Source of the DNA: Torymus aiolomorphi
Taxonomy: Eukaryota; Arthropoda; Insecta; Hymenoptera; Torymidae
DNA: 64,000 nucleotides
Reading direction: 5' to 3'
Assembly: GCA_036365515.1 (NCBI GenBank)
Contig: CM070877.1
Coordinates: forward strand, 117,153,321 to 117,217,320
The stretch's first letter is position 1, and each line of letters begins with the position of its first letter. The notes beneath the pieces are model-generated. The model was not told the origin of the DNA, did not search any database, and saw only the letters and a list, made by a program, of their open reading frames with translations. This document shows positions 1 to 64,000 of this stretch, piece after piece. Both the position numbers and the translations under genes were made by a program.

Positions 1-309
1 AAAAGTTTTTATTTTTGAACATATAGTCTGAGAAACCCATTCCGTAGCTAAAAGAGTTATTACTAATATTTGTCATTAAAAATATTACTTATGTCGACTG
101 CAACTTACTATCAACTGATGAGAATTTTTCCATCGGTCTTACAGTCTTATAAATTAAATTAAAATAATTAATATTTATGGCAGTCAGATTGCCCTTGTTT
201 ATAATCACCTCCGCCGAATATGAAATAAAAACTTAATTAAAAACCTGGAAAAAAAAACTTTATTAGCAAAGGACTATCTGACTGCCCCCCACCACTAAAT
301 TACCCAATT

Positions 310-350
310 GCCCAACGTTTCGAGCCCGCTCCGGCTCCTCCTCAGGGACT
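310..350 (-). ncRNA. Hammerhead ribozyme-like motif of PLE copy 1
   Basis: Read on the minus strand, CTGAGGA (345-339) is followed by a GAGCC/GGCTC stem and then GAAAC (321-317). This matches the CUGANGA - stem II - GAAA core of hammerhead ribozymes. PLE retroelements are known to carry such motifs with a minimal stem III next to the ORF. The motif lies about 110 nt downstream of the PLE ORF end, and the same core recurs in the second PLE copy at 48.28 kb. Stems I and III were not fully modelled, so self-cleavage is inferred. Confidence 0.55.
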
Positions 351-460
351 GAAATGAAACCCGCGATACACCTCCTTATATACCCATACCCACTTATTTA
401 CTCTTACCCCCACCACCATCCACCTTCCCCTCTCCAACTTTGCATTCTCACTTAAATTAA

Positions 461-1420
461 TTAAGAATGATAAATGTTATCTAATTTACTTGACTCTACC
501 ATTAAATTTACATTATTCCGATTCCTTAGAATGTGAATACTTTCAAGGCTTTCCCTTTTATATTTATTCTTAATCCCTTGTTCCAAAATATCCACACTCC
601 CAAAATCGAAAGAATGCAAACTATTTAAACAATGTTCTTTCAAACGCGATGTAAAATTTGTACTGCGTAAACTATATTGATGTTCATATATTCTCTTCTT
701 CAAATATCTACCCGTTTGACCAATATAACGTCCATTACAATCCCTACAATTAATTTTATAAACTACTCCCGATTTTAAACCTTTATCATCCTTGTCTTTA
801 CAATTACTAAATAACCTTTCTAAATTATTATCGTTTCTAAAGAAAACTTGAATATTATGTTTACTAAAAACCCTTCTAATCCTTTCCGACAAACCTCTAA
901 CATATGGTAAACTAAAAAAAGCGTTCTTTCCACTTCTATTCCTTGTTTGATTATCTACCCGCTTCTTCAATCCACGATTATAAATTTCCCACACTCTCTC
1001 ATCAATCATTTTATCAATAAATTTTACCGGATAACTATTCTTAATAAATGTTTCTCTAACTAAACTTAAATTCTTTTTCCTAAAATCTTTATGTGACAAT
1101 TTAATCGCTCTGTCAATGACACCTTTGATTGCACCTGTCTTGTTTCCGAATTGGTGGTGAGAATCAAAATTTAAAAATCTACCTGACCATGTAGGTTTTC
1201 TATACCAACCTAATTTCACTCTATTACTATTATCTCTAATGACTCTAATATCTAAAAAACTCAATTGATTATCTGACTCGACCTCTTTTGTGAATTTAAT
1301 TCTATCATGGATAGAATTAAACACATCCACCATATCATCCACAAAACGTTCAGGTACAACTGCAAAAATGTCATCAACATATCTTTTAAAAATAATTGGC
1401 TGAAAAACCAACTTAGACAA
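461..1420 (-). pseudogene. Penelope-like retroelement: 3' half of RT plus GIY-YIG endonuclease
   Basis: The 319-residue open stretch starts at the RT catalytic motif (RYVDD near residue 14) and runs through the RT thumb into a C-terminal GIY-YIG-type endonuclease. Residues around 220-245 show GVVY, a CRDC metal-binding pair and RYIGQTGR. This order (RT then GIY-YIG) defines Penelope-like elements. The upstream RT palm is not in frame here, and the first residues look like a decayed join. N-terminal PLE sequence in the same orientation lies beyond the Polinton at 12.63-13.63 kb. A near-identical copy on the plus strand is at 47.47-48.53 kb. The element is broken and non-autonomous. Confidence 0.85.
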
Positions 1421-2069
1421 AGCATCACGTAGCTAATACATTTCATGTTCTCTCGACGTATTTTAACGTGCATTTACAGAATGAATGCTTTGTGTGGAAT
1501 TTTCCACAATCGGAAACATTAATCAGCTAAAGTTTCTATACATCCATGTATCCATTCATTATTGAATACCAGTAGAATATAACAGAACATTCCTACACGG
1601 AGAAAAATTCGGTGCAGCCCCTACCCTCGAGGTTTATGGGGAGTGCCGATTTGAGGTAGTGGGGGCTATACACTCAATCAGAGTAGCAGCTACCCCGAAC
1701 GGCGCGCCTCTTACACCGCTTCGGTATACTAGACAGCGTCTGTCCGTGCGAGATCAAGAAAAAGAGTACTTACTGCACCGAAAAAGTATAGCCTTTGCGC
1801 CGGATAGTGGGGAGTAGATGCTGCGCGAGTAAAATGCGCAACAGCAGCGCCTTTTCCGTGTAGTATTGCAATTGCTCATATCACAACTGCGAATATAAAG
1901 GAGTTTAAATATGCTACGAAATGTTATTATGTTAAAACAATTTGTACGATCTAATTTAAAAAATGTGATGATTACATGAGAATTAAGAAACGTAGTTCAT
2001 ATTAAATGAAATATTGAACTCCACAAAATTTCTAACGAACTACAATTTTTTTTTTCAATAATAAATTCT
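1421..2069. other. Left flank between PLE ORF and Polinton
   Basis: Apart from the MITE at 1596-1861 I see no gene. If the Polinton split one PLE copy, this flank should hold the central RT motifs, but I cannot find them. The PLE was therefore either already rearranged or two PLE pieces lie close together. Confidence 0.4.
1596..1861. mobile_element. MITE with CACGGAGAAAAA ends (copy A)
   Basis: The element begins CACGGAGAAAAA and ends in TTTTCCGTG, flanked by TA on both sides. The interior is GC-rich compared with its surroundings. The ends match those of elements at 6219, 17741, 27937, 56740 and 61669. No coding sequence is seen. Confidence 0.6.
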
Positions 2070-2075
2070 ATCAAC
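2070..2075. repeat. Polinton target-site duplication, left (ATCAAC)
   Basis: ATCAAC directly precedes the first base of the terminal inverted repeat and recurs exactly after its last base at 12628-12633. A 6-bp duplication is the length produced by Maverick/Polinton integrases. Confidence 0.85.
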
Positions 2076-3138
2076 AGTAGGTAAGCTAGGAGAGTTCTGC
2101 CCCGGTCTTATACATGGGCAGTATATCTATATATAGTATTTCCCCTAGACACCACTGCGCATGCGCGTACTTTCCCGCGTTGGATTCAAATATCTGCGCA
2201 CACTGATTTCTGTAATTTGAGACGGTCTTGTTGGGATAGTATATCTATAGTTTTCCCCAGATACTACTGCACGTACCCCCTACCCGCGACACCCTCGTGT
2301 GATTCACATTATCTCGTTCTCTCGTGTAAGATATACATGAGCACTATATATATGTGTATCTGTGTGTGTGAGTGTGTGTATATGTGTGTTTGTGTGTGTG
2401 TGTGTGTGTGTAAAAGAATGTATCATCATCTTGATACACATTAACTTCTAATGAACATATATTGATGCCCACGTATATGCAATTCGTTATCTACTCCCCA
2501 TCCCTCCCACCCCCATAACCGATTTGCGGTGACGTCATTAAATATTACGCCACCGTATTAAATATTGCGCCACCGTATTAAATATTGCAAAATATTACAC
2601 CTATGTGTGTGTGTCTGTACACATTAACTTCTAATGAACATATATTGATGCCCACGTATATGCAATGCGTTATATACTTCCCATCCCTCTTCCCCTACCC
2701 CGATTTGCAATGACATCATTAAATAGTACGCCACCCTGTTAAATATTGCAAAATATTACACCATATGTGTGTGTGTGTGTGTGTGTATGTGTGTGTGTGT
2801 AAAAGAATATATCATCATCTTGATACACACTAACTTCTAGCGAACTTGTATTGATGCCCACGTACATGCGTTATCTATCGCACCTCCTCTTTGTTCCGAT
2901 ATTCGCACCGTGCGATTCTTGGAACTCGAGAGTATTTCAATTGCACTCTCCTTATACACTCTCTTTTGTTTTGTCTTATAAAATTTAGGATTATTAATTT
3001 GTTAATAACAATTTTATTTGACAATGTCAATGGGTATATGGCCCGATAATTACATCTCATGAGGAACCAAAAATTTCATTATTTTTTCGATATCTTGAGC
3101 CGTTTACAAGATATAGAATGAAATTGATTTTAGCATGA
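2076..3138 (+). repeat. Left terminal inverted repeat of the Polinton
   Basis: It matches the complement of 11619-12627 with small indels, mainly in GT runs. Inside, a block of about 150 bp (CATTAACTTCTAATGAACAT, then TGATGCCCACGTATATGCA, then a C-rich stretch and GATTTGC) recurs at about 2440, 2622 and 2823, separated by (GT)n tracts. Confidence 0.93.
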
Positions 3139-3317
3139 CAAAAAAAGTTAGCTTTAAGTCCCTATGATGATAAGCGATACTTAATACCTGGGGAAACAGA
3201 TACTTTACCTTGGGGCATTATAAAACTATTGAAATTAATGAAGATTGATTGTAAATGTAGGTTTATAAATAAAAGAATTTATCTTATATATACATCACAT
3301 GTTTATTTATTTAACCT

Positions 3318-4415
3318 TTACATATATGATTTGCTTATCCAACTATTGTGTGAGTTATCAAACCCTAACCATTTAACATAAATCTTATTTCCACTCTTCT
3401 TAAGCACCTTCTCCACAAGGTAGACATCTGGATATTTAGCTTTGAGCAGTTCTTGTTCGTAGAAACCACCGGCAATGGGTTGATCTCGATAGTCTTTTAG
3501 TTTGTAGGTAACTGGATTAGTAGCCATCACTTGACTTATTGTAAAAATTTCTGTTGACCAATTAGGTGTATAACCCTTCTCAAATACTTGCTTTATCTTA
3601 CTAACTCTTACTGTATCTCCAATCTTAAATTTTGGCTTTTTCATTATTTTAGCCTGTTGAGCAAACTTCGCAAGTACTCCTGCCTCATTGGCCAATGTTA
3701 TATCTTTAGGCTCCATTCCAGCGGTGCGATATTTGCTGTTATTGTACTCTTTTAGCAAATTGGACAAGATATCAAGCCACTTATACTTCCCACGCAAGCT
3801 GAATTGCATCCACATCTTCTGCTTAAGGGTGCGATTGAAACGTTCACAAATATATGCTTTGAGATTACTGTATGTCGAATAGAGATTAATTCCATATTGT
3901 TGCATGAGACTTTGAAATATAGCATTTTAAAATTCTTTGCCTCGATCGGTCTGTAAATTTGTTGGTTTGCGCCCCTGCTGCAAGATAGACTCCATTGCTG
4001 CTGTGACATCACTGCCAGTCTTTTGCTTTACCGGAACAGCTCATGCATACTTGGAGAATACATCGATGACAGTGAGCATATATCTATAGCCATTGTTTTC
4101 TCGAGCATAAAGCTGCATCTCCACTAGATCGGCTTGCCATGTCTCATCCAAGCCACGTACAATAAACTTGCGTCGTCGATAATTTCGACGTGCAGGCTTA
4201 TGAAGCTCTTTAACCACTTGCTTCTGCATGACCTTCATTCTGAATTATTGAAATCTTTTGTAATTTTGTCGTTCAGGTAAGGAAAAAGTATTAGAAGAAA
4301 ATTTATTTCTAAAATTTTTCCACTGTGATTCGTTCTTTTGTTTATCTTTTTGACTATTGTCAGAAAGTTTTGTATATGGTATATTGCTGTTCGTAGTACT
4401 ATTTGATTTATCCAT
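3318..4415 (-). pseudogene. Polinton integrase (DDE, C-terminal chromodomain), three in-frame stops
   Basis: Reading one minus-strand frame from the ATG at 4415-4413 gives about 365 codons. The N-terminal ~55 residues are polar. The retroviral-type core follows: the first Asp in WQADLVEM, the second in LQTDRGKEF and the Glu in AYICERFNRTLK, as expected for a D,D,E integrase. The C-terminal ~35 residues (VYLVEKVLKK, then YVKWLGFD, then SWI) form a chromodomain, typical of Polinton integrases. In-frame stops lie at 4247-4245 (TAA), 4043-4041 (TGA) and 3929-3927 (TAA), with no frameshift between the pieces. It is the last gene of the leftward block, about 180 bp from the left TIR. The enzyme would integrate element DNA into the host chromosome, but this copy cannot make a full-length protein. 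Confidence 0.9.
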
Positions 4416-4463
4416 TCTCGACGAGTGCTGGAACGATACTGTGATAAATTTATAATTGGAGAT

Positions 4464-4472
4464 CTATTTATA
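4464..4472 (-). promoter_or_regulatory. Possible TATA box of the integrase gene
   Basis: The minus strand reads TATAAATAG about 49 nt upstream of the integrase ATG, in the short gap between the fibre-like gene and the integrase gene. The spacing suits an independent Pol II promoter. The call rests on motif and position only. Confidence 0.4.
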
Positions 4473-4485
4473 AGATTTTACTCCT

Positions 4486-4872
4486 TCAACTACTTGCTGC
4501 ATCTTCTAAGCTCTGAATTACAGACTGTATTTTTGAAAATTTTGCATCCATTTCATCCATTTCATCTCTGTGAGCCTCAATAATAACATCTAAATCGTCC
4601 AAATCTGGTCTTAATTTAGCAGTTACTTCATACAAGCTTCTGATTTCCATTTTAACTATGCGCTGTACAGTATCCAAATTAACAGCATCACCTAATTGGG
4701 TAGGCTCGGTAACGTTACATAATCTCTTACCGTCAATGTCGTATTGTCCGTCAGAAGTTACTTTGAAGCCAACACCCGAAGGACCACGACTACCTTCAGT
4801 ACGCTCGAGATTACATCCGAATACATCGACACTCATGTTGCAACTGACTGCAATACCATCGAGTTCAATCAA
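4486..4872 (-). CDS. Polinton fibre/spike-like protein (candidate)
   Basis: The open frame has 128 codons, but its first codon is TTG (4872-4870). The first ATG in the frame is 12 codons downstream (4836), so the start is uncertain and an ancestral ATG may be lost. Residues about 45-70 (YDIDGKRLCN, TEPTQLGDAV, NLDTVQ) resemble the motif at shaft-head junctions of phage tail fibres, where a strand, a turn and a D-A-V/A-T segment recur. The C-terminal half is acidic and heptad-like, probably a coiled coil. The frame overlaps the end of the upstream PPP1R15-like gene by 4 bp. I infer a trimeric surface or fibre protein, but no homologue is certain. It could also be a scaffold. Confidence 0.55.
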   Translation of the reverse strand: MIELDGIAVSCNMSVDVFGCNLERTEGSRGPSGVGFKVTSDGQYDIDGKRLCNVTEPTQLGDAVNLDTVQRIVKMEIRSLYEVTAKLRPDLDDLDVIIEAHRDEMDEMDAKFSKIQSVIQSLEDAASS

Positions 4873-5075
4873 TTTATACTCAAATATGTATAATATTTAT
4901 GTACGAGCACAGGCGTAATAATTTCAGATAGTCTCTGAATTCGTATTCGAAAACGCTCTCGATCACGTGCTAGCTGTTCCGATTTTCCATGACGTGCAGC
5001 TCGACTGGCATAGGGCCACACCTGCATCACATGAATAACTGGTTTAGCATCAAAGTGAACTCTCTTCAAAGACAT
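4869..5075 (-). CDS. PPP1R15 (GADD34/ICP34.5/DP71L)-like protein, 68 aa
   Basis: The ATG is at 5075-5073, one base after the stop of the upstream 309-codon gene. The stop overlaps the fibre-like frame. Near the N-terminus is KRVHF, which fits the R/K-V-x-F docking motif for protein phosphatase 1. About 12 residues on come W, A and RAARHG, then EQLARDRERF and an RI pair. This order and spacing match the conserved core of PPP1R15 proteins, whose second segment recruits eIF2-alpha. Cellular members (GADD34, CReP) and viral members (herpes simplex ICP34.5, African swine fever virus DP71L, some poxviruses) direct PP1 to dephosphorylate eIF2-alpha and restart translation. The Trp that often precedes the EQLARDR-type segment is Ser here. 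The frame is intact although neighbouring genes are broken. Inferred role: countering host translational shut-off by eIF2-alpha kinases. Other than PPP1R15-like I have no alternative that explains both motifs. Confidence 0.85.
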   Translation of the reverse strand: MSLKRVHFDAKPVIHVMQVWPYASRAARHGKSEQLARDRERFRIRIQRLSEIITPVLVHKYYTYLSIN

Positions 5076-5076
5076 C

Positions 5077-6006
5077 TTAATGTATATAACCTGCTTCTTT
5101 GAGTTCTTCAATGATTGAATAAATCTCATTTGTGTGGCTCTGATTGCCGGCTTCCAGTTCAGCCAAGAGTAAGCGAAGACGATCAACTAATTTGTTAGGA
5201 TCATCCCAGTATACATAGTCCATACGCATACCTTTTCTTGCAATCTTATATTTAGGTAAGAGGTCTGAGTCACTAACATTTCTGTTTATTGATTTATCGA
5301 AATAGGGACCTATGAAGTCCTTATATTTGTTACTGTTACTCTTATGCAGAGGTTGAGTTTCACTATAATTTCTTCTAAAAGCATTCGTCACTTCTACGAT
5401 TTTTCGATAATTTTCAATATCATTGGAACCTATGTGCATCAAGTCAGGTTGCTTCTGAAAGAGCAATTGAAGTAAACCTGCTGTTTTTAGATAGTTTACA
5501 TTTTGAACTTTCACATAAGTTTTTGTAAAATCTATAGGTGAGTCACCAATTTTCATTAAATTATCTTCTATTCGTATCCCATAGATATTATCGAGTGAGT
5601 TGGGGCGTTTTTCTATGGTCTGTAGGTAAGTTTGTTTAACAAATTCTGTTTCTTCGTCATCATAATCCTGTCCGCTTTCAGCTGTTTCAAATGATGCGTC
5701 TACTCTTTTAGTCTTTACAGTTTCATCAAGATCACTTTGTGATTCCTCTTCATCTTCATTATCTGAGCTAAGTTCTTGAACATAACTTTTTGCTCCTCTT
5801 CGGTCTTTTTTTTTTTTTACTTTCTTTTTCTCTGTTTGTGCAGCATCAACGAGTTTTTCAAGTGGACTTGCAATAGGCTTAAATGTTTCCCCCAACACCT
5901 TTTCTATATCTGTATCTTGCCTCAACTGCTTGTACTTTCGCTTAATTGCTTCTCTCGATTTTACAATTTGATTGAGAACGTTTTCCTCTTGCTTGAGGTG
6001 TGTCAT
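5077..6006 (-). CDS. Conserved Polinton protein of unknown function, 309 aa
   Basis: The frame is intact from the ATG at 6006. Residues 1-35 are charged and heptad-like (coiled coil), followed by a lysine run (KKKVKKKKDRR near 60-70) that looks like a nuclear localisation signal. An acidic serine-rich linker spans about 75-120, and a folded C-terminal half contains KYKDFIGPYFDK near 230 and YVYWDDPNKLVDRLRLL near 265. I recall the same C-terminal block in many insect Polinton loci, but its function is not known to me. The gene lies directly downstream of the ATPase and one base upstream of the PPP1R15-like gene, so the three may share a transcript. It could be a DNA-binding core or scaffold protein. 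Confidence 0.75.
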   Translation of the reverse strand: MTHLKQEENVLNQIVKSREAIKRKYKQLRQDTDIEKVLGETFKPIASPLEKLVDAAQTEKKKVKKKKDRRGAKSYVQELSSDNEDEEESQSDLDETVKTKRVDASFETAESGQDYDDEETEFVKQTYLQTIEKRPNSLDNIYGIRIEDNLMKIGDSPIDFTKTYVKVQNVNYLKTAGLLQLLFQKQPDLMHIGSNDIENYRKIVEVTNAFRRNYSETQPLHKSNSNKYKDFIGPYFDKSINRNVSDSDLLPKYKIARKGMRMDYVYWDDPNKLVDRLRLLLAELEAGNQSHTNEIYSIIEELKEAGYIH

Positions 6007-6028
6007 ATTGTCTGATGAACAATTGAAA

Positions 6029-7068
6029 TCATACTAATCGGTTTTGCTTTGGGGCAGCTATATTTATAAGAAATTGAGCGAACCCCTTTCTATATCGACC
6101 ACTACCAAGTGCCCTCTCTTTGTCGATAACAAGGAATCCATACTTATCATTATTCCAGCAACTTGAACACAAATCTCTAAATTGAGCATATGACATATCT
6201 GTGTTTAAGTGATCATTACACTGAGAAAAAAAGAAGGCGTAATGTGCCGCAATCTTCTGTAAACAGAGCCGAAACGGTGGGGCAATGGAGGTTAGGCAGT
6301 ATAAGCTACCGACTGATGCTGACACTACCGACTCGCGGGGTAGAAATTACCGAAGCGCGGAGGTAGCGCCTCTTATGTTTTGGCTGGTGAAACAGTTGCT
6401 ACCGAAAAGTGCGGTAAAGATTGCGGACAGTGCGGTAAATATTGCGGACTACGTTGCAATCACAACCTAAGCGGGCTTCGGCTATTCCCCCACGCCGCAC
6501 TTCGGCACATATGGCGTATTTTTTTTCTCAGTGTATATACATGCTTTAAATTTATATCATCTTGTCGAAATAATACTAACAAATTAACATTATCTCTTAT
6601 TAGATGCTTTGGAATGTGAGCATAAGATTGACATAGATAGAAGCAGTCCACATTTTTGTGTCTTCCCATACAAAAGAAATTTTTAATGTTTTCTTGTTTC
6701 TCACATGCTACATCATCAAATATGATAATTGAATTTGGAAGTACATCTTCTATTGATATTACTTCATCATGATCCTTGAATGGGAAATACTTAATTCCAT
6801 TTATAGGCTTCAAGAGAAGCTTGAGAAATTTGTACTTGGGCTGTTCCAGTGATTTTGAGTAAACATATACATTTTCAAATTTTAATCCACTAGGATGAGT
6901 AATGAGTGAGAGTAGAGCGTTTGTTTTGCCACAGTTTGATGGACCACAGAATACAGCTCTAATATTATTGGGAAGTAATTCTCCATGACGTCTTTTTGAT
7001 TTTTGTTGCGTCATTAATTTATCAAAATTCACAACAGGTAGTTTAACGTGTTGCTCCTTAAACTCCAT
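6029..7068 (-). pseudogene. Polinton A32-like packaging ATPase, split by a MITE
   Basis: The likely start is the ATG at 7068 (MEFKEQH); an open extension to 7188 is not needed. Walker A is GPSNCGKT near residue 47 and Walker B is SIIIFDD near 118, as in the FtsK/HerA-type ATPases of Polintons and nucleocytoplasmic large DNA viruses, which pump the genome into capsids. The frame is open to about 6534, where a MITE (6219-6533) starts. On its far side the ATPase C-terminus resumes (NDHLNTDMSY, then SSCWNNDKYGFLVID) and ends at 6029. The first gene of the leftward block is therefore interrupted by insertion, and the C-terminal ~60 residues are separated. Confidence 0.9.
6219..6533. mobile_element. 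MITE (CACTGAGAAAAAAA ends) inserted in the packaging ATPase gene
   Basis: The element begins CACTGAGAAAAAAA and ends TTTTTTTTCTCAGTG, with TA-rich flanks. It is GC-rich inside, with iterated ACCGA and GTGCGGTAAA-type words. ATPase coding sequence is present on both sides, which fixes the boundaries to a few bases. It belongs with the other CAC(G/T)GAGA-ended MITEs in the window and entered after the Polinton had integrated, or while it was circulating. Confidence 0.8.
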
Positions 7069-7176
7069 GTTCAATGTTTGACGTCTCAAAAAAAAAACTA
7101 ACCTTGATCGTATATATACATCATACTTATATACATTTCCAGTTAGTATGTATTTATCCTCTGAGGTGTTAACATT
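7069..7176. promoter_or_regulatory. Divergent promoter region at the centre of the Polinton
   Basis: These 108 bp separate the divergent starts of the ATPase (minus) and the PLA2-like gene (plus). They hold TATATATAC (about 7110) and TTATATAC (about 7130) and no ORF. A shared early or late promoter is inferred from layout. Confidence 0.4.
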
Positions 7177-7985
7177 ATGATTGAGCATAAGCAGCGTAAA
7201 CGCAATATGCGTAAAGGTCGAGGCTTAGTCAATACAGTCATCAATAAACTTCCATTTGAATTACATCTGCCTGGCTATCAATATTGTGGACCTGGAACTA
7301 AACTTGCAAAGCGTCTTGCTCGAGGTGTCCCTGGAATTAATCCTTTAGACCAAGCTTGTAAAGAAAATGACATTGCCTACTCACGGAATCGAGAGAATGT
7401 TGAGGCTAGAAACGCTGCTGATAGACTATTAGCAGATAAAGCCTGGAAACGTGTTTTCGCTAAAGACGCAAGTATTGGTGAGAAAGCAGCAGGTTATACT
7501 GTAACAAACGCTATGAAATTAAAATCAAAGTTCGGTATGGGGCTGAAAAAGAGACCACTACACTCGCTAAAATAGTTAAAGCAGCCTCAAAACCGATTTC
7601 CCATAGTAGTGATTCACACAAGGTAATTCAAGCTGCATTGAAAAGTGCTCGAGATGCTGTAAAGATGGCTGGTGGTAAAGCTAAAGTACACATTCCTCGT
7701 GTACTACCAGTTCCACGAAAAATCGGTGGATTTCTACCTTTTTTGATTCCATTATTTGCGGGTCTAAGTGCAACTGGTGCACTGGCAGGTGGCGCTGGTG
7801 GCATAGCTAAAGCAGTAAATGATGCAAAAGCTGCTAAACGACAACTTGAAGAAAGTCAAAGACATAACAGTGCGATGGAAGCTATTGCTCTTGGTAAAGA
7901 TCTCTACCTTAAACCACACAAAACAGGTTATGGTATCCATCTTAAACCCTACAGCGGACGTGGCAAAAAAAAAACTTCGATGTAA
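7177..7985 (+). pseudogene. Polinton minor virion protein: parvovirus-like PLA2 domain plus pX-like domain, frameshifted
   Basis: The first frame (7177-7575, 132 codons) holds a parvovirus VP1-type phospholipase A2 core: HLPGYQYCGPGT (calcium loop) followed by PLDQACKENDIAYS (active-site helix). The catalytic His of the usual H-D pair is Asn here (AAT at 7366-7368), so activity is doubtful. A second frame, open from before 7540 to 7985, continues with a basic segment and a glycine/alanine-rich hydrophobic stretch (GGFLPFLIPLFAGLSATGAL) that recalls the membrane-active pX/mu region of adenoviruses. The ORF track start of that second frame (7638) is a TTG and the frame is open well upstream, so I read one gene with a frameshift near 7500-7560. 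Known role of such PLA2 domains: breaching the endosome during entry. Two separate genes is the alternative. Confidence 0.75.
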
Positions 7986-7987
7986 AA

Positions 7988-8344
7988 TTGATTCATAGAG
8001 CAGTGACTGACGCTGACTTGATAAAGTATGCTGGTATTATGCAAATTCCATACTTTCGAGGTGTATTCATGCGAAATACATTACTAGCAAAATGTCCACA
8101 TTACCGCGAATCAGAGATCGTTAATCTCGATGATGAAAGAGGACTTGGTGCACATTGGGTAGCCTATCGAAAACGAGGTAATCACGTTGCGTACTTTGAT
8201 AGTTTTAGAGACCTTCAGCCACCTATAGAACTTCTGGATTACCTGGGCGTTAGCACCGTAAAGTATAATCACGATAGATATCAAGATTATAACTCATACA
8301 ACTGTGGGCATCTCTGTTTAAAGTTTCTGAGTGAGGCTATATAA
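7988..8344 (+). CDS. Adenain-like cysteine protease of the Polinton
   Basis: This 118-residue frame has the adenovirus-protease layout: His in GAHWVAY (near residue 54), an acidic residue in YFDSF, and the Cys in YNCGHLCLKF near the C-terminus. Such proteases mature capsid proteins. The 5' codon is TTG (7988-7990) and the next in-frame ATG is at 8039, so the original start codon may be lost or the protein begins within what looks like conserved N-terminal sequence. The gene follows the PLA2/pX gene by 2 bp and precedes the minor capsid gene by 10 bp. No internal stop is present. Confidence 0.85.
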   Translation: MIHRAVTDADLIKYAGIMQIPYFRGVFMRNTLLAKCPHYRESEIVNLDDERGLGAHWVAYRKRGNHVAYFDSFRDLQPPIELLDYLGVSTVKYNHDRYQDYNSYNCGHLCLKFLSEAI

Positions 8345-8354
8345 AACGATGTAA

Positions 8355-9077
8355 ATGTTATACATAGTCAGTATTAATTATGCAGTTATGGGTGAATCAT
8401 TGATGCTAAGTTTATCTGGAACGTCATCTATACTAGAAACTCAATACTTTCCACCAATTGAACTCTTGGCAAATAAAAGATACGTTCTAGGATTGGTTGA
8501 ACTTTTAACCTTCAATTCAATATCTAATATTGATATCGGAAATAACAAGTTTTACGTCGGAGAAGAGATAGTGACATTACCGACAAGTAGCTGAGAGATT
8601 GAAGATATTGAGTGCCATCTACAGGAAATACTTACATCTAAAGGCATAGTACTCAGCCTTAAACCTAATAATAATACTCTTCGTAGTACTATAAAGTGCA
8701 GTCATACGATAGATTTTCAACCTGAAGATTCTATTGGAAGATTATTAGGTTTTACACAGCGTACTCTTTCAGCAAATATTACTCACGAATCAAATTTACC
8801 TGTAGCTATTCTCAAGATTAACGCTTTGCGATTTGAGTGCAACATTACAGCTGGAGCCTATATAAATGAACGGAAAGTACATACAATACACGAATTATTT
8901 CCAGCTGTTCCTCCAGGCTATAAGATCATTGAAATTCCAACACAAATTATGTATTTACCAATTACACTTCATACTATCGATTAGATATAATTGCGCATTG
9001 TCGATCAAGATGGAAACTTTGTGAATTTTCGTGGAGAAATTATAACAATTAGACTACACATCAAAGCAGCATCATAA
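8355..9077 (+). pseudogene. Polinton minor capsid (penton-like) protein, three in-frame stops
   Basis: One frame from the ATG at 8355 to the TAA at 9075-9077 (about 240 codons) encodes beta-rich sequence (SLSGTSSILETQYFPPIELL at the start; VDQDGNFVNFRGE near the end). I recall this as the single-jelly-roll minor capsid protein seen next to the protease in insect Polintons. The frame carries TGA at 8592-8594, TAG at 8982-8984 and TAA at 8988-8990, with no frameshift. It would form the capsid vertices. The assignment rests on position between protease and major capsid gene and on sequence character. Confidence 0.7.
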
Positions 9078-9079
9078 TT

Positions 9080-9235
9080 ATGGGAATGGTATATAACCGC
9101 AAAAGCTATATTAAGAACAAACCATGTCTCCAGAAGATCAGTCATCAACGAGCAGTGAAAGAGCTAACATCACAGAACATTCGCTTCCTGAGAAGCCTAG
9201 GCCTCCAAGTCAAAAGAAACGTTGGAAGAAAATAA
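9080..9235 (+). CDS. Small basic Polinton protein, 51 aa
   Basis: The ATG at 9080 is two bases after the minor capsid stop, and the frame ends at 9235, 27 bp before the major capsid ATG. It is rich in Lys and Arg and contains ELTSQNIRFLRSLGL. I recall a similar short protein at this position in other insect Polintons; the function is unknown, possibly DNA condensation or a cement protein. An overlapping 66-codon frame at 9124-9324 would run into the capsid gene and is less likely. Confidence 0.55.
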   Translation: MGMVYNRKSYIKNKPCLQKISHQRAVKELTSQNIRFLRSLGLQVKRNVGRK

Positions 9236-9262
9236 GTTGTCTGTTTTTCTGCTGTATCAAAG

Positions 9263-10471
9263 ATGGAAGATATATTGAACGTACAATCACCCGTGGAATT
9301 CGACGAATCTGTCGCTCATTATGAAGTGCATGCACATCAGCCTTACACTTCATCGGCTTTCAATAACAGTGATGAAATTCGTATCGCCATACAACATCAA
9401 GATCTCTGTCTACTACCTTCACGTAGTTCATTACATATTCATGGTCGATTAACTAAGGCAGATGATATAGCTGCTCTCAACACTAAGCTTGTAAACAACG
9501 CCCTCTGTCATCTTTTCGAAGAAATTTGATATGAAATTAATGCTGTAGAGATTGATAAATGTGAAAATGTGGGCTTGACAAGTCTAATGAAAGGTTTGGT
9601 GTCGTTCAATCCTACACAAAACTTGGAAAACGCAGGCTGGATTGATATTGGAGAAACTCAAAAAATCGTCAATAATGCTGGCTACTTTGACGTGTCCATA
9701 CCACTAAGTATGATTCTCGGCTTTGCGGAAGACTGTCGTAAAATCATAGTCAATTGCAAGCATGAGCTTGTTCTCACAAGATCAAAGAATGATGTAAATG
9801 CTATCGTGCAAACGCAAGCAGAAGAGTTTAAAATTAATCTAATTAAAATTGAATGGTTAATGCCATATGTGGTATTATCTGACAAGCATAAAATACGCCT
9901 CCTTCATTACCTACAGAAGGAAAAATCGATTGCTATGAGTTTTCGGAGTTGGGAGATATACGAGTATCCATTACTCCCAACAACATCGAAGCATGTTTGG
10001 ACTGTAAAGACATCGAATCAGCTGGAAAAACCTCGATTCGTCATTCTAGGCTTTCAGACTAATCGTAAAGGACAAAGTGGATCTAATGCTTGCCGCTTTG
10101 ACCATTGCAGTATAAATAATGTGAAACTATTTCTTAATTTACAATACTATCCTTATGGAAATCCCAATCTTAACATTGATCAAAATCAATTCGCTTTATT
10201 ATATGATATGTATGTAAGCTTTCAAAATGTGTATTATGGAAAAGAGGCAGAACCTATGGTCAAGAAAGGAGAGTATATACAGCATGCTCCTCTAATTGTC
10301 ATCGATTGTTCAAAACAGAATGAGTCGTTGAAGCAGGCTCCAGTTGACGTTCGTCTTGAATTCGAGGCTAAAGAAAATTTTCCAGCCCAGACATCAGCCT
10401 ATTCTCTGATTCTACATGATCGTATTATGGAATATAATCCCATAAGTGGGGATATTAAGAAATTAGTCTAA
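9263..10471 (+). pseudogene. Polinton major capsid protein (hexon-like double jelly roll), one in-frame stop
   Basis: A single frame of about 402 codons starts at the ATG at 9263 and stops at 10469-10471. The N-terminal part (SVAHYEVHAHQPYTSSAFNN) and the later NNAGYFDVSIPLSMILGFAED and RKIIVNCKHELVLTRS segments are characteristic of Polinton/adintovirus hexon-like capsid proteins, which build the icosahedral shell. A TGA at 9527-9529 interrupts the frame, and both sides are in the same register. It is the fifth gene of the rightward block and is followed by a promoter and one more gene. Confidence 0.85.
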
Positions 10472-10485
10472 GGAGGGGATGAAGG

Positions 10486-10521
10486 TATAAAAGACCCTGC
10501 AAAGCCATTTGAACAGTCAGT
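10486..10521 (+). promoter_or_regulatory. TATA box and initiator upstream of the last Polinton gene
   Basis: TATAAAAG lies at 10486-10493 and TCAGT, the arthropod initiator consensus, at 10517-10521. The spacing places transcription start about 31 bp downstream of the TATA box. The ATG follows at 10526, so the leader would be very short. The promoter sits in the 54-bp gap after the major capsid gene. Confidence 0.65.
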
Positions 10522-10525
10522 CAAC

Positions 10526-11248
10526 ATGGAGTATTTGGTGGATGTGCAAGGGTTCAAGCAACCCATCAATGAATTTGTTGTCAAAGAATTAACCATTGTT
10601 CCTCTGAGTGGAAACGTGAAACCAGTGGTGTTTACCTTCAAGCTACCCATACCGTGGTGTAGACTTCCAGCAAAGTATAAAAGTCAAAATTGTTGGTTGG
10701 AACGTAATTATCATGGTTTATCATGGAGCTCTGGCGAATTACCATATGAAGAACTCGAAAATGTATTACGCAACAGCCTACATGATGCAAGTGTTGTTTA
10801 CGTTAAAGGCCTGGAGAAAAAACAATGGATTGAACAATATAACCTCAACGCATATGATATGAGTGACATGCGCTATCCATCACTACAGAGACTCAAGTTT
10901 GATGTGTTGGAGCAGCTATGCCCGTATCATAGACTTGCTTATAAGGCAAATTGTGCACATAAGAATGTACTATTGCTCAGAAAATTTTATCATGATAATA
11001 AGCCATCGCTGGAGCGATCGCTCAAGGTATTTTTTCGCACTGAACATTTATCATTTATGGGTCCTACAGATATTGCTCAGTTGCCTAAGGCATTTCTTAC
11101 AACGTTCGGAGCAAATAGTCTCTAGCAGGCGTGGGATAAGCTGCCTGAAGATTTAGAAAGTGATGAAGAAATTTTAAAATGTCTACGTTGTCGAGAGCAC
11201 AATTATATGGAAACTGTAGTGCCACCTTTAAGAAGAGATTGTATTTAA
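10526..11248 (+). pseudogene. Conserved Polinton protein of unknown function, one late stop
   Basis: The frame is open for 199 codons to a TAG at 11123-11125 and continues in register for 40 more codons to a TAA at 11246-11248 (CLRCREH near the end). It begins MEYLVDVQGFKQPINEFVVK and contains VVYVKGLEKKQWIEQY and, later, a Cys/His-rich stretch (CPYHRLAYKANCAHKNVLLL). I recall related proteins in many insect genomes within mobile loci. The D-x-Q opening, the central VKG-x-E-K-x-x-W segment and the late His-rich helix loosely recall the spacing of DEDD exonuclease motifs, but key acids are not clear, so function is left open. It has its own TATA/initiator promoter. Confidence 0.65.
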
Positions 11249-11378
11249 TGTAATGCATTAGCATTACATATGAAATATGTATGCTAAATATGTATTATTA
11301 TATGTTATATATAAATATATATAAATATGTAGTATTATAAATATGTAATGCATTAGCATTACATATGAAATATGTATG
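11249..11378. repeat. Direct repeats of a TAATGCATTAGCATTA palindrome near the right TIR
   Basis: A ~35-bp unit containing TAATGCATTAGCATTA followed by CATATGAAATATGTATG occurs at 11249-11283 and 11343-11378, with AT-rich DNA between. It lies between the last gene and the right TIR. A terminator, replication or regulatory role is possible but not shown. Confidence 0.6.
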
Positions 11379-11618
11379 TATAAAAAAAGAATATGAAAAA
11401 CTTCCTTGTAAAAAATTATGTTTAATAAAGGGCTGCAGTTTAATGAAATAAATTGAAATAAATGTAAAATTATTACGCAATACATGTAAAAATTGTGGTT
11501 AATAAACATTTCTTATACTGAATATTACTGTTTTCATTTTTCTTTCCTCATATCTCATACGTAAATTAAAGTATTAAATAGCTTATAAGAAATTGTATGC
11601 GAAATCTCAGCAATAAAC

Positions 11619-12301
11619 TCATGCTAAAATCAATTTCATTCTATATCTCGTAAACGGCTCAAGATATCGAAAAAATAATGAAATTTTTGGTTCCTCATGA
11701 GACGTGATTGACATTGTCATTGACATTGTCAAATAAAATTTTTATTAACAAATTAATAATCCTAAATTTTATAAGACAAAACGAAAGAGAGTGGATAAGG
11801 AGAGCGCAATTGAAATACTCTCGAGTTCCAAGAATCACGCGGTGCGAATATCGAAACAAAGAGGAGGTGCAACAGATAACGCATGTACGTGGGCATCAAT
11901 ACACGTTCGCTAGAAGTTAGTGTGTATCAAGGTGATGATACATTCTTTTACACACACACACACACCATATGGTGTAATATTTTGCAATATTTAACAGGAT
12001 GGCGTAATGTTTAATGATGTCATTGCAAATCGGGGATGGGGGATGGGGGATGGGGAGTAGATAACGCATTGCATATACATGGGCATCAATATATGTTCGT
12101 TAGAAGTTAGTGTGTACATACACATACACACACATAGGTGTAATATTTTGCAATATTTAATACGGTGGCGTAATATTTAATGACCTCATCGCAAATCGGG
12201 TATGGCGTGGGAGGGATGGGGAGTAGATAACGAATTGCATATACGTGGGCATCAATATACGTTCATTAGAAGTTAATGTGTATCAAGATGATGATACATT
12301 C

Positions 12302-12343
<42 letters not shown>

Positions 12344-12627
12344 ACACACATATATATAGTGCTCATGTATATCTTACACGAGAGAACGAGATAATGTGAA
12401 TCACACGAGGGTGTCGCGGGTAGGGAGTACGTGCAGTAGTATCTAGGGAAAACTATAGATATACTATCCCAACAAGACCGTCTTAAATTACAGAGATCAG
12501 TGTGCGCAGATATTTGAATCCAACGCGGGAAAGTACGCGCATGCGCAGTGGTGTCTAGGGGAAATACTATATATAGATATACTGCCCATGTATAAGACTG
12601 GGGCAGAACTCTCCTAGCTTACCTACT
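11619..12627 (-). repeat. Right terminal inverted repeat of the Polinton
   Basis: It is the inverted partner of 2076-3138, with the same internal block repeats and (CA)n tracts. It ends GCTTACCTACT. Confidence 0.93.
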
Positions 12628-12633
12628 ATCAAC
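12628..12633. repeat. Polinton target-site duplication, right (ATCAAC)
   Basis: It is an exact copy of 2070-2075. PLE coding sequence on the minus strand (ending SFLSNKPLL) runs directly up to this site. Confidence 0.85.
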
Positions 12634-13625
12634 AAAGGCTTATTAGACAAAAAACTCGCCAGTCTATAAGTCGGAAAATTTATCGATGATATTAATATTC
12701 TATATGTCAACTGTTCTTTGTGAATCTTAGGAAGCCCATAACATTTAGCTACAGTGCCATTTTCACATTTTAAATATTTAAACATACTATCCTTAATATA
12801 AGCTTTTGTTTTCCAATGCATCAATAATTCTTTCAATTTATCTTGTAGTTTATTGATATGTGGATTCCTAATTTTCACGTAAGTGGTATCATCATCCAAC
12901 ATAAGTTGAATTTTATTTATATAATTCCTTTTATCTGAACTACCTTTACATTTCCTTTATCTGATTTTTGGAAGATCATATTCGGATTCTCTCTCAAGAA
13001 TTTCTTCGTTATTTTTAATTCATGCAACAAATTACTGTTCAGATAATTATCAAATCTATTTTCTCTTTTAAAATTATTAATAACTTTAACTAAAGAACTC
13101 CTACATTCTTTTTTAAACTCTAGATTAAAACTACTAATACTACTTTCTACCTCAGCGATGATATTCTTGATCGGAAGAGCTTTACTTGAATATGATATTC
13201 CAAATTTAGCACCCTTTGACATGATATTTACCACTTCTTCTGGTATTACTTTATCCGTTAGATTTCTAAACCAATCTTTATTAACACTGTTAGTTTGATT
13301 GACCTGAGAGTGTTTTTTATGTTTAAAATATTCAAATTTTCTTTTTAATTTACTCCTATGATTATATTTTACTTTTTCTAAGTGCCTCTTTTGACCACAA
13401 AAAAAATTCTTGCAAATTATTCTGTTCTACTTTATTATATAAACATCTTTCAAGCTCTATTAATAAATATTTATTCAAACGATTAATTTCAAAATTCAAA
13501 TCTCTAATTTCTAAATTAAGTAATTTATTCTTGAAAAAGAAAATATTTTTCCGTAGATCATAAGAAACTCTTTTGTTGTAATCCCGATAAAAACTAATAT
13601 TTGTGTTATTGAATCTAATAGTCAA
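12634..13625 (-). pseudogene. Penelope-like retroelement: N-terminal region and start of RT
   Basis: Three minus-strand frames (13625-13362, 13234-12917, 12902-12634) together give the PLE N-terminal region: FQKSDKGN, then DDTTYVKI, then KCYGLPKIHKE and YRLASFLSN, the conserved entry into the RT domain. Frameshifts near 13.3 kb and 12.92 kb break it. It stops at the Polinton junction. The orientation matches the RT/GIY-YIG half at 461-1420, so the two may be halves of one PLE copy, although the central palm motifs are missing between them. Confidence 0.75.
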
Positions 13626-14259
13626 AATAAAATAATTATTTTTTTTAATCCTTTAGTAGTAATGAATGGAAATACATTTAACATGTCTAGAATTCAGCAT
13701 ATTCAAGAATGTTATTTGTAATCAAATATATTATATTCTTGTAGTCCCTAAGATTTGAAAAGACAATGTATTTTAACATCTCGCCGTGGTCAAAATTACT
13801 TTTATAGTATAACAGAAGGGTGTTTCGGAGATTAAGACTTATATGTTCAAGAATAAAAACTTTTCTTGATTAAAATTCAATACTTTGCCTTTCATTTCAA
13901 ACCTGCTTCATAAAAAAATATTCATATAAATAAAGATGAAATGAATGAATATCTAGTTTTTGTCAGTAACTGGATAGCAGGCAATAAATTATCACTAAAT
14001 ATCTCAAAGACCGTATACATGACTTTTGGTAACTATAGAGACAGAGTTCCGAATCGCCTATATATACAAATAAATAACACATACATAACCAGAGAAGAAA
14101 GCTATAAATACCTGGGGATTATCTTTGATTACAACATGAAATGGGATGAACATATCGAAAATACAATAAACAAAACCAGATATCTCCTGTTTACGTTCTC
14201 TAAATTCGCTAAGACCATGCAAATAAAAACCTTAAAACTATATACGCCTTCTTCCATAG

Positions 14260-15299
14260 TCTCTCTTAAAAGAATGATGACGGGAATGTGAAGCCGAAAT
14301 AAAACCTTTGCGATTGGTCAAGTCCATTTAAATGGAACCCGTGATTGGTCTGCAGTGACGTTAGCTATTAGCTTAAGGTCTTAACTGATTCGTCCAAATA
14401 AAACCCATATAATTTGAAATTATAAAATATTTAAACTAAAGATATAAGTTATAAATTGTATTAATGACTTAAAGTTTAACATTGTATAACAAAAAAGTAT
14501 TATTATTTTGTCTGTAGTTAATAATGAAGGACTATGAAAACTGTTTTGAATACGGTTAAATTTCTAACCTCGAAATTTTTGTATTTTAGGAATAAACTAA
14601 AATAAATATAAATACAATCCAAGTTTTAATAGAAAATATTGGATAAATTTGTGTATATTAAAAAATAAAATGAATTTTAACCTTTAGGCTGCGGCGAAAT
14701 TTTAGTACAAATTGACCTCTCAGAATATGTAAAATGTTTACATAATATCACTGGATATCTCAGATAGAGTCGCTGACCTGACTGCTGGTCCATATATCGA
14801 CCAGCCCCGCAGGCAACGTAAAGTACAATGTAAAAAAATTTGTCTCTTTTGTTATGAAGATTTGAGAGGGTATTTCTATGTAATTTCACGCGTTGAATAT
14901 GAAAAAAATAGTAACAAAATTCTCGCAGACACCCTTGACCTTGAAAATCACCATTTGAAGGTCAAATTTCATTCCTACTATAAGTCAAGTTTTTAGACGG
15001 TTTTCGTACGTTGTTTGATGTGCTGAATACGTAAAAAATAATAAAAAAATTCCTGTTGATAATCCTGACCTTGAAAATCAGTATTTCAAGGTCAAGAATG
15101 TTTTGAGAAATTTTAAAACTATTTGTTATGTATTCAGAACATCAAATTTGATCTAAAAACTTCAAATATTCTTTGTCTCTAGAGTGGTCCATATATCGAC
15201 CACCCCCGCAGCTAAAAGGTTAAATTCATAATATTACAATAATAATTGTATAAGACAAAGGGAAGAGAAGACCGCGCATAGCGCGCTTGAACTGGCTAG
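14260..15299 (+). mobile_element. Helitron-like element inserted in the non-LTR RT
   Basis: It starts TCTCTCTTAAAAG and ends with a GC hairpin (GCGCATAGCGC, about 15274-15284), then a short spacer and CTAG (15296-15299), followed by T. There is no terminal inverted repeat and no target duplication. Joining the bases on either side restores the interrupted reading frame exactly (FHS to ILNYG), which fixes both ends. These are Helitron hallmarks (5' TC, 3' hairpin plus CTAG, before a T). It has no helicase and is non-autonomous. Confidence 0.8.
14681..15219. mobile_element. TTAA-flanked piggyBac-like MITE inside the Helitron
   Basis: TTAA at 14677-14680 and 15220-15223 flank ends CCTTTAGGCTGCGG and CCGCAGCTAAAAGG, which are imperfect inverted repeats. 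TTAA duplication and a CCY-type end suggest a piggyBac-related non-autonomous element. The 539-bp interior has no convincing gene. Confidence 0.65.
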
Positions 15300-16100
15300 T
15301 ATTTTAAATTATGGAATAACTGCTTGCGGAGGTGCATACGGCAACACATTAGGCCTACTTCAAAACTTACAAAATAGACTATTAAAAATTGTATATAAAA
15401 TACTACTGTCACTGAAAATCTGCCTTTAAATTTAAATGAAATGTTTACTTTCGAGTCACTGTACCATCACCTTACCAAGAACTATAAAAGCATAAATTTT
15501 GTAAGTCAAGAAGTAAGACAAGGAACAAAAGTATATACAATTGCCAAAAATCACTAATACCATAAGCAAAAAGGACAGCCACTTCGGAGCCATAAAACTA
15601 TTCAATGCTTTACCCAACAACTTAAAAACACTAGACTGTAATAGAATAACAATTAAAAGAAAATTAGAAGCATGGATTATATCCAATATTTACTAAGACT
15701 TCTAAAAAAAAAATAAAAATCAAGATTATGTTGTATATTAATAAAGTATTGCTTAAATTTTTGCTTAATTTTATTCAATGTGTATCAACTATTAATAACT
15801 GTTAATAACTGTTAATAACTATTTATTAACTGTTAATTTTATGATCTGTTTCAAATTATCAAATTTTATTATACTGCTTGGGTCTGTAAGAATTGCGTAT
15901 TACATACCTTAAGCAACACCTTAAATTTGTCACACATGAAATGATCAGCACACCACTATTATAGAAATCTGTAATTTAATATGTATGTATGTGTATGCTG
16001 TATGTATGTGAAGCGTGTAATGTGTGTGTTATGTTAGTTATAAGTCTTTTCTGTACCAGCTTTGTTAACAAAGTTTGATAACGGGGTGGCATAGTCCTAC

Positions 16101-16440
16101 CATTACCGATCGAGCAATTGACACAGTTTCAAGCTTATTAAAAAAAATACGTAAAATCACAAAAAATCAAGAGAACACTTCGCTGCGTTTTTTAACGTTC
16201 TATCACCCAGTAAAAGTTTGGAGTCGAAATATCAAGTAGTTTTTGCAAAAACTTTGAACGAAACCGAATTTTGTTTTGTTCAAAGTTTTTGCAAAAACCA
16301 CTTAATATTTCGACTTCAAACTTTTACTAGGGGATAGAACGTTCAAAACCACAGCGAAGTGTTCTCTTGATTTTTTGTAATTTTACGTATTTTATTTTTA
16401 ATAAGCTTGAAACTGTGCCAATTGCTCAGTTGGTAATGAT
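16101..16440. repeat. Foldback with ~150-bp arms
   Basis: The left arm (starting CATTACCGATCGAGCAATTG) and the right arm (ending CAATTGCTCAGTTGGTAATG) are close inverted copies around a centre near 16270. The transcript would form a long hairpin. Confidence 0.85.
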
Positions 16441-17740
16441 ACGGCTATGGAACCCCCATAACTTGGTTACCTCTGTCGGATTACAAATGTAATTTTTTTC
16501 TGGTCAATAAATAAATAAAATAAATAAATAAAACATTTTATTTCATAATTTTACGCCTCTGCTATTCGTCCTTCAGATTTCTGTATTGAAGATATATCTA
16601 TATATTAGTAGAGATATAGTTTCTTTAGTCAAAGGTAAAAGCCGCTGCCAATTCATTGGCCCGTGGCTTCCTCAAACTTAATTTGCTTATTCCTTTAATA
16701 AATTTTTAATAACAAAATTTATAATTTTTGCAACAATTTATGACATAATTATAATTAAATTCATTTATGAAGATTAAAAAGTATTAATTTTTAAATTATG
16801 TATAAAATATGAATAAAATAATAGGTATGATTTTTTTTTAAATTATGTGTGAAAGATAAATAAAATAATTGATTGTAATATTATCGTCAAAATCTTTTAA
16901 AATTCCTAAATAACCTTTACTTCAAATTATATTTTCTTTGTGAAATTTCACACATAGGGTACTTGTCTCTAGTAGTATGCCTGTCCGTATTTGTGTGCTA
17001 TTTCTGGAATTTCCGATGTAAGAAAATGGTTCTAACCTTAAAAATAGTAAATGGCTATTACAAAACAATTAAAGCAGGTATACAACACACGCGCATCAGC
17101 GCATAGCGCATACCGCATGTCATTTCCATTTTCTAGTATACATAAATGCGTTCCCGAGTAATTACGATTTTAAAAGAGGGCTAAAATAGTTTTAACCTCA
17201 AATATCTCTGAAATTCATAAACGAATTCTTTTACCCTAAGAACTTTTCTAATAAATAATATACAAACTCTACATCTCCACCAAATTTCAAAGAAATTAAA
17301 ACAATTTTAATGTAGTTATATTGTGCGACAACAAAGACAGTCATTTTCAAAAAGACTAAAATTTAAAATCTCAAACATCTCAAAAAATAACCATATAATC
17401 TGGATGAAATTTTACACAGGTATTGCCTATATTGCATATAAAATAGCCTATAAATTTCAAGCTGATACATGAAGTCGTCATTGAAAAATTACGATTTTGA
17501 AAAAAACCGTAAAAGAATTTTAACCTTAAATATCTCTAAAAATCATGAGACAATTCTTTTACCTAAAGGACTTATACGATAATATATAGACTCTACTTCT
17601 CCACAAAACTTCAACATGATTAAACCAATATTTGTTTTCTCTAGTTATCATGCGACAAAGAAAATAACTTTGTAAAATACGAAAATTTTCAAAATCAAAT
17701 ATCTCAAAAAGTAATCGTACGATATTGATGACAATTCGCA

Positions 17741-18459
17741 CACGGAGAGAAATTTTGTAGTGAAAATTACAAATATTCGAGACAAAATTACCAGTTTCTA
17801 TGGTAATGGATGGATAGACTGACAATTTCAAACTTTTTACCAAAGTGCCTTGGTAACATTTTTTTTAGTTAATTTAAATTAAAAAAATTAACTTTTTGTA
17901 TCCATATTGATGGATATATAGTATTTTAATATAGAAATAGAAACAGAAACAAGTATGAAAAAACATTAAACTGAAAAAAAATTTTTACGGAAGCGGGATT
18001 CGATCCGACGATCTTTGGGTTGAGAGTCCGACGTTCTACCGACTGCGCCACGGAAGCTGTTACCAACAGTCATTTGAATCGCCGTTATTACTTACTGAAA
18101 ATATGTGTATTGTTTTCATTTTAACGTCACACACGCCTCTAGTATCAATCTTCTGAAACACAATAATGCGCAGTGCGCATGCGCGAGTACACAAACACCA
18201 GGTTATTTGGTAAAATTTATCAGTTTTCTTAGTAAAAATTCTTAGGTTACCTTGTAAAAATGACTAGATCTCAATTTTTACCAGTGTGTCTGGTAATTTT
18301 TATTCAGATAATTTGGTATTTTTTTTAAGTGGTTATGGTAGTTTTTCCTGGGAAACTTATAAATTGTATTAGAAACCTGGGAATAACACGGCTTTTGACA
18401 GTCTGTCCATGCGCTACCAAGGCACCTTGGTAATTTTTACTCTAAAATTTCTCTCCGTG
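17741..18459 (-). mobile_element. 719-bp inverted-repeat element carrying a tRNA-like module (copy 1)
   Basis: The element starts CACGGAGAGAAATTTT and ends in the complement. It is the reverse complement of the copy at 27937-28655, with the same length. A tRNA-like segment lies near its middle (about 17987-18057, minus strand). No duplication longer than 4 bp (GCAC) is clear at this copy. Confidence 0.85.
17987..18057 (-). other. tRNA-like Pol III promoter module
   Basis: The minus strand contains TGGCGCAGTCGG, an exact fit to the A-box pattern TRGCNNAGYNGG. About 40 nt later comes GGATCGAATCC, one mismatch from the B-box GGTTCGANTCC. The anticodon loop position would read CTC. Acceptor and anticodon stems do not pair well, so it is tRNA-derived, not a working tRNA gene. 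Confidence 0.75.
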
Positions 18460-19139
18460 CACACATATTGTCTATATCACATACAATATTGTCTATAAAT
18501 TTGGATCTGATACATGGAGCCGTTCTCGAGAAATTACGATTTGAAAAAAAGGTTAAAAAAATTTTAACCTCAAATATTTCTGAAAGTTCTGGTCTAATCA
18601 TTTTGCCCAAAGAATTCGACCGAGAGCTATCAAAAATCTACCTCTATAAGGAATTTCAAAGCGATTAAAGCAATTTTACTCCCGTAATCGTTGGACATAC
18701 AAAACTCGTTTTTTTCACATTTCAATTTTTTTCTCAAAAACTAGTCGACAAAATGAATTAAAATTCTTACAGATTACAGCTATTTATATTCTGCATTATC
18801 ATTATTTTTCTCAAGAAAATTAACCGTTTAATTTAGGAGTTATAAGCTTTAAAAAAAAAAAATACGTTTTTGTTAATAACAAAAGAACTGTGATAGCTAG
18901 AGAAATTTTTTTTAGAAAATATAGATATTTTAATGTTCTTTTGAATGCTATCCATTCGATTCAAATATCTCGATCTTATTATTAAAAAAAGCAAAAATCA
19001 ATTTTGAGAAAATTGAAAATTCGAAATAAAACAAAAACGCATCGGCGAATCAAAAAACGAATTTTTGACCCGCCATCACACAAAAAAAAAATGAGACCTG
19101 CCCGGTCAAAATCGATCGAGTAGAAGCTGAGATCCAGAC

Positions 19140-19158
19140 GTGCACGCACACACACACC

Positions 19159-19210
<52 letters not shown>
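19140..19210. repeat. (CA)n microsatellite
   Basis: This is an almost pure CA run with a few interruptions at its left end. Confidence 0.95.
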
Positions 19211-19211
<1 letters not shown>

Positions 19212-19336
19212 CCATACAGACATTTTTCAAAAGTCATGTATTTTGATTCCTAACACCTCGAAAAACAATTATAACATGTTTTTACAATAACTCAAAAAAT
19301 TACTATCACAAAGCTTCCTCTAGAAGGAAGCAAAAA

Positions 19337-20040
19337 CAAAACAAATATTGAAATATTACTACTCTGAAACAATGTACTCTAATCTGACGGACGTTTAACA
19401 AGAGCCATAATTTTATGATTATCAAATAAATTATACCCAGATACCCTTTTTGACACGAGTGCGGAAGTAGATTATTTACCTCATGTGACGTTTTTCGTTC
19501 GAGCGAAGCGAGTAATTAAAAAAAAAATTAAATTTGTCTATCTTTAAGAAAAACTCATACATATTAATGGTAAATAATTATAAACTCAGATAAAATATTA
19601 TTCAAACATAAAAAGAAATATTTTTTTATTAATCAATAAAAGATTAATAATATCATTTTATTTTTATCAACTACAAGAAAATATAGAAAATTTATAGAAA
19701 CTAATATGTTTTGATAAAAAATAATACGTATTGCTAAAAAATGCAAAAATTTAATAAAAATTGAAAAAAGTGGTAAAAATTGATAAAATGTCCAAATTCC
19801 TACAAAGATTATGACTTTTTATCGTTTATTATCACTTTTTTTCATTTTTTTACAGTTTGTACGCCTTTTTATTACTTTCTTTCATTTTTTAACACTTCTT
19901 AATACTTTTTATCATTTTTTATTAAGTAATATAATTTTTTTTTTCACAAAACATTTCCAGCAGGGATGACTGTAAAAATTTTGAAAAACTTGAAAAAAAA
20001 ATTAAAATACGGTGAAATTGGACATATAGGAATCTGTAAT
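19337..20040. other. AT-rich DNA without a gene
   Basis: Poly-T and poly-A rich sequence. A GAGCGAAGCGAG palindromic word sits near 19500, as in other hairpin modules of the window. I see no gene. Confidence 0.6.
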
Positions 20041-22260
20041 CGGCCTCGAGATCCCCTTAACCCCGCGCTTTTGACCTCTGGGTCGCGTGGCGCCGTCTAC
20101 CTATAGAGCCGCCGATTGTATGCATGCAGGCGTGTGAGCTCGCGCTGCCTCTACACGTGCTCGGGTGTAACATTTGCGCATGCACGATAGCGAGCAGATA
20201 TACAGGAAAGCGGGAGGAGAGGAGCCTATGTGCCTATGTGACTCAGTGTCAGAAAATAGCAGCGTATCCGCGCTATTTCTTCTCTCGACTGTCAGCGCAT
20301 TCATTGCTCGGCCTCGACCGCCGCCGACAACGCCTCTGAAAGTCTAAATTCCAGCCGGCAGTCCGGCTCGTTGTTTCCGCGGCGGAGCTACGTCTTGCGT
20401 GTGACTCACCGCGCGCATTGAGCGCCAGAATCTTGCGAGATAATCGACGTTGCCGCCACGGCTAGCGGCTTCACCGACTACGTCTGAGGGTGCAGCCTGA
20501 CGACTTCATGAACGTTCGCGTGAAAGACTAATTATGTCATGCAGTCTATTGGCAGGTATGATACAAACGGCGGTGACGCCGAACTAAGTCCTTTTTTATA
20601 CAAACTTTTATTGGGGGCGAGAAACAGTGTGCGCGAAGTGTTGCGTGTATCTTGGAAAATCCAAATAATCTGCGTGATAACGAGACATCGGACTGAGAAA
20701 AATACTTTCCACTATGCCTTTATACACTAAACAATTTTAAAAATGACGCATTATTTAAAATTGACTATCATAAATGATATTTACGATGTATTTATGCTAA
20801 ACCACATTTAAAATCGGAGACATACTGAATCTAAATGTCACATGAAATTTCAAATGCTAGTAAGAAGCCATTATGCTTATTAATAATGACTTAAATTTGA
20901 TTATTTAAAACCTAATTTTATTACATAATTGTTTTCTGATATTAAATATTACATAGATTAATAACGTGCATTCGTGAAATAAGTTTAATTACATACTGTT
21001 TAACGAGAGTCGAGTGTTTAGAAAAAGTTGATTAAAAGCGGATAGACACAGTTATTTTCTTCTAATCTTATATTTTTATTCGCTCAGAAATTAAACCAGA
21101 CGGTATGCAGGTAGCAGTTGGCATTCCGTCAATAATTATTCGAGGGTTCAATACTATTGTTAGTATAAACATTTAATTAGATCACTGTTTATAACTTAAG
21201 GCAATGTGATGTGCGTGTTATTTATTTTCATTTAATGATAATGATTAATACCGCTGAATCACGTATAGAAAAGAAAAAAAGAAAAAAAGAAAAAGAATTA
21301 GCACCGATGTAAAAATCGGGTAGGTTTAATTGCTCAGCGTTCGCCAACTGAATAAAAAGTTTGAAAGTCAAAAAAGGAAAGTTTAAATTGGGTCTCCTGT
21401 AAGTTTGAATTTTTTTCGCGACTCTGTGATACAGGAGATATCGGAGCATCGCGTCATCGCATGTGCGTCGCTGCCAAGAACGCTTAATTGCAAATCCCGT
21501 CGCAAGAGAGGACTTTTCGTCTGCGCGCATAAGCAGTCTGTTATACTCTCGCGGCTACTGCTGTTACACATTAGGGCGGCACATGCGTTATATTCACGTG
21601 CGGCGCTTATCGCGAGGGGAGTGAAAAGGCGCAGCGGGGTGACCTCGCGCCGAGCCACGGCGCGTTACAAGATACTTCGCGCTCGCGCTTGAATGTTTGA
21701 TCGAAATTCTCAATATTACTCCAGCCAATGGCGCAGTTCGTCCTAGGGCTGCTTTATTTAGCATGCGCGCGCGCACCACTTATACATGACTATACAACTC
21801 GCGCCCTACACTGTATACGCCCCACAGTTTTTTAATCGCTTCGCTCAGTTATGCGAACTTATACACATGCCGCATTGGTAGGCAAGACTGTGTTGCGGAA
21901 TCCACCTCAGTTGTTCCCCGGCTTTCCGACGCGCAACATAATCGCACTTTTCAGTTTTACGTAAGAAAGACATAGTATACTTATATGAGGATACGTTCGC
22001 TTTCGAGTTTACTCGTCACATGAAACGATCTCGACAACGCCGTTAGTTAATCATTTACTATTTTCACTCGTTTCTCTTTTTAAGGAAAAGTGGTGATACG
22101 CTAAGGAGCGATTTATTGTCGATATCCTATCATTTTTATTTTTCGAATGTGTAAACAAATATTTTATTTCCTGAATAATTCATGAAAATAAAATAAATTT
22201 TCTTTTCACAAACGGCGGCGTCTTGGGCTGAAGTTAACTTGCGGTGGACAGCAGTCGAGA
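20041..22260. other. GC-rich, CpG-rich tract (possible promoter/5' region)
   Basis: Two GC-rich blocks (20040-20560 and 21400-22250) stand out from the AT-rich surroundings. Reading frames on both strands are short and lack family motifs. Donor-like sites occur (for example GGCAG/GTATGA near 20552 and TTTTAC/GTAAGA near 21958). It could be the promoter and leader of a non-coding or distant gene. No product can be named. Confidence 0.35.
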
Positions 22261-24141
22261 CGGGATCGAAAACACGGAAAATAATCATCTAATTAAAGTA
22301 AAAAGTTCGTAGAAGAATGACTGGACATTGATTTTAAACAGCACAAACGATTTCACACTTTTTTTTTACTGTACATTGATAATAATTGTTAAAATCAGTC
22401 TTTTAATTTTTCTTAAATAAGTTAGATATCTCAAAATGTTAATGTGATGTGGATCAATCCTGACTCCGGATGAGCCTTTCGAAAACCATTTTTTTCCTTT
22501 CAAAGCTTTGTTGTATCACGCCCAGAGCACAATGCTCTGCCCTCTATCTTCTTAAACTCTTCGAAAATATCATGTGGATATTTACACACAGCGTAGGTAG
22601 TTCAAAAAGCGTTAAAGAATTGGTTTTCAAATATTACTATATTCATTATTTTTAACCTACCTCCTTGATAAAGGTACATCAGGTTTTCTCTGCAGTGTTT
22701 CACAATTATTTTCAATAAGTTTTATTCAATTTTTATAAATTAAATTTCAACACTTTATAGTAGAGAAAAGTGGAGTAAATCCGCGAGCACTTCTTAAAAA
22801 TGTTCTATAAAAGATAAGTAAACAGAGAAAATAAATAGTTAATATACACTATAAAAAGTTCGAGTTCAAAATTAATAAATTAAAATTAATTTTTAGATGG
22901 TAAAATTACGTTAATGATTTATAGTTTGAGTATATTAATATTACTGGATGAATGGAGCAGTTCTCTAGATAATATTAAATTTAATTTCCATTATAGGTAA
23001 ACGTACATTCCCGCGCCAATTTAGTAGCTAAAAAACAAAATTGTTAGATTGAAAGGGTAATTATCTGACCTATGTTCAGCATAGTTAATATCCGTTATTA
23101 GATTAGCAAAAAATAATATAATTACTATCGAGTTAGTGATTTTAAAAAGAAATATTATACCAAAGTAAGGTAAATGTACCAATCATTGGCCATCTTAAGA
23201 GCCTAAAGTTAGATAGTATAAGAATTAGACGTATAGAAACACTACCAAATCTGAAATAAGTGGTACATCGTTTTTCAAATCATCAAAAAAACATTTAAAA
23301 AGCATATTTAATAATTGTATCATAATTAATTAATCAAATAACGACGAGTATCAATGCACCAGTCGTTGGCCACTATAGGAAAAAATTGATCCTAATGTCC
23401 AAAAACTTCGCGCCAATACTTGGCCCCCTTGCTTACAATACAATACATAATCTTTCTTAATCTAAAATATGTAATAAATTTTTAATTGTCAACTTACATA
23501 AACTATTTAGATTAGATTTGAACAAAAAAATAATGTATTTGTATTAATGTAACTTGAAAAACATACTATTAAGTGCATGCATCCATTTTTTCATACACAA
23601 TTTTTATGGCCAAGTATTGGTACTTTTACCATAGTAATTTTAATATTTACTGTGAATTTACAAACGCCCTTTAATTTTAATGGAAAAATATAGTTACAGT
23701 CCTCTCCTCCCGTTCTCACGAAAGGCGCTTAGCAGTTATTCCACGGGAAAGTAACAATTCGTGCAGCTCATCGCATAAAATGACTCCAATTTTAATAATT
23801 TGCGACCAAATTATATTTAAATTTGTAACTTTTTTTATCTTTCATATAAATATTAGTCAATTGTAAATTTGCAACGAAAATAGCAAATTAACTAGTTTCA
23901 GCGTAGGTCGGACTATTACCTAGTTTGGAACTAGTACTTTTTACAGCGTAGAAATCCAAAATTCATTAGTGAAAATCATATTAATAGAATATTTTATTTA
24001 AAAATAAAGAAAATACCAGATTTTCCGAAAGAAATTGACATTATATTCTTACTAAAATGAATGTAAAACATTGTTGCATTTTTGTTATATATTAACATTG
24101 CAGAGCAAAGAAATCTATTTTAATTTATTTTTTTTAATAAC
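22261..24141. other. AT-rich DNA without a gene
   Basis: No gene or clear element is seen. Three diverged words of the type ATTGGCCA/TTGGCCACT occur at about 23185, 23360 and 23610 and suggest an old repeat. Confidence 0.5.
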
Positions 24142-25469
24142 ATATATATGGGTCGTTCTTGTACTTTTCGGTCATAACCGGTCGCAGAGGGTCAACCGAT
24201 TTCCTTGCTAATTTTTCCTGTAAAATACACATAAAAAAAGTGAGAAAGCCGCAGTATTAGCCCCCGATATTCAAAATTGAGACAGCTACACTCTGCTGAA
24301 TTTCGAAAAATCGTCAAAATATGGGTATTTTCGAAAAATTCTGTAAGGCTCATTTTTTGATCGATTTGAATAATTCAAACAAAAAACTGATGATTTGTGT
24401 TTTACATATTAAAGGGGGACTTAAACATAATGGCTTCTGAAGCCTTTAAAAAAAAGAGTATTCCATGAATATTCATGGGACAAGTCTTAGAGTTCCTTAA
24501 AATTCATGCTGTAATGGCCCGAAGAGTTGGAAATATTAAAATTATTTGATTAAGTATTTGTAAAAATTGAAAAACCACTTTTCATTGCTTAATTTTAAGA
24601 GTTTTTGATATTTTTTTTGTCGTTTGTAGCATTTTAAAATTATTTAATAAAATATTTTTAATATTTTCAACTCTTCGGGCAATAAATACATGAATTTTAA
24701 GTAATTTTGACCCATGGGAATCCATCGATTTAGCTGATTTTGGCCTCAGGAGCCACTAGGTGTACACGCCCTTAATGGATACGTATACGAAAAACGCCCA
24801 TTTAAAAAAATTCGTAACTTTTGCAAAAGTCCAAAAAAACCTAACGAAACCAATTGGGTCGTTTTCTAGAAGGTTGATACTTTTTTTTCCGCTAAATCCG
24901 AGTCCAATTGATTTTCATAGAAAAAAGTTACAGGGGTGCCAACATTGCGATTTTTGAAAATCGACCATTTTCAAAGAGCTGTATGTTTGCTTGTAGTTAA
25001 TCAAATCAATCGATCGCCGGGTTAAAATGAAACGCCTTTTTAAGACGAAGAAAATAGGCACCACCCGATCACAATATCTATAAAACTCGAAGAACTACAG
25101 AGGTTGAAAGATGACCCAAAAAACGAAAATATTTAGATTCACGTTTTCCTCTGTGTAAAAATTTCGTTGCGTTATTTTTAATCCACAAATTTTTTTTCTA
25201 AAACTAGACAATATAACTAAAAAATTCTTTTATGAATTATTCAAATCGATCAAAAAATGAGCCTTACAGAATTTTTCGAAAATACCCATATTTTGACGAT
25301 TTTTCGAAATTCAGCAGAGTGTAGCTGTCTCAATCTTGAATATCGGGGGCTAATACTGCGGCTTTCTCACTTTCTTTATGTGTACTTTTACAGGAAAAAT
25401 TAGCAAGGAAATCGGTTGACCCTCTGCGACCGGTTATGACCGAAAAGTACAAGAACGACCCATATATAT
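24142..25469. mobile_element. 1.33-kb element with ~245-bp inverted repeats
   Basis: The ends are inverted copies starting ATATATATGGGTCGTTCTTG (24142-24387 and 25225-25469). The interior has no coding sequence beyond chance frames. It looks like a non-autonomous DNA transposon of unassigned superfamily. Confidence 0.85.
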
Positions 25470-26109
25470 TTACTAAAACTAAAAAACGCTAAAAAAATTT
25501 TAAAGAGAGACATAAAGACAATTTTAGCGCGAAATCTGAGTTTCAAATAGCAATAAAAGTTCAACATAGTAAACTATACTTTATCACATACTGTGATACT
25601 TTTAGATGCTGTTTAAAAATAGTACTTTTCGACACTAGTGCGATAAAAATGATTCTCGCCCGAGGGTGACAATCACACTCGTGTCAGAATTATTTTTATC
25701 GCATGTATCGAATATTATTTTTGACACTCCGTACATAAAGTGCTGTTTATGCGCATGATTCTAAACGTAAGTGTGCACTTTTAAGTGGCACTTTACGCAA
25801 GGAGTGTTAAAAAAAGACAAACATAAAATTTTATAGATTTTATTTTTACTGATGCAAAAATTAAATAAAAAATTGTGATTAAAACAAATATAATTCTTTT
25901 TACCGATTCCTATACGATTTTTTACATCTAAAGGTCACAGGGTTAAAGGTAAAGAAACCATTATTTAGTGTGGTTGATATATAGACATATAACTTCAAAA
26001 AACTCGGTATTTAAATTTTTGGAATTTAGTTTAGGATGAAAATGACTAAAAATTATTTCCCAAAAAAGGCCACTAAAAACACTACAGTGTAGTACCACTA
26101 TGAATTTTG
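25470..26109. other. AT-rich DNA with a hairpin module
   Basis: A partly palindromic module at about 25615-25810 (TTCGACACTAGTGCGATAAAAAT and inverted partners, GTGCACTT/AAGTGGCAC) resembles one at 45.36-45.53 kb. There is no gene. Confidence 0.5.
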
Positions 26110-26889
26110 ACGGCTAGAGTATATATACCTACATCACCGATCATTTTGTATTTGGAGTATGGTATTCTTCTCTTAAAATGATTTGACATCACGATGTCGC
26201 TTCCAAATAATAAGGCGTTTTACTCAGAATCCGGTTGAAAAACGTGTTTATATATTGAATATCATTGACTACCAAGTAAGGCATGACATTTTTTTCTTAT
26301 TTATTTATTTTTTTCTCTCCAAATACAATTTTACAAAACTCAAAATATAGTGTTAGGTAGGTATTTACGCCCTCTATCCCCGCAAAACAAAAATTATAAA
26401 AAATGGGGTTTTCGAAAAAAATGCATTTTCTAAAAAGTGTATTTTCAGTAGAAACTGTATATCTCATGCATTTTTTTAATTTTTTTGACAATTTCTTTCA
26501 GAGCTGAAAGAGGGTTTAAAAATGAGTAAAATAATGTATTGTTTATTCAAAAGCTTCAAAAACTCATGGAACAGCATCACTTTAAAAATAACGTTGCAAA
26601 AACTAATTTCAAAGTCAGAATTTTCTCAGGATTTTTGGACATTGCATTTTTGAACGGATGTAATTTTGGTGCAATAAAAAATAAAAAAGTACTTGTCAAA
26701 TCACTTTAAGAGACGAATAACACACTCCAATTCCAAAATGATCGGTGATGTAGGCACCCGTCCATTTCTGAACGGCTGTAATTTAGGTGCAATAAAAAAA
26801 TAAAAAGATACTTGTCACATCATTTTAAGAGAAGAATAACACACTCCAATTCTAAAATGGTCGGCGATGTTGGTATACTCTGGCCGTTA
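26110..26889. mobile_element. 780-bp element with ~80-bp inverted repeats
   Basis: The ends read ACGGCTAGAGTATATATACC and its near complement. They are followed by CATCACCGATCATTTTG and TTCTCTTAAAATGAT on both sides. A ~130-bp segment near the right end is duplicated in tandem (about 26640-26755 and 26760-26880). Confidence 0.75.
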
Positions 26890-27936
26890 GATTTGAGATG
26901 GATTCAGTCCTATGCCAGTGAATAAATTTCTGGACAAAAGTCTAGAGACACAACACATGACGAAGCATAGTCGAAACACTCTTTTTACATTTTGGTTTCG
27001 TGTCAAGTCAATATTAGGTATAGAGCGTCTTGAATTTGTTATTTTCGTAGAAGATGTAAATACTAAATTTTGATTTCTAACAGCTTTTTCTAAACGTTCT
27101 TGCAAAAACATGCTCAAAATTTTCCGCTTATGGTGGCCGAATCCAGTAGCTCTTATTTGCGGTATTCTTATAGAAAAGGAATAAATAGAAAACATTTCAA
27201 TGATAAAAATATTGTGGACTAATTTAGTAATGTGATAAATGTTATCACCTTCGTTAACATTTACTTGCCCTACACCCCATAGTGATTTCAATTGCGCTAT
27301 TAATGACTAATGATATTGGATAACTATAACTTTTATCAAGTATTTAGTCGCTCTAAAATGTTCTGCAAGGTAATGAGAACTTTATATCAAGCTCAAAATT
27401 GTAAAGCAATTCACTTTATGTCACACCATTTACATCTATATTCTATTTTCTATCAATATTCGTATACTGCATTATAAATTATTAAACGAAACCATTGCAC
27501 ATTAATTGTTTTGTTAAAACCTTTTTAACTCTATATTGTTATTATAATATTGTAATTTAAAGGGTTTAACCCGTTTATAAGAAATAAATAAATAAATAAA
27601 AAAATAGCTGAAATATTTAATTAAATTCAACTGAAATCATTAGAATCTTGCAAAACGGACAATAATTAGTATTAAAGCAAAAAAGTGAATGTTAAGATTG
27701 CGGATGTTTTATATTTTTAAATATATACATTCAATGTCAACAATGATAAAAAACAATTTTTATCTTAATACTTTTATATAGTCATTGGCATTTCACGTTT
27801 TCTTGCACTGATACAGACTATAAATAATCTCACTATCATTTACGTGAAGCGTTTGTGAGCATACTCATTAATTTACTTAATATTTTGCATATAACAATTA
27901 AGACAAATTTTAAAAACTATTAAAATGATAATATTA
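26890..27936. other. AT-rich DNA, probably old retroelement 3' end
   Basis: A 134-codon minus-strand frame (27291-26887) has no motif I recognise. AATAAATAAATAAAT near 27580 looks like a non-LTR retrotransposon tail. No confident gene is seen. Confidence 0.4.
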
Positions 27937-28655
27937 CACGGAGAGAAATTTTAGAGTAAAAATTACCAAGGTGCCTTGGTAGTGCATGGATAGACTGTCA
28001 AAAGCCGTGATATTCCCAGGTTTCTAATACAATTTATAAGTTTCCCAGGAAAAACTACCATAACCACTTAAAAAAAATACCAAATTATCGGAATAAAAAT
28101 TACCAGACACACTGGTAAAAATTGAGATCTAGTCATTTTTACAAGGTAACCTAAGAATTTTTACTAAGAAAACTGATAAATTTTACCAAATAACCTGGTA
28201 TTTGTGTATTCGCGCATGCGCACTGCGCATTATTGTGTTTCAGAAGATTGATACTAGAGGCGTGCGCGACGTTAAAATGAAAACAATACACATATTTTCA
28301 GTAAGTAATAACGGCTATTCAAATGACTGTTGGTAACAGCTTCCGTGGCGCAGTCGGTAGAACGTCGGACTCTCAACCCAAAGATCGTCGGATCGAATCC
28401 CGCTTCCGTAAAAATTTTTTTCAGTTTAATGTTTTTTCATCCTTGTTTCTGTTTCTATTTCTATATTAAAATACTATATATCCATCAATATGGATAAAAA
28501 AAGTTCATTTTTTTAATTTAAATTAACTAAAAAAAAATTTTACCAAGGCACTTTGGTAAAAAGTTTGAAATTGTCAGTCTGTCCGTCCATTACCATAGAA
28601 ACTGGTAATTTAGTCTCGAATATTTGTAATTTTCACTACAAAATTTCTCTCCGTG
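27937..28655 (+). mobile_element. 719-bp inverted-repeat element carrying a tRNA-like module (copy 2)
   Basis: CACGGAGAGAAATTTT at the left and its complement at the right are flanked by an exact 5-bp duplication, TATTA (27932-27936 and 28656-28660). The whole is a close reverse-complement match to 17741-18459. The tRNA-like module is at 28339-28409. Confidence 0.9.
28339..28409 (+). other. tRNA-like Pol III promoter module
   Basis: A box TGGCGCAGTCGG and B box GGATCGAATCC are both present and conserved between the two element copies. GCTTCCG occurs at both ends as a direct, not inverted, repeat, so no acceptor stem forms. Confidence 0.75.
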
Positions 28656-28734
28656 TATTAACTTAGTTTTTATTATAACTTTACCTTTTGACAACTGCAA
28701 ATTTGTTTAAGCACTATGTACCTATACGTATTGC

Positions 28735-29075
28735 TTAAACATACATATCGACGGCTGAGAGGAAGAAGAACGTATCTCGGCGCGCGGATGAAGAACGACG
28801 TATCTTGGCGCGAGGATGAAAAACGACGTATCTCGGCGCTCGGTTGAAGAACGACGTATTTCGCCGCTATACTGGCCGTGCATTGGCCGTAAGAGATCAT
28901 CCGCGTGCCGAGATACGTCGTTCTTCAACCGAGCGCCGAGATACGTCGTTCTTCATTTTCGCGGCGAGATATGTCGTTCTTCACCCGAGCGCCGAGATAC
29001 GTCGTTCTTCATCCGCGCATCGAGATACGTTCTTCTTCCTCTCAGCCGTCGATATATTGTTGTGTTTAAATATAC
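28735..29075. repeat. Foldback built of ~30-bp iterons
   Basis: Units of the form GATACGTCGTTCTTC plus a GCGCCGA segment repeat about five times on one strand (28750-28890) and then about five times inverted (28895-29045). The outer ends CATATCGACGGCTGAGAGG and its complement close the structure. The spacing of units is regular. Confidence 0.85.
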
Positions 29076-29235
29076 ATATATATTGACGTATATGGATTAT
29101 TTCACGTCAAGTGAGCAGGTAAAATTTATATATTATATTTATATTCTATTCTATATATAAATTTATAAATTATATTCTATTCAGATCGATAACTTATATT
29201 TCCTTATCGGCCACGTTAATATTTATTTTAAAACT

Positions 29236-29548
29236 TTATAGCACTGCGTGGCATAAATCCGCATTTATGTCACGCCTATCCGTGACATAAGTAGTCCATT
29301 ATTACACCGTGCTTATCACTCTCGCTATCGCTCCGGCGATACTGCACGGTGCAAACATGGACTGCTAATGGCACGAATAGGCGTGACATGGCGGATTTAT
29401 GCAGACAGTGCTATAAAATAATGTACGATACACGTGTCATAAGTCGTTCTTTATGGCACGGCGTTAAGCGCACTCGCTATACGCTCGGGCGCTTATACAC
29501 GCCGTGCCGTAAAGTGCAACTTATGGCACTAGTATCGTAATGTACTAT
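29236..29548. repeat. Two adjacent hairpin modules
   Basis: The first (about 29240-29415) folds through GCATAAATCCGC and GCGGATTTATGC. The second (about 29424-29548) folds through TGTACGATAC and GTATCGTAATGTAC, with GGCACGGCGT/ACGCCGTGCC inside. Both carry small CTCGCTATCGCTC-type palindromic tips. Confidence 0.75.
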
Positions 29549-29978
29549 TAATTATATTAAACGACATCCCGATAGCATCAACATTTTTTTAAGTAAAAAC
29601 GGTATAATTGTCTATAGGAGAAGATGATTTCTATACCTTATTTTTGAGGGTTTAAAAGCAACATTTATATGCATTTGAAATTTAAAAATTAAAACGTCCT
29701 GAAGAAAACTTTTAGTTTTCAGTTAAAAATTTAAGACAAGTTTAAGAAAAATAAAAAAATAAAAAAATAAAACTCGTTACTTACTAGACACATCTTGCTG
29801 GCTTTATAATTAAAGACTACGTTTTTGATAAAAATTTAAGGTGATCCGAATACATTTTGCTTCCTCCTAGAAGAAGCTTTGTGATAGTAATTTTTTGAGT
29901 TGTTGTAAAAACATGTTATAATTGATATTCGAGGTGTTAGGAACCAAAATACATGATTTTTGAAAAATGTCTGTATGG

Positions 29979-29979
<1 letters not shown>

Positions 29980-30018
<39 letters not shown>
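29980..30018. repeat. (GT)n microsatellite
   Basis: This GT run inside the GGAAGC-ended repeat is the counterpart of the CA run at 19140-19210. Confidence 0.9.
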
Positions 30019-30021
<3 letters not shown>

Positions 30022-30122
30022 CCTGGATCTCAGCTTCTACTCGATCGATTTTAACCGGACAGGTCCTCATTCTTTTTGTTTTTTTTGTGTGATAGCAGGT
30101 CAAAAATCCGTTTTTTGATTGC

Positions 30123-31668
30123 GCCCCGAATGGAAATAAAAATTGTACGATCCTGTTACATTTACGTAGGTATGCATACTTTCGAGTACGTTCGCGTACG
30201 TTTCCGTACGTTTGCGTACGTTTCGGTTACGATTCGGACATTTTGTACGCAATCGTACGTGAATGTACGCGAACGTACGCGAACATACGAAAATCTGCAG
30301 TAACGTGTAAAAAACTACAAAACGTACATTTACTAAAAAAAATTATTTTTATTATGAAAAAATTTCATACTTAACGTACGGAAACGTACGCCATCGTACG
30401 GATACGTACGGAAACGTACACGAACGTACGCGAACATACGTAAATCTACAGTATCAAGTACAAAATTACAAAAACGTACATTAGCTAAAAAAAATTTTGT
30501 ATTATTAAACAAGGTACGGAAAACGTACGCGAACGTACAGAAATCTACAGTATCGAGTAAAAAACTACAAAAACGTACTTTAGACGCAAAATAGTACATT
30601 GTGTAACAGGGGGCGAAAGTAGCAGATTTTTCCTGCAGGTGAGTTTACTGCTCGAGCGACAAGATAGTTCACAAGCGTGCGTTTACTGCCCGAGCGAAGC
30701 GAGTAACCACCAAAGAGAAAAATCTACTTTCGTCTCGTGTTACATATAGTATTTTTCATCATTTATGGTATGGTATGGTAAAAAATCGTATACGGAACAC
30801 GGGGATAAAGAGGGCCAGCCCAGAGGACATGTTTCCACGTGCTCTGGACTGGCCAACTCTTTACCTCCCTAGTTGCGTAATATACTATTATTCCACACTC
30901 GACCGTGGCCACCGTTTGACTCTGAAAAGCGGGGCTGACACGTTTTTTTTTTTGTTTTACACTAGATTTTCATGGATTTATTACAAAATAAATATTATTA
31001 TTGTAAAAATTGTAAAAAAAATATCTATTTTTACTTTCGCCCCGCAAATGAGATTTGCGGGAAATATATGCGACTTTTGCCCCGATTTTCGGAGGTGAAA
31101 GGTGGCCATTTTGGTCGAGTGTCGAATAAAATTATTTTTATAGCTGCAAAATTTTATACTTCAACGTACAGCAAAGTACATTCGCGTACGTTGGCGTACA
31201 GAACTATTTTTTATCAACATTTATTTCATGTTTAAAATATATAAAGCTGTACATATGCGCATATTTAAGTATATTTCCGTTCGTTCGCGTACGTTCGCGT
31301 ACGTTCGCGTACGCTGGCATACATTCGCGTACGTTGGCGTACGTTGGCGTACGTTGATGTACGTTGGCGTACGTTGGCGTACGTTGGTGTACGTTGGCGT
31401 ACAGAACTATTTACTTATCAACCTTTATTTCATGTTTAAAATGTATAAAGCCGTACATATCAGTATATATAGGTATGTTTCCGTACGTTTGAGTACGTTC
31501 GCGTACGTTTCCGTATAATACTGTACAAAATGTCCAAATCGTAACCCAAACGTACGCGAACGTACGCGTACGTACGCAAACATACGCGAACATATGCGAA
31601 TGTACGCAAGCCTGCTGGAACGTACGATAATTTACGTTACAGTACTGTAAATTTTTTCCATTCGGGGC
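30123..31668. mobile_element. CGTACG-iterated element with GCCCCGAATGGAAA ends
   Basis: The ends are inverted (GCCCCGAATGGAAA and TTTCCATTCGGGGC). The site is inside the GGAAGC repeat, and copy 1 of that repeat supplies the empty site, with a possible GATT duplication. Between the ends are dozens of CGTACG or GTACG words spaced mostly 10-12 bp apart, a foldable GGCCAGCCCAGAG segment near 30815 and AAACTACAAAACGTACATT-type repeats. A shorter relative is at 53810-54342. Confidence 0.7.
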
Positions 31669-33405
31669 AGATTCGTTTTTGTTTTATTTCGAATTTTCGA
31701 TTTCCTCAAAATTGTTTTTGGCTTTTTTTCAATGATAGAATCGAGATATTTAAATCTGATGGGTAGCATTCGAAAGAGCGTAAAAAAACCTATAATTTCC
31801 AAAAAAAAAATTTCTCTAGCTATCCCGGTTCTCTTGTTATTGACAAAAACGTGTTTTTTTTTTTTAACTTATAACTCCGAAACTAACGGTCAATTTTTTT
31901 GAGAAAAATCACGATAATGCAGAATATAAATAGCTATAAGCTCTAAAAATTTGAATCCATTCTTTTGGTTAGTTTTTGAGAAAAAAATTGAAAAATGAAA
32001 AAAACGAGTTTTCTATGTCCAACGATTACGGAAGTAAAATTGACTTAATCGCTTTAAAATTACTTGTAGAGGTATATTTTGTATAGTTCTCGGTCGAGTT
32101 CTTTGGGCAAAATGATTGGTCTAGAATTTTCAGAGATATTTGAGGTTAAAGTTTTTTAACCTTTTTTTCAAATCGTAATTTCTCGAGAACGGCTCTATGT
32201 ATCTGGATCGGATGGGTAGCATTCGAAAGAGAATTAAAGTATCTATATTTGGAAAAAAAAATTTTATATCTAGATATCACAGTTCTTTTGTTATGAACAA
32301 AAACCAAAACATGTTTTTTTCAAAAAAGCTTATAACTCCTTAATCCTATCTCCTATATTCAAAAAATGATGGATTAGTTATGATATCAATTTATTAGTGG
32401 TTTGATTTGTGGGTGTAACGGGTTGCTAGGTCACAAAAACAAAAGTGGCGTAGTTTCGATAAAATCACAGCGCTCACCGCGCGCTTCGAGAATACTAGTG
32501 ATGTTATATATGTATATATGTATATATTATGTTAAACCTGGAACATTCTTACCGGTTGATATAAATAAATAAATGAATGAATAAATTTGAAAATGAATAC
32601 CTTTTAATCTTCAAAATAAATTTAATTATAATTATGGCATATCTTGTTGCAAAAATTATAAATTTTGTTATTAAAAATTAATTAAAGGAATCACAAAATT
32701 AAGTTTGAGGAAGCAACGGGCCAATGAATTGGCAGCGGTTTTTTTTTGGGGAGGATGCACACTAGTAGGTATTGATATACTAATTATATAAACGAAATAT
32801 TAATGTGTAGAATTAATGTTCGATGTTTGTCAAAATTGCGGAAAAAACGAACTCTAATCAGTTGCGGAACATTTTCAAAAAGGCGATGAAATTTCATGTA
32901 CTTAATAAAGGGAATCAATGACGTGAAGAGAAACTGACTATAAGAATCTATATTAATATTTTACTGGAGAAATAAATTTTATATTTTGAAAAATTAACAA
33001 TATATTTTATGTATTTATAAGGCACACGTATTGAATTTGAAAGACAACAAACTTATACTGATAAATAATCATTAGTCATCCACCACTTTTTTCACGCTTT
33101 AATTCATTCATGTGCGCAACTCGTCTTATACCGACGCATGTCGTACGTAGGAGATACACGTTTACATCTTATAAGTAAAATGCAAAAATCGTTACAGATT
33201 GCAGAACGGCGCGCCGCTTGCGAAATGAGTTTGATACGCGCGCGAAGAAATCTGTATCGCCAGTCGTCACTCTAAATTTTTTTATTTATACCAACGCACG
33301 TCGACGTGCCAGCGGTTGTGGGTTGTTAAAAAAAGATTCGTGTCTCTGCCTCACTGTTTAGTGTTTATATGCCCGAGAAGGTGGAAGGAGAGGGTCGGGA
33401 AGCAG

Positions 33406-34705
33406 AGCTTCATGAAGTTAGCCCCCATACATAGAATATCCAAAAACAAAAAATATAAATCGATTGCGCATTAAAAAATATAAAAAAACGTTAATTAAAA
33501 CTTTTTTGCGCGAGCTGTTGTTTTTGAAATAAAAAATAAAATTGTTTGGGGGCTAGTGGTTTAGCCCCCAAAATTAAATTTTGTATTACTCATAATACAA
33601 AATAATTTTTGCAATTATTTACTATGGCATTCGATTGCGCGACGTGTGCGCGTATCGCCCCCAAATTCCAAATTCGAAAAAACGTATTAATAATAATATA
33701 AAATTATAAAAAAAAATCACATCAAATTAAACATTTCTGGAGCAGCGCGCGCATGCGCAGATGGCATTTAAATGTCTATTATACAACTCTAACCTCAAAA
33801 TCACAACTTTGATATGATTTTTCGGCGCTCGTGGTATAAAATACCGTTCGAAACTATAGTGCGTAAGTTGATTATTTAGGTGGTGTGACTTTTTCGCACG
33901 AGCTAAATAATCGACTTCCCCACCCGTGTCGAAATGTACTATTCCGCAATTTCGGTACTAAAAGCGGGCGCCGCAGGCGTCGTGGTGTTAGTCAATACCC
34001 TGAGGGATGTTTTTATTGTAGACAATGACGGCGCGTAGCACCGCCCTTACCTCCTTATATTGCGGCACAACTTCTATTGCATACAAACCCTAAGAAATCC
34101 CAGGATATTGCGTTATGCACACACACACACATACACACACACACACGCACACACACGCACACATACACACACAAACACACACACACACACACACACAAAC
34201 GCGAGAACGCGAAAATATTATTTGCGCGAAAGGCGAAAGCTCCTGTGGAAAATTTTTTTATCAACGCGAATTGACGCGAAAGCTCTCGGAAAATTGTGTT
34301 ATTGACGCGAAAATTTCCCAACTCATTTCGCGTGTTTTCGCGTCATTTCGCGTCAGTTTTTCGCGTTTCGCGTTTGGGGTCTCTAGACAGATTGTTCTTT
34401 TTTTATAATTTTATATTATTATTAATAGGTTTTTCCGAATTTGGAATTTGGGAGTGATACGCGCACACGTCGCGCAAACGAATGCCGTAGTAAATAATTG
34501 CAAAAATTATTTTGTATTATGAGTAATACAAAATTTAATTTTGGGGGCTAAACTCTAGCCCCCAAACAATTTTATTTTTTATCTCAAAATCGACAGCTCG
34601 CGTAAAAAAGTTTTAATTAACATTTTGTTATATTTTTTAATGCGCAATCGATTTATATTTTTTGTTTTTGGATATTTTATGTATGGGGGCTAACTTCATG
34701 AAGCT
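33406..34705. mobile_element. Mutator-like MITE with ~300-bp inverted repeats and 9-bp target duplication
   Basis: Both ends read AGCTTCATGAAG and continue GTTAGCCCCCATAC. Arms extend to about 33715 and from about 34395. GGGAAGCAG flanks both sides exactly (33397-33405, 34706-34714). Long repeats with a 9-bp duplication are typical of Mutator-like elements. The interior has a (CA)n tract (34118-34199) and iterated TTCGCGT words. It lies less than 450 bp upstream of NAPRT coding exon 1. Confidence 0.8.
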
Positions 34706-35146
34706 GGGAAGCAGAGCGCGAGCCGCGCGAGCGAAGCGGGGCTGCGCGGCTGCGCAGTACGCGCGCGTGCTCGGCGCATCGTGTGTTCTATCCTCTATAT
34801 CATGGTGTCATCGTCGCCGTGTCGCGTGAGCAAGTCGCGACTTTTATAATATAGATACTTGGTGAAAAAGGCACCCTCAGACTATATTCAAAACGTTAAG
34901 AGATAAGATAGACCTGCGACAACCCGAAGAAGACACAAAATGACTGACTAGCTAATAGTGCGTGCACATTTCATTCTCTCGGCAGGCTCAGTAGGAGTAG
35001 AGCAGCAGCAGCAGCACGGAGCGACGGAGAAGGAGAGCTCCAGCGTCGGCGCGTCGTCGTCGTCGAGTCAAGGTGCCGTCGTTGTCGAGGACGTGGAAGC
35101 AGCGGTATCATCGAACTCGGAACAACGACGCGGCAGAAAGCGCAAG
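34706..35146 (+). promoter_or_regulatory. NAPRT promoter and 5' leader region
   Basis: The stretch is GC-rich. From 34985 the NAPRT frame is open (poly-Gln, poly-Ser and Ala/Val residues) but has no ATG before 35147, and a TAG at 34949-34951 closes it upstream. TTCTCTCGGCAG at about 34973-34984 could be a splice acceptor for a leader exon. The start of transcription cannot be placed. Confidence 0.5.
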
Positions 35147-35216
35147 ATGTGCGATGACAAGGAAGAGATCTGGAGCCGCTCCAGGCAGAACGGCGTCGTC
35201 CAGCCTTTGCTCACAG
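35147..35216 (+). CDS. NAPRT: Nicotinate phosphoribosyltransferase, coding exon 1
   Basis: The exon starts MCDDKEEIWSRSRQ and ends QPLLT, followed by GTAAGT. It splices in phase to exon 2 to make the QPLLTDLYQxTMAYAYW segment that opens NAPRT enzymes. The enzyme joins nicotinate to PRPP, with ATP use, giving nicotinate mononucleotide in the Preiss-Handler route to NAD, in the cytosol. The ATG is the first in the frame. Confidence 0.9.
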
Positions 35217-35268
35217 GTAAGTCGTAACCAACCGCGTGACATTCTTTTTTTGCACGTTCCTCTCGAAG

Positions 35269-35270
<2 letters not shown>

Positions 35271-35323
<53 letters not shown>
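35271..35323. repeat. (GA)n microsatellite in NAPRT intron 1
   Basis: This is a pure GA run about 50 bp downstream of the exon 1 donor. Confidence 0.95.
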
Positions 35324-35327
<4 letters not shown>

Positions 35328-36039
35328 AGACATTTCTAACCTTTAACGCAAAGCGAATAATTGGAAGAGCTCACGGTTATGGGCCGTACACGAAAAAAGG
35401 ATCCCTCTATAAGAAATGCATCCTTGGCATGGTCGACGCCATGTTGCGACGCCATGTTGATTTTTTCTCGAATATCTCGAATATCTCGAAATCTCGAATT
35501 TTTTGGCGCATGCGCAATGCCGTAAGAGACTTAGGGAGTCTCTACAACCGTGCAGCGCGCGTGTGTGCGTTCGCCGTGAATAAGGTATACCTATATATAG
35601 GAGAGCGCTATATATAAGTATACCCTATAGGACAGCACTATATATAGGTATACCTTATACACGGGAGGGCATATGCACGCGCAAAGTTATAGAGACACCC
35701 TTAGAGTTATGGTGGAATGGTATAGAGATAGCCAGATAGCGCATCTGTTGTGAGCGGGAAAATATGATATATATTAATTGATAGAAATTGATAATCAATT
35801 GATAAATCGATGAAAAATTTTTATTTTAAAAAAAATATTTATTCATTACTTGATCAAAAAAGTAATATTGGTAAATTTTGAATTAATTTTCTACGTTATA
35901 TTTGTACATACATATTTTTTATATAGGGAATGTTTTTTTTAAATGGTTTTAGAGGGACTTTTATAGATAAATAGAGTTATGTTTATATTATTTTTTTTTA
36001 TTTTATTGTTTTTTAGTAGAAATGTAAATTTATATCTAT

Positions 36040-37030
<991 letters not shown>

Positions 37031-37120
37031 GATGATGGTCGGATTAGTGTAAGGATCTTTTTATTTAGTTAAAATTAAAAACATGGTTTTCTCAATATAA
37101 AAATATTCATCTTGAATTTT

Positions 37121-37190
37121 ATACTTTCACTTTGCCTTTTTATATAAAAAGGCAAAGTGAAATAAAAAGGCAAGGTAAAAAGTAATGATC
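37121..37190. repeat. Short hairpin (TTTGCCTTTTTATATAAAAAGGCAAA)
   Basis: CTTTGCCTTTTTATA and its complement are adjacent around 37147, with an extra half-repeat after. The surrounding 37.03-37.88 kb is AT-rich and shows no gene. Confidence 0.7.
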
Positions 37191-37889
37191 AAGTAATGAA
37201 TAATATGTTTAACATTATTAAACACAGAAAACAGATATTTTCATAATTATGTTATTGTTTATCTATCTTAGTGGCAATTTTACTTATTGAACAAAATCAC
37301 AACATGAAAAAAGCTTATTATTTAAATGAAATTGAACTTGATTAATCTTTATCATTGTAGTGACATTCTGATACTATAGAATTTAATGAACCTTTAAATT
37401 TGTTAAAGCAGGAAACTATGGAATGGAATGAATCACTAGAACTAAATTCAAAAGATAAAGATAAATCATATATTAAAATAACAAATACTTCTTCATACAT
37501 ATATTTTTTAGTCAATAAAACTATAACATAGCTTGATAAAAAACATCGTAATGTTTAAATGAATTCAAAATAAGTGCATTAAGGTTGTATTGGCCGTAAG
37601 GTCTCATTTAAAAATTTAAGACAAATATTTTGGTCGTATAATTTGTCGAAAACACTAATATTCTACAGTACTAAGAGTAAACAAATATGTAAAATGTTTT
37701 TTAGAACTATGAAGAAAACTTTACATCGGTTTTAGAACATTGTATTGCTCATTTCTTTCACTTTTTAGTATGACTGTACGCCTTATTACACAGTTTTTAT
37801 GCTATAACTTTAAGATGATGTGAAACCTTAATTTCAATAGTTTTTAAATCAAAATTCAAACGTTAATTTGGAAAAAGACGGCTGTCAAG

Positions 37890-39854
37890 TAGGGGTGGGC
37901 GATATTCATTGCAAATATCGATATTGTGATATCGATAATATCGAGATGATGAAAATCGATACGAGAGATATCATGCATTTATAATATCGATACTTCAAAT
38001 ATCGATATCTAAATATCAAATTTATTTAAAGAAATGTATTAGGGAATTACGTAGACGTGCAACAAAAAGTAAGACAATTATTTAAACATATTTTAAACCC
38101 AAGTAGGTGGGGGATATGAGGAACACGCATATAAGGGAGTATTGTAGACACATAAAAATAAGCAAAACGTTTATTTAAATAATTTTTAAACCCAAGTAGG
38201 TGGGGAACGCGAGGCCCAAGCATATTAGGGAATGACGCAGACGTGTATCAATAACCAAGCCAATTATTTAAACAATTTTTAAATCTAAGTAGCCGGAGTA
38301 CATGAAATCCACGCATATAAAGGTGTCGTGTAGATATGAAAAAATAAGCAAAACGATTATTTAAATAATTTTTAAACCTAAGTAGCCGGGTGATGCGAGG
38401 TTCACGCATATTAGGGAATTTCGTAGACGTGCAACAATAAGTAAGACAATTATTTAAACAATTTTTAAAGCATAGTACGAGGGTGATATGAGGTCCACGC
38501 ATATAAGGGGGTTACGTAGACGTCCGACGGAAGCAGGAATTTTATTTCAAAAATTTTTAACCTCTATAATTCAACTCCCGTATATGCGTGGACCTCGCGG
38601 CTCCGGCTACATGGGTTTAAAATCATTCAAATAATAGTCTTGCTTATCTGTTCATGTCTACATGACTCCCTTATATATACGTGAACCTCATATCCCCGGG
38701 CTACCTGGGTTTAAAAATTATGCAAATAATCGTTTTGCTTATTTTTTCATTTCTATATGACTCCCTTATATGCGTGGACCTCATATCCCTCGCCTACTTG
38801 GGTTTAATAATTATTTAAATAATTGTTTTGTTTATTTTTCATTTCTAGATGACTCCCTTATATGCATGGACCTCATATCCCCCGCCTACTTGGGTTTAAA
38901 AATTATTTAAATAATCGTTTACCTGAATTTTTCATGTCTACATGACTCCCTTATATGCGTGGACCTCATATCCCCCGGCTACTTGGGTTTAAAATTTATT
39001 TAAATAATCATTTTGCATATTTTTTTATGTCTACATGACTCCCTTATATGCGTGGACCTCATATCCAACGCCTACCTGGGTTTAAAAATTGTTGAATAAT
39101 TATCTTGCTTATTGTTGCACGTCTACGAAATTCTCTAATATGCGTGGACCTCGCATCCCCTGCCTAATTGGGTTTAAAAATTATTTAAATAATCGTTTTG
39201 CTTATTTTTTTATGTCTACATGACTCCCTTATATGCGTGGACTTCATATCCCCCGTATACTTGGGTTTAAAAATTATTTAAATAACCGTTTGGCTTATTT
39301 TTTCATGTCTACATGACTCCCTTATATGCGTGGACCTCATATCCCCCGCCTACTTGGGTTTGAAAATTATTGAAATAATCGTCTTGCTTATATTTTTATG
39401 TCTATATGACGCCCTTATATGCGTGGACCACATATCCTCCACCTAATTGGGTTTAAAAATTATTTAAAAAATCGTTTGGCTTATTTTCATGTCTACATGA
39501 CTCCCTTATATACGTGGACCGGTTGACCTCATATCCCTCGCCTACTTGAGTTTAGAAATTGTTTAAATAATTGTCATGCTTATTGTTGCACGTCTACGTA
39601 ATTCCCTAATATGCGTGGACCTCGCATCCCCTGCCTACTTGGGTTTAAAAATTATTTAAATTATCGTGTTGCAGTTCACGTAACTCTTTTTTTCTATCTT
39701 TTTTCTTTGTAAATTTTTCTCATCGATATTCGATATTTCGTTCTCTGATATCGATATCCTGATATATCGCTTCTGAAAATATCGATTCAAATTTCGATAT
39801 ATTTAAGAAGAAAATATCGATAATGAAAATATCGATATATATCGCCCACCCCTA
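37890..39854. mobile_element. hAT-like non-autonomous element carrying a satellite
   Basis: The ends TAGGGGTGGGCGAT and its complement are inverted repeats flanked by an exact 8-bp duplication, CTGTCAAG (37882-37889, 39855-39862). Both fit hAT elements. Near each end are clusters of ATCGATAT words. The interior is almost entirely a ~93-bp satellite in two opposed blocks. No transposase is present. Confidence 0.88.
38040..39665. repeat. 93-bp satellite in two inverted blocks
   Basis: About five units run in one direction (38040-38540) and about twelve in the other (38575-39665). The shared core includes GCGTGGACCTCATATCCCCC, then CTACTTGGGTTTAAAAATTA and TACATGACTCCCTTATATG. Diverged copies occur at 41.09-41.24, 44.75-44.96, 45.00-45.33 and 56.61-57.29 kb. 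Confidence 0.9.
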
Positions 39855-39862
39855 CTGTCAAG

Positions 39863-41677
39863 CGCTCCGTACACGTAAACACTATATTCAGGAATTTTTT
39901 TGAGTGATTTTATTAGTATTTTCATTAGTTATGCTCGTTTGAAAAGTAGGTCAAATGCAGATTCCTATACTTACCGACAGTACGGTTTTTATTTAATTAA
40001 ATAAATTCTCATCATTTTTTTGGAAAAACACGTTTGTCAAGCGCTCCGTATATGTAAATACTAAACTCACAATTTTTTTGGATGATTCTATTGGTATTTT
40101 CGAGAGATGTGCTCGTTTGAAAAATAATGTCGGTACATCTCCTGTGAGTGCCAGCCGTTACCGACGATTGCAGGGACCCGTTTTTCTCATTCAATTTTGA
40201 ATTTTAAGAAAATATCGCTCTGGTACGTTATAGTTGACTATCAAATCTATAACGTGTCAGAGAGATTTTTTGTCAAAATTCAAAATTGAATGAGAAAAAC
40301 GGATCCCTGCAATCGTCGGTAACTGTGGGGCCTCGCATCGCCTTAATACTAGCTCGCAAAAGCAATTCTTTTCAATTGCAATCGATTATAAAGGTTTTCT
40401 TTTACGTATACATAAATTTACAAGAACTAAACACTATTTTTTCAACTTAATTTTTTCAATAACTACGACGAGTCTAGCCATATTCAGAGAATCTCCATAA
40501 GAACCCACGTTAATTTTAAACTACAGTATCTCGAAAACTAGCACGCAAATCATATTCAAATTTGGCAGAGACGTTTATAATGATATTATTGACCTACTGA
40601 CGAAACTTTATTGATCTGGCATTATTTTTTACATATAGCCCATACAACCTTAAATAATGAATTGAATAATAACATTTCTCTTTTAAATAAAAAAGAAACC
40701 GTTTATTAATTATGCAGCTTGTTTTGTAACTTAAAAAAAAAATCAGCGCGCGAAGCGCGCGTGTCGAACTCTAGTCAGATAAAATGAACAAGTGTACGGC
40801 CCATTATTTCTGACAATATAGAATAGGTATATACTATTGTCTTTACGCATAGAAGCATACTCAGAAGGTCGGATTGGGGGGTTTTGCCGACTACCGTAAC
40901 AAGCGTTAGTTCAACCCCCCATAAGGCAGGCGGCGCTACGCTCCAGCCTCATGCGAGATTCAAATATAACGCATGTATACGTACATACATGATAAAACCG
41001 GCTTTAACCGTCCATTCCAAATTCATCTATTATAAACAAATTAATTATTAATATTAAAAAGGTTTAAATATTTTAATTACAAATTTGGAGTATGTAATTA
41101 TTAAGTAAACTCCAAAACCCAAATAGCCGGGGATACGAGTTTCAAGTAGAAAAGGAGGGCACGCAGATGAAGGATGAGAAGAAGCAAGTTGGTTATTAAA
41201 TAAACACCAAAACCAAAATAGCCGGGGAGTTCCACGGGAAGGCAGGGTAGTTCTCTTCATATTGCAAAAACTGAAAAAGCTTCTAAAAAAATATACAAAT
41301 ATTCTTCAAAGTCACAGAAATAATACCATATGTTTGTTTACACACATTGCGGAACAAATTTTTGAGAAAAAAATTCTTGAAAATGGTTATTTTTACATGA
41401 GAGTAAATGAGCTATATCAACTGTGACAGAAAGTAATAGTATTGCTCATCAAAAAAACTGGATTTCAAAAAGAAAAACATAGTTTAAGAAAGATGAAGTT
41501 CGGCTCTTTCTGTTAAGTTTATCAAATATGTGTCAAGCCAATCTTTTTAAAAAGATATTAATGATTATAAACACAAATAGCAGACGACGTGCACGAGAGC
41601 GAGAGAGACAGAACGACACCCATGGTATAGTTTGTGCTCTCGCTGAGCGCACAAACTGTACTGCCCCAGAAGAACTA
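39863..41677. other. NAPRT intron 1 DNA with a foldback and a Helitron-like end
   Basis: A foldback with ~75-bp arms lies at 40156-40324 (TTACCGACGATTGCAGGGA and complement). A Helitron-like 3' end (GCGCGCGAAGCGCGCG hairpin, then CTAG at 40771-40774 before T) follows, and two diverged satellite units lie at 41090-41240. A hairpin GTTTGTGCTCTCGCTGAGC lies near 41630. There is no gene. Confidence 0.6.
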
Positions 41678-42229
41678 CACTGAAGAAAAAGTATTGAGCT
41701 TACAGCAATACCGAGTTCACAATACCGGATGATGTTGTAAGAAAAATATCGAAAGTCACAAGAGATAAATGTTAAGTTATATTTACAAAATAAAGTATTG
41801 TTCTCACAGGCTAAACTGAGTTTAGTCGTGAGAGCAATACCCGTGCTTCAAATTGACAAAAGTTATGGTTGCTACACAATACGTTTGGTTCCTATAGTCA
41901 TACGCGTAGCTATGGATACCACGCATGAAAATGGAGATAACCTTTAACTATTCCTTGAATTATTTTGAATTGCACTTATATTAAAGTTATAAGCCTCACC
42001 ATGAGTAAACTTCATTTAAAAAAAATTTAAGATTAAAATAAAAAATATTTTATGTCCATAAGTAGTCTCACAGTAAGACATTATCGTGAGATTCGATACA
42101 TTGAATCTTTCCAGGGCCGAAACCACAGCACAGCAATATGAGTATAGTTGTCACAGCTATACTGTATTCGTATAGGCCGGACATCAATACTTTTATTGCT
42201 GTAGGAGCAAGAATATTGTTATATTTCAT

Positions 42230-44724
42230 ATCCCTACTGAAAAAACTCACGTGAGATCTCAGGTGAGAACTCACATGATATCTCACGTGAGATCTCACGC
42301 CAAAATCGCATCTGAAATTCTGGACCGCGAGCTGCTAAAATTCCTTCAATGATAAAAAATCAGTTTCTGGGAATTAGGAGTCGCCTATTAGGTTACGCCA
42401 CCGCCCAGATAAGTTCAAAAATCTACGTTTTGAAGTGTTTTAGCCGTTTTTTATATTTTTAGAAATTGTACACATGAAATCTCACGTGGAATCTCATGTT
42501 TCAAATTGCTCACGTGAAATCTTGATGCAGGCATGCGGTCTCGGCTGAGAGCGACGACGCACGGAGGGAGGCAAATTGCCCAAAACGTGAGTTGCATGCA
42601 CCAAAGGGGCGCTCCGCGCGCAGTGTAATGCTTGAGAGCACTGGGTCGTGCTCTGATTGGAGCGGAGCGTAGCTGTACAGGCTAGCTGGACCCTGTGTAC
42701 GTGTGAAATTTATTGACGGAGCAATAGCTCGACGAGAATCCACGCAGAGTGCGAGCTGAATGTGCTCGCAGCGCTCTGCGAGCGTGAGTAGGTGTTGGCA
42801 GAGCAATAGCTCAACGACAACGCAGGAGATGAGCTGAATATGCTCGTGGAGCTCTGTAGGTACGTGGAGATGTTGGCGGAGCAATAGCTCGACGCCAACC
42901 ACGCAGGATGCGAGCTGTACGTGCTCGCAGCGCTCTATGAGCGTGAGGAGCGTGAAGAGGTGTTGGCGGAGCAATAGCTCGACGCCAACGCAGGAGATGA
43001 GCCGGATGTGCTCGCGGTGCTCTGCAAGCGTGTGGAGATGTTGGCGGAGCAATAGCTCGACGCCAACCACGCAGGATACGAGCTGTGGGTGCTCGCTGTG
43101 TTCTGCAAGCGTGTGGAGATGTTTGCGGAGCAATAGCTCGACGCCAACCACGCAGGGTGCGAGCTGGATGTGCTCGCGGTACTCGGTGCTCCTGCCGAGT
43201 GTACGCAATGCAAGAACTGCCTGCAGAGGCTCCCCCGTTGCTGGTTGCTTGAACCGTTATCCCACGTTGTGGCTTCTACGTTGCATGGAGGACGGACACA
43301 GCTCGGACCCCTCCACGTCGACTCTTGAGCGAGTCTGGACGAGAGAAAGCTCGCCCACCTTAGTGTAGGCTACACCACCCAGTCTAAGGGAGGGAACTCC
43401 GAAGAGTTTAACTTGGGAATTTGCTGTGGTTAGTCCCCTAAAGGACTAACCCACTAAAAAATGCTTGGGGCCGAAAGGCTCCCTAGCGTTGGACGGTTAA
43501 GTCCAGAGCGTCATCCTTGACGCTCGGAGCGGGGATGACCACTTCCACCGAAGTGATTCGAGGCTTCTTCCGCGCGCTTCCTGGCTTGAGCGGAGCGGTT
43601 GGTGTTCGCTTCGTCGGCGAGCGCAGGAGTGCCTCTCTTGGTGGAGGTCGTCGAGCCTGCCCGGCCTGAATCCGTTTAACCACTATTTGAAGTGGTGGCC
43701 GCTCTGATGGTGTTGGATCAGGCTCCAAGAATCGGTAGGTGGAAGACAGCGCGCTCCTGTCTTTGGTGGCGGGCGAGCGGTGGCAGTGCGCTTCCCAGCG
43801 CTCACTGTCGAGTCTGGTAGCTCGACGGAGTGAGCAATCGCTCGAGCGCTCGGCGGCGGCGGAGGTGGTGACAGGCAGATGGACCCGCCCGGAGGCGTCT
43901 TGTGGTCCGTCTGCGTAGCCGAGTCTATCCGCTGCGGTGAGCCGAGAGAGCGCTCAGCAGACCCGCCCGAGGGCGTCTCGTGATCTGTCTGAGTAGCTGA
44001 GTCTCCCGGTTGGCCTGCGCAAGCAAGGTCCGGATCACTTCGAGCTCCGCTAGGAGAGCGGCTCGAGAGCGCATGGAAGGAGAAAGGATAGGGGTAAGGA
44101 AGGGGATCAATTAAAAATTGATCCCGCCCAAAAACGAGGCAAGTAAAAAAAGCCTTGCCACGTAAATCAAATAAATAAACACTTATTTGATTGCAAAAGT
44201 GATCAACTTTATTCCACCGCGATAAACGCTGCGAGTGCTGTGACCATCCGCGTTCGGATTTTCGGGAGGAAAAAAGCCGTTCAGGCCTCGGTCGCGCGGC
44301 ATTATATCTCCGCGGCCGGCCGAACTGACTGAGGGAGCAGCGCGGCAGCGACGCCTAGCGGCGGCGCGCGAACTACACTCTCGCCGAAGCCGCGCGCAAG
44401 GCGGGAGATTCGAATTTGAATCTGGCGCGCATTCGTATTGTTCGTAATAGATTGCGCGGAGAGTCTTTACAATGAAATAAATAATTATTAATTATTTAGG
44501 GATATATCAATCTCACGTGACATCTCATGTGTAAAATTTCTAAAAATGTAAAAAATGGTTAAATCTCTTGAAAACATAGATTTTTGAACTTATCTGGGGG
44601 TGGCGTAACCTAATAGGCGACTCCTAATTCCCAAAAACTGATTTTTTATCATTGAAGGAATTTTAGCAGCTCGCGGTCCAGAATTTCAGATGAGATTTTG
44701 GCGTGAGATTTTTCAGTAGGGATA
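42230..44724. mobile_element. 2.5-kb inverted-repeat element with a GC-rich, repeat-coded interior
   Basis: Arms of about 230 bp start ATCCCTACTGAAAAA, then CTCACG and iterated CTCACGTGAGATCTCA words. They are inverted at 42230-42495 and 44510-44724. The interior (42.5-44.5 kb) is strikingly GC-rich compared with the arms and may be captured sequence. It includes six ~80-bp tandem units (42720-43170), a block rich in Pro/Arg codons (43483-43728, minus) and no recognisable domain. Confidence 0.75.
42721..43200. repeat. Tandem ~80-bp repeats (GCAATAGCTCGACG units)
   Basis: GCAATAGCTC begins units at 42721, 42803, 42881, 42971, 43049 and 43130, with spacings of 78-90 bp. Many spacings are divisible by three, so minus-strand frames stay open for 232 codons. 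I regard these frames as repeat products. Confidence 0.8.
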
Positions 44725-44737
44725 CTTTTTTTCAGTG

Positions 44738-46168
44738 TACCTTAAATAAACTTCAAAACTTGAATATCTGGAAGATGCGAGTTCCATATGAAAAAGATCA
44801 CGCAGACGGGCGGAAGGCAGTAAGTTAATTATTAAATAAACTCCAAAACTCATATAGCCGGGAGATGCGAGTTTCATGTATAAGATGAAGGTATGGAAGA
44901 AGCGGGTTCATTATTGAAAAAATCAAAAACCAAAATAGCCGGGGGATTTTTTTAGTAATCAACTCGCTTTATTCCGCCGGTCTGCGTGCCTCCCTCTTCT
45001 ACACGAAACTTTCCTTCCCCTGCTACCTATTTAGGTTTTGGCATTATTTAATAATCAACTCGCTTCTTCCCGTCCGTCTACATGCCTTCCTCGTCTATAT
45101 GAAACTCGCATCCCGCGACTATTTCGACGCCCCTTACGAAAACTAGCACGATTCAGTTTCTCGCGAACACGTTTTCATTGCAGTTTTGTGAAATGTGCTA
45201 GTCTTCGTGAGACCGCGCGTGCTAGTCTTCGTAAGGGGTGTCGATTTGGGTTTTGGAGTTTATTTAATAATTAACTCGCATCCTTCCACCCATCTAGGTA
45301 CCCGCCTTTTCCACGTGGAACTCGCATCCCCCGGGCTATACCTTCTATGCGTAATTAGTACTTTTCGATACTAGTGCGAGGGCAACAATCACACTCGCGT
45401 CAGAACCATTTTTATCACGAGTATCGAACATTATTTTTTGACACAAGGTGCGTAAAGTGCTATTTTAAGACACGTTTGAAAACCTAAACGTGCATAAAAG
45501 TAGTACTTTACGCACGGAGTGTCAAAATAGTACATTAAAAATCAACTTCTTCAGCATTGGAAGCAGCCTGCCAGGATGTTTTACCCCCAAAATGAGTTCA
45601 AAAATGGACGTTTAAAGGCATTTTAAACAATATTTCAATTTTTACAAATTTTGTACATAAAATATCAGCTGATAAATCAGATGATTCTTCAGATGATTTT
45701 TCAGATGATTTATTAGCTGATTCATCAATTTATATTTCATGTACAAAATTTGTAAAAATTGAAATATTGTTTAAAATGCCTTTAAACGTACATTTTTGAT
45801 CTCATTTGGGGGGTAAAACATCCTGGCAGGCTGCTTCCAATGCTGAAGAAGCTGATTTTTAAATTTCGTAAGCTTTTGGAAGCACTAATCATTAAATACG
45901 TACTAGTCTTGGTTTGCACGATCAAGGAAAGATCACGCTAAATGACATTAGCATTTTATTATAGTTACTGCAATTTCGATGTTGACAACTTATAACTGCT
46001 AGCGCAAATTCGAATTTATTTTTGCAAGTGTTTCATGTCTGTATAAATAAGTGATAAATTCCATGCCTTCGAGCAAACTTTCTTCCTTTGTGTAAACAAG
46101 GCTTTTAACTATATGAATATACAATTTATTATACTATCATGAAATTTAAAAAGGAATATATTTTACAG
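44738..46168. other. End of NAPRT intron 1: satellite pieces and a foldback
   Basis: Diverged satellite units in both directions (44745-45330) are followed by a CACTCGCGTCAG hairpin module (45360-45530) and a foldback with ~140-bp arms (45536-45861), whose centre is AGATGATTTTTCAGATGA-like. There is no gene. Confidence 0.65.
45536..45861. repeat. Foldback with ~140-bp arms in NAPRT intron 1
   Basis: AATCAACTTCTTCAGCATTGG at the left and its near-perfect complement at the right. The loop is short, so an intron hairpin is expected. Confidence 0.9.
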
Positions 46169-46339
46169 ATTTATATCAAATCACAATGGCCTATGCGTAT
46201 TGGAAAAATGGAAAAATTAAAGATCGTGCAGTATTTGACCTTTTCTTTCGTAAAAATCCATTTCATGGAGAGTTTACTGTTTTTGCTGGATTGGAGGAGT
46301 GCATTAAATTCATGGATAAATTTCATTACTCTGATAGTG
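46169..46339 (+). CDS. NAPRT: NAPRT exon 2
   Basis: TTTTACAG precedes the exon and GTAAGT follows. The product ([16 protein letters not shown], then [20 protein letters not shown], then [11 protein letters not shown]) is the N-terminal domain of NAPRT. It joins exon 1 after one base and exon 3 after one base of a codon. Confidence 0.97.
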
Positions 46340-46640
46340 GTAAGTTAATTGGATGATTATAATACATATTCACCAAAATGTCATTTACAGAAATATTTTT
46401 ATTGTCCAAAAAACAGTTAATGAGCAATGTAACAATTGTAAATATAATGATTTTTTGCATCAATTTTTATTGTGTTAAAAATGTAGAAGTTAGTCTTAGT
46501 TTTTTTACATGGTACTAATACGAAATAATTTTTTTTTTACTTTAATATTTCTTACCTTACAAACATTTGTACGCACAACAAAAATCGATGGTTACAAGAT
46601 TGCCATAAGAGTTAATAATTAATTTGTAACATCATTTCAG

Positions 46641-46767
46641 ATATCGAATACCTAAAGTCAACAATGTCACCTTCAATTGAACCAGAATTTTTTGAATTTT
46701 TAAAAAATACTACAGCAAAAGATGTTACTCTTTATGCAATTGAAGAAGGATCTGTAGTGTTTCCAAG
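46641..46767 (+). CDS. NAPRT: NAPRT exon 3
   Basis: TTTCAG and GTAAAT bound the exon. It encodes [20 protein letters not shown] and the segment ending EEGSVVFPR, in phase with both neighbours. Confidence 0.95.
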
Positions 46768-46830
46768 GTAAATAAAAATTTTTATATTACTCATAACATT
46801 GGAAAGATAAAACATTCCTGTTTATTACAG

Positions 46831-47042
46831 AGTACCACTATTGAAAGTTGAAGGACCTCTCATAATGGTACAACTTTTGGAAACAACACTCTTAACGTTG
46901 GTGAATTATGCAAGCTTAATGGCAACAAATGCAGCAAGATATCGCATGGTTGCAGGGAAAAAAGTGTCACTTCTCGAATTTGGCCTAAGAAGAGCACAAG
47001 GACCCGATGGAGGCCTTAGTGCATCTAAATATAGTTACATTG
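46831..47042 (+). CDS. NAPRT: NAPRT exon 4
   Basis: The exon follows a 63-bp intron. It encodes [20 protein letters not shown], then [20 protein letters not shown] and [20 protein letters not shown], the conserved core in which [14 protein letters not shown] and [12 protein letters not shown] are family signatures. The donor is GTGAGA. Confidence 0.97.
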
Positions 47043-47464
47043 GTGAGAACAAAAAGCATTGGAGCTTCACTTTCTTATCATCATAATTTATGCATTGGCC
47101 ATAAAAAATTATTATCCTCAGTGTGAAAATTGCCGAGAAATCAATACAAAATGGTTCTTGCTCGTAACAGGTAACGACGGGCAACGTACGCGCACGCGCA
47201 CATACGGAAAAGACACTAATCTTTTGCGTAAAACTGTTAATAAAAGCAAATAAATGCAAATAACAAAAAATAACAGGAATAAGATTTGGGAATGTTTAAA
47301 ACAGTTAGTAAGTGTTGTAAATTCCTAATAATAGCTATAAGCACTTATTTGCATTTATTTGCTTTTTCTGATAGTTCCATGTAATAAGAAATGGTTTTAG
47401 AATACAAAAAAGCAAATAACTGTTAATAACTGTTATCAAGTATTATTTATTGTTATTAATAATG

Positions 47465-48530
47465 AATTCGGAAACAAGACAGGTGCGATCAAAGGTGTCA
47501 TTGACAGAGCGATTAAATTGTCACATAAAGATTTTAGGAAAAAGAATTTAAATTTAGTTAGAGAAACATTTATTAAAAATAGTTATCCCGTAAAATTTAT
47601 TGATAAAATGATTGATGAGAGAGTGTGGGAAATTTATAATGGTGGATTGAAGCAGCGGGTAGATAATCAAACAAGGAATAGAAATGGAAAGAATGCATAT
47701 TTTAGTTTACCATATGTTAGAGGTTTGTCGGAAAGGATTAGAAGGGTTTTTAGTAAACATAATATTCAAGTTTTCTTTAGAAATGATAATAATTTAGAAA
47801 GGTTATTTAGTAATTGTAAAGACAAGGATGATAAATGTTTGAAATCGGGAGTTGTTTATATAAATTAATTGTAGGGATTGTAATGGTTGTTATATTGGTC
47901 AAACGGGTAGATATTTGAAAAAGAGAATATATGAACATCAATATAGTTTACGCAGCTCAAGTTGTACATCGGGTTTGAAAGAACATTGTTTAAATAGTTT
48001 GCATTCTTTCGATTTTGGGAGTGTGGATATTTTGGAACAGGGGATTAAGAATAAATATAAGAGGGAAAGCCTTGAAAGTATTCACATTCTAAGAAATCGG
48101 AATAATGTAAATTTAATGATAGAGTCAAGTAAATTAGATAACATTTATCATTCTTTATTAATTTAAGTGAGAATGGAAAGTTGGAGAGGGGAATGTGGAG
48201 GGTGGTGGGGTAAGAGAAAAGAAGGGGGTATGGGTGCATGGTATATAAGGAGGTGTATCGCGGGTTTTATTTCAGTCCCTGAGGAGGAGCCGGAGCAGGC
48301 TCGAAACGTCGGACAAGGTGGTGGTGGTGGGCAGTCAGATCGTCCTTTGCTAACAAAGTTTTTTCCAGATTTTAATTAAGTTTTTATTTCAGATTCTGCG
48401 GGGGTGATTATAAACAAGGGCAATCTGACTGCCATAAATATTAATTATTTTAATTTAATTTGTAAGACTGTAAGACCGATGGAAAAATTCTTATCAGTTG
48501 AGATTAATAATGAATATTAATTATTTAAAT
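47465..48530 (+). pseudogene. Second Penelope-like element, 5'-truncated, in NAPRT intron 4
   Basis: It is a close copy of the 3' half of the PLE at 1-1420. It starts inside the thumb (HKDFRKKNLNLVRETF), reaches GVVY at about 47860 where a one-base difference shifts frame, and continues GCYIGQTGRYLKKRIYEH to a stop at 48166. The 3' sequence includes the hammerhead-like motif and the tail shared with copy 1. Surrounding DNA is rich in GCAAATAAATGCAAATAA words. Confidence 0.9.
48274..48313 (+). ncRNA. Hammerhead ribozyme-like motif of PLE copy 2
   Basis: CTGAGGA at 48279-48285, a GAGCC/GGCTC stem and GAAAC at 48303-48307. The stem II loop differs by one base from copy 1 while the pairing is kept. 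Confidence 0.55.
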
Positions 48531-49187
48531 TTATTGACACTCTATTTTTTAATATACATAATTGCTCATAATTATTGTTAGTGACTGTTATTAATTTTAA
48601 GTAACAATTTTATGTTAATAGTATATGTCGGTAGTAAATTATTAATTATTATCATAAAATTATTGTTATAATCGAAATAAAGTTATAAATTATATAACAA
48701 TATTAATATTTAATTATAAATAATAATCATTCATATCTCTTATAAAATTTTTTTTCAATAAAAATGCAAATAACTGTGATATTAACATTTTTTGTCATGA
48801 CTTTCATTTGATTCATAAAAAAAGGCAAATAAATGCAAATAACTGCAAATAACTGTAAAAAACTGTTACTAACAGCAAATAATTCTTAAAAACCATAATT
48901 AAGTGTTATTAGCGTCCCAAATCATGCATTTATAAACTGCAAATAATAGCAAATAACTACAAATAAAAATTATATTTAGTTCTTAACAATTGTGTGCATA
49001 ATTTATTTCCGCCTGGGAAGGTCAAATACGGATCTACCCTCTAAAACCAATTATCAACGAGAATCTTTGATAACTATATACGCTCATTATATCTAGTTAG
49101 ACTGAGGATAATTATTTTTGTCACCTTGTTATAACAATTTTATAACTATGGTATCTCTATACACTTATAAAATCGATTTCTTTGCAG

Positions 49188-49306
49188 GTGGCTTTGATGG
49201 AACCAGTAACGTTTTAGCTGGGAAATTATTTCAGATACCAGTAAATGGTACTCACGCACATGCCTACATTACTTCTTTTACCAGTTTTGGTGATCTACAA
49301 ATCAAG
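49188..49306 (+). CDS. NAPRT: NAPRT exon 5
   Basis: TTTGCAG precedes the exon. It encodes [20 protein letters not shown] then [14 protein letters not shown]. The GTxAH histidine is the likely phosphorylated catalytic residue of this family. Confidence 0.97.
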
Positions 49307-49656
49307 GTTTGCAAATGACAATTATTTTCATAAAAATTATATTAAATTAATATTTAAAGAGGTATAAAAATTTATATCAAATTACATACATTAGATAAAC
49401 TCATTTCTTATTTCTTGAATTTTTTTTTTGTTATTTTAGTTATTCACAAGAGAGATGATTCATTTTGAAAAATTTAATGAGTTAAAATAATAAGAAATTT
49501 GTAAAACATCTGCTTTTGGCCTTAAAGTCTCTGGAATTTTTTACTTTGAAAATTCATTTATAATATTGAAATTTTTACGTCACTCACATAATTCTTTTTT
49601 AATAGATTCGATTAAAATAACAATTAATTGTTACCATTTTGTCATCTAATTTCTAG

Positions 49657-49850
49657 ACTTTAGCTCACAAGCAAACTGGAGAACAAAGAGATCTATTGGG
49701 ACTTTCATGCGAATACCGTGATCAAATAGCATCGGATTTCAACGCATTAGTCTCTGAAGCTTCAGATGGAGAACTCGCAGCGTTAGTAAGCTATGCTATT
49801 GCTTTTCCAGATGGGTTTATGGCCCTGGTGGATACCTATGACGTCAAAAG
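49657..49850 (+). CDS. NAPRT: NAPRT exon 6
   Basis: TTCTAG and GTATAT bound the exon. It encodes TLAHKQTGEQRDLLGLSCEY and ends AFPDGFMALVDTYDVKR, where F-x-A-L-V-D-T-Y-D is a hallmark of the active-site barrel. Confidence 0.97.
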
Positions 49851-49999
49851 GTATATGTTCCGTTTCATTAATTTTTGAATTGATCACGATGTCTTCTTAT
49901 AGGTGAAAATGACTGCTGCTTGACGTCATTATCATGATAATTCTTTTCTTTTTTGTTTTTTACACATTTTAATACGACTACAATTTTTTGCCATACTGC

Positions 50000-52541
50000 A
50001 CTTGACACTAAAACAAGGCCTCAAATGCTTTACTACTTTATTTGATCTCCAACTGACTTTATTTAACTCTTATTAAATATGTGGAGAAGATATTATTTGT
50101 ATAAAAACTGTGTAATCCTCAAAATTTGTTGTCCTGAGCATTTAAGAGCTTTCACGCGTGATGTGCAGGTGTTCCGAAGCCTAACAAAATTGTGTTTATA
50201 GTGTAGAAACATCGGCCAAGCGACAAGCAAACGTAACCGGCCTAAATCTAACGAATAAGCTTCTAACTAACGGGAGCAATAAGACACCTCGTAATGTTGC
50301 GAGAAACAACCCAATTATATCTGACGAACCGACTTGGTCTCACAAGAGTGGTTTATTAAGACACGGTGAATTGGGTGAGCTCTACGTAAGGTACGGTCAC
50401 GTGCAGTCTTCTTGCTTTATCTGACATGAGAATTTTCTCAAATAATTTTATGTAACGCTAAAGTAGATTACATGATTAGGTATTTAGACGGAGATGGTGT
50501 GATGAAGATATTTTCTAGTGAGATAAAGCAAAGGCCTTTTCATGTATCATTAAATCATTTAGCAGCTTTTTAAAACATGATTTTAAAATAAAATAGGGAA
50601 AGGGAAATTTTAATTTTGGAGCACACAAGATTATGGAATAAATATTTCAGAATGGTCAAATTCATACTAGGGTGACTTCACCAGTGAATGAACAAATAAG
50701 GAAATTTCAATTTTTGTTATTTAGTTATTAAGAGAATTAAAAATGGATTAACAGGTTCGTTACTGACAATGTATAAGGTTTTTCTACTCCCCCATCCTAC
50801 GCAATAAAACTTGTTAATGATAATGTATACATCAATGTAAATATGCAATATTATTTTAAATCTTGAGATCAGTATTCCGTTGAATATAATAAATCTTAAA
50901 ATCCTACACAATGAGAAAATCATTGTTTAAAAAAAGTTTTATTTAACTCTCGAACTGTTCGATGTCATAAAGTACGGAAAACCGCATAGGCGACATGTGT
51001 CGTATTTGACTCATGCCGGCCCAGCGGAAAAAAATTCATGAGTCGTATTTGACTCATGCCGTAGTGAACCTGTTAAAAGCAAAAATCTTTTTTAATTAGT
51101 ACTTTAAAATCTTCAAATTTTACGTCAGTGACAAAATTTTAGATAAAGAATAAAAGTAGAAATTTTGTTTAAAAGAAATCTAAATATCTCCTAAAAACCA
51201 GTAAATGAACATGCGATCTTAGTATCTAAATACATTTCGTCAGTGAATGAATACTTCGCCAGTGAATAAACACTCAATAGCGGCGATTTTATGATTTTAT
51301 TCTTAACAAGATAATTTCTTTTATGCAGAATCTTTATGTAAAATGAAATAAAAATTTTAAAATGTTCGTTAACTGGTGACTGTTCGGATATTGGTGGAGT
51401 CATCCTAATGTATAATGAAATTTTGAAAAAAAAAGCAGTACTCAAGCATTTTCTGCAACTTCTTTAAGTCAAATCTAATTTTAAATTTTATCTAAAATAT
51501 TTTATGATTCATGTCAAATTGTAGGACAACGTTCCAAGTGCTTCTTTATGTACTCCTTTTGTAGTTCAAAGTTAAATTAAAGTATACAATAAATGATAGT
51601 GACTATATCATTTACTTTGTATTCTTTAATTTGACTTTGGACTACAAATAGGAGTACATAAAGAAGCACTTGAAACGTCGTCCTACAATTTAACACGAAT
51701 CAGGTGTTACGATTTTTGTTTCATCTAACCAGCTGTGACCATTAATTTCATCAATTTCAAACTTAATCAAAGATTACTGCTAGGCAGCCAAATCATCATC
51801 ACAACATAAAATATTTTATGTTATTTTCTTGATATATTGTGTTATAATGTTTTCTTTTTCGTTCAAGCTCATAATCAAAAATTTATTTATGTATAAAATA
51901 ATATAGCATTCAAAATTAAGCATGTATTTATTTATTTCAACTTTTTAATGATAGTTGCTGGAATTTCAAATATTCTTTTTTAAAATATTATGATTATTTA
52001 AAATTGTATCGAAAGAATTTCAGTATTTTGAATTTTTACATTCTGAATTTAACTTTATTGTTGTAATTTTTATGTTCTTAAATTGAAGCACCTTTGACCC
52101 AAAAAATGTCATGTTGGGCTAATTTTTTAAAAGATTGAACTAATATACAAGTATGTATATATATATCCATTTAAAAAATCGACCTTATGAAGTGCCCTTC
52201 CCAATTCAACGTTAAATTAAAAATAAAATTAAAGATACGCAGTTTTAAAAAAAAAAATATGCCTGCTCTGAGTTATACTTATACTCATTAATCACTCATC
52301 ATTTAATATTAGATGTTTTTATTGTAAATAATAAAGAAGTAATGTACTATATATAATAAAGATATCTAATTTAATTAATCATTTTATATTAATAATTACT
52401 AACATTTTTGGAAATATTTTTGTATGCAATAGTGAGTCTACATTCATAATTCATACTAGATGTTAGACTTCGCCCATAAATTGCGAAATAATTGTTTAAA
52501 GCGCTATATGTAAATTAGACAATGTCTTTTCATTTTTACAG
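50000..52541. other. NAPRT intron 6 DNA with a foldback
   Basis: A foldback with ~80-bp arms lies at 51516-51692 (AAATTGTAGGACAACGTTCC and complement). A short direct repeat of GAGTCGTATTTGACTCATGCC-like sequence occurs near 51000-51060. Otherwise the DNA is AT-rich with no gene. Confidence 0.6.
51516..51692. repeat. Foldback with ~80-bp arms in NAPRT intron 6
   Basis: The arms GTACATAAAGAAGCACTTG and complement meet around 51605 with a very short loop. Confidence 0.9.
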
Positions 52542-52767
52542 AAGTGGTTTATTGAATTTCTGTGCAGTTGCTCTGGCCTTGAACGATCTAGGTTATAGGG
52601 CAATCGGCATTCGAATTGATAGTGGAGATTTAGCGTACCTTAGTCACGTAGCAAGAGAGATCTTCCAAAAACTTGCTAAAAAGCTTGATTTACCATGGTT
52701 TGCTAATCTTACCATTGTTGCATCCAATGACATCAACGAAGAAACTATCATAAGCTTGAATGAACAG
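52542..52767 (+). CDS. NAPRT: NAPRT exon 7
   Basis: TTTTACAG precedes the exon and GTGATT follows. It encodes [20 protein letters not shown], then [15 protein letters not shown], the PRPP-binding strand with D-S-G-D-L, and ends [15 protein letters not shown]. Confidence 0.97.
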
Positions 52768-52877
52768 GTGATTAAAATAAAAAAAAATTATTTACATATT
52801 TATTTTTTATTTGCTAAATTATACTTTCAATTCTAATAGAAATTGATAACCAAGAAATATTTTCGAAAAACATATAT

Positions 52878-54664
52878 AAAGGTTCGAGCCGGATAAGCAT
52901 GTGAAATATGCCTTATCAGATTATCCTTTCAAAGCTATACTTTCAAAACTTTTATAAAAAAAGATATTGCAGTTTCAGGCTCCCACCTCCAACTGCTGCG
53001 GCGTAACCTCAAAAGTGTAATTATTTTTCAACAAATTTTCATTAGTTAATTTTTCAAGCTCTAAAACTGCAATTGGAATTTTTCAAAACAGAAAAATTTT
53101 CTTTTTTCTTTCAAATTTGGAAAATATTTTTTACATAGCATTACGTGCCAAAACATAAGCTCAAAATTGAGATTTAAAATTTTTAAATTTCTATACATCC
53201 CTGTATACGTAGTAACTCACAAAAAAATTTTTAGTATTTATATTTTGCTACATTTTCAACCAACACGAAATTTTCAGATTTTTCAAAATGGTGTGCGTCT
53301 AACCTAAAACAATTAAAAACCACTTTTTCCTAATGTTCGCCGTTTTTTACACTTTCTTTGAGGTTTCTATTTTTTCTTTTTACTAAAATATTACAAAATT
53401 CATTTTTTATTCACTAGAAATACAAAATAATTGAGAAAAATCTTCTAATCTCAGAAACAGTTGTTTTAGCTCACGTCGCCTATAAATTTTATTTAATCTT
53501 ATAAGATTAAATAAAATTTAAATGCTATTTCAAGGTTGAATGAGACTGCTTTGTACACAAATTACCTCACTGACTTGTGAGGTGTGACAACATAATCTAG
53601 ATTATGTTGTGACAATAAAAACCAAAATAAGAGTTTGTAACTCCAAAAATACACTTTCTGGCAGAAAAATGTCTTATGAAAAACTATGGAAAACTACGAA
53701 AAACTAGGAATAGCTGTGCAAATCTGCAAAAAGCTATGAAAAACTATGTAAAAATATACAAAATTATGAACAATTATGAAAAAATAAAAAAAAAACTGTG
53801 AAATTAAATCCGAATGGAAATAAAAACCATACATTCCTGCTACGTTTGCGTATGTTTGGGTACGTTTGCGTACGTTTTTCCATACGTTTGCCTATGTTTT
53901 GGTTACGATTCGGACATCTGTACCGCATTGTACAGAAACGTACGCAAACGTACATGAACGTACGCTAATGTACAGAAATTTGCAGTATTGTGTCAAAAAG
54001 CTATAGGAACGTACATTTACTAAAAAAATTATATTATTATCAAATTACATCCTTAGATCATGTTGATGTACGTTTGCGTACATTCGCATACATTAGCGTA
54101 CGTTCGTTTACGTTTACGTACGTTCATGTACAGAAATATTTACGTGTCAGCAGTTGAAATTCCATATCTAAAATGTATAAAGCCATATATATCCGTATAT
54201 AATAAGTATGTTTCTGCACGTTTACGTCCGTTCGCGTACGTTTCCGTATGAGTCGAATACTGTACAATATGTCTGAACGTACGCAAACCTGCCGAAAGAT
54301 GCAGTATTTTACGTTATAGTACCGTGGGTTTTTTCTAATCGGAAAAATCTCAAAATTATAACATTGATATGATTTTTCGGCGCTCGTGGTATAAAATACG
54401 GTTCGCGACTAGCACGTAAGTAGATTATTTGCCTCATGTAATTTTTCACTCTCGCTTCGCTCGAAGTAAATTTCCACGCCCGTATCGAAAAGTACTATTT
54501 CATAGTTTTTCATTACTTGTAAAAAAATTGTACTAATGGGGTTACGCAGCGGCTGGTAAGCGAGGGGTTGGAAATTTCTTTTTTATAACAGATTTAAAAG
54601 TATAACTTTGAAAGAATAATCTGATAAGGCGTATTTCACATACTTATATCGGGCTAGAGCCTTT
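52878..54664. mobile_element. 1.79-kb inverted-repeat element in NAPRT intron 7
   Basis: The ends (about 60-120 bp) are inverted: GTGAAATATGCCTTATCAGA on the left and its complement on the right, with AAAGGCTC-type termini. It contains the CGTACG relative at 53810-54342 and a CTCTCGCTTCGCTCG hairpin module near 54455. No gene. Confidence 0.75.
53810..54342. mobile_element. Short CGTACG-iterated element
   Basis: Ends CCGAATGGAAATAAAA and a complement-like TTTTCTAATCGG enclose GTACGTTTGCGTACG-type iterations, as in the 30-kb element. Confidence 0.6.
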
Positions 54665-54979
54665 TCTATTTGTTCAATACTTCTTTAATAATAGTTTGTC
54701 AAGAATCATTAAATTTTGACAAAGATAGATTTTTTTAAATTAAAAGAAGTAATTTACTTATAATATCATTATGTAAAAGTTTATTTAATATACTTTTTAT
54801 TTTATTTAGAAAATTTTAGTACATTGTTCTTTTTTGATTTTATAATTAAAAAAAAGGATCACAGATGTAAAAATGCCAAGAGAGCAATAAAGCCTTGTCA
54901 TAACTCCACTGTAGTTATGGACATTTTGTTGAAAAAATCTTAAATGTAAATCATTCAATCTAAAAATCTTAGATACAAA

Positions 54980-55630
54980 TTTTAATAAAAGACGTTAAGT
55001 ATAAAGATTTTTTATGATGATTACTTTCTATATTATAACTTAAGTAACGGTATAACTTGAAACGACGGCACTTTGAGTAACGAAAACAATTTTTGTTGAC
55101 AAAATTTAACTATCGACAAAATAGATACCACCATCTAATAAAAATTCAATAAAACACTGGAATATTTTTTAATTTCTATCCGATTTTAATTTGGAAGGTC
55201 TCATTTTGTTTCTCGTTCAATTTCAAGAGGACGTACTAATATGAAAAATTGAAAATTATCAAGACCTGCAAAGTTTATGACCTTTTGTTTGTAAAAAACA
55301 CGCACATCTTTATAAACATTTGGACGTAACTTTGCAGGTCTTGATAATTTTACATTTTTATATTGGTACCTCCCCCTGAAATTGAACAAGGAACAAAATG
55401 AAACCTCCTCAATTAAAATCGGATTGAAATTAGAAAAGATTGCAGTGTTTTATTGATTTTGTTAACTGGTGGTATCTATACTTTGTCAATAGTTAAATTT
55501 TTTCAACAAAAATTGTTTTCGTTACTTAAAGTTCCGTTCTTTCAAGTTATGTCGTTGCTTATGTTATAGTATGTGAAATAGTCATTGTAAGAAATCTTTA
55601 TATTTAATGTCTATTTTAACCATAGAACCA
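54980..55630. repeat. Foldback with ~300-bp arms
   Basis: AAGTAACGGTATAACTTGAA and many following words are repeated in inverted form to about 55630. The centre lies near 55300 (TCAAGACCTGCAAAG and complement). The pairing is long but imperfect. Confidence 0.85.
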
Positions 55631-55924
55631 CCTTAATTTTTCAAATCAGTCTCATTACTATAAAATCAATGATTATGTTTCATTTTAAAAATAAAGTCAG
55701 AAAAAGTCTAAATTCATTTTTGATATTATGTATGAAAAGTTGATACGTAAAGGGTGATTTTTCGTGCGTGAAGTGACACTTTACTCGAGGCAGTGTGTGA
55801 AATAGATGTTCGTGCGTGAAGTAAACTTCACGCACTGCAGCGTGTAGGACGCCACCTCACGCACACAAAATCACTCTTCGCGCATTACCTTTACGCATAA
55901 AAGTAACAAAATAGTATATTATGT

Positions 55925-56560
55925 GCCAACCCGTATGGAAATAATAAATGTATAAAAGTGTATGAAGACGCAGGAAAACGTATAAAAATGTATAAAAATG
56001 TACATTTTTATTGGTTTTTGGACATATTTTATATGACCTTATACATTTTCGTACATTTTTTTACAATTTAGAAATTCATCCATGTCGAATTTTTAAAAAG
56101 GTTAATGTTGTAAAACATAGGAAACCGTATAAAAATGTACATTTCTGTACATTTTCGTAGATATTTTAAATTTTTACAACTTGTTACATTTTTATACATT
56201 TATATACATTTTTACACACCTAAATACATTGTCATATATTTTCGTACAATTTAGTAATTTTCCCATGTTAAATTAATGAAAAAATAAATCGACGCCTCCT
56301 GTTCATATAATTCTAGCTCGTGGAAGAGTGCAACATAATTCTAACTCAAGATTCTATGCAAGATAATTCCAACTCAAGATTTTGTGCAATATAATTTTAA
56401 CTCGCAACTCCGTGCATTAAAATTCTAATTCTGAACAATACAATATGATTCCTATTCAAACTTACCGTGCAATATAATGTTAACTCGCGCAGCAAAACAA
56501 TATAAATTAAATTCAAATAATCGTGGACATTATTTCTTACGAAAAACAATTCTGTACTCA
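55925..56560. other. Iterated GTATAAAAATGTACAT and ATAATTCTAACTC sequence
   Basis: AT-rich short-period words related in style to the CGTACG elements (55930-56250) are followed by ~30-bp AACTCxxxATTCTGTGCAATATAATT-type units (56300-56500). There is no gene. Confidence 0.5.
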
Positions 56561-56609
56561 AGCCCTTCTAATAACACGGGAGAGAATGAGTAGTAAACTA
56601 GTAGTAAAC

Positions 56610-57290
56610 CCAAGTAGCCGGGGGATACGAGGTCCACGCATATTAGGGAATTACGTAGAAGTGTAACAATAAGCAAAACAATTATTTAAATAATTTTTAA
56701 ACCAAAGTAAGCAGGGCTCGAGGCGGAGGATACGAGGTCCACACTGAGAGAAATGTTGTAGAAAAATTTACTATAAATATAAGAGAAATTACTATGTTCT
56801 ATAGAAACTTTGGGACAGACTCGAATTATCGTAAAATTTACTACAATTTATAGTAAAAATTGCTATATACATAGTAAAAATTACTCAAAATATAGGAGTT
56901 TTTACTATAAATTGTAGTAAATTTTATGATAATTTGAGTCTGTCTCACGGTTACTATAAATATAGTAATTTTTTCTAAACCATTTTTCTCCGTGCACGCA
57001 TATTAGGGAATTACGTAGAAGTGCAACAATCAGCAATACGATTATTTAAATAATTTTTAAACCTAAATAGCCGGGGGATACGAGGTCCACGCATATTAGG
57101 GAATAACGTAGAAATGCAACAATAAGGAAAACAATTATTCAAATAATTTTTAAACCCAAGTAGACAGGCAATATGAGGCGAAGTCCACGCGTATATGAGA
57201 ATTACGTAGACGCGAAATACGATTATTTAGAAAATGTTTAAACCCAAGTACTCTTGGAATACGAGGTCCACGCATGTAAGGGAATTACAG
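56610..57290. repeat. Dispersed block of the 93-bp satellite
   Basis: About six units contain ACCCAAGTAGCCGGGGGATA then CGAGGTCCACGCATATTAGG and AATTACGTAGA. The MITE at 56740-56994 splits one unit exactly at GGTCCA/CGCATATT. Confidence 0.85.
56740..56994. mobile_element. MITE with CACTGAGAG...CTCCGTG ends (copy C)
   Basis: Long inverted arms (TTACTATAAATATAGTAA-type words, with GGGACAGACTCGAATTATC and complement) lie inside the satellite, which gives the empty site. Near-identical to 61669-61894. Confidence 0.85.
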
Positions 57291-57434
57291 AGACTAAATG
57301 TCCTATGACGGCCCCTACTTGACCAACCGCAAACATATTCATTTGATTCTACACAACGCTTACACAGGCATATACATCTATATATATATACATACATATA
57401 CACACGTATACTTTGCCCTACCCAGTATATCTTA

Positions 57435-57455
57435 CTCGGGGGGGGGGGGGGGTTA
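57435..57455. repeat. Poly-G run
   Basis: About 14-17 consecutive G residues follow CTTACTC. It may form a quadruplex or be an assembly artefact. Confidence 0.8.
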
Positions 57456-58701
57456 AGAATTACAATGGTCAGAAATTCCGATAGCGAAAATCCTTATAGG
57501 TAATTTAACCGATAGCTAATTCATCGGAATAAGATTTTAATTAAATAGGAAAAATTCCTACGAGGAAATTACAAATGGTTAAAAGTTACGAAAATAATTT
57601 TGACAATGGTAAAATGTTCCGAAAATAATTTTGACAATGCTTCATAGTAACGAAAATCAAATGTCGAGAAGGTCGAATAGTCGCAATAAAAACTATCAAC
57701 GGTTATATCACAGATGGGTACAAATTCCGAAAGTCGGTGGTTAAACAGGCCAAAATTTCGAAAACTAATAAAACACTCCAAAACCCTTAAAAACGAGCAC
57801 ACAGCGAAAAGGCAAAATGATTTAACAACAGCTATATATAGTGGATGTAGCTTCCCCCCAATGCAGGACATAAAATTTTGTTAAAAAATGAGGTTGACGG
57901 CAAATATATCCTACTTTCGCCCCGATTTTCAGCGACAAAAAGTGGCCATATCGGTCGAGTGTGGAATAAAAACGATCGTTCGCTCATTTTCAACTGTACT
58001 TTTCCCTTAAGATATTTCACAAATTACAAATGTACATAGCGGCTTCGATTTGAATACAACCCAATGCGTAATTTGTTTAGATTTTACTTATTTGGCTCAC
58101 CAATGATTGTCTAATATGCGTGGACCCCGTATCACCTGTCCTCACTTCGCTTGGGCAACAAACTCACACTCGTACGAGAATAATCTCTCTCGCACTAGTA
58201 TCACAAAGTACTATTCTGTATATTTTAGTATTTTTTTTTTTTTTTTTTTATTACGTTCTGTTATATTTTTCTACGCTTTTTACAATTTAATACGGTTAGG
58301 TACATTTTCGTACGTTTTTTTTTCGAAACTGAGAAATTCCTCCACATTATATTATCAAAAGAAAAATTGTATCGAACTGCATAAAACCGTATAAAAGCGT
58401 ATCCATATACACTTTTATACAGTTTCATACGGTTATATATAGTTCTATACATTTATTTTTTCTATAATGGATCAGACTTATAATTCTATGAAATGTAAAA
58501 AACCGTATGAAATTAAATGAAATCGTTGTAAATTGTAAGAAATTGTATAAAAATTTTATAAACTTATGAAACTTAAAACATATCAAAATGTATTAAAACG
58601 TATGAAGTTATCAAAAAACCAATTTTTAGATTCAGTTTTGTACGTTTTTATACGGTTTTGTACAATTTTGTATGGTTGTATACGATTTTATACGGTTTCA
58701 T

Positions 58702-60187
58702 ATATGGGAGCGTCCAGCAGAAACGGGCCACCGAGCGCGCGCGGTGCCTTTTTTCGCGTAAAAGGCGCTCTGTTTAACTCGCTCATAATCGTATGCTGCG
58801 TCTTTGAAAAAAAACCAAGGACCTATATCGATAGATTTTTTCTGCTCTTTCCAATTGCGCCATTGTTTTTATTGCGAAACGCGTTCTTCCGGACGAAAAC
58901 TCGAGTTGAATATTGAAAGTCATTTTTCTCAAAGTATATCATGTTTTTTTTTTCAAAATAAATTACACCATTGGAAAGTACACCTCTTAAGCTTCAAAAC
59001 CCTATCTTGGAGAAGTTGGAGAAATAAAGGGTTTTAAAGTAACAACATGAAAAAGACAGCGCCGAGGGTCCGCGCGAGCCCCTCGCGCCTGTTCGTACGG
59101 CACGTTTAAGTGCACGCTCTATTCAATTCGCTAATAATCGTGTACCAAGTCTCTGAAAAAAGAACTAAGGACATATATCGATAGACTTTTTCCTGCTCTT
59201 TCCAATGGTGCTATTATTTTTATTCCGAAATGTTTCCTTCTCGTTGAAAATTCCATTTCAATGTTTAAACTCTATTTTTTCAATAAAATATCAGTCTTTT
59301 CTTCAAAATGAATTATATTCTTCAAAAGTACAAGTCTTAAACTATAAAATATTATATTTTTAAGTTGAAACATGAAAAGTTAAAAAATAGTAAGATCAAA
59401 AAGACAGCGGCTGCCCGAACTTTTTACGTTATGCTCAAGGGCGGATTAATACACGTGATGTGCTATTTCGCCCTTTCTTTTTTGTAAATATAAAATGTTT
59501 TGTAACTTACAATGCCAATGCGTGGACATAATTTTGTGGATCTAGTTGTAACAGTTAGTATAATATTACAATGAACTTTGTTCATTTATATAACAAAATT
59601 TGAAAAACATAATATATTAAACATAAAAATATCCATGAACGCACTGAAAGCAGTGAAATTCGGAATAAAAATAATAGCACCATTGCAAAGAGCAGGAACA
59701 AATCTATCGATATATGTCCTTAGTTCTTTTTTCAGAGACTTGGTACACGATTATTAGCGAATTGAATGGACCGTGCACTTAAACGTGCCGTACGCACGGG
59801 CGCGAGGGGCTCGCGCGGACCCTCGGCGCTGTCTTTTTCATGTTGTTACTTTTAAAACCTTTATTTCTCCAACTTCTCCAAGATAGAGTTTTGAAGCTTA
59901 AGAGTTGTACTTTCCAATGGTGTAGTTTATTTTGAAAAAAAAACATGATATACTTTGAGAGAAATGGCTTTCAATATTCAACTCAAGTTTTCGTCCGGAA
60001 GAAAGCGTTTCGCAATAAAAACAATGGCGCCATTGGAAAGAGCAGGAAAAAGTCTATCGATATAAGTCCTTGGTTTTTTTTTTCAAAGACGCAGCATACG
60101 ATTATGAACGAGTTAAACAGAGCGCCTTTTACGCGAAAAGAGGCACCGCGCGCGCTCGGTGGCCCGTTTCTGCTGGACGCTCCCATA
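58702..60187. repeat. Foldback element with ~500-bp arms and duplicated half-units
   Basis: ATGGGAGCGTCCAGCAGAAA at the left and its complement at the right. Each arm contains two related sub-units with CTCTTTCCAATxGCGCCATT, ATATCGATAGA and GAGGGTCCGCGCGAGCCCC-type words. The reading frames in it are mirror products of the arms. Confidence 0.9.
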
Positions 60188-60299
60188 TTTACTTTATTCC
60201 ATACGGGAAGGGCGTAAATTAGTTTTTTTAGACCAAGTGTTGAGTTTGCAGTACGAGTCGAAGGCGTGCAACCTTTGGTGCACACTATATTTTTTGTAA

Positions 60300-61660
60300 T
60301 ACACTCCTTTGCGCGTTTTTTAAATATAAAGTGGGGTAATGTGACTGTTTTTAAACAGAGCATCCATGCGCTCATTAGTGTATTTTCAATTTTTATTTAG
60401 TTAATATTTTGCTACAAGAAAATTTATTTTTGATGGTTGAATTTAAATAATTTCAACACATTTGTAACTATTATCGATGATTTTTCTACAAATTTCCGAA
60501 ATTTTTTTAGCGGGCGATAAAAGTGGAAAAACGCCTACGGCTGTGATATGTCATTGAAACAATAAAATATATTTTCTTGAGGTTACGGTAGGCTACCGGT
60601 GATCTTACTCATACTGCGATTTTCGGCGATTTTACTATAGTATATACTAAAAATTATTATAGCTCCTATCAAATCTTGGTGAGACAAAAAATTGTTGTAT
60701 TGTACAAAAAAATCGGAAACTTTTTCCGACAAAAATTGATAAAATGTATATTTAAAATTATTTTTATGTTCTACTAAAATATGAACCCATAACATTTTTA
60801 TTATATTTTATAGTAAATATTTTTACGTATATATTAAATATTATATCTTTTTGTACTAATAGTTAATAGAATTGTATTAATACTTGCTCGAAATATATTA
60901 AATAGTTTCGCGAGACAAGTTTGTTGCCCCATTACCCGGGATTATAGTAATTTTTAATCAGTCATTTTTCTCCGTGTAACAAATTATAATACTGCGGTAT
61001 GTCTGTGTGTGTATGAGCAGATTCATTAATTTTCATTCTAGCTTCATCTTCGTAGAATTGCCTACGGTAAATACTAAATAATTTGATTACGCAATTTATT
61101 ATATCACTGATGTTTGATTCTTCTATAGCACAATATTTAATCTGATCGACTGAATACGTACCATCACATAAATCGTGTAAAATTATTATAATATAATAAT
61201 TATTACACGCAACATAATATTATTATAATATAATAATTTTAAGGGAACGCCGAAATCAATGTATTTTAAATGAAGGGCGGCGTTGTATCCAGTATAACGC
61301 GTTTTTATTAATATAAATTTAAAAATTCTTCTTTTTTGGGATTTTGGAGACATGAATGCGCTTTGGATATTAATGTTTTATTATTTCTCAAAATCGCAAC
61401 TCAAAAAATCAATTAATTGCCGAGAAAACCTTGAAAAACTTGCGCGGGTAACATAACCTATAAATTATATTAGATGCGACAAATTCGGGGAACCCAAGTA
61501 GGGAGAGAGCGAGTTCCCTCACTCTCGGCCTTTTATTTCTCGGAAACTTAGGGCACTCTGTGCGTACCGTTAATAACTTTGCCCTCGCCGCTATCGACAT
61601 TGCGAGCTTTTCGAGTCGAGTCGTTATAATCGTAAATGGTTAAAGAACAAAATCCAAATA
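60300..61660. other. NAPRT intron 7 DNA without a gene
   Basis: AT-rich DNA. A lone MITE right end (ATTTTTCTCCGTGTA) lies near 60963-60978, and AATAATATTATAATA-type palindromes lie at 61180-61240. Confidence 0.5.
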
Positions 61661-61668
61661 GAACGTTA

Positions 61669-61894
61669 CACGGAGAAAAATGGTTTAGGAAAAATTACTA
61701 TATTTATAGTAACCGTGGGACAGACTTAAATTATCATAAAATTTACTACAGTTTATAGTAAAATAGTATATAGCAATTTTTACTATAAATTGTAGTAAAT
61801 TTTATGATAATTCGAGTCTGTCCCAAAGTTCCTATAGAATATAGTAATTTCTCTTACATTTATAGTAAATTTTCCTACAACATTTCTCTCAGTG
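61669..61894. mobile_element. MITE with CACGGAGAAAAA...CTCTCAGTG ends (copy D)
   Basis: 226 bp, TA on both sides, with the same interior words as copy C but in the opposite orientation. Confidence 0.85.
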
Positions 61895-61957
61895 TACGCA
61901 AACCGTAACATCTGCATTTCATTTTTTATGCATTGCAGCTTTTGGAATGGTACGGTT

Positions 61958-62250
61958 ATAGTCTAGTAAAGGAAGGGCTGAAATCGACTTGTCGGATAGA
62001 CAGCTGCATTTGTTATATTTGGTAAAATTTTGTTTGTGACTTTTTTCGATGTCTCCTATCGTTATCGAGTTATAAGCGAAAAACCATTTGCGGGGGTGTT
62101 TTTTTTCCCAAATTAGTGGTGGACCCGGTGTTTTTGTGTGCTGTATTCTTAAACATCGTTTTTAGACGGCGTATATTTACCAAATATCAAAAATGCAGCT
62201 GTGTACCCGACAATTCAATTTCAGCTCTTTGTTTACTGGACTATTAATCA
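61958..62250. repeat. Foldback with ~65-bp arms
   Basis: AGTCTAGTAAAGGAAGGGCTGAA...CAGCTGCATTTGTTATATTTGG at the left pairs with the complement at 62178-62250. Confidence 0.8.
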
Positions 62251-63267
62251 TACAATATATGTCAAATGTGTTGATTTTACAAAGCAAAATACGCTTAATT
62301 GGGAGTAGAAAATAAGTTATATCTTTAACCACAAGTGAATACCGAAGCTTAAACTTTAGGGGGTCGTTGTATGCGTATGTGCGTGTGTAACAAACGAGTT
62401 TTTCCTGAAATTTTTGTGCGATTTAAAATTGCTAGAAAAAGCGACAGCTCCCTAAACACAGCGTTTTTCAAAAAGAGTGATATTCAAACCATTATAATTA
62501 TATTTCTGTATAAAAATGATAAAATTAACCGCGCAAAAAAATGAAGCTCTATTGAAGCCGAAAAAAAGGATCTTGTTTGATCTGATTAAGTACCATTCAA
62601 AATAAGAAAAGACAGCTGTTTGAAATTTACAAAAAAACCTAAATATTTTCTGATTGTATCGACGGCTGAGCGGAACAAGATCCTATATAGACGCTTTTTT
62701 CTTCTTAAAATTTTATAGTAGCAACTGTGCGCTTCCCAACTACAATAAAATGTTAATAAAATAAGCGTTTCTAATGATCCTGAATAAAATTTAACATGAT
62801 TATTTGACACTCATTTAAGAATAAACAATATATAACCATTATATTTTATTGTTATTTCTCCATATTATTTACCTTGTTTATTTGTTTCTTATCATGTATT
62901 AGTATCATCTGTTTAGTATAATAATAAAATATATCAATATTCTCATGTTTTTCGTTACTTATTTTTTATTTTTTATTATTTTTTTTGTTACACATCCCCT
63001 TTAAATTAGAAAGGGATCCTCGACAGATTTTCGTGAAAAGTAATGGATCTGCCCAAATATATTCAATAAACTTTTCTATTTAAAATTGAGGGTGCATTTG
63101 GAAAAAGGGTACATAACTCATTTAAATTGTACAGAAGTTGTGCCCCTTTTCCACGCTCACCTTCAATTATATTTCTGATATTTGTTTTATCATATAATGT
63201 GTAAATCATTATTTATGTATTCATCTACTTTTCTAAAATATTAATTTCATTTATTATAATGTTATAG
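62251..63267. other. End of NAPRT intron 7
   Basis: AT-rich DNA. A hairpin (GAGGGTGCATTTGGAAAAAGG and complement) lies at 63086-63172, and CGACGGCTGAGCGG near 62660 matches the ends of the 28.7-kb foldback. No gene. Confidence 0.55.
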
Positions 63268-63588
63268 AATCACAGAATAGATTGCTTTGGTATTGGTACA
63301 CACTTAGTAACATGTCAAAAACAACCTGCATTAGGTTGTGTATATAAATTGGTTGAAATTAATAACCAACCTAGAATGAAGCTGAGTCAAGAAGTTGGAA
63401 AAGTTACAATGCCTGGTATGAAAACTGCATATAGACTTTATGGAGTGGATGGTCATGCTTTGATAGATTTACTTCAGAGGGTGGATGAAGAACCTCCTCA
63501 AGTTGGTCAAAAAGTACTCTGCAGACACCCATTTGAGGAGTCAAAAAGAGCTTATGTTATTCCCACAAGAGTAGAATCATTACATAAG
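63268..63588 (+). CDS. NAPRT: NAPRT exon 8 (last coding exon in the window)
   Basis: GTTATAG precedes the exon and GTAATT follows. It encodes [17 protein letters not shown], then [28 protein letters not shown] and [17 protein letters not shown]-x-F-G-I-G-T-x-L-V-T is the phosphate-binding loop of the family. The remaining C-terminal exons must lie past 64000. Confidence 0.97.
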
Positions 63589-64000
63589 GTAATTTTTAAT
63601 GTCTTATTTAATTGTATAATTTATAACACTAGAGGCTGGGCGTACTATGCGCGCGTCTAATGTTGTAAAATAATGTAATGTAAAATTATAAGTAAATTAT
63701 AGGTTTCTCGTGCATATAATAATAATATTTCATCTACGTATTCAAATTTGGAATTTATTACATAGACACAGGTATTCATTTATAAGTAATGTGAGATGAC
63801 GAGAAGAGAAATGGGTCTGAAATTTGCATCGTTAGAAAATAATTTTTTACAATTAATTAAAGTTATAAAGCAATGGAAATTTTATCTAAATCTTTGTTAT
63901 AAAGTTATTTGATACTATAAAACAATAAATCTACACGCAAAAGTAATATTAATTATTGTAAACTTAAAGTAAAATCAAATATTTTTTTATTTCGTTGCAC
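63589..64000. other. Start of NAPRT intron 8
   Basis: AT-rich DNA with no gene or clear repeat. The gene continues beyond the window. Confidence 0.8.

Follow-up and report, generated by a model that had tools for sequence, protein, structure and literature searches.

A candidate PPP1R15-family gene, decayed in this copy, in a multiplied Polinton/adintovirus-like lineage of the wasp Torymus aiolomorphi

The stretch analyzed here, referred to as the window, comprises 64,000 nucleotides of the genome of the torymid wasp Torymus aiolomorphi. Close to its left end lies an element bounded by two terminal inverted repeats (TIRs), at positions 2076 to 3138 on the plus strand and 11619 to 12627 on the minus strand, which are 89.7% alike over 1068 aligned positions. 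Between them, the minus strand encodes an integrase in separate frames (3318 to 4238), recognized by weak, below-cut-off matches to an rve domain (4041-4238, E 0.0029) and a chromodomain (3318-3905, E 0.0015); an open reading frame (ORF) that the initial annotation named fibre-like (FIB; 4486 to 4872), with only weak, sub-threshold Pfam matches, among them one to T7 tail fibre (E 0.028), a listed TTG start, and an ATG 36 bases inside; the 68-residue ORF that is the subject of this report, designated R15 (4869 to 5075); a gene of 309 residues without a Pfam match (P309; 5077 to 6006); and a packaging ATPase (6460 to 7188; Pox_A32, E 3.4e-9). The plus strand encodes a protein with a phospholipase A2-like domain (7177 to 7575; PF08398, E 1e-10), an adenovirus PX-like core protein (7638 to 7985; a weak match below the cut-off, E 0.005), a Ulp1/adenain-like protease (7988 to 8344; likewise weak and below the cut-off, E 0.035), a short ORF (8355 to 8594), a double jelly-roll (DJR) major capsid protein in two frames (9263 to 10471; DJR match at 9569-10471, E 1.2e-101), and a conserved ORF, ORFc (10526 to 11125). 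The outer ends of both repeat arms encode the same short peptide. Retroelement pieces of Penelope-like appearance flank the element at 461-1420 (GIY-YIG, E 5.1e-5) and, as judged by eye, at 12567-13234.

Counterparts of several of these ORFs were found elsewhere in the genome. In the copy L087, the major capsid protein occupies one frame of 403 residues, and the counterpart of the short ORF at 8355 to 8594 is 240 residues long with no Pfam match; our guess is that it is a minor capsid protein. A tyrosine-recombinase-like ORF was also noted by eye beyond the Polinton end in L087 (690-1280). In the divergent stretch L081, the protease counterpart matches the adenovirus protease (E 7.1e-6), and a relative of ORFc is 30% identical to that of the window. 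L081 (G000:C2:200662100-200672000) thereby represents another Polinton-like region, divergent from that of the window. An R15-like frame at 4913-5098 has an in-frame stop, lies ~2.5 kb past the adenovirus-type protease and the ORFc homologue, and may belong to one element with them.

The carrier of R15 is a Polinton/adintovirus-like element. The inverted repeats, the DJR capsid protein, and the packaging ATPase are all present in the window, together with protease and integrase matches that fall below the cut-off, and the Polinton setting proposed in the initial annotation was thereby upheld. The window copy is decayed: its integrase and capsid frames are split, one ORF is short, and DNA polymerase B (PolB) is missing, with none found among the listed ORFs of the element. 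That the whole family lacks PolB was considered, as a genome scan that scored 73 of 4669 PolB candidates placed none of the 73 at a distance of 30 kb or less from any of 150 R15 copies. This idea was overturned by a sister copy, L086, in which an adjoining 692-residue ORF matches viral PolB (PF03175, E 9.4e-34), so that the R15 family includes PolB-bearing Polinton/adintovirus-like elements.

R15 is read from an ATG without a stop over 68 codons; begun at a TTG, as in the mechanical ORF list, the frame spans 105 residues. The initial annotation had described a PPP1R15-like protein, with a KRVHF motif and an EQLARDRERF segment in the order and spacing expected of that family. Both are present as described (residues 4-8 and 33-42, with ARDRERF at 36-42). 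When R15 was compared to all solved structures with phmmer, the best-matching family was PPP1R15A (7nzm, E 4.6e-8; 4xpn, E 3e-6), with weaker matches to DP71L of African swine fever virus (ASFV; 9nb9, E 0.014) and PPP1R15B (E 0.76). The reversed R15 sequence gave no PPP1R15 match among the solved structures (best E 0.34), and the Smith-Waterman score of R15 against the PPP1R15A core, 118, was equaled by none of 20,000 shuffles, for which the maximum was 55. A lack of significant profile matches, named at the outset as counting against the claim, was not seen: a profile of 32 family members matched PPP1R15A at E 3e-15, DP71L at 1.1e-9, and PPP1R15B at 1.8e-7.

The corresponding Pfam model, PF10488, matches the window R15 weakly (E 0.013; 15.6 bits, below the cut-off of 26.1), and its scores for the relatives P0042 (21.3 bits) and P0036 (17.6 bits) are also under that cut-off. 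At E <=1, however, 30 of the 32 family members were matched by PF10488 (best 2.8e-8), and the same scan matched NIPSNAP in 8 of the 32 (best E 0.0039). Several relatives, e.g., P0003, carry precomputed PF10488 annotation. The predicted structure of R15 has an extended N terminus followed by helices at residues 21-27 and 31-67 (pLDDT 79.7, pTM 0.40). Judged by its sequence, R15 is a genuine relative of the ~70-residue PPP1R15 core.

The sites known to matter in this core can be placed on R15 with some precision. The window protein carries R5, V6, H7, and F8, a motif of the PP1-docking type, in which V6 is kept in 67 of 68 genomic copies and F8 in 66. The PPP1R15A chain 7nxv_C (582-621) starts at Trp582, and its second residue aligns with R15 residue 33; residue 32 of R15 is therefore the place of Trp582. 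In the window that residue is Ser, whereas Trp occupies it in 62 of the 68 genomic copies and in all 131 database relatives. Two further residues, F42 (human Phe592; 68 of 68 copies) and R45 (human Arg595; 63 of 68), are both present in the window, and among the 131 relatives F42 is found in 129 and A36 in 124. In PMC8500838, Phe592 and Arg595 are described as the main actin contacts of human PPP1R15, and Trp582 as invariant, with no measurable part in PP1 or actin binding and important for substrate dephosphorylation. With Ser in the Trp582 place, the window R15 is probably an impaired or inactive member of a family that otherwise works; by analogy with the human protein, it would still bind PP1 and actin and would work poorly on eIF2-alpha. 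The description of the ORF as intact thus held for its frame, which is open over 68 codons, but not for the invariant Trp, which is lost, or for the element around it, which is broken.

A search of the genome (1.08 Gb in 21 contigs) indicated that R15 belongs to a multiplied family. Among 638 candidates, at least 150 copies gave a scored match, and 14 of the 150 have an internal stop. We read 68 copies, chosen by R15 similarity and consisting of eight loci and 60 of the other 142. P309 neighbors R15 in 67 of these and the fibre-like ORF in 66, so that the position between the two genes, which the initial annotation had singled out, recurs in sister copies. The junction TAAGATG (window 5073-5079), in which a single base separates the P309 stop from the ATG of R15, is found in 64 of 68 copies, which suggests reinitiation or a shared transcript for R15. 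In 57 of the 68, R15 is open, with an ATG and no stop, and 54 of these 57 keep the Trp. The two motifs are likewise conserved in sister elements, both among the genomic copies and among the database relatives.

A second sample, picked by the capsid gene rather than by R15, comprised 131 copies scored of 2331 candidates and was compared with 211 listed R15 places. In 87 of the 131, an R15 place lay on the expected side at a distance of 1-12 kb (median 4294 bp), against 1 in which it lay on the wrong side. The R15 lists are incomplete: of the 44 capsid copies for which R15 was not listed, 7 were read directly, and 5 of them held R15.

When the protein databases were searched with R15 alone, four relatives were retrieved. 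Iteration with the alignment of these four gave 34 at E <=10, and with 32 aligned sequences it gave 121 at E <=0.01 (at least 120 listed). Among the 132 proteins collected, the window ORF included, 90 are shorter than 90 residues, in a search that favors lengths near that of the query. One insect match, P0102 of Bracon brevicornis, is named "Protein DP71L" in UniProt. Another relative, P0042, is an 85-residue protein of the Megastigmus wasp adintovirus whose deposited name is "hypothetical protein," and an adintovirus member of the R15 family is therefore already in the databases, without an assigned function. P0042 is 51% identical to the window R15 over 87% of the ORF, matches PF10488 at E 2.4e-4, and, when used alone against the solved structures, matches PPP1R15A at E 6.7e-10 and DP71L at 6.4e-7. 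No relatives of R15 were found among viral_contigs or phages, and none of the capsid protein among viral_contigs.

The wasp also has a candidate host PPP1R15 core exon, L082 (C2:112299591-112299791), which is preceded by an AG acceptor, opens immediately ahead of the V in the RVxF motif, and has HRMRIWRERF at its end, as do the hymenopteran genes found. It groups beside those genes in the tree (support 79-87), with a Bracon sequence as the nearest named row, a placement that points weakly to a wasp. R15 is 50-52% identical to L082 and 35-50% to the other host-type sequences tested, and it differs from host-type PPP1R15 in having neither the intron of L082 nor the HRMRIWRERF tail. In situ capture of a host gene was rejected as an explanation, since R15 lies within the inverted repeats between element genes, recurs, and has a separate candidate host exon in L082.

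For the first tree, rows filled in fewer than 48 of the 68 columns were dropped, as was P0035, leaving 128 of 132; for the tree that gave a set of 53 rows, P0034, P0123, P0126, and P0127 were dropped as well, leaving 125 of 133. The 53-row set (SH-aLRT 99) unites the window family with the adintovirus protein and other, mostly short proteins, excludes the seven named host genes and L082, and takes in a few uncharacterized proteins of 125-218 residues. A tree of 47 chosen rows mostly lacked resolution, and in an AU test a grouping with the host exon was retained (p 0.052). The suggestion that R15 might bridge the genes of hosts and those of DNA viruses was not demonstrated, the 68-column trees being too weak.

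We consider it likely, with a probability of about 0.72, that the window R15 is the decayed copy of a gene that truly belongs to the PPP1R15 family, recruits an eIF2-alpha phosphatase, and is carried by a multiplied Polinton/adintovirus-like lineage. From the homology, the conserved sites, the place of the gene, the deficit of shared replacements described below, and the adintovirus relative, we infer PP1, actin, and eIF2 binding and an anti-shut-off role as follows. Intact copies would encode a protein of 68-70 residues that comprises nothing beyond the PPP1R15 core. Through the RVxF stretch at its N terminus, this protein would dock on the host phosphatase PP1, and the invariant Trp together with the ARDRERF helix (31-67 in the model) would contact G-actin and bring phosphorylated eIF2-alpha to PP1. 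Dephosphorylation of eIF2-alpha would then allow translation to go on during the response of an eIF2-alpha kinase to the replicating virus.

The pattern of changes among the 68 copies bears on whether such a gene is still in use. Changes seen in one copy comprise 70 replacement and 15 silent changes plus 7 stops; those shared by 2-3 copies, 18 and 11 plus 1 stop; and those shared by four or more copies, 11 and 9 plus 1 stop. Relative to a neutral expectation of 2.5-3.3 for the ratio of replacement to silent changes, single-copy changes look neutral, with a ratio above that range, and shared changes fall below neutral. The one-copy and four-or-more classes differ (Fisher p 0.016, for sites that are not independent and copies picked by R15 similarity). 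Pairwise pN/pS drops from 0.74 to 0.20 with rising pS, the last bin being 10 pairs, and over all pairs it is 0.40, no lower than in the neighboring genes (0.31-0.48). A dN/dS near 1 across copies, named at the outset as a sign against a functional gene, was thus not seen in the overall pN/pS or in the shared changes, but the single-copy changes are neutral-like and one subfamily shares a stop. The divergent database relatives lend stronger support to constraint on R15 than do the within-genome counts. Between subfamilies, pS is 0.45 in mid-P309, 0.094 in R15, and up again in FIB; this valley may reflect cassette recombination or the sampling by R15 similarity.

The subfamily with the shared stop was recognized by its capsid gene. 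Ten capsid copies have the same score, 613.3 bits (e.g., G000:C3:39613446; L088, L090-L092, and L095), a tie suggestive of recent amplification. Seven copies of this subfamily were read: 5 have an R15 at the expected place that is interrupted by one common stop, at codon 47, and the other 2 showed no R15 in 405 bases. The stop removes residues 53-57, which align with the LSAVL stretch of DP71L; according to PMC5346070, DP71L requires both this stretch and its V16/F18 motif. R15 thus seems unneeded for spread within the genome, unless it is supplied by other copies. Dispensability for amplification fits an accessory gene needed in infection, or a relic: a gene that was captured, was once useful, and is now carried along in elements that spread without needing it. 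The stop in this apparently amplified subfamily, the neutral-like single-copy changes, and the window copy, which has lost the Trp and several genes, all favor the relic. Nevertheless, in a group of 26 copies that tied in the R15 genome scan, with 99.2% identity across 2 kb, all 12 copies read have an R15 that is open and bears the Trp, shared changes are short of replacements, and divergent relatives retain the key sites. We regard a relic as an unlikely alternative to a phosphatase-recruiting gene that the lineage has kept.

R15 might also dock on PP1 and use its actin helix while sending PP1 to a substrate other than eIF2-alpha, such as a virion protein or an innate signaling protein. The RVxF motif and the actin-contact residues F42 and R45 are kept, and the eIF2 function of R15 rests on homology. 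In PMC8633803, moreover, substrate binding of the human R15 proteins is assigned to a region outside the core, and G-actin is not required for it; if that placement is right, a bare core would lack substrate binding. PMC8500838, on the other hand, reports that the human core of ~70 residues suffices in cells, and we lean toward that account of the substrate role of the core. The Trp with a reported role in eIF2-alpha dephosphorylation (PMC8500838) is kept in all 131 relatives, which makes a different substrate improbable. A chance frame, or the product of an overlapping frame, can be dismissed for practical purposes: the ORF has just 68 codons and starts one base past the P309 stop, but neither the structure match, nor the shuffles, nor the reversed-sequence control, nor the 57 of 68 copies with an ATG and no stop fits such an origin.

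Returning to R15 as a gene for recruiting eIF2-alpha phosphatase, we find it reasonably probable that insect Polintons/adintoviruses, as a lineage of small capsid-bearing DNA viruses, carry a dedicated gene of this kind to counter translational shut-off, retained during virus circulation and readily lost once copies only spread within the genome. A bare core in these elements would extend counter-defense to capsid-encoding elements long treated as transposons and would argue that Polintons/adintoviruses face the eIF2-alpha kinase response in real infections. Insects have PERK and GCN2 and are not known to have PKR, which would raise the further question of the kinase against which the gene acts. 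Insect virology would gain a small, testable protein, and the genome offers a natural record of when a gene of the R15 type is kept and when it is lost.

Large DNA viruses with documented PPP1R15 mimics include herpesviruses and ASFV (PMC8633803, PMC8500838, and PMC5346070). Within the open-licence literature, no report among the matches listed joins a Polinton or adintovirus with PPP1R15 or GADD34. Three Polinton papers that also mention eIF2 appeared unrelated from their titles and abstracts, and the text of two adintovirus papers names neither PPP1R15 nor eIF2 nor a phosphatase. The R15 family would place mimics of this known kind in Polintons/adintoviruses. Herpesvirus ICP34.5 has further regions besides a core of the PPP1R15 type. 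It can be likened to R15 by its description as a known viral PPP1R15 mimic that brings PP1 to eIF2-alpha (PMC8633803 and PMC8500838). The cores of PPP1R15A and PPP1R15B (GADD34 and CReP) share with the R15 family the order and spacing of the RVxF motif, the Trp, the ARDRxRF motif, and the helix that follows, whereas R15 consists of the core alone and is intronless. ASFV DP71L, a chain of 71 residues, resembles R15 in being a stand-alone viral core (profile E 1.1e-9); however, it belongs to another virus group, and it aligns to the R15 family only if a gap of one residue is allowed ahead of the invariant Trp. The protein of the Megastigmus wasp adintovirus, P0042, is related to R15 but divergent.
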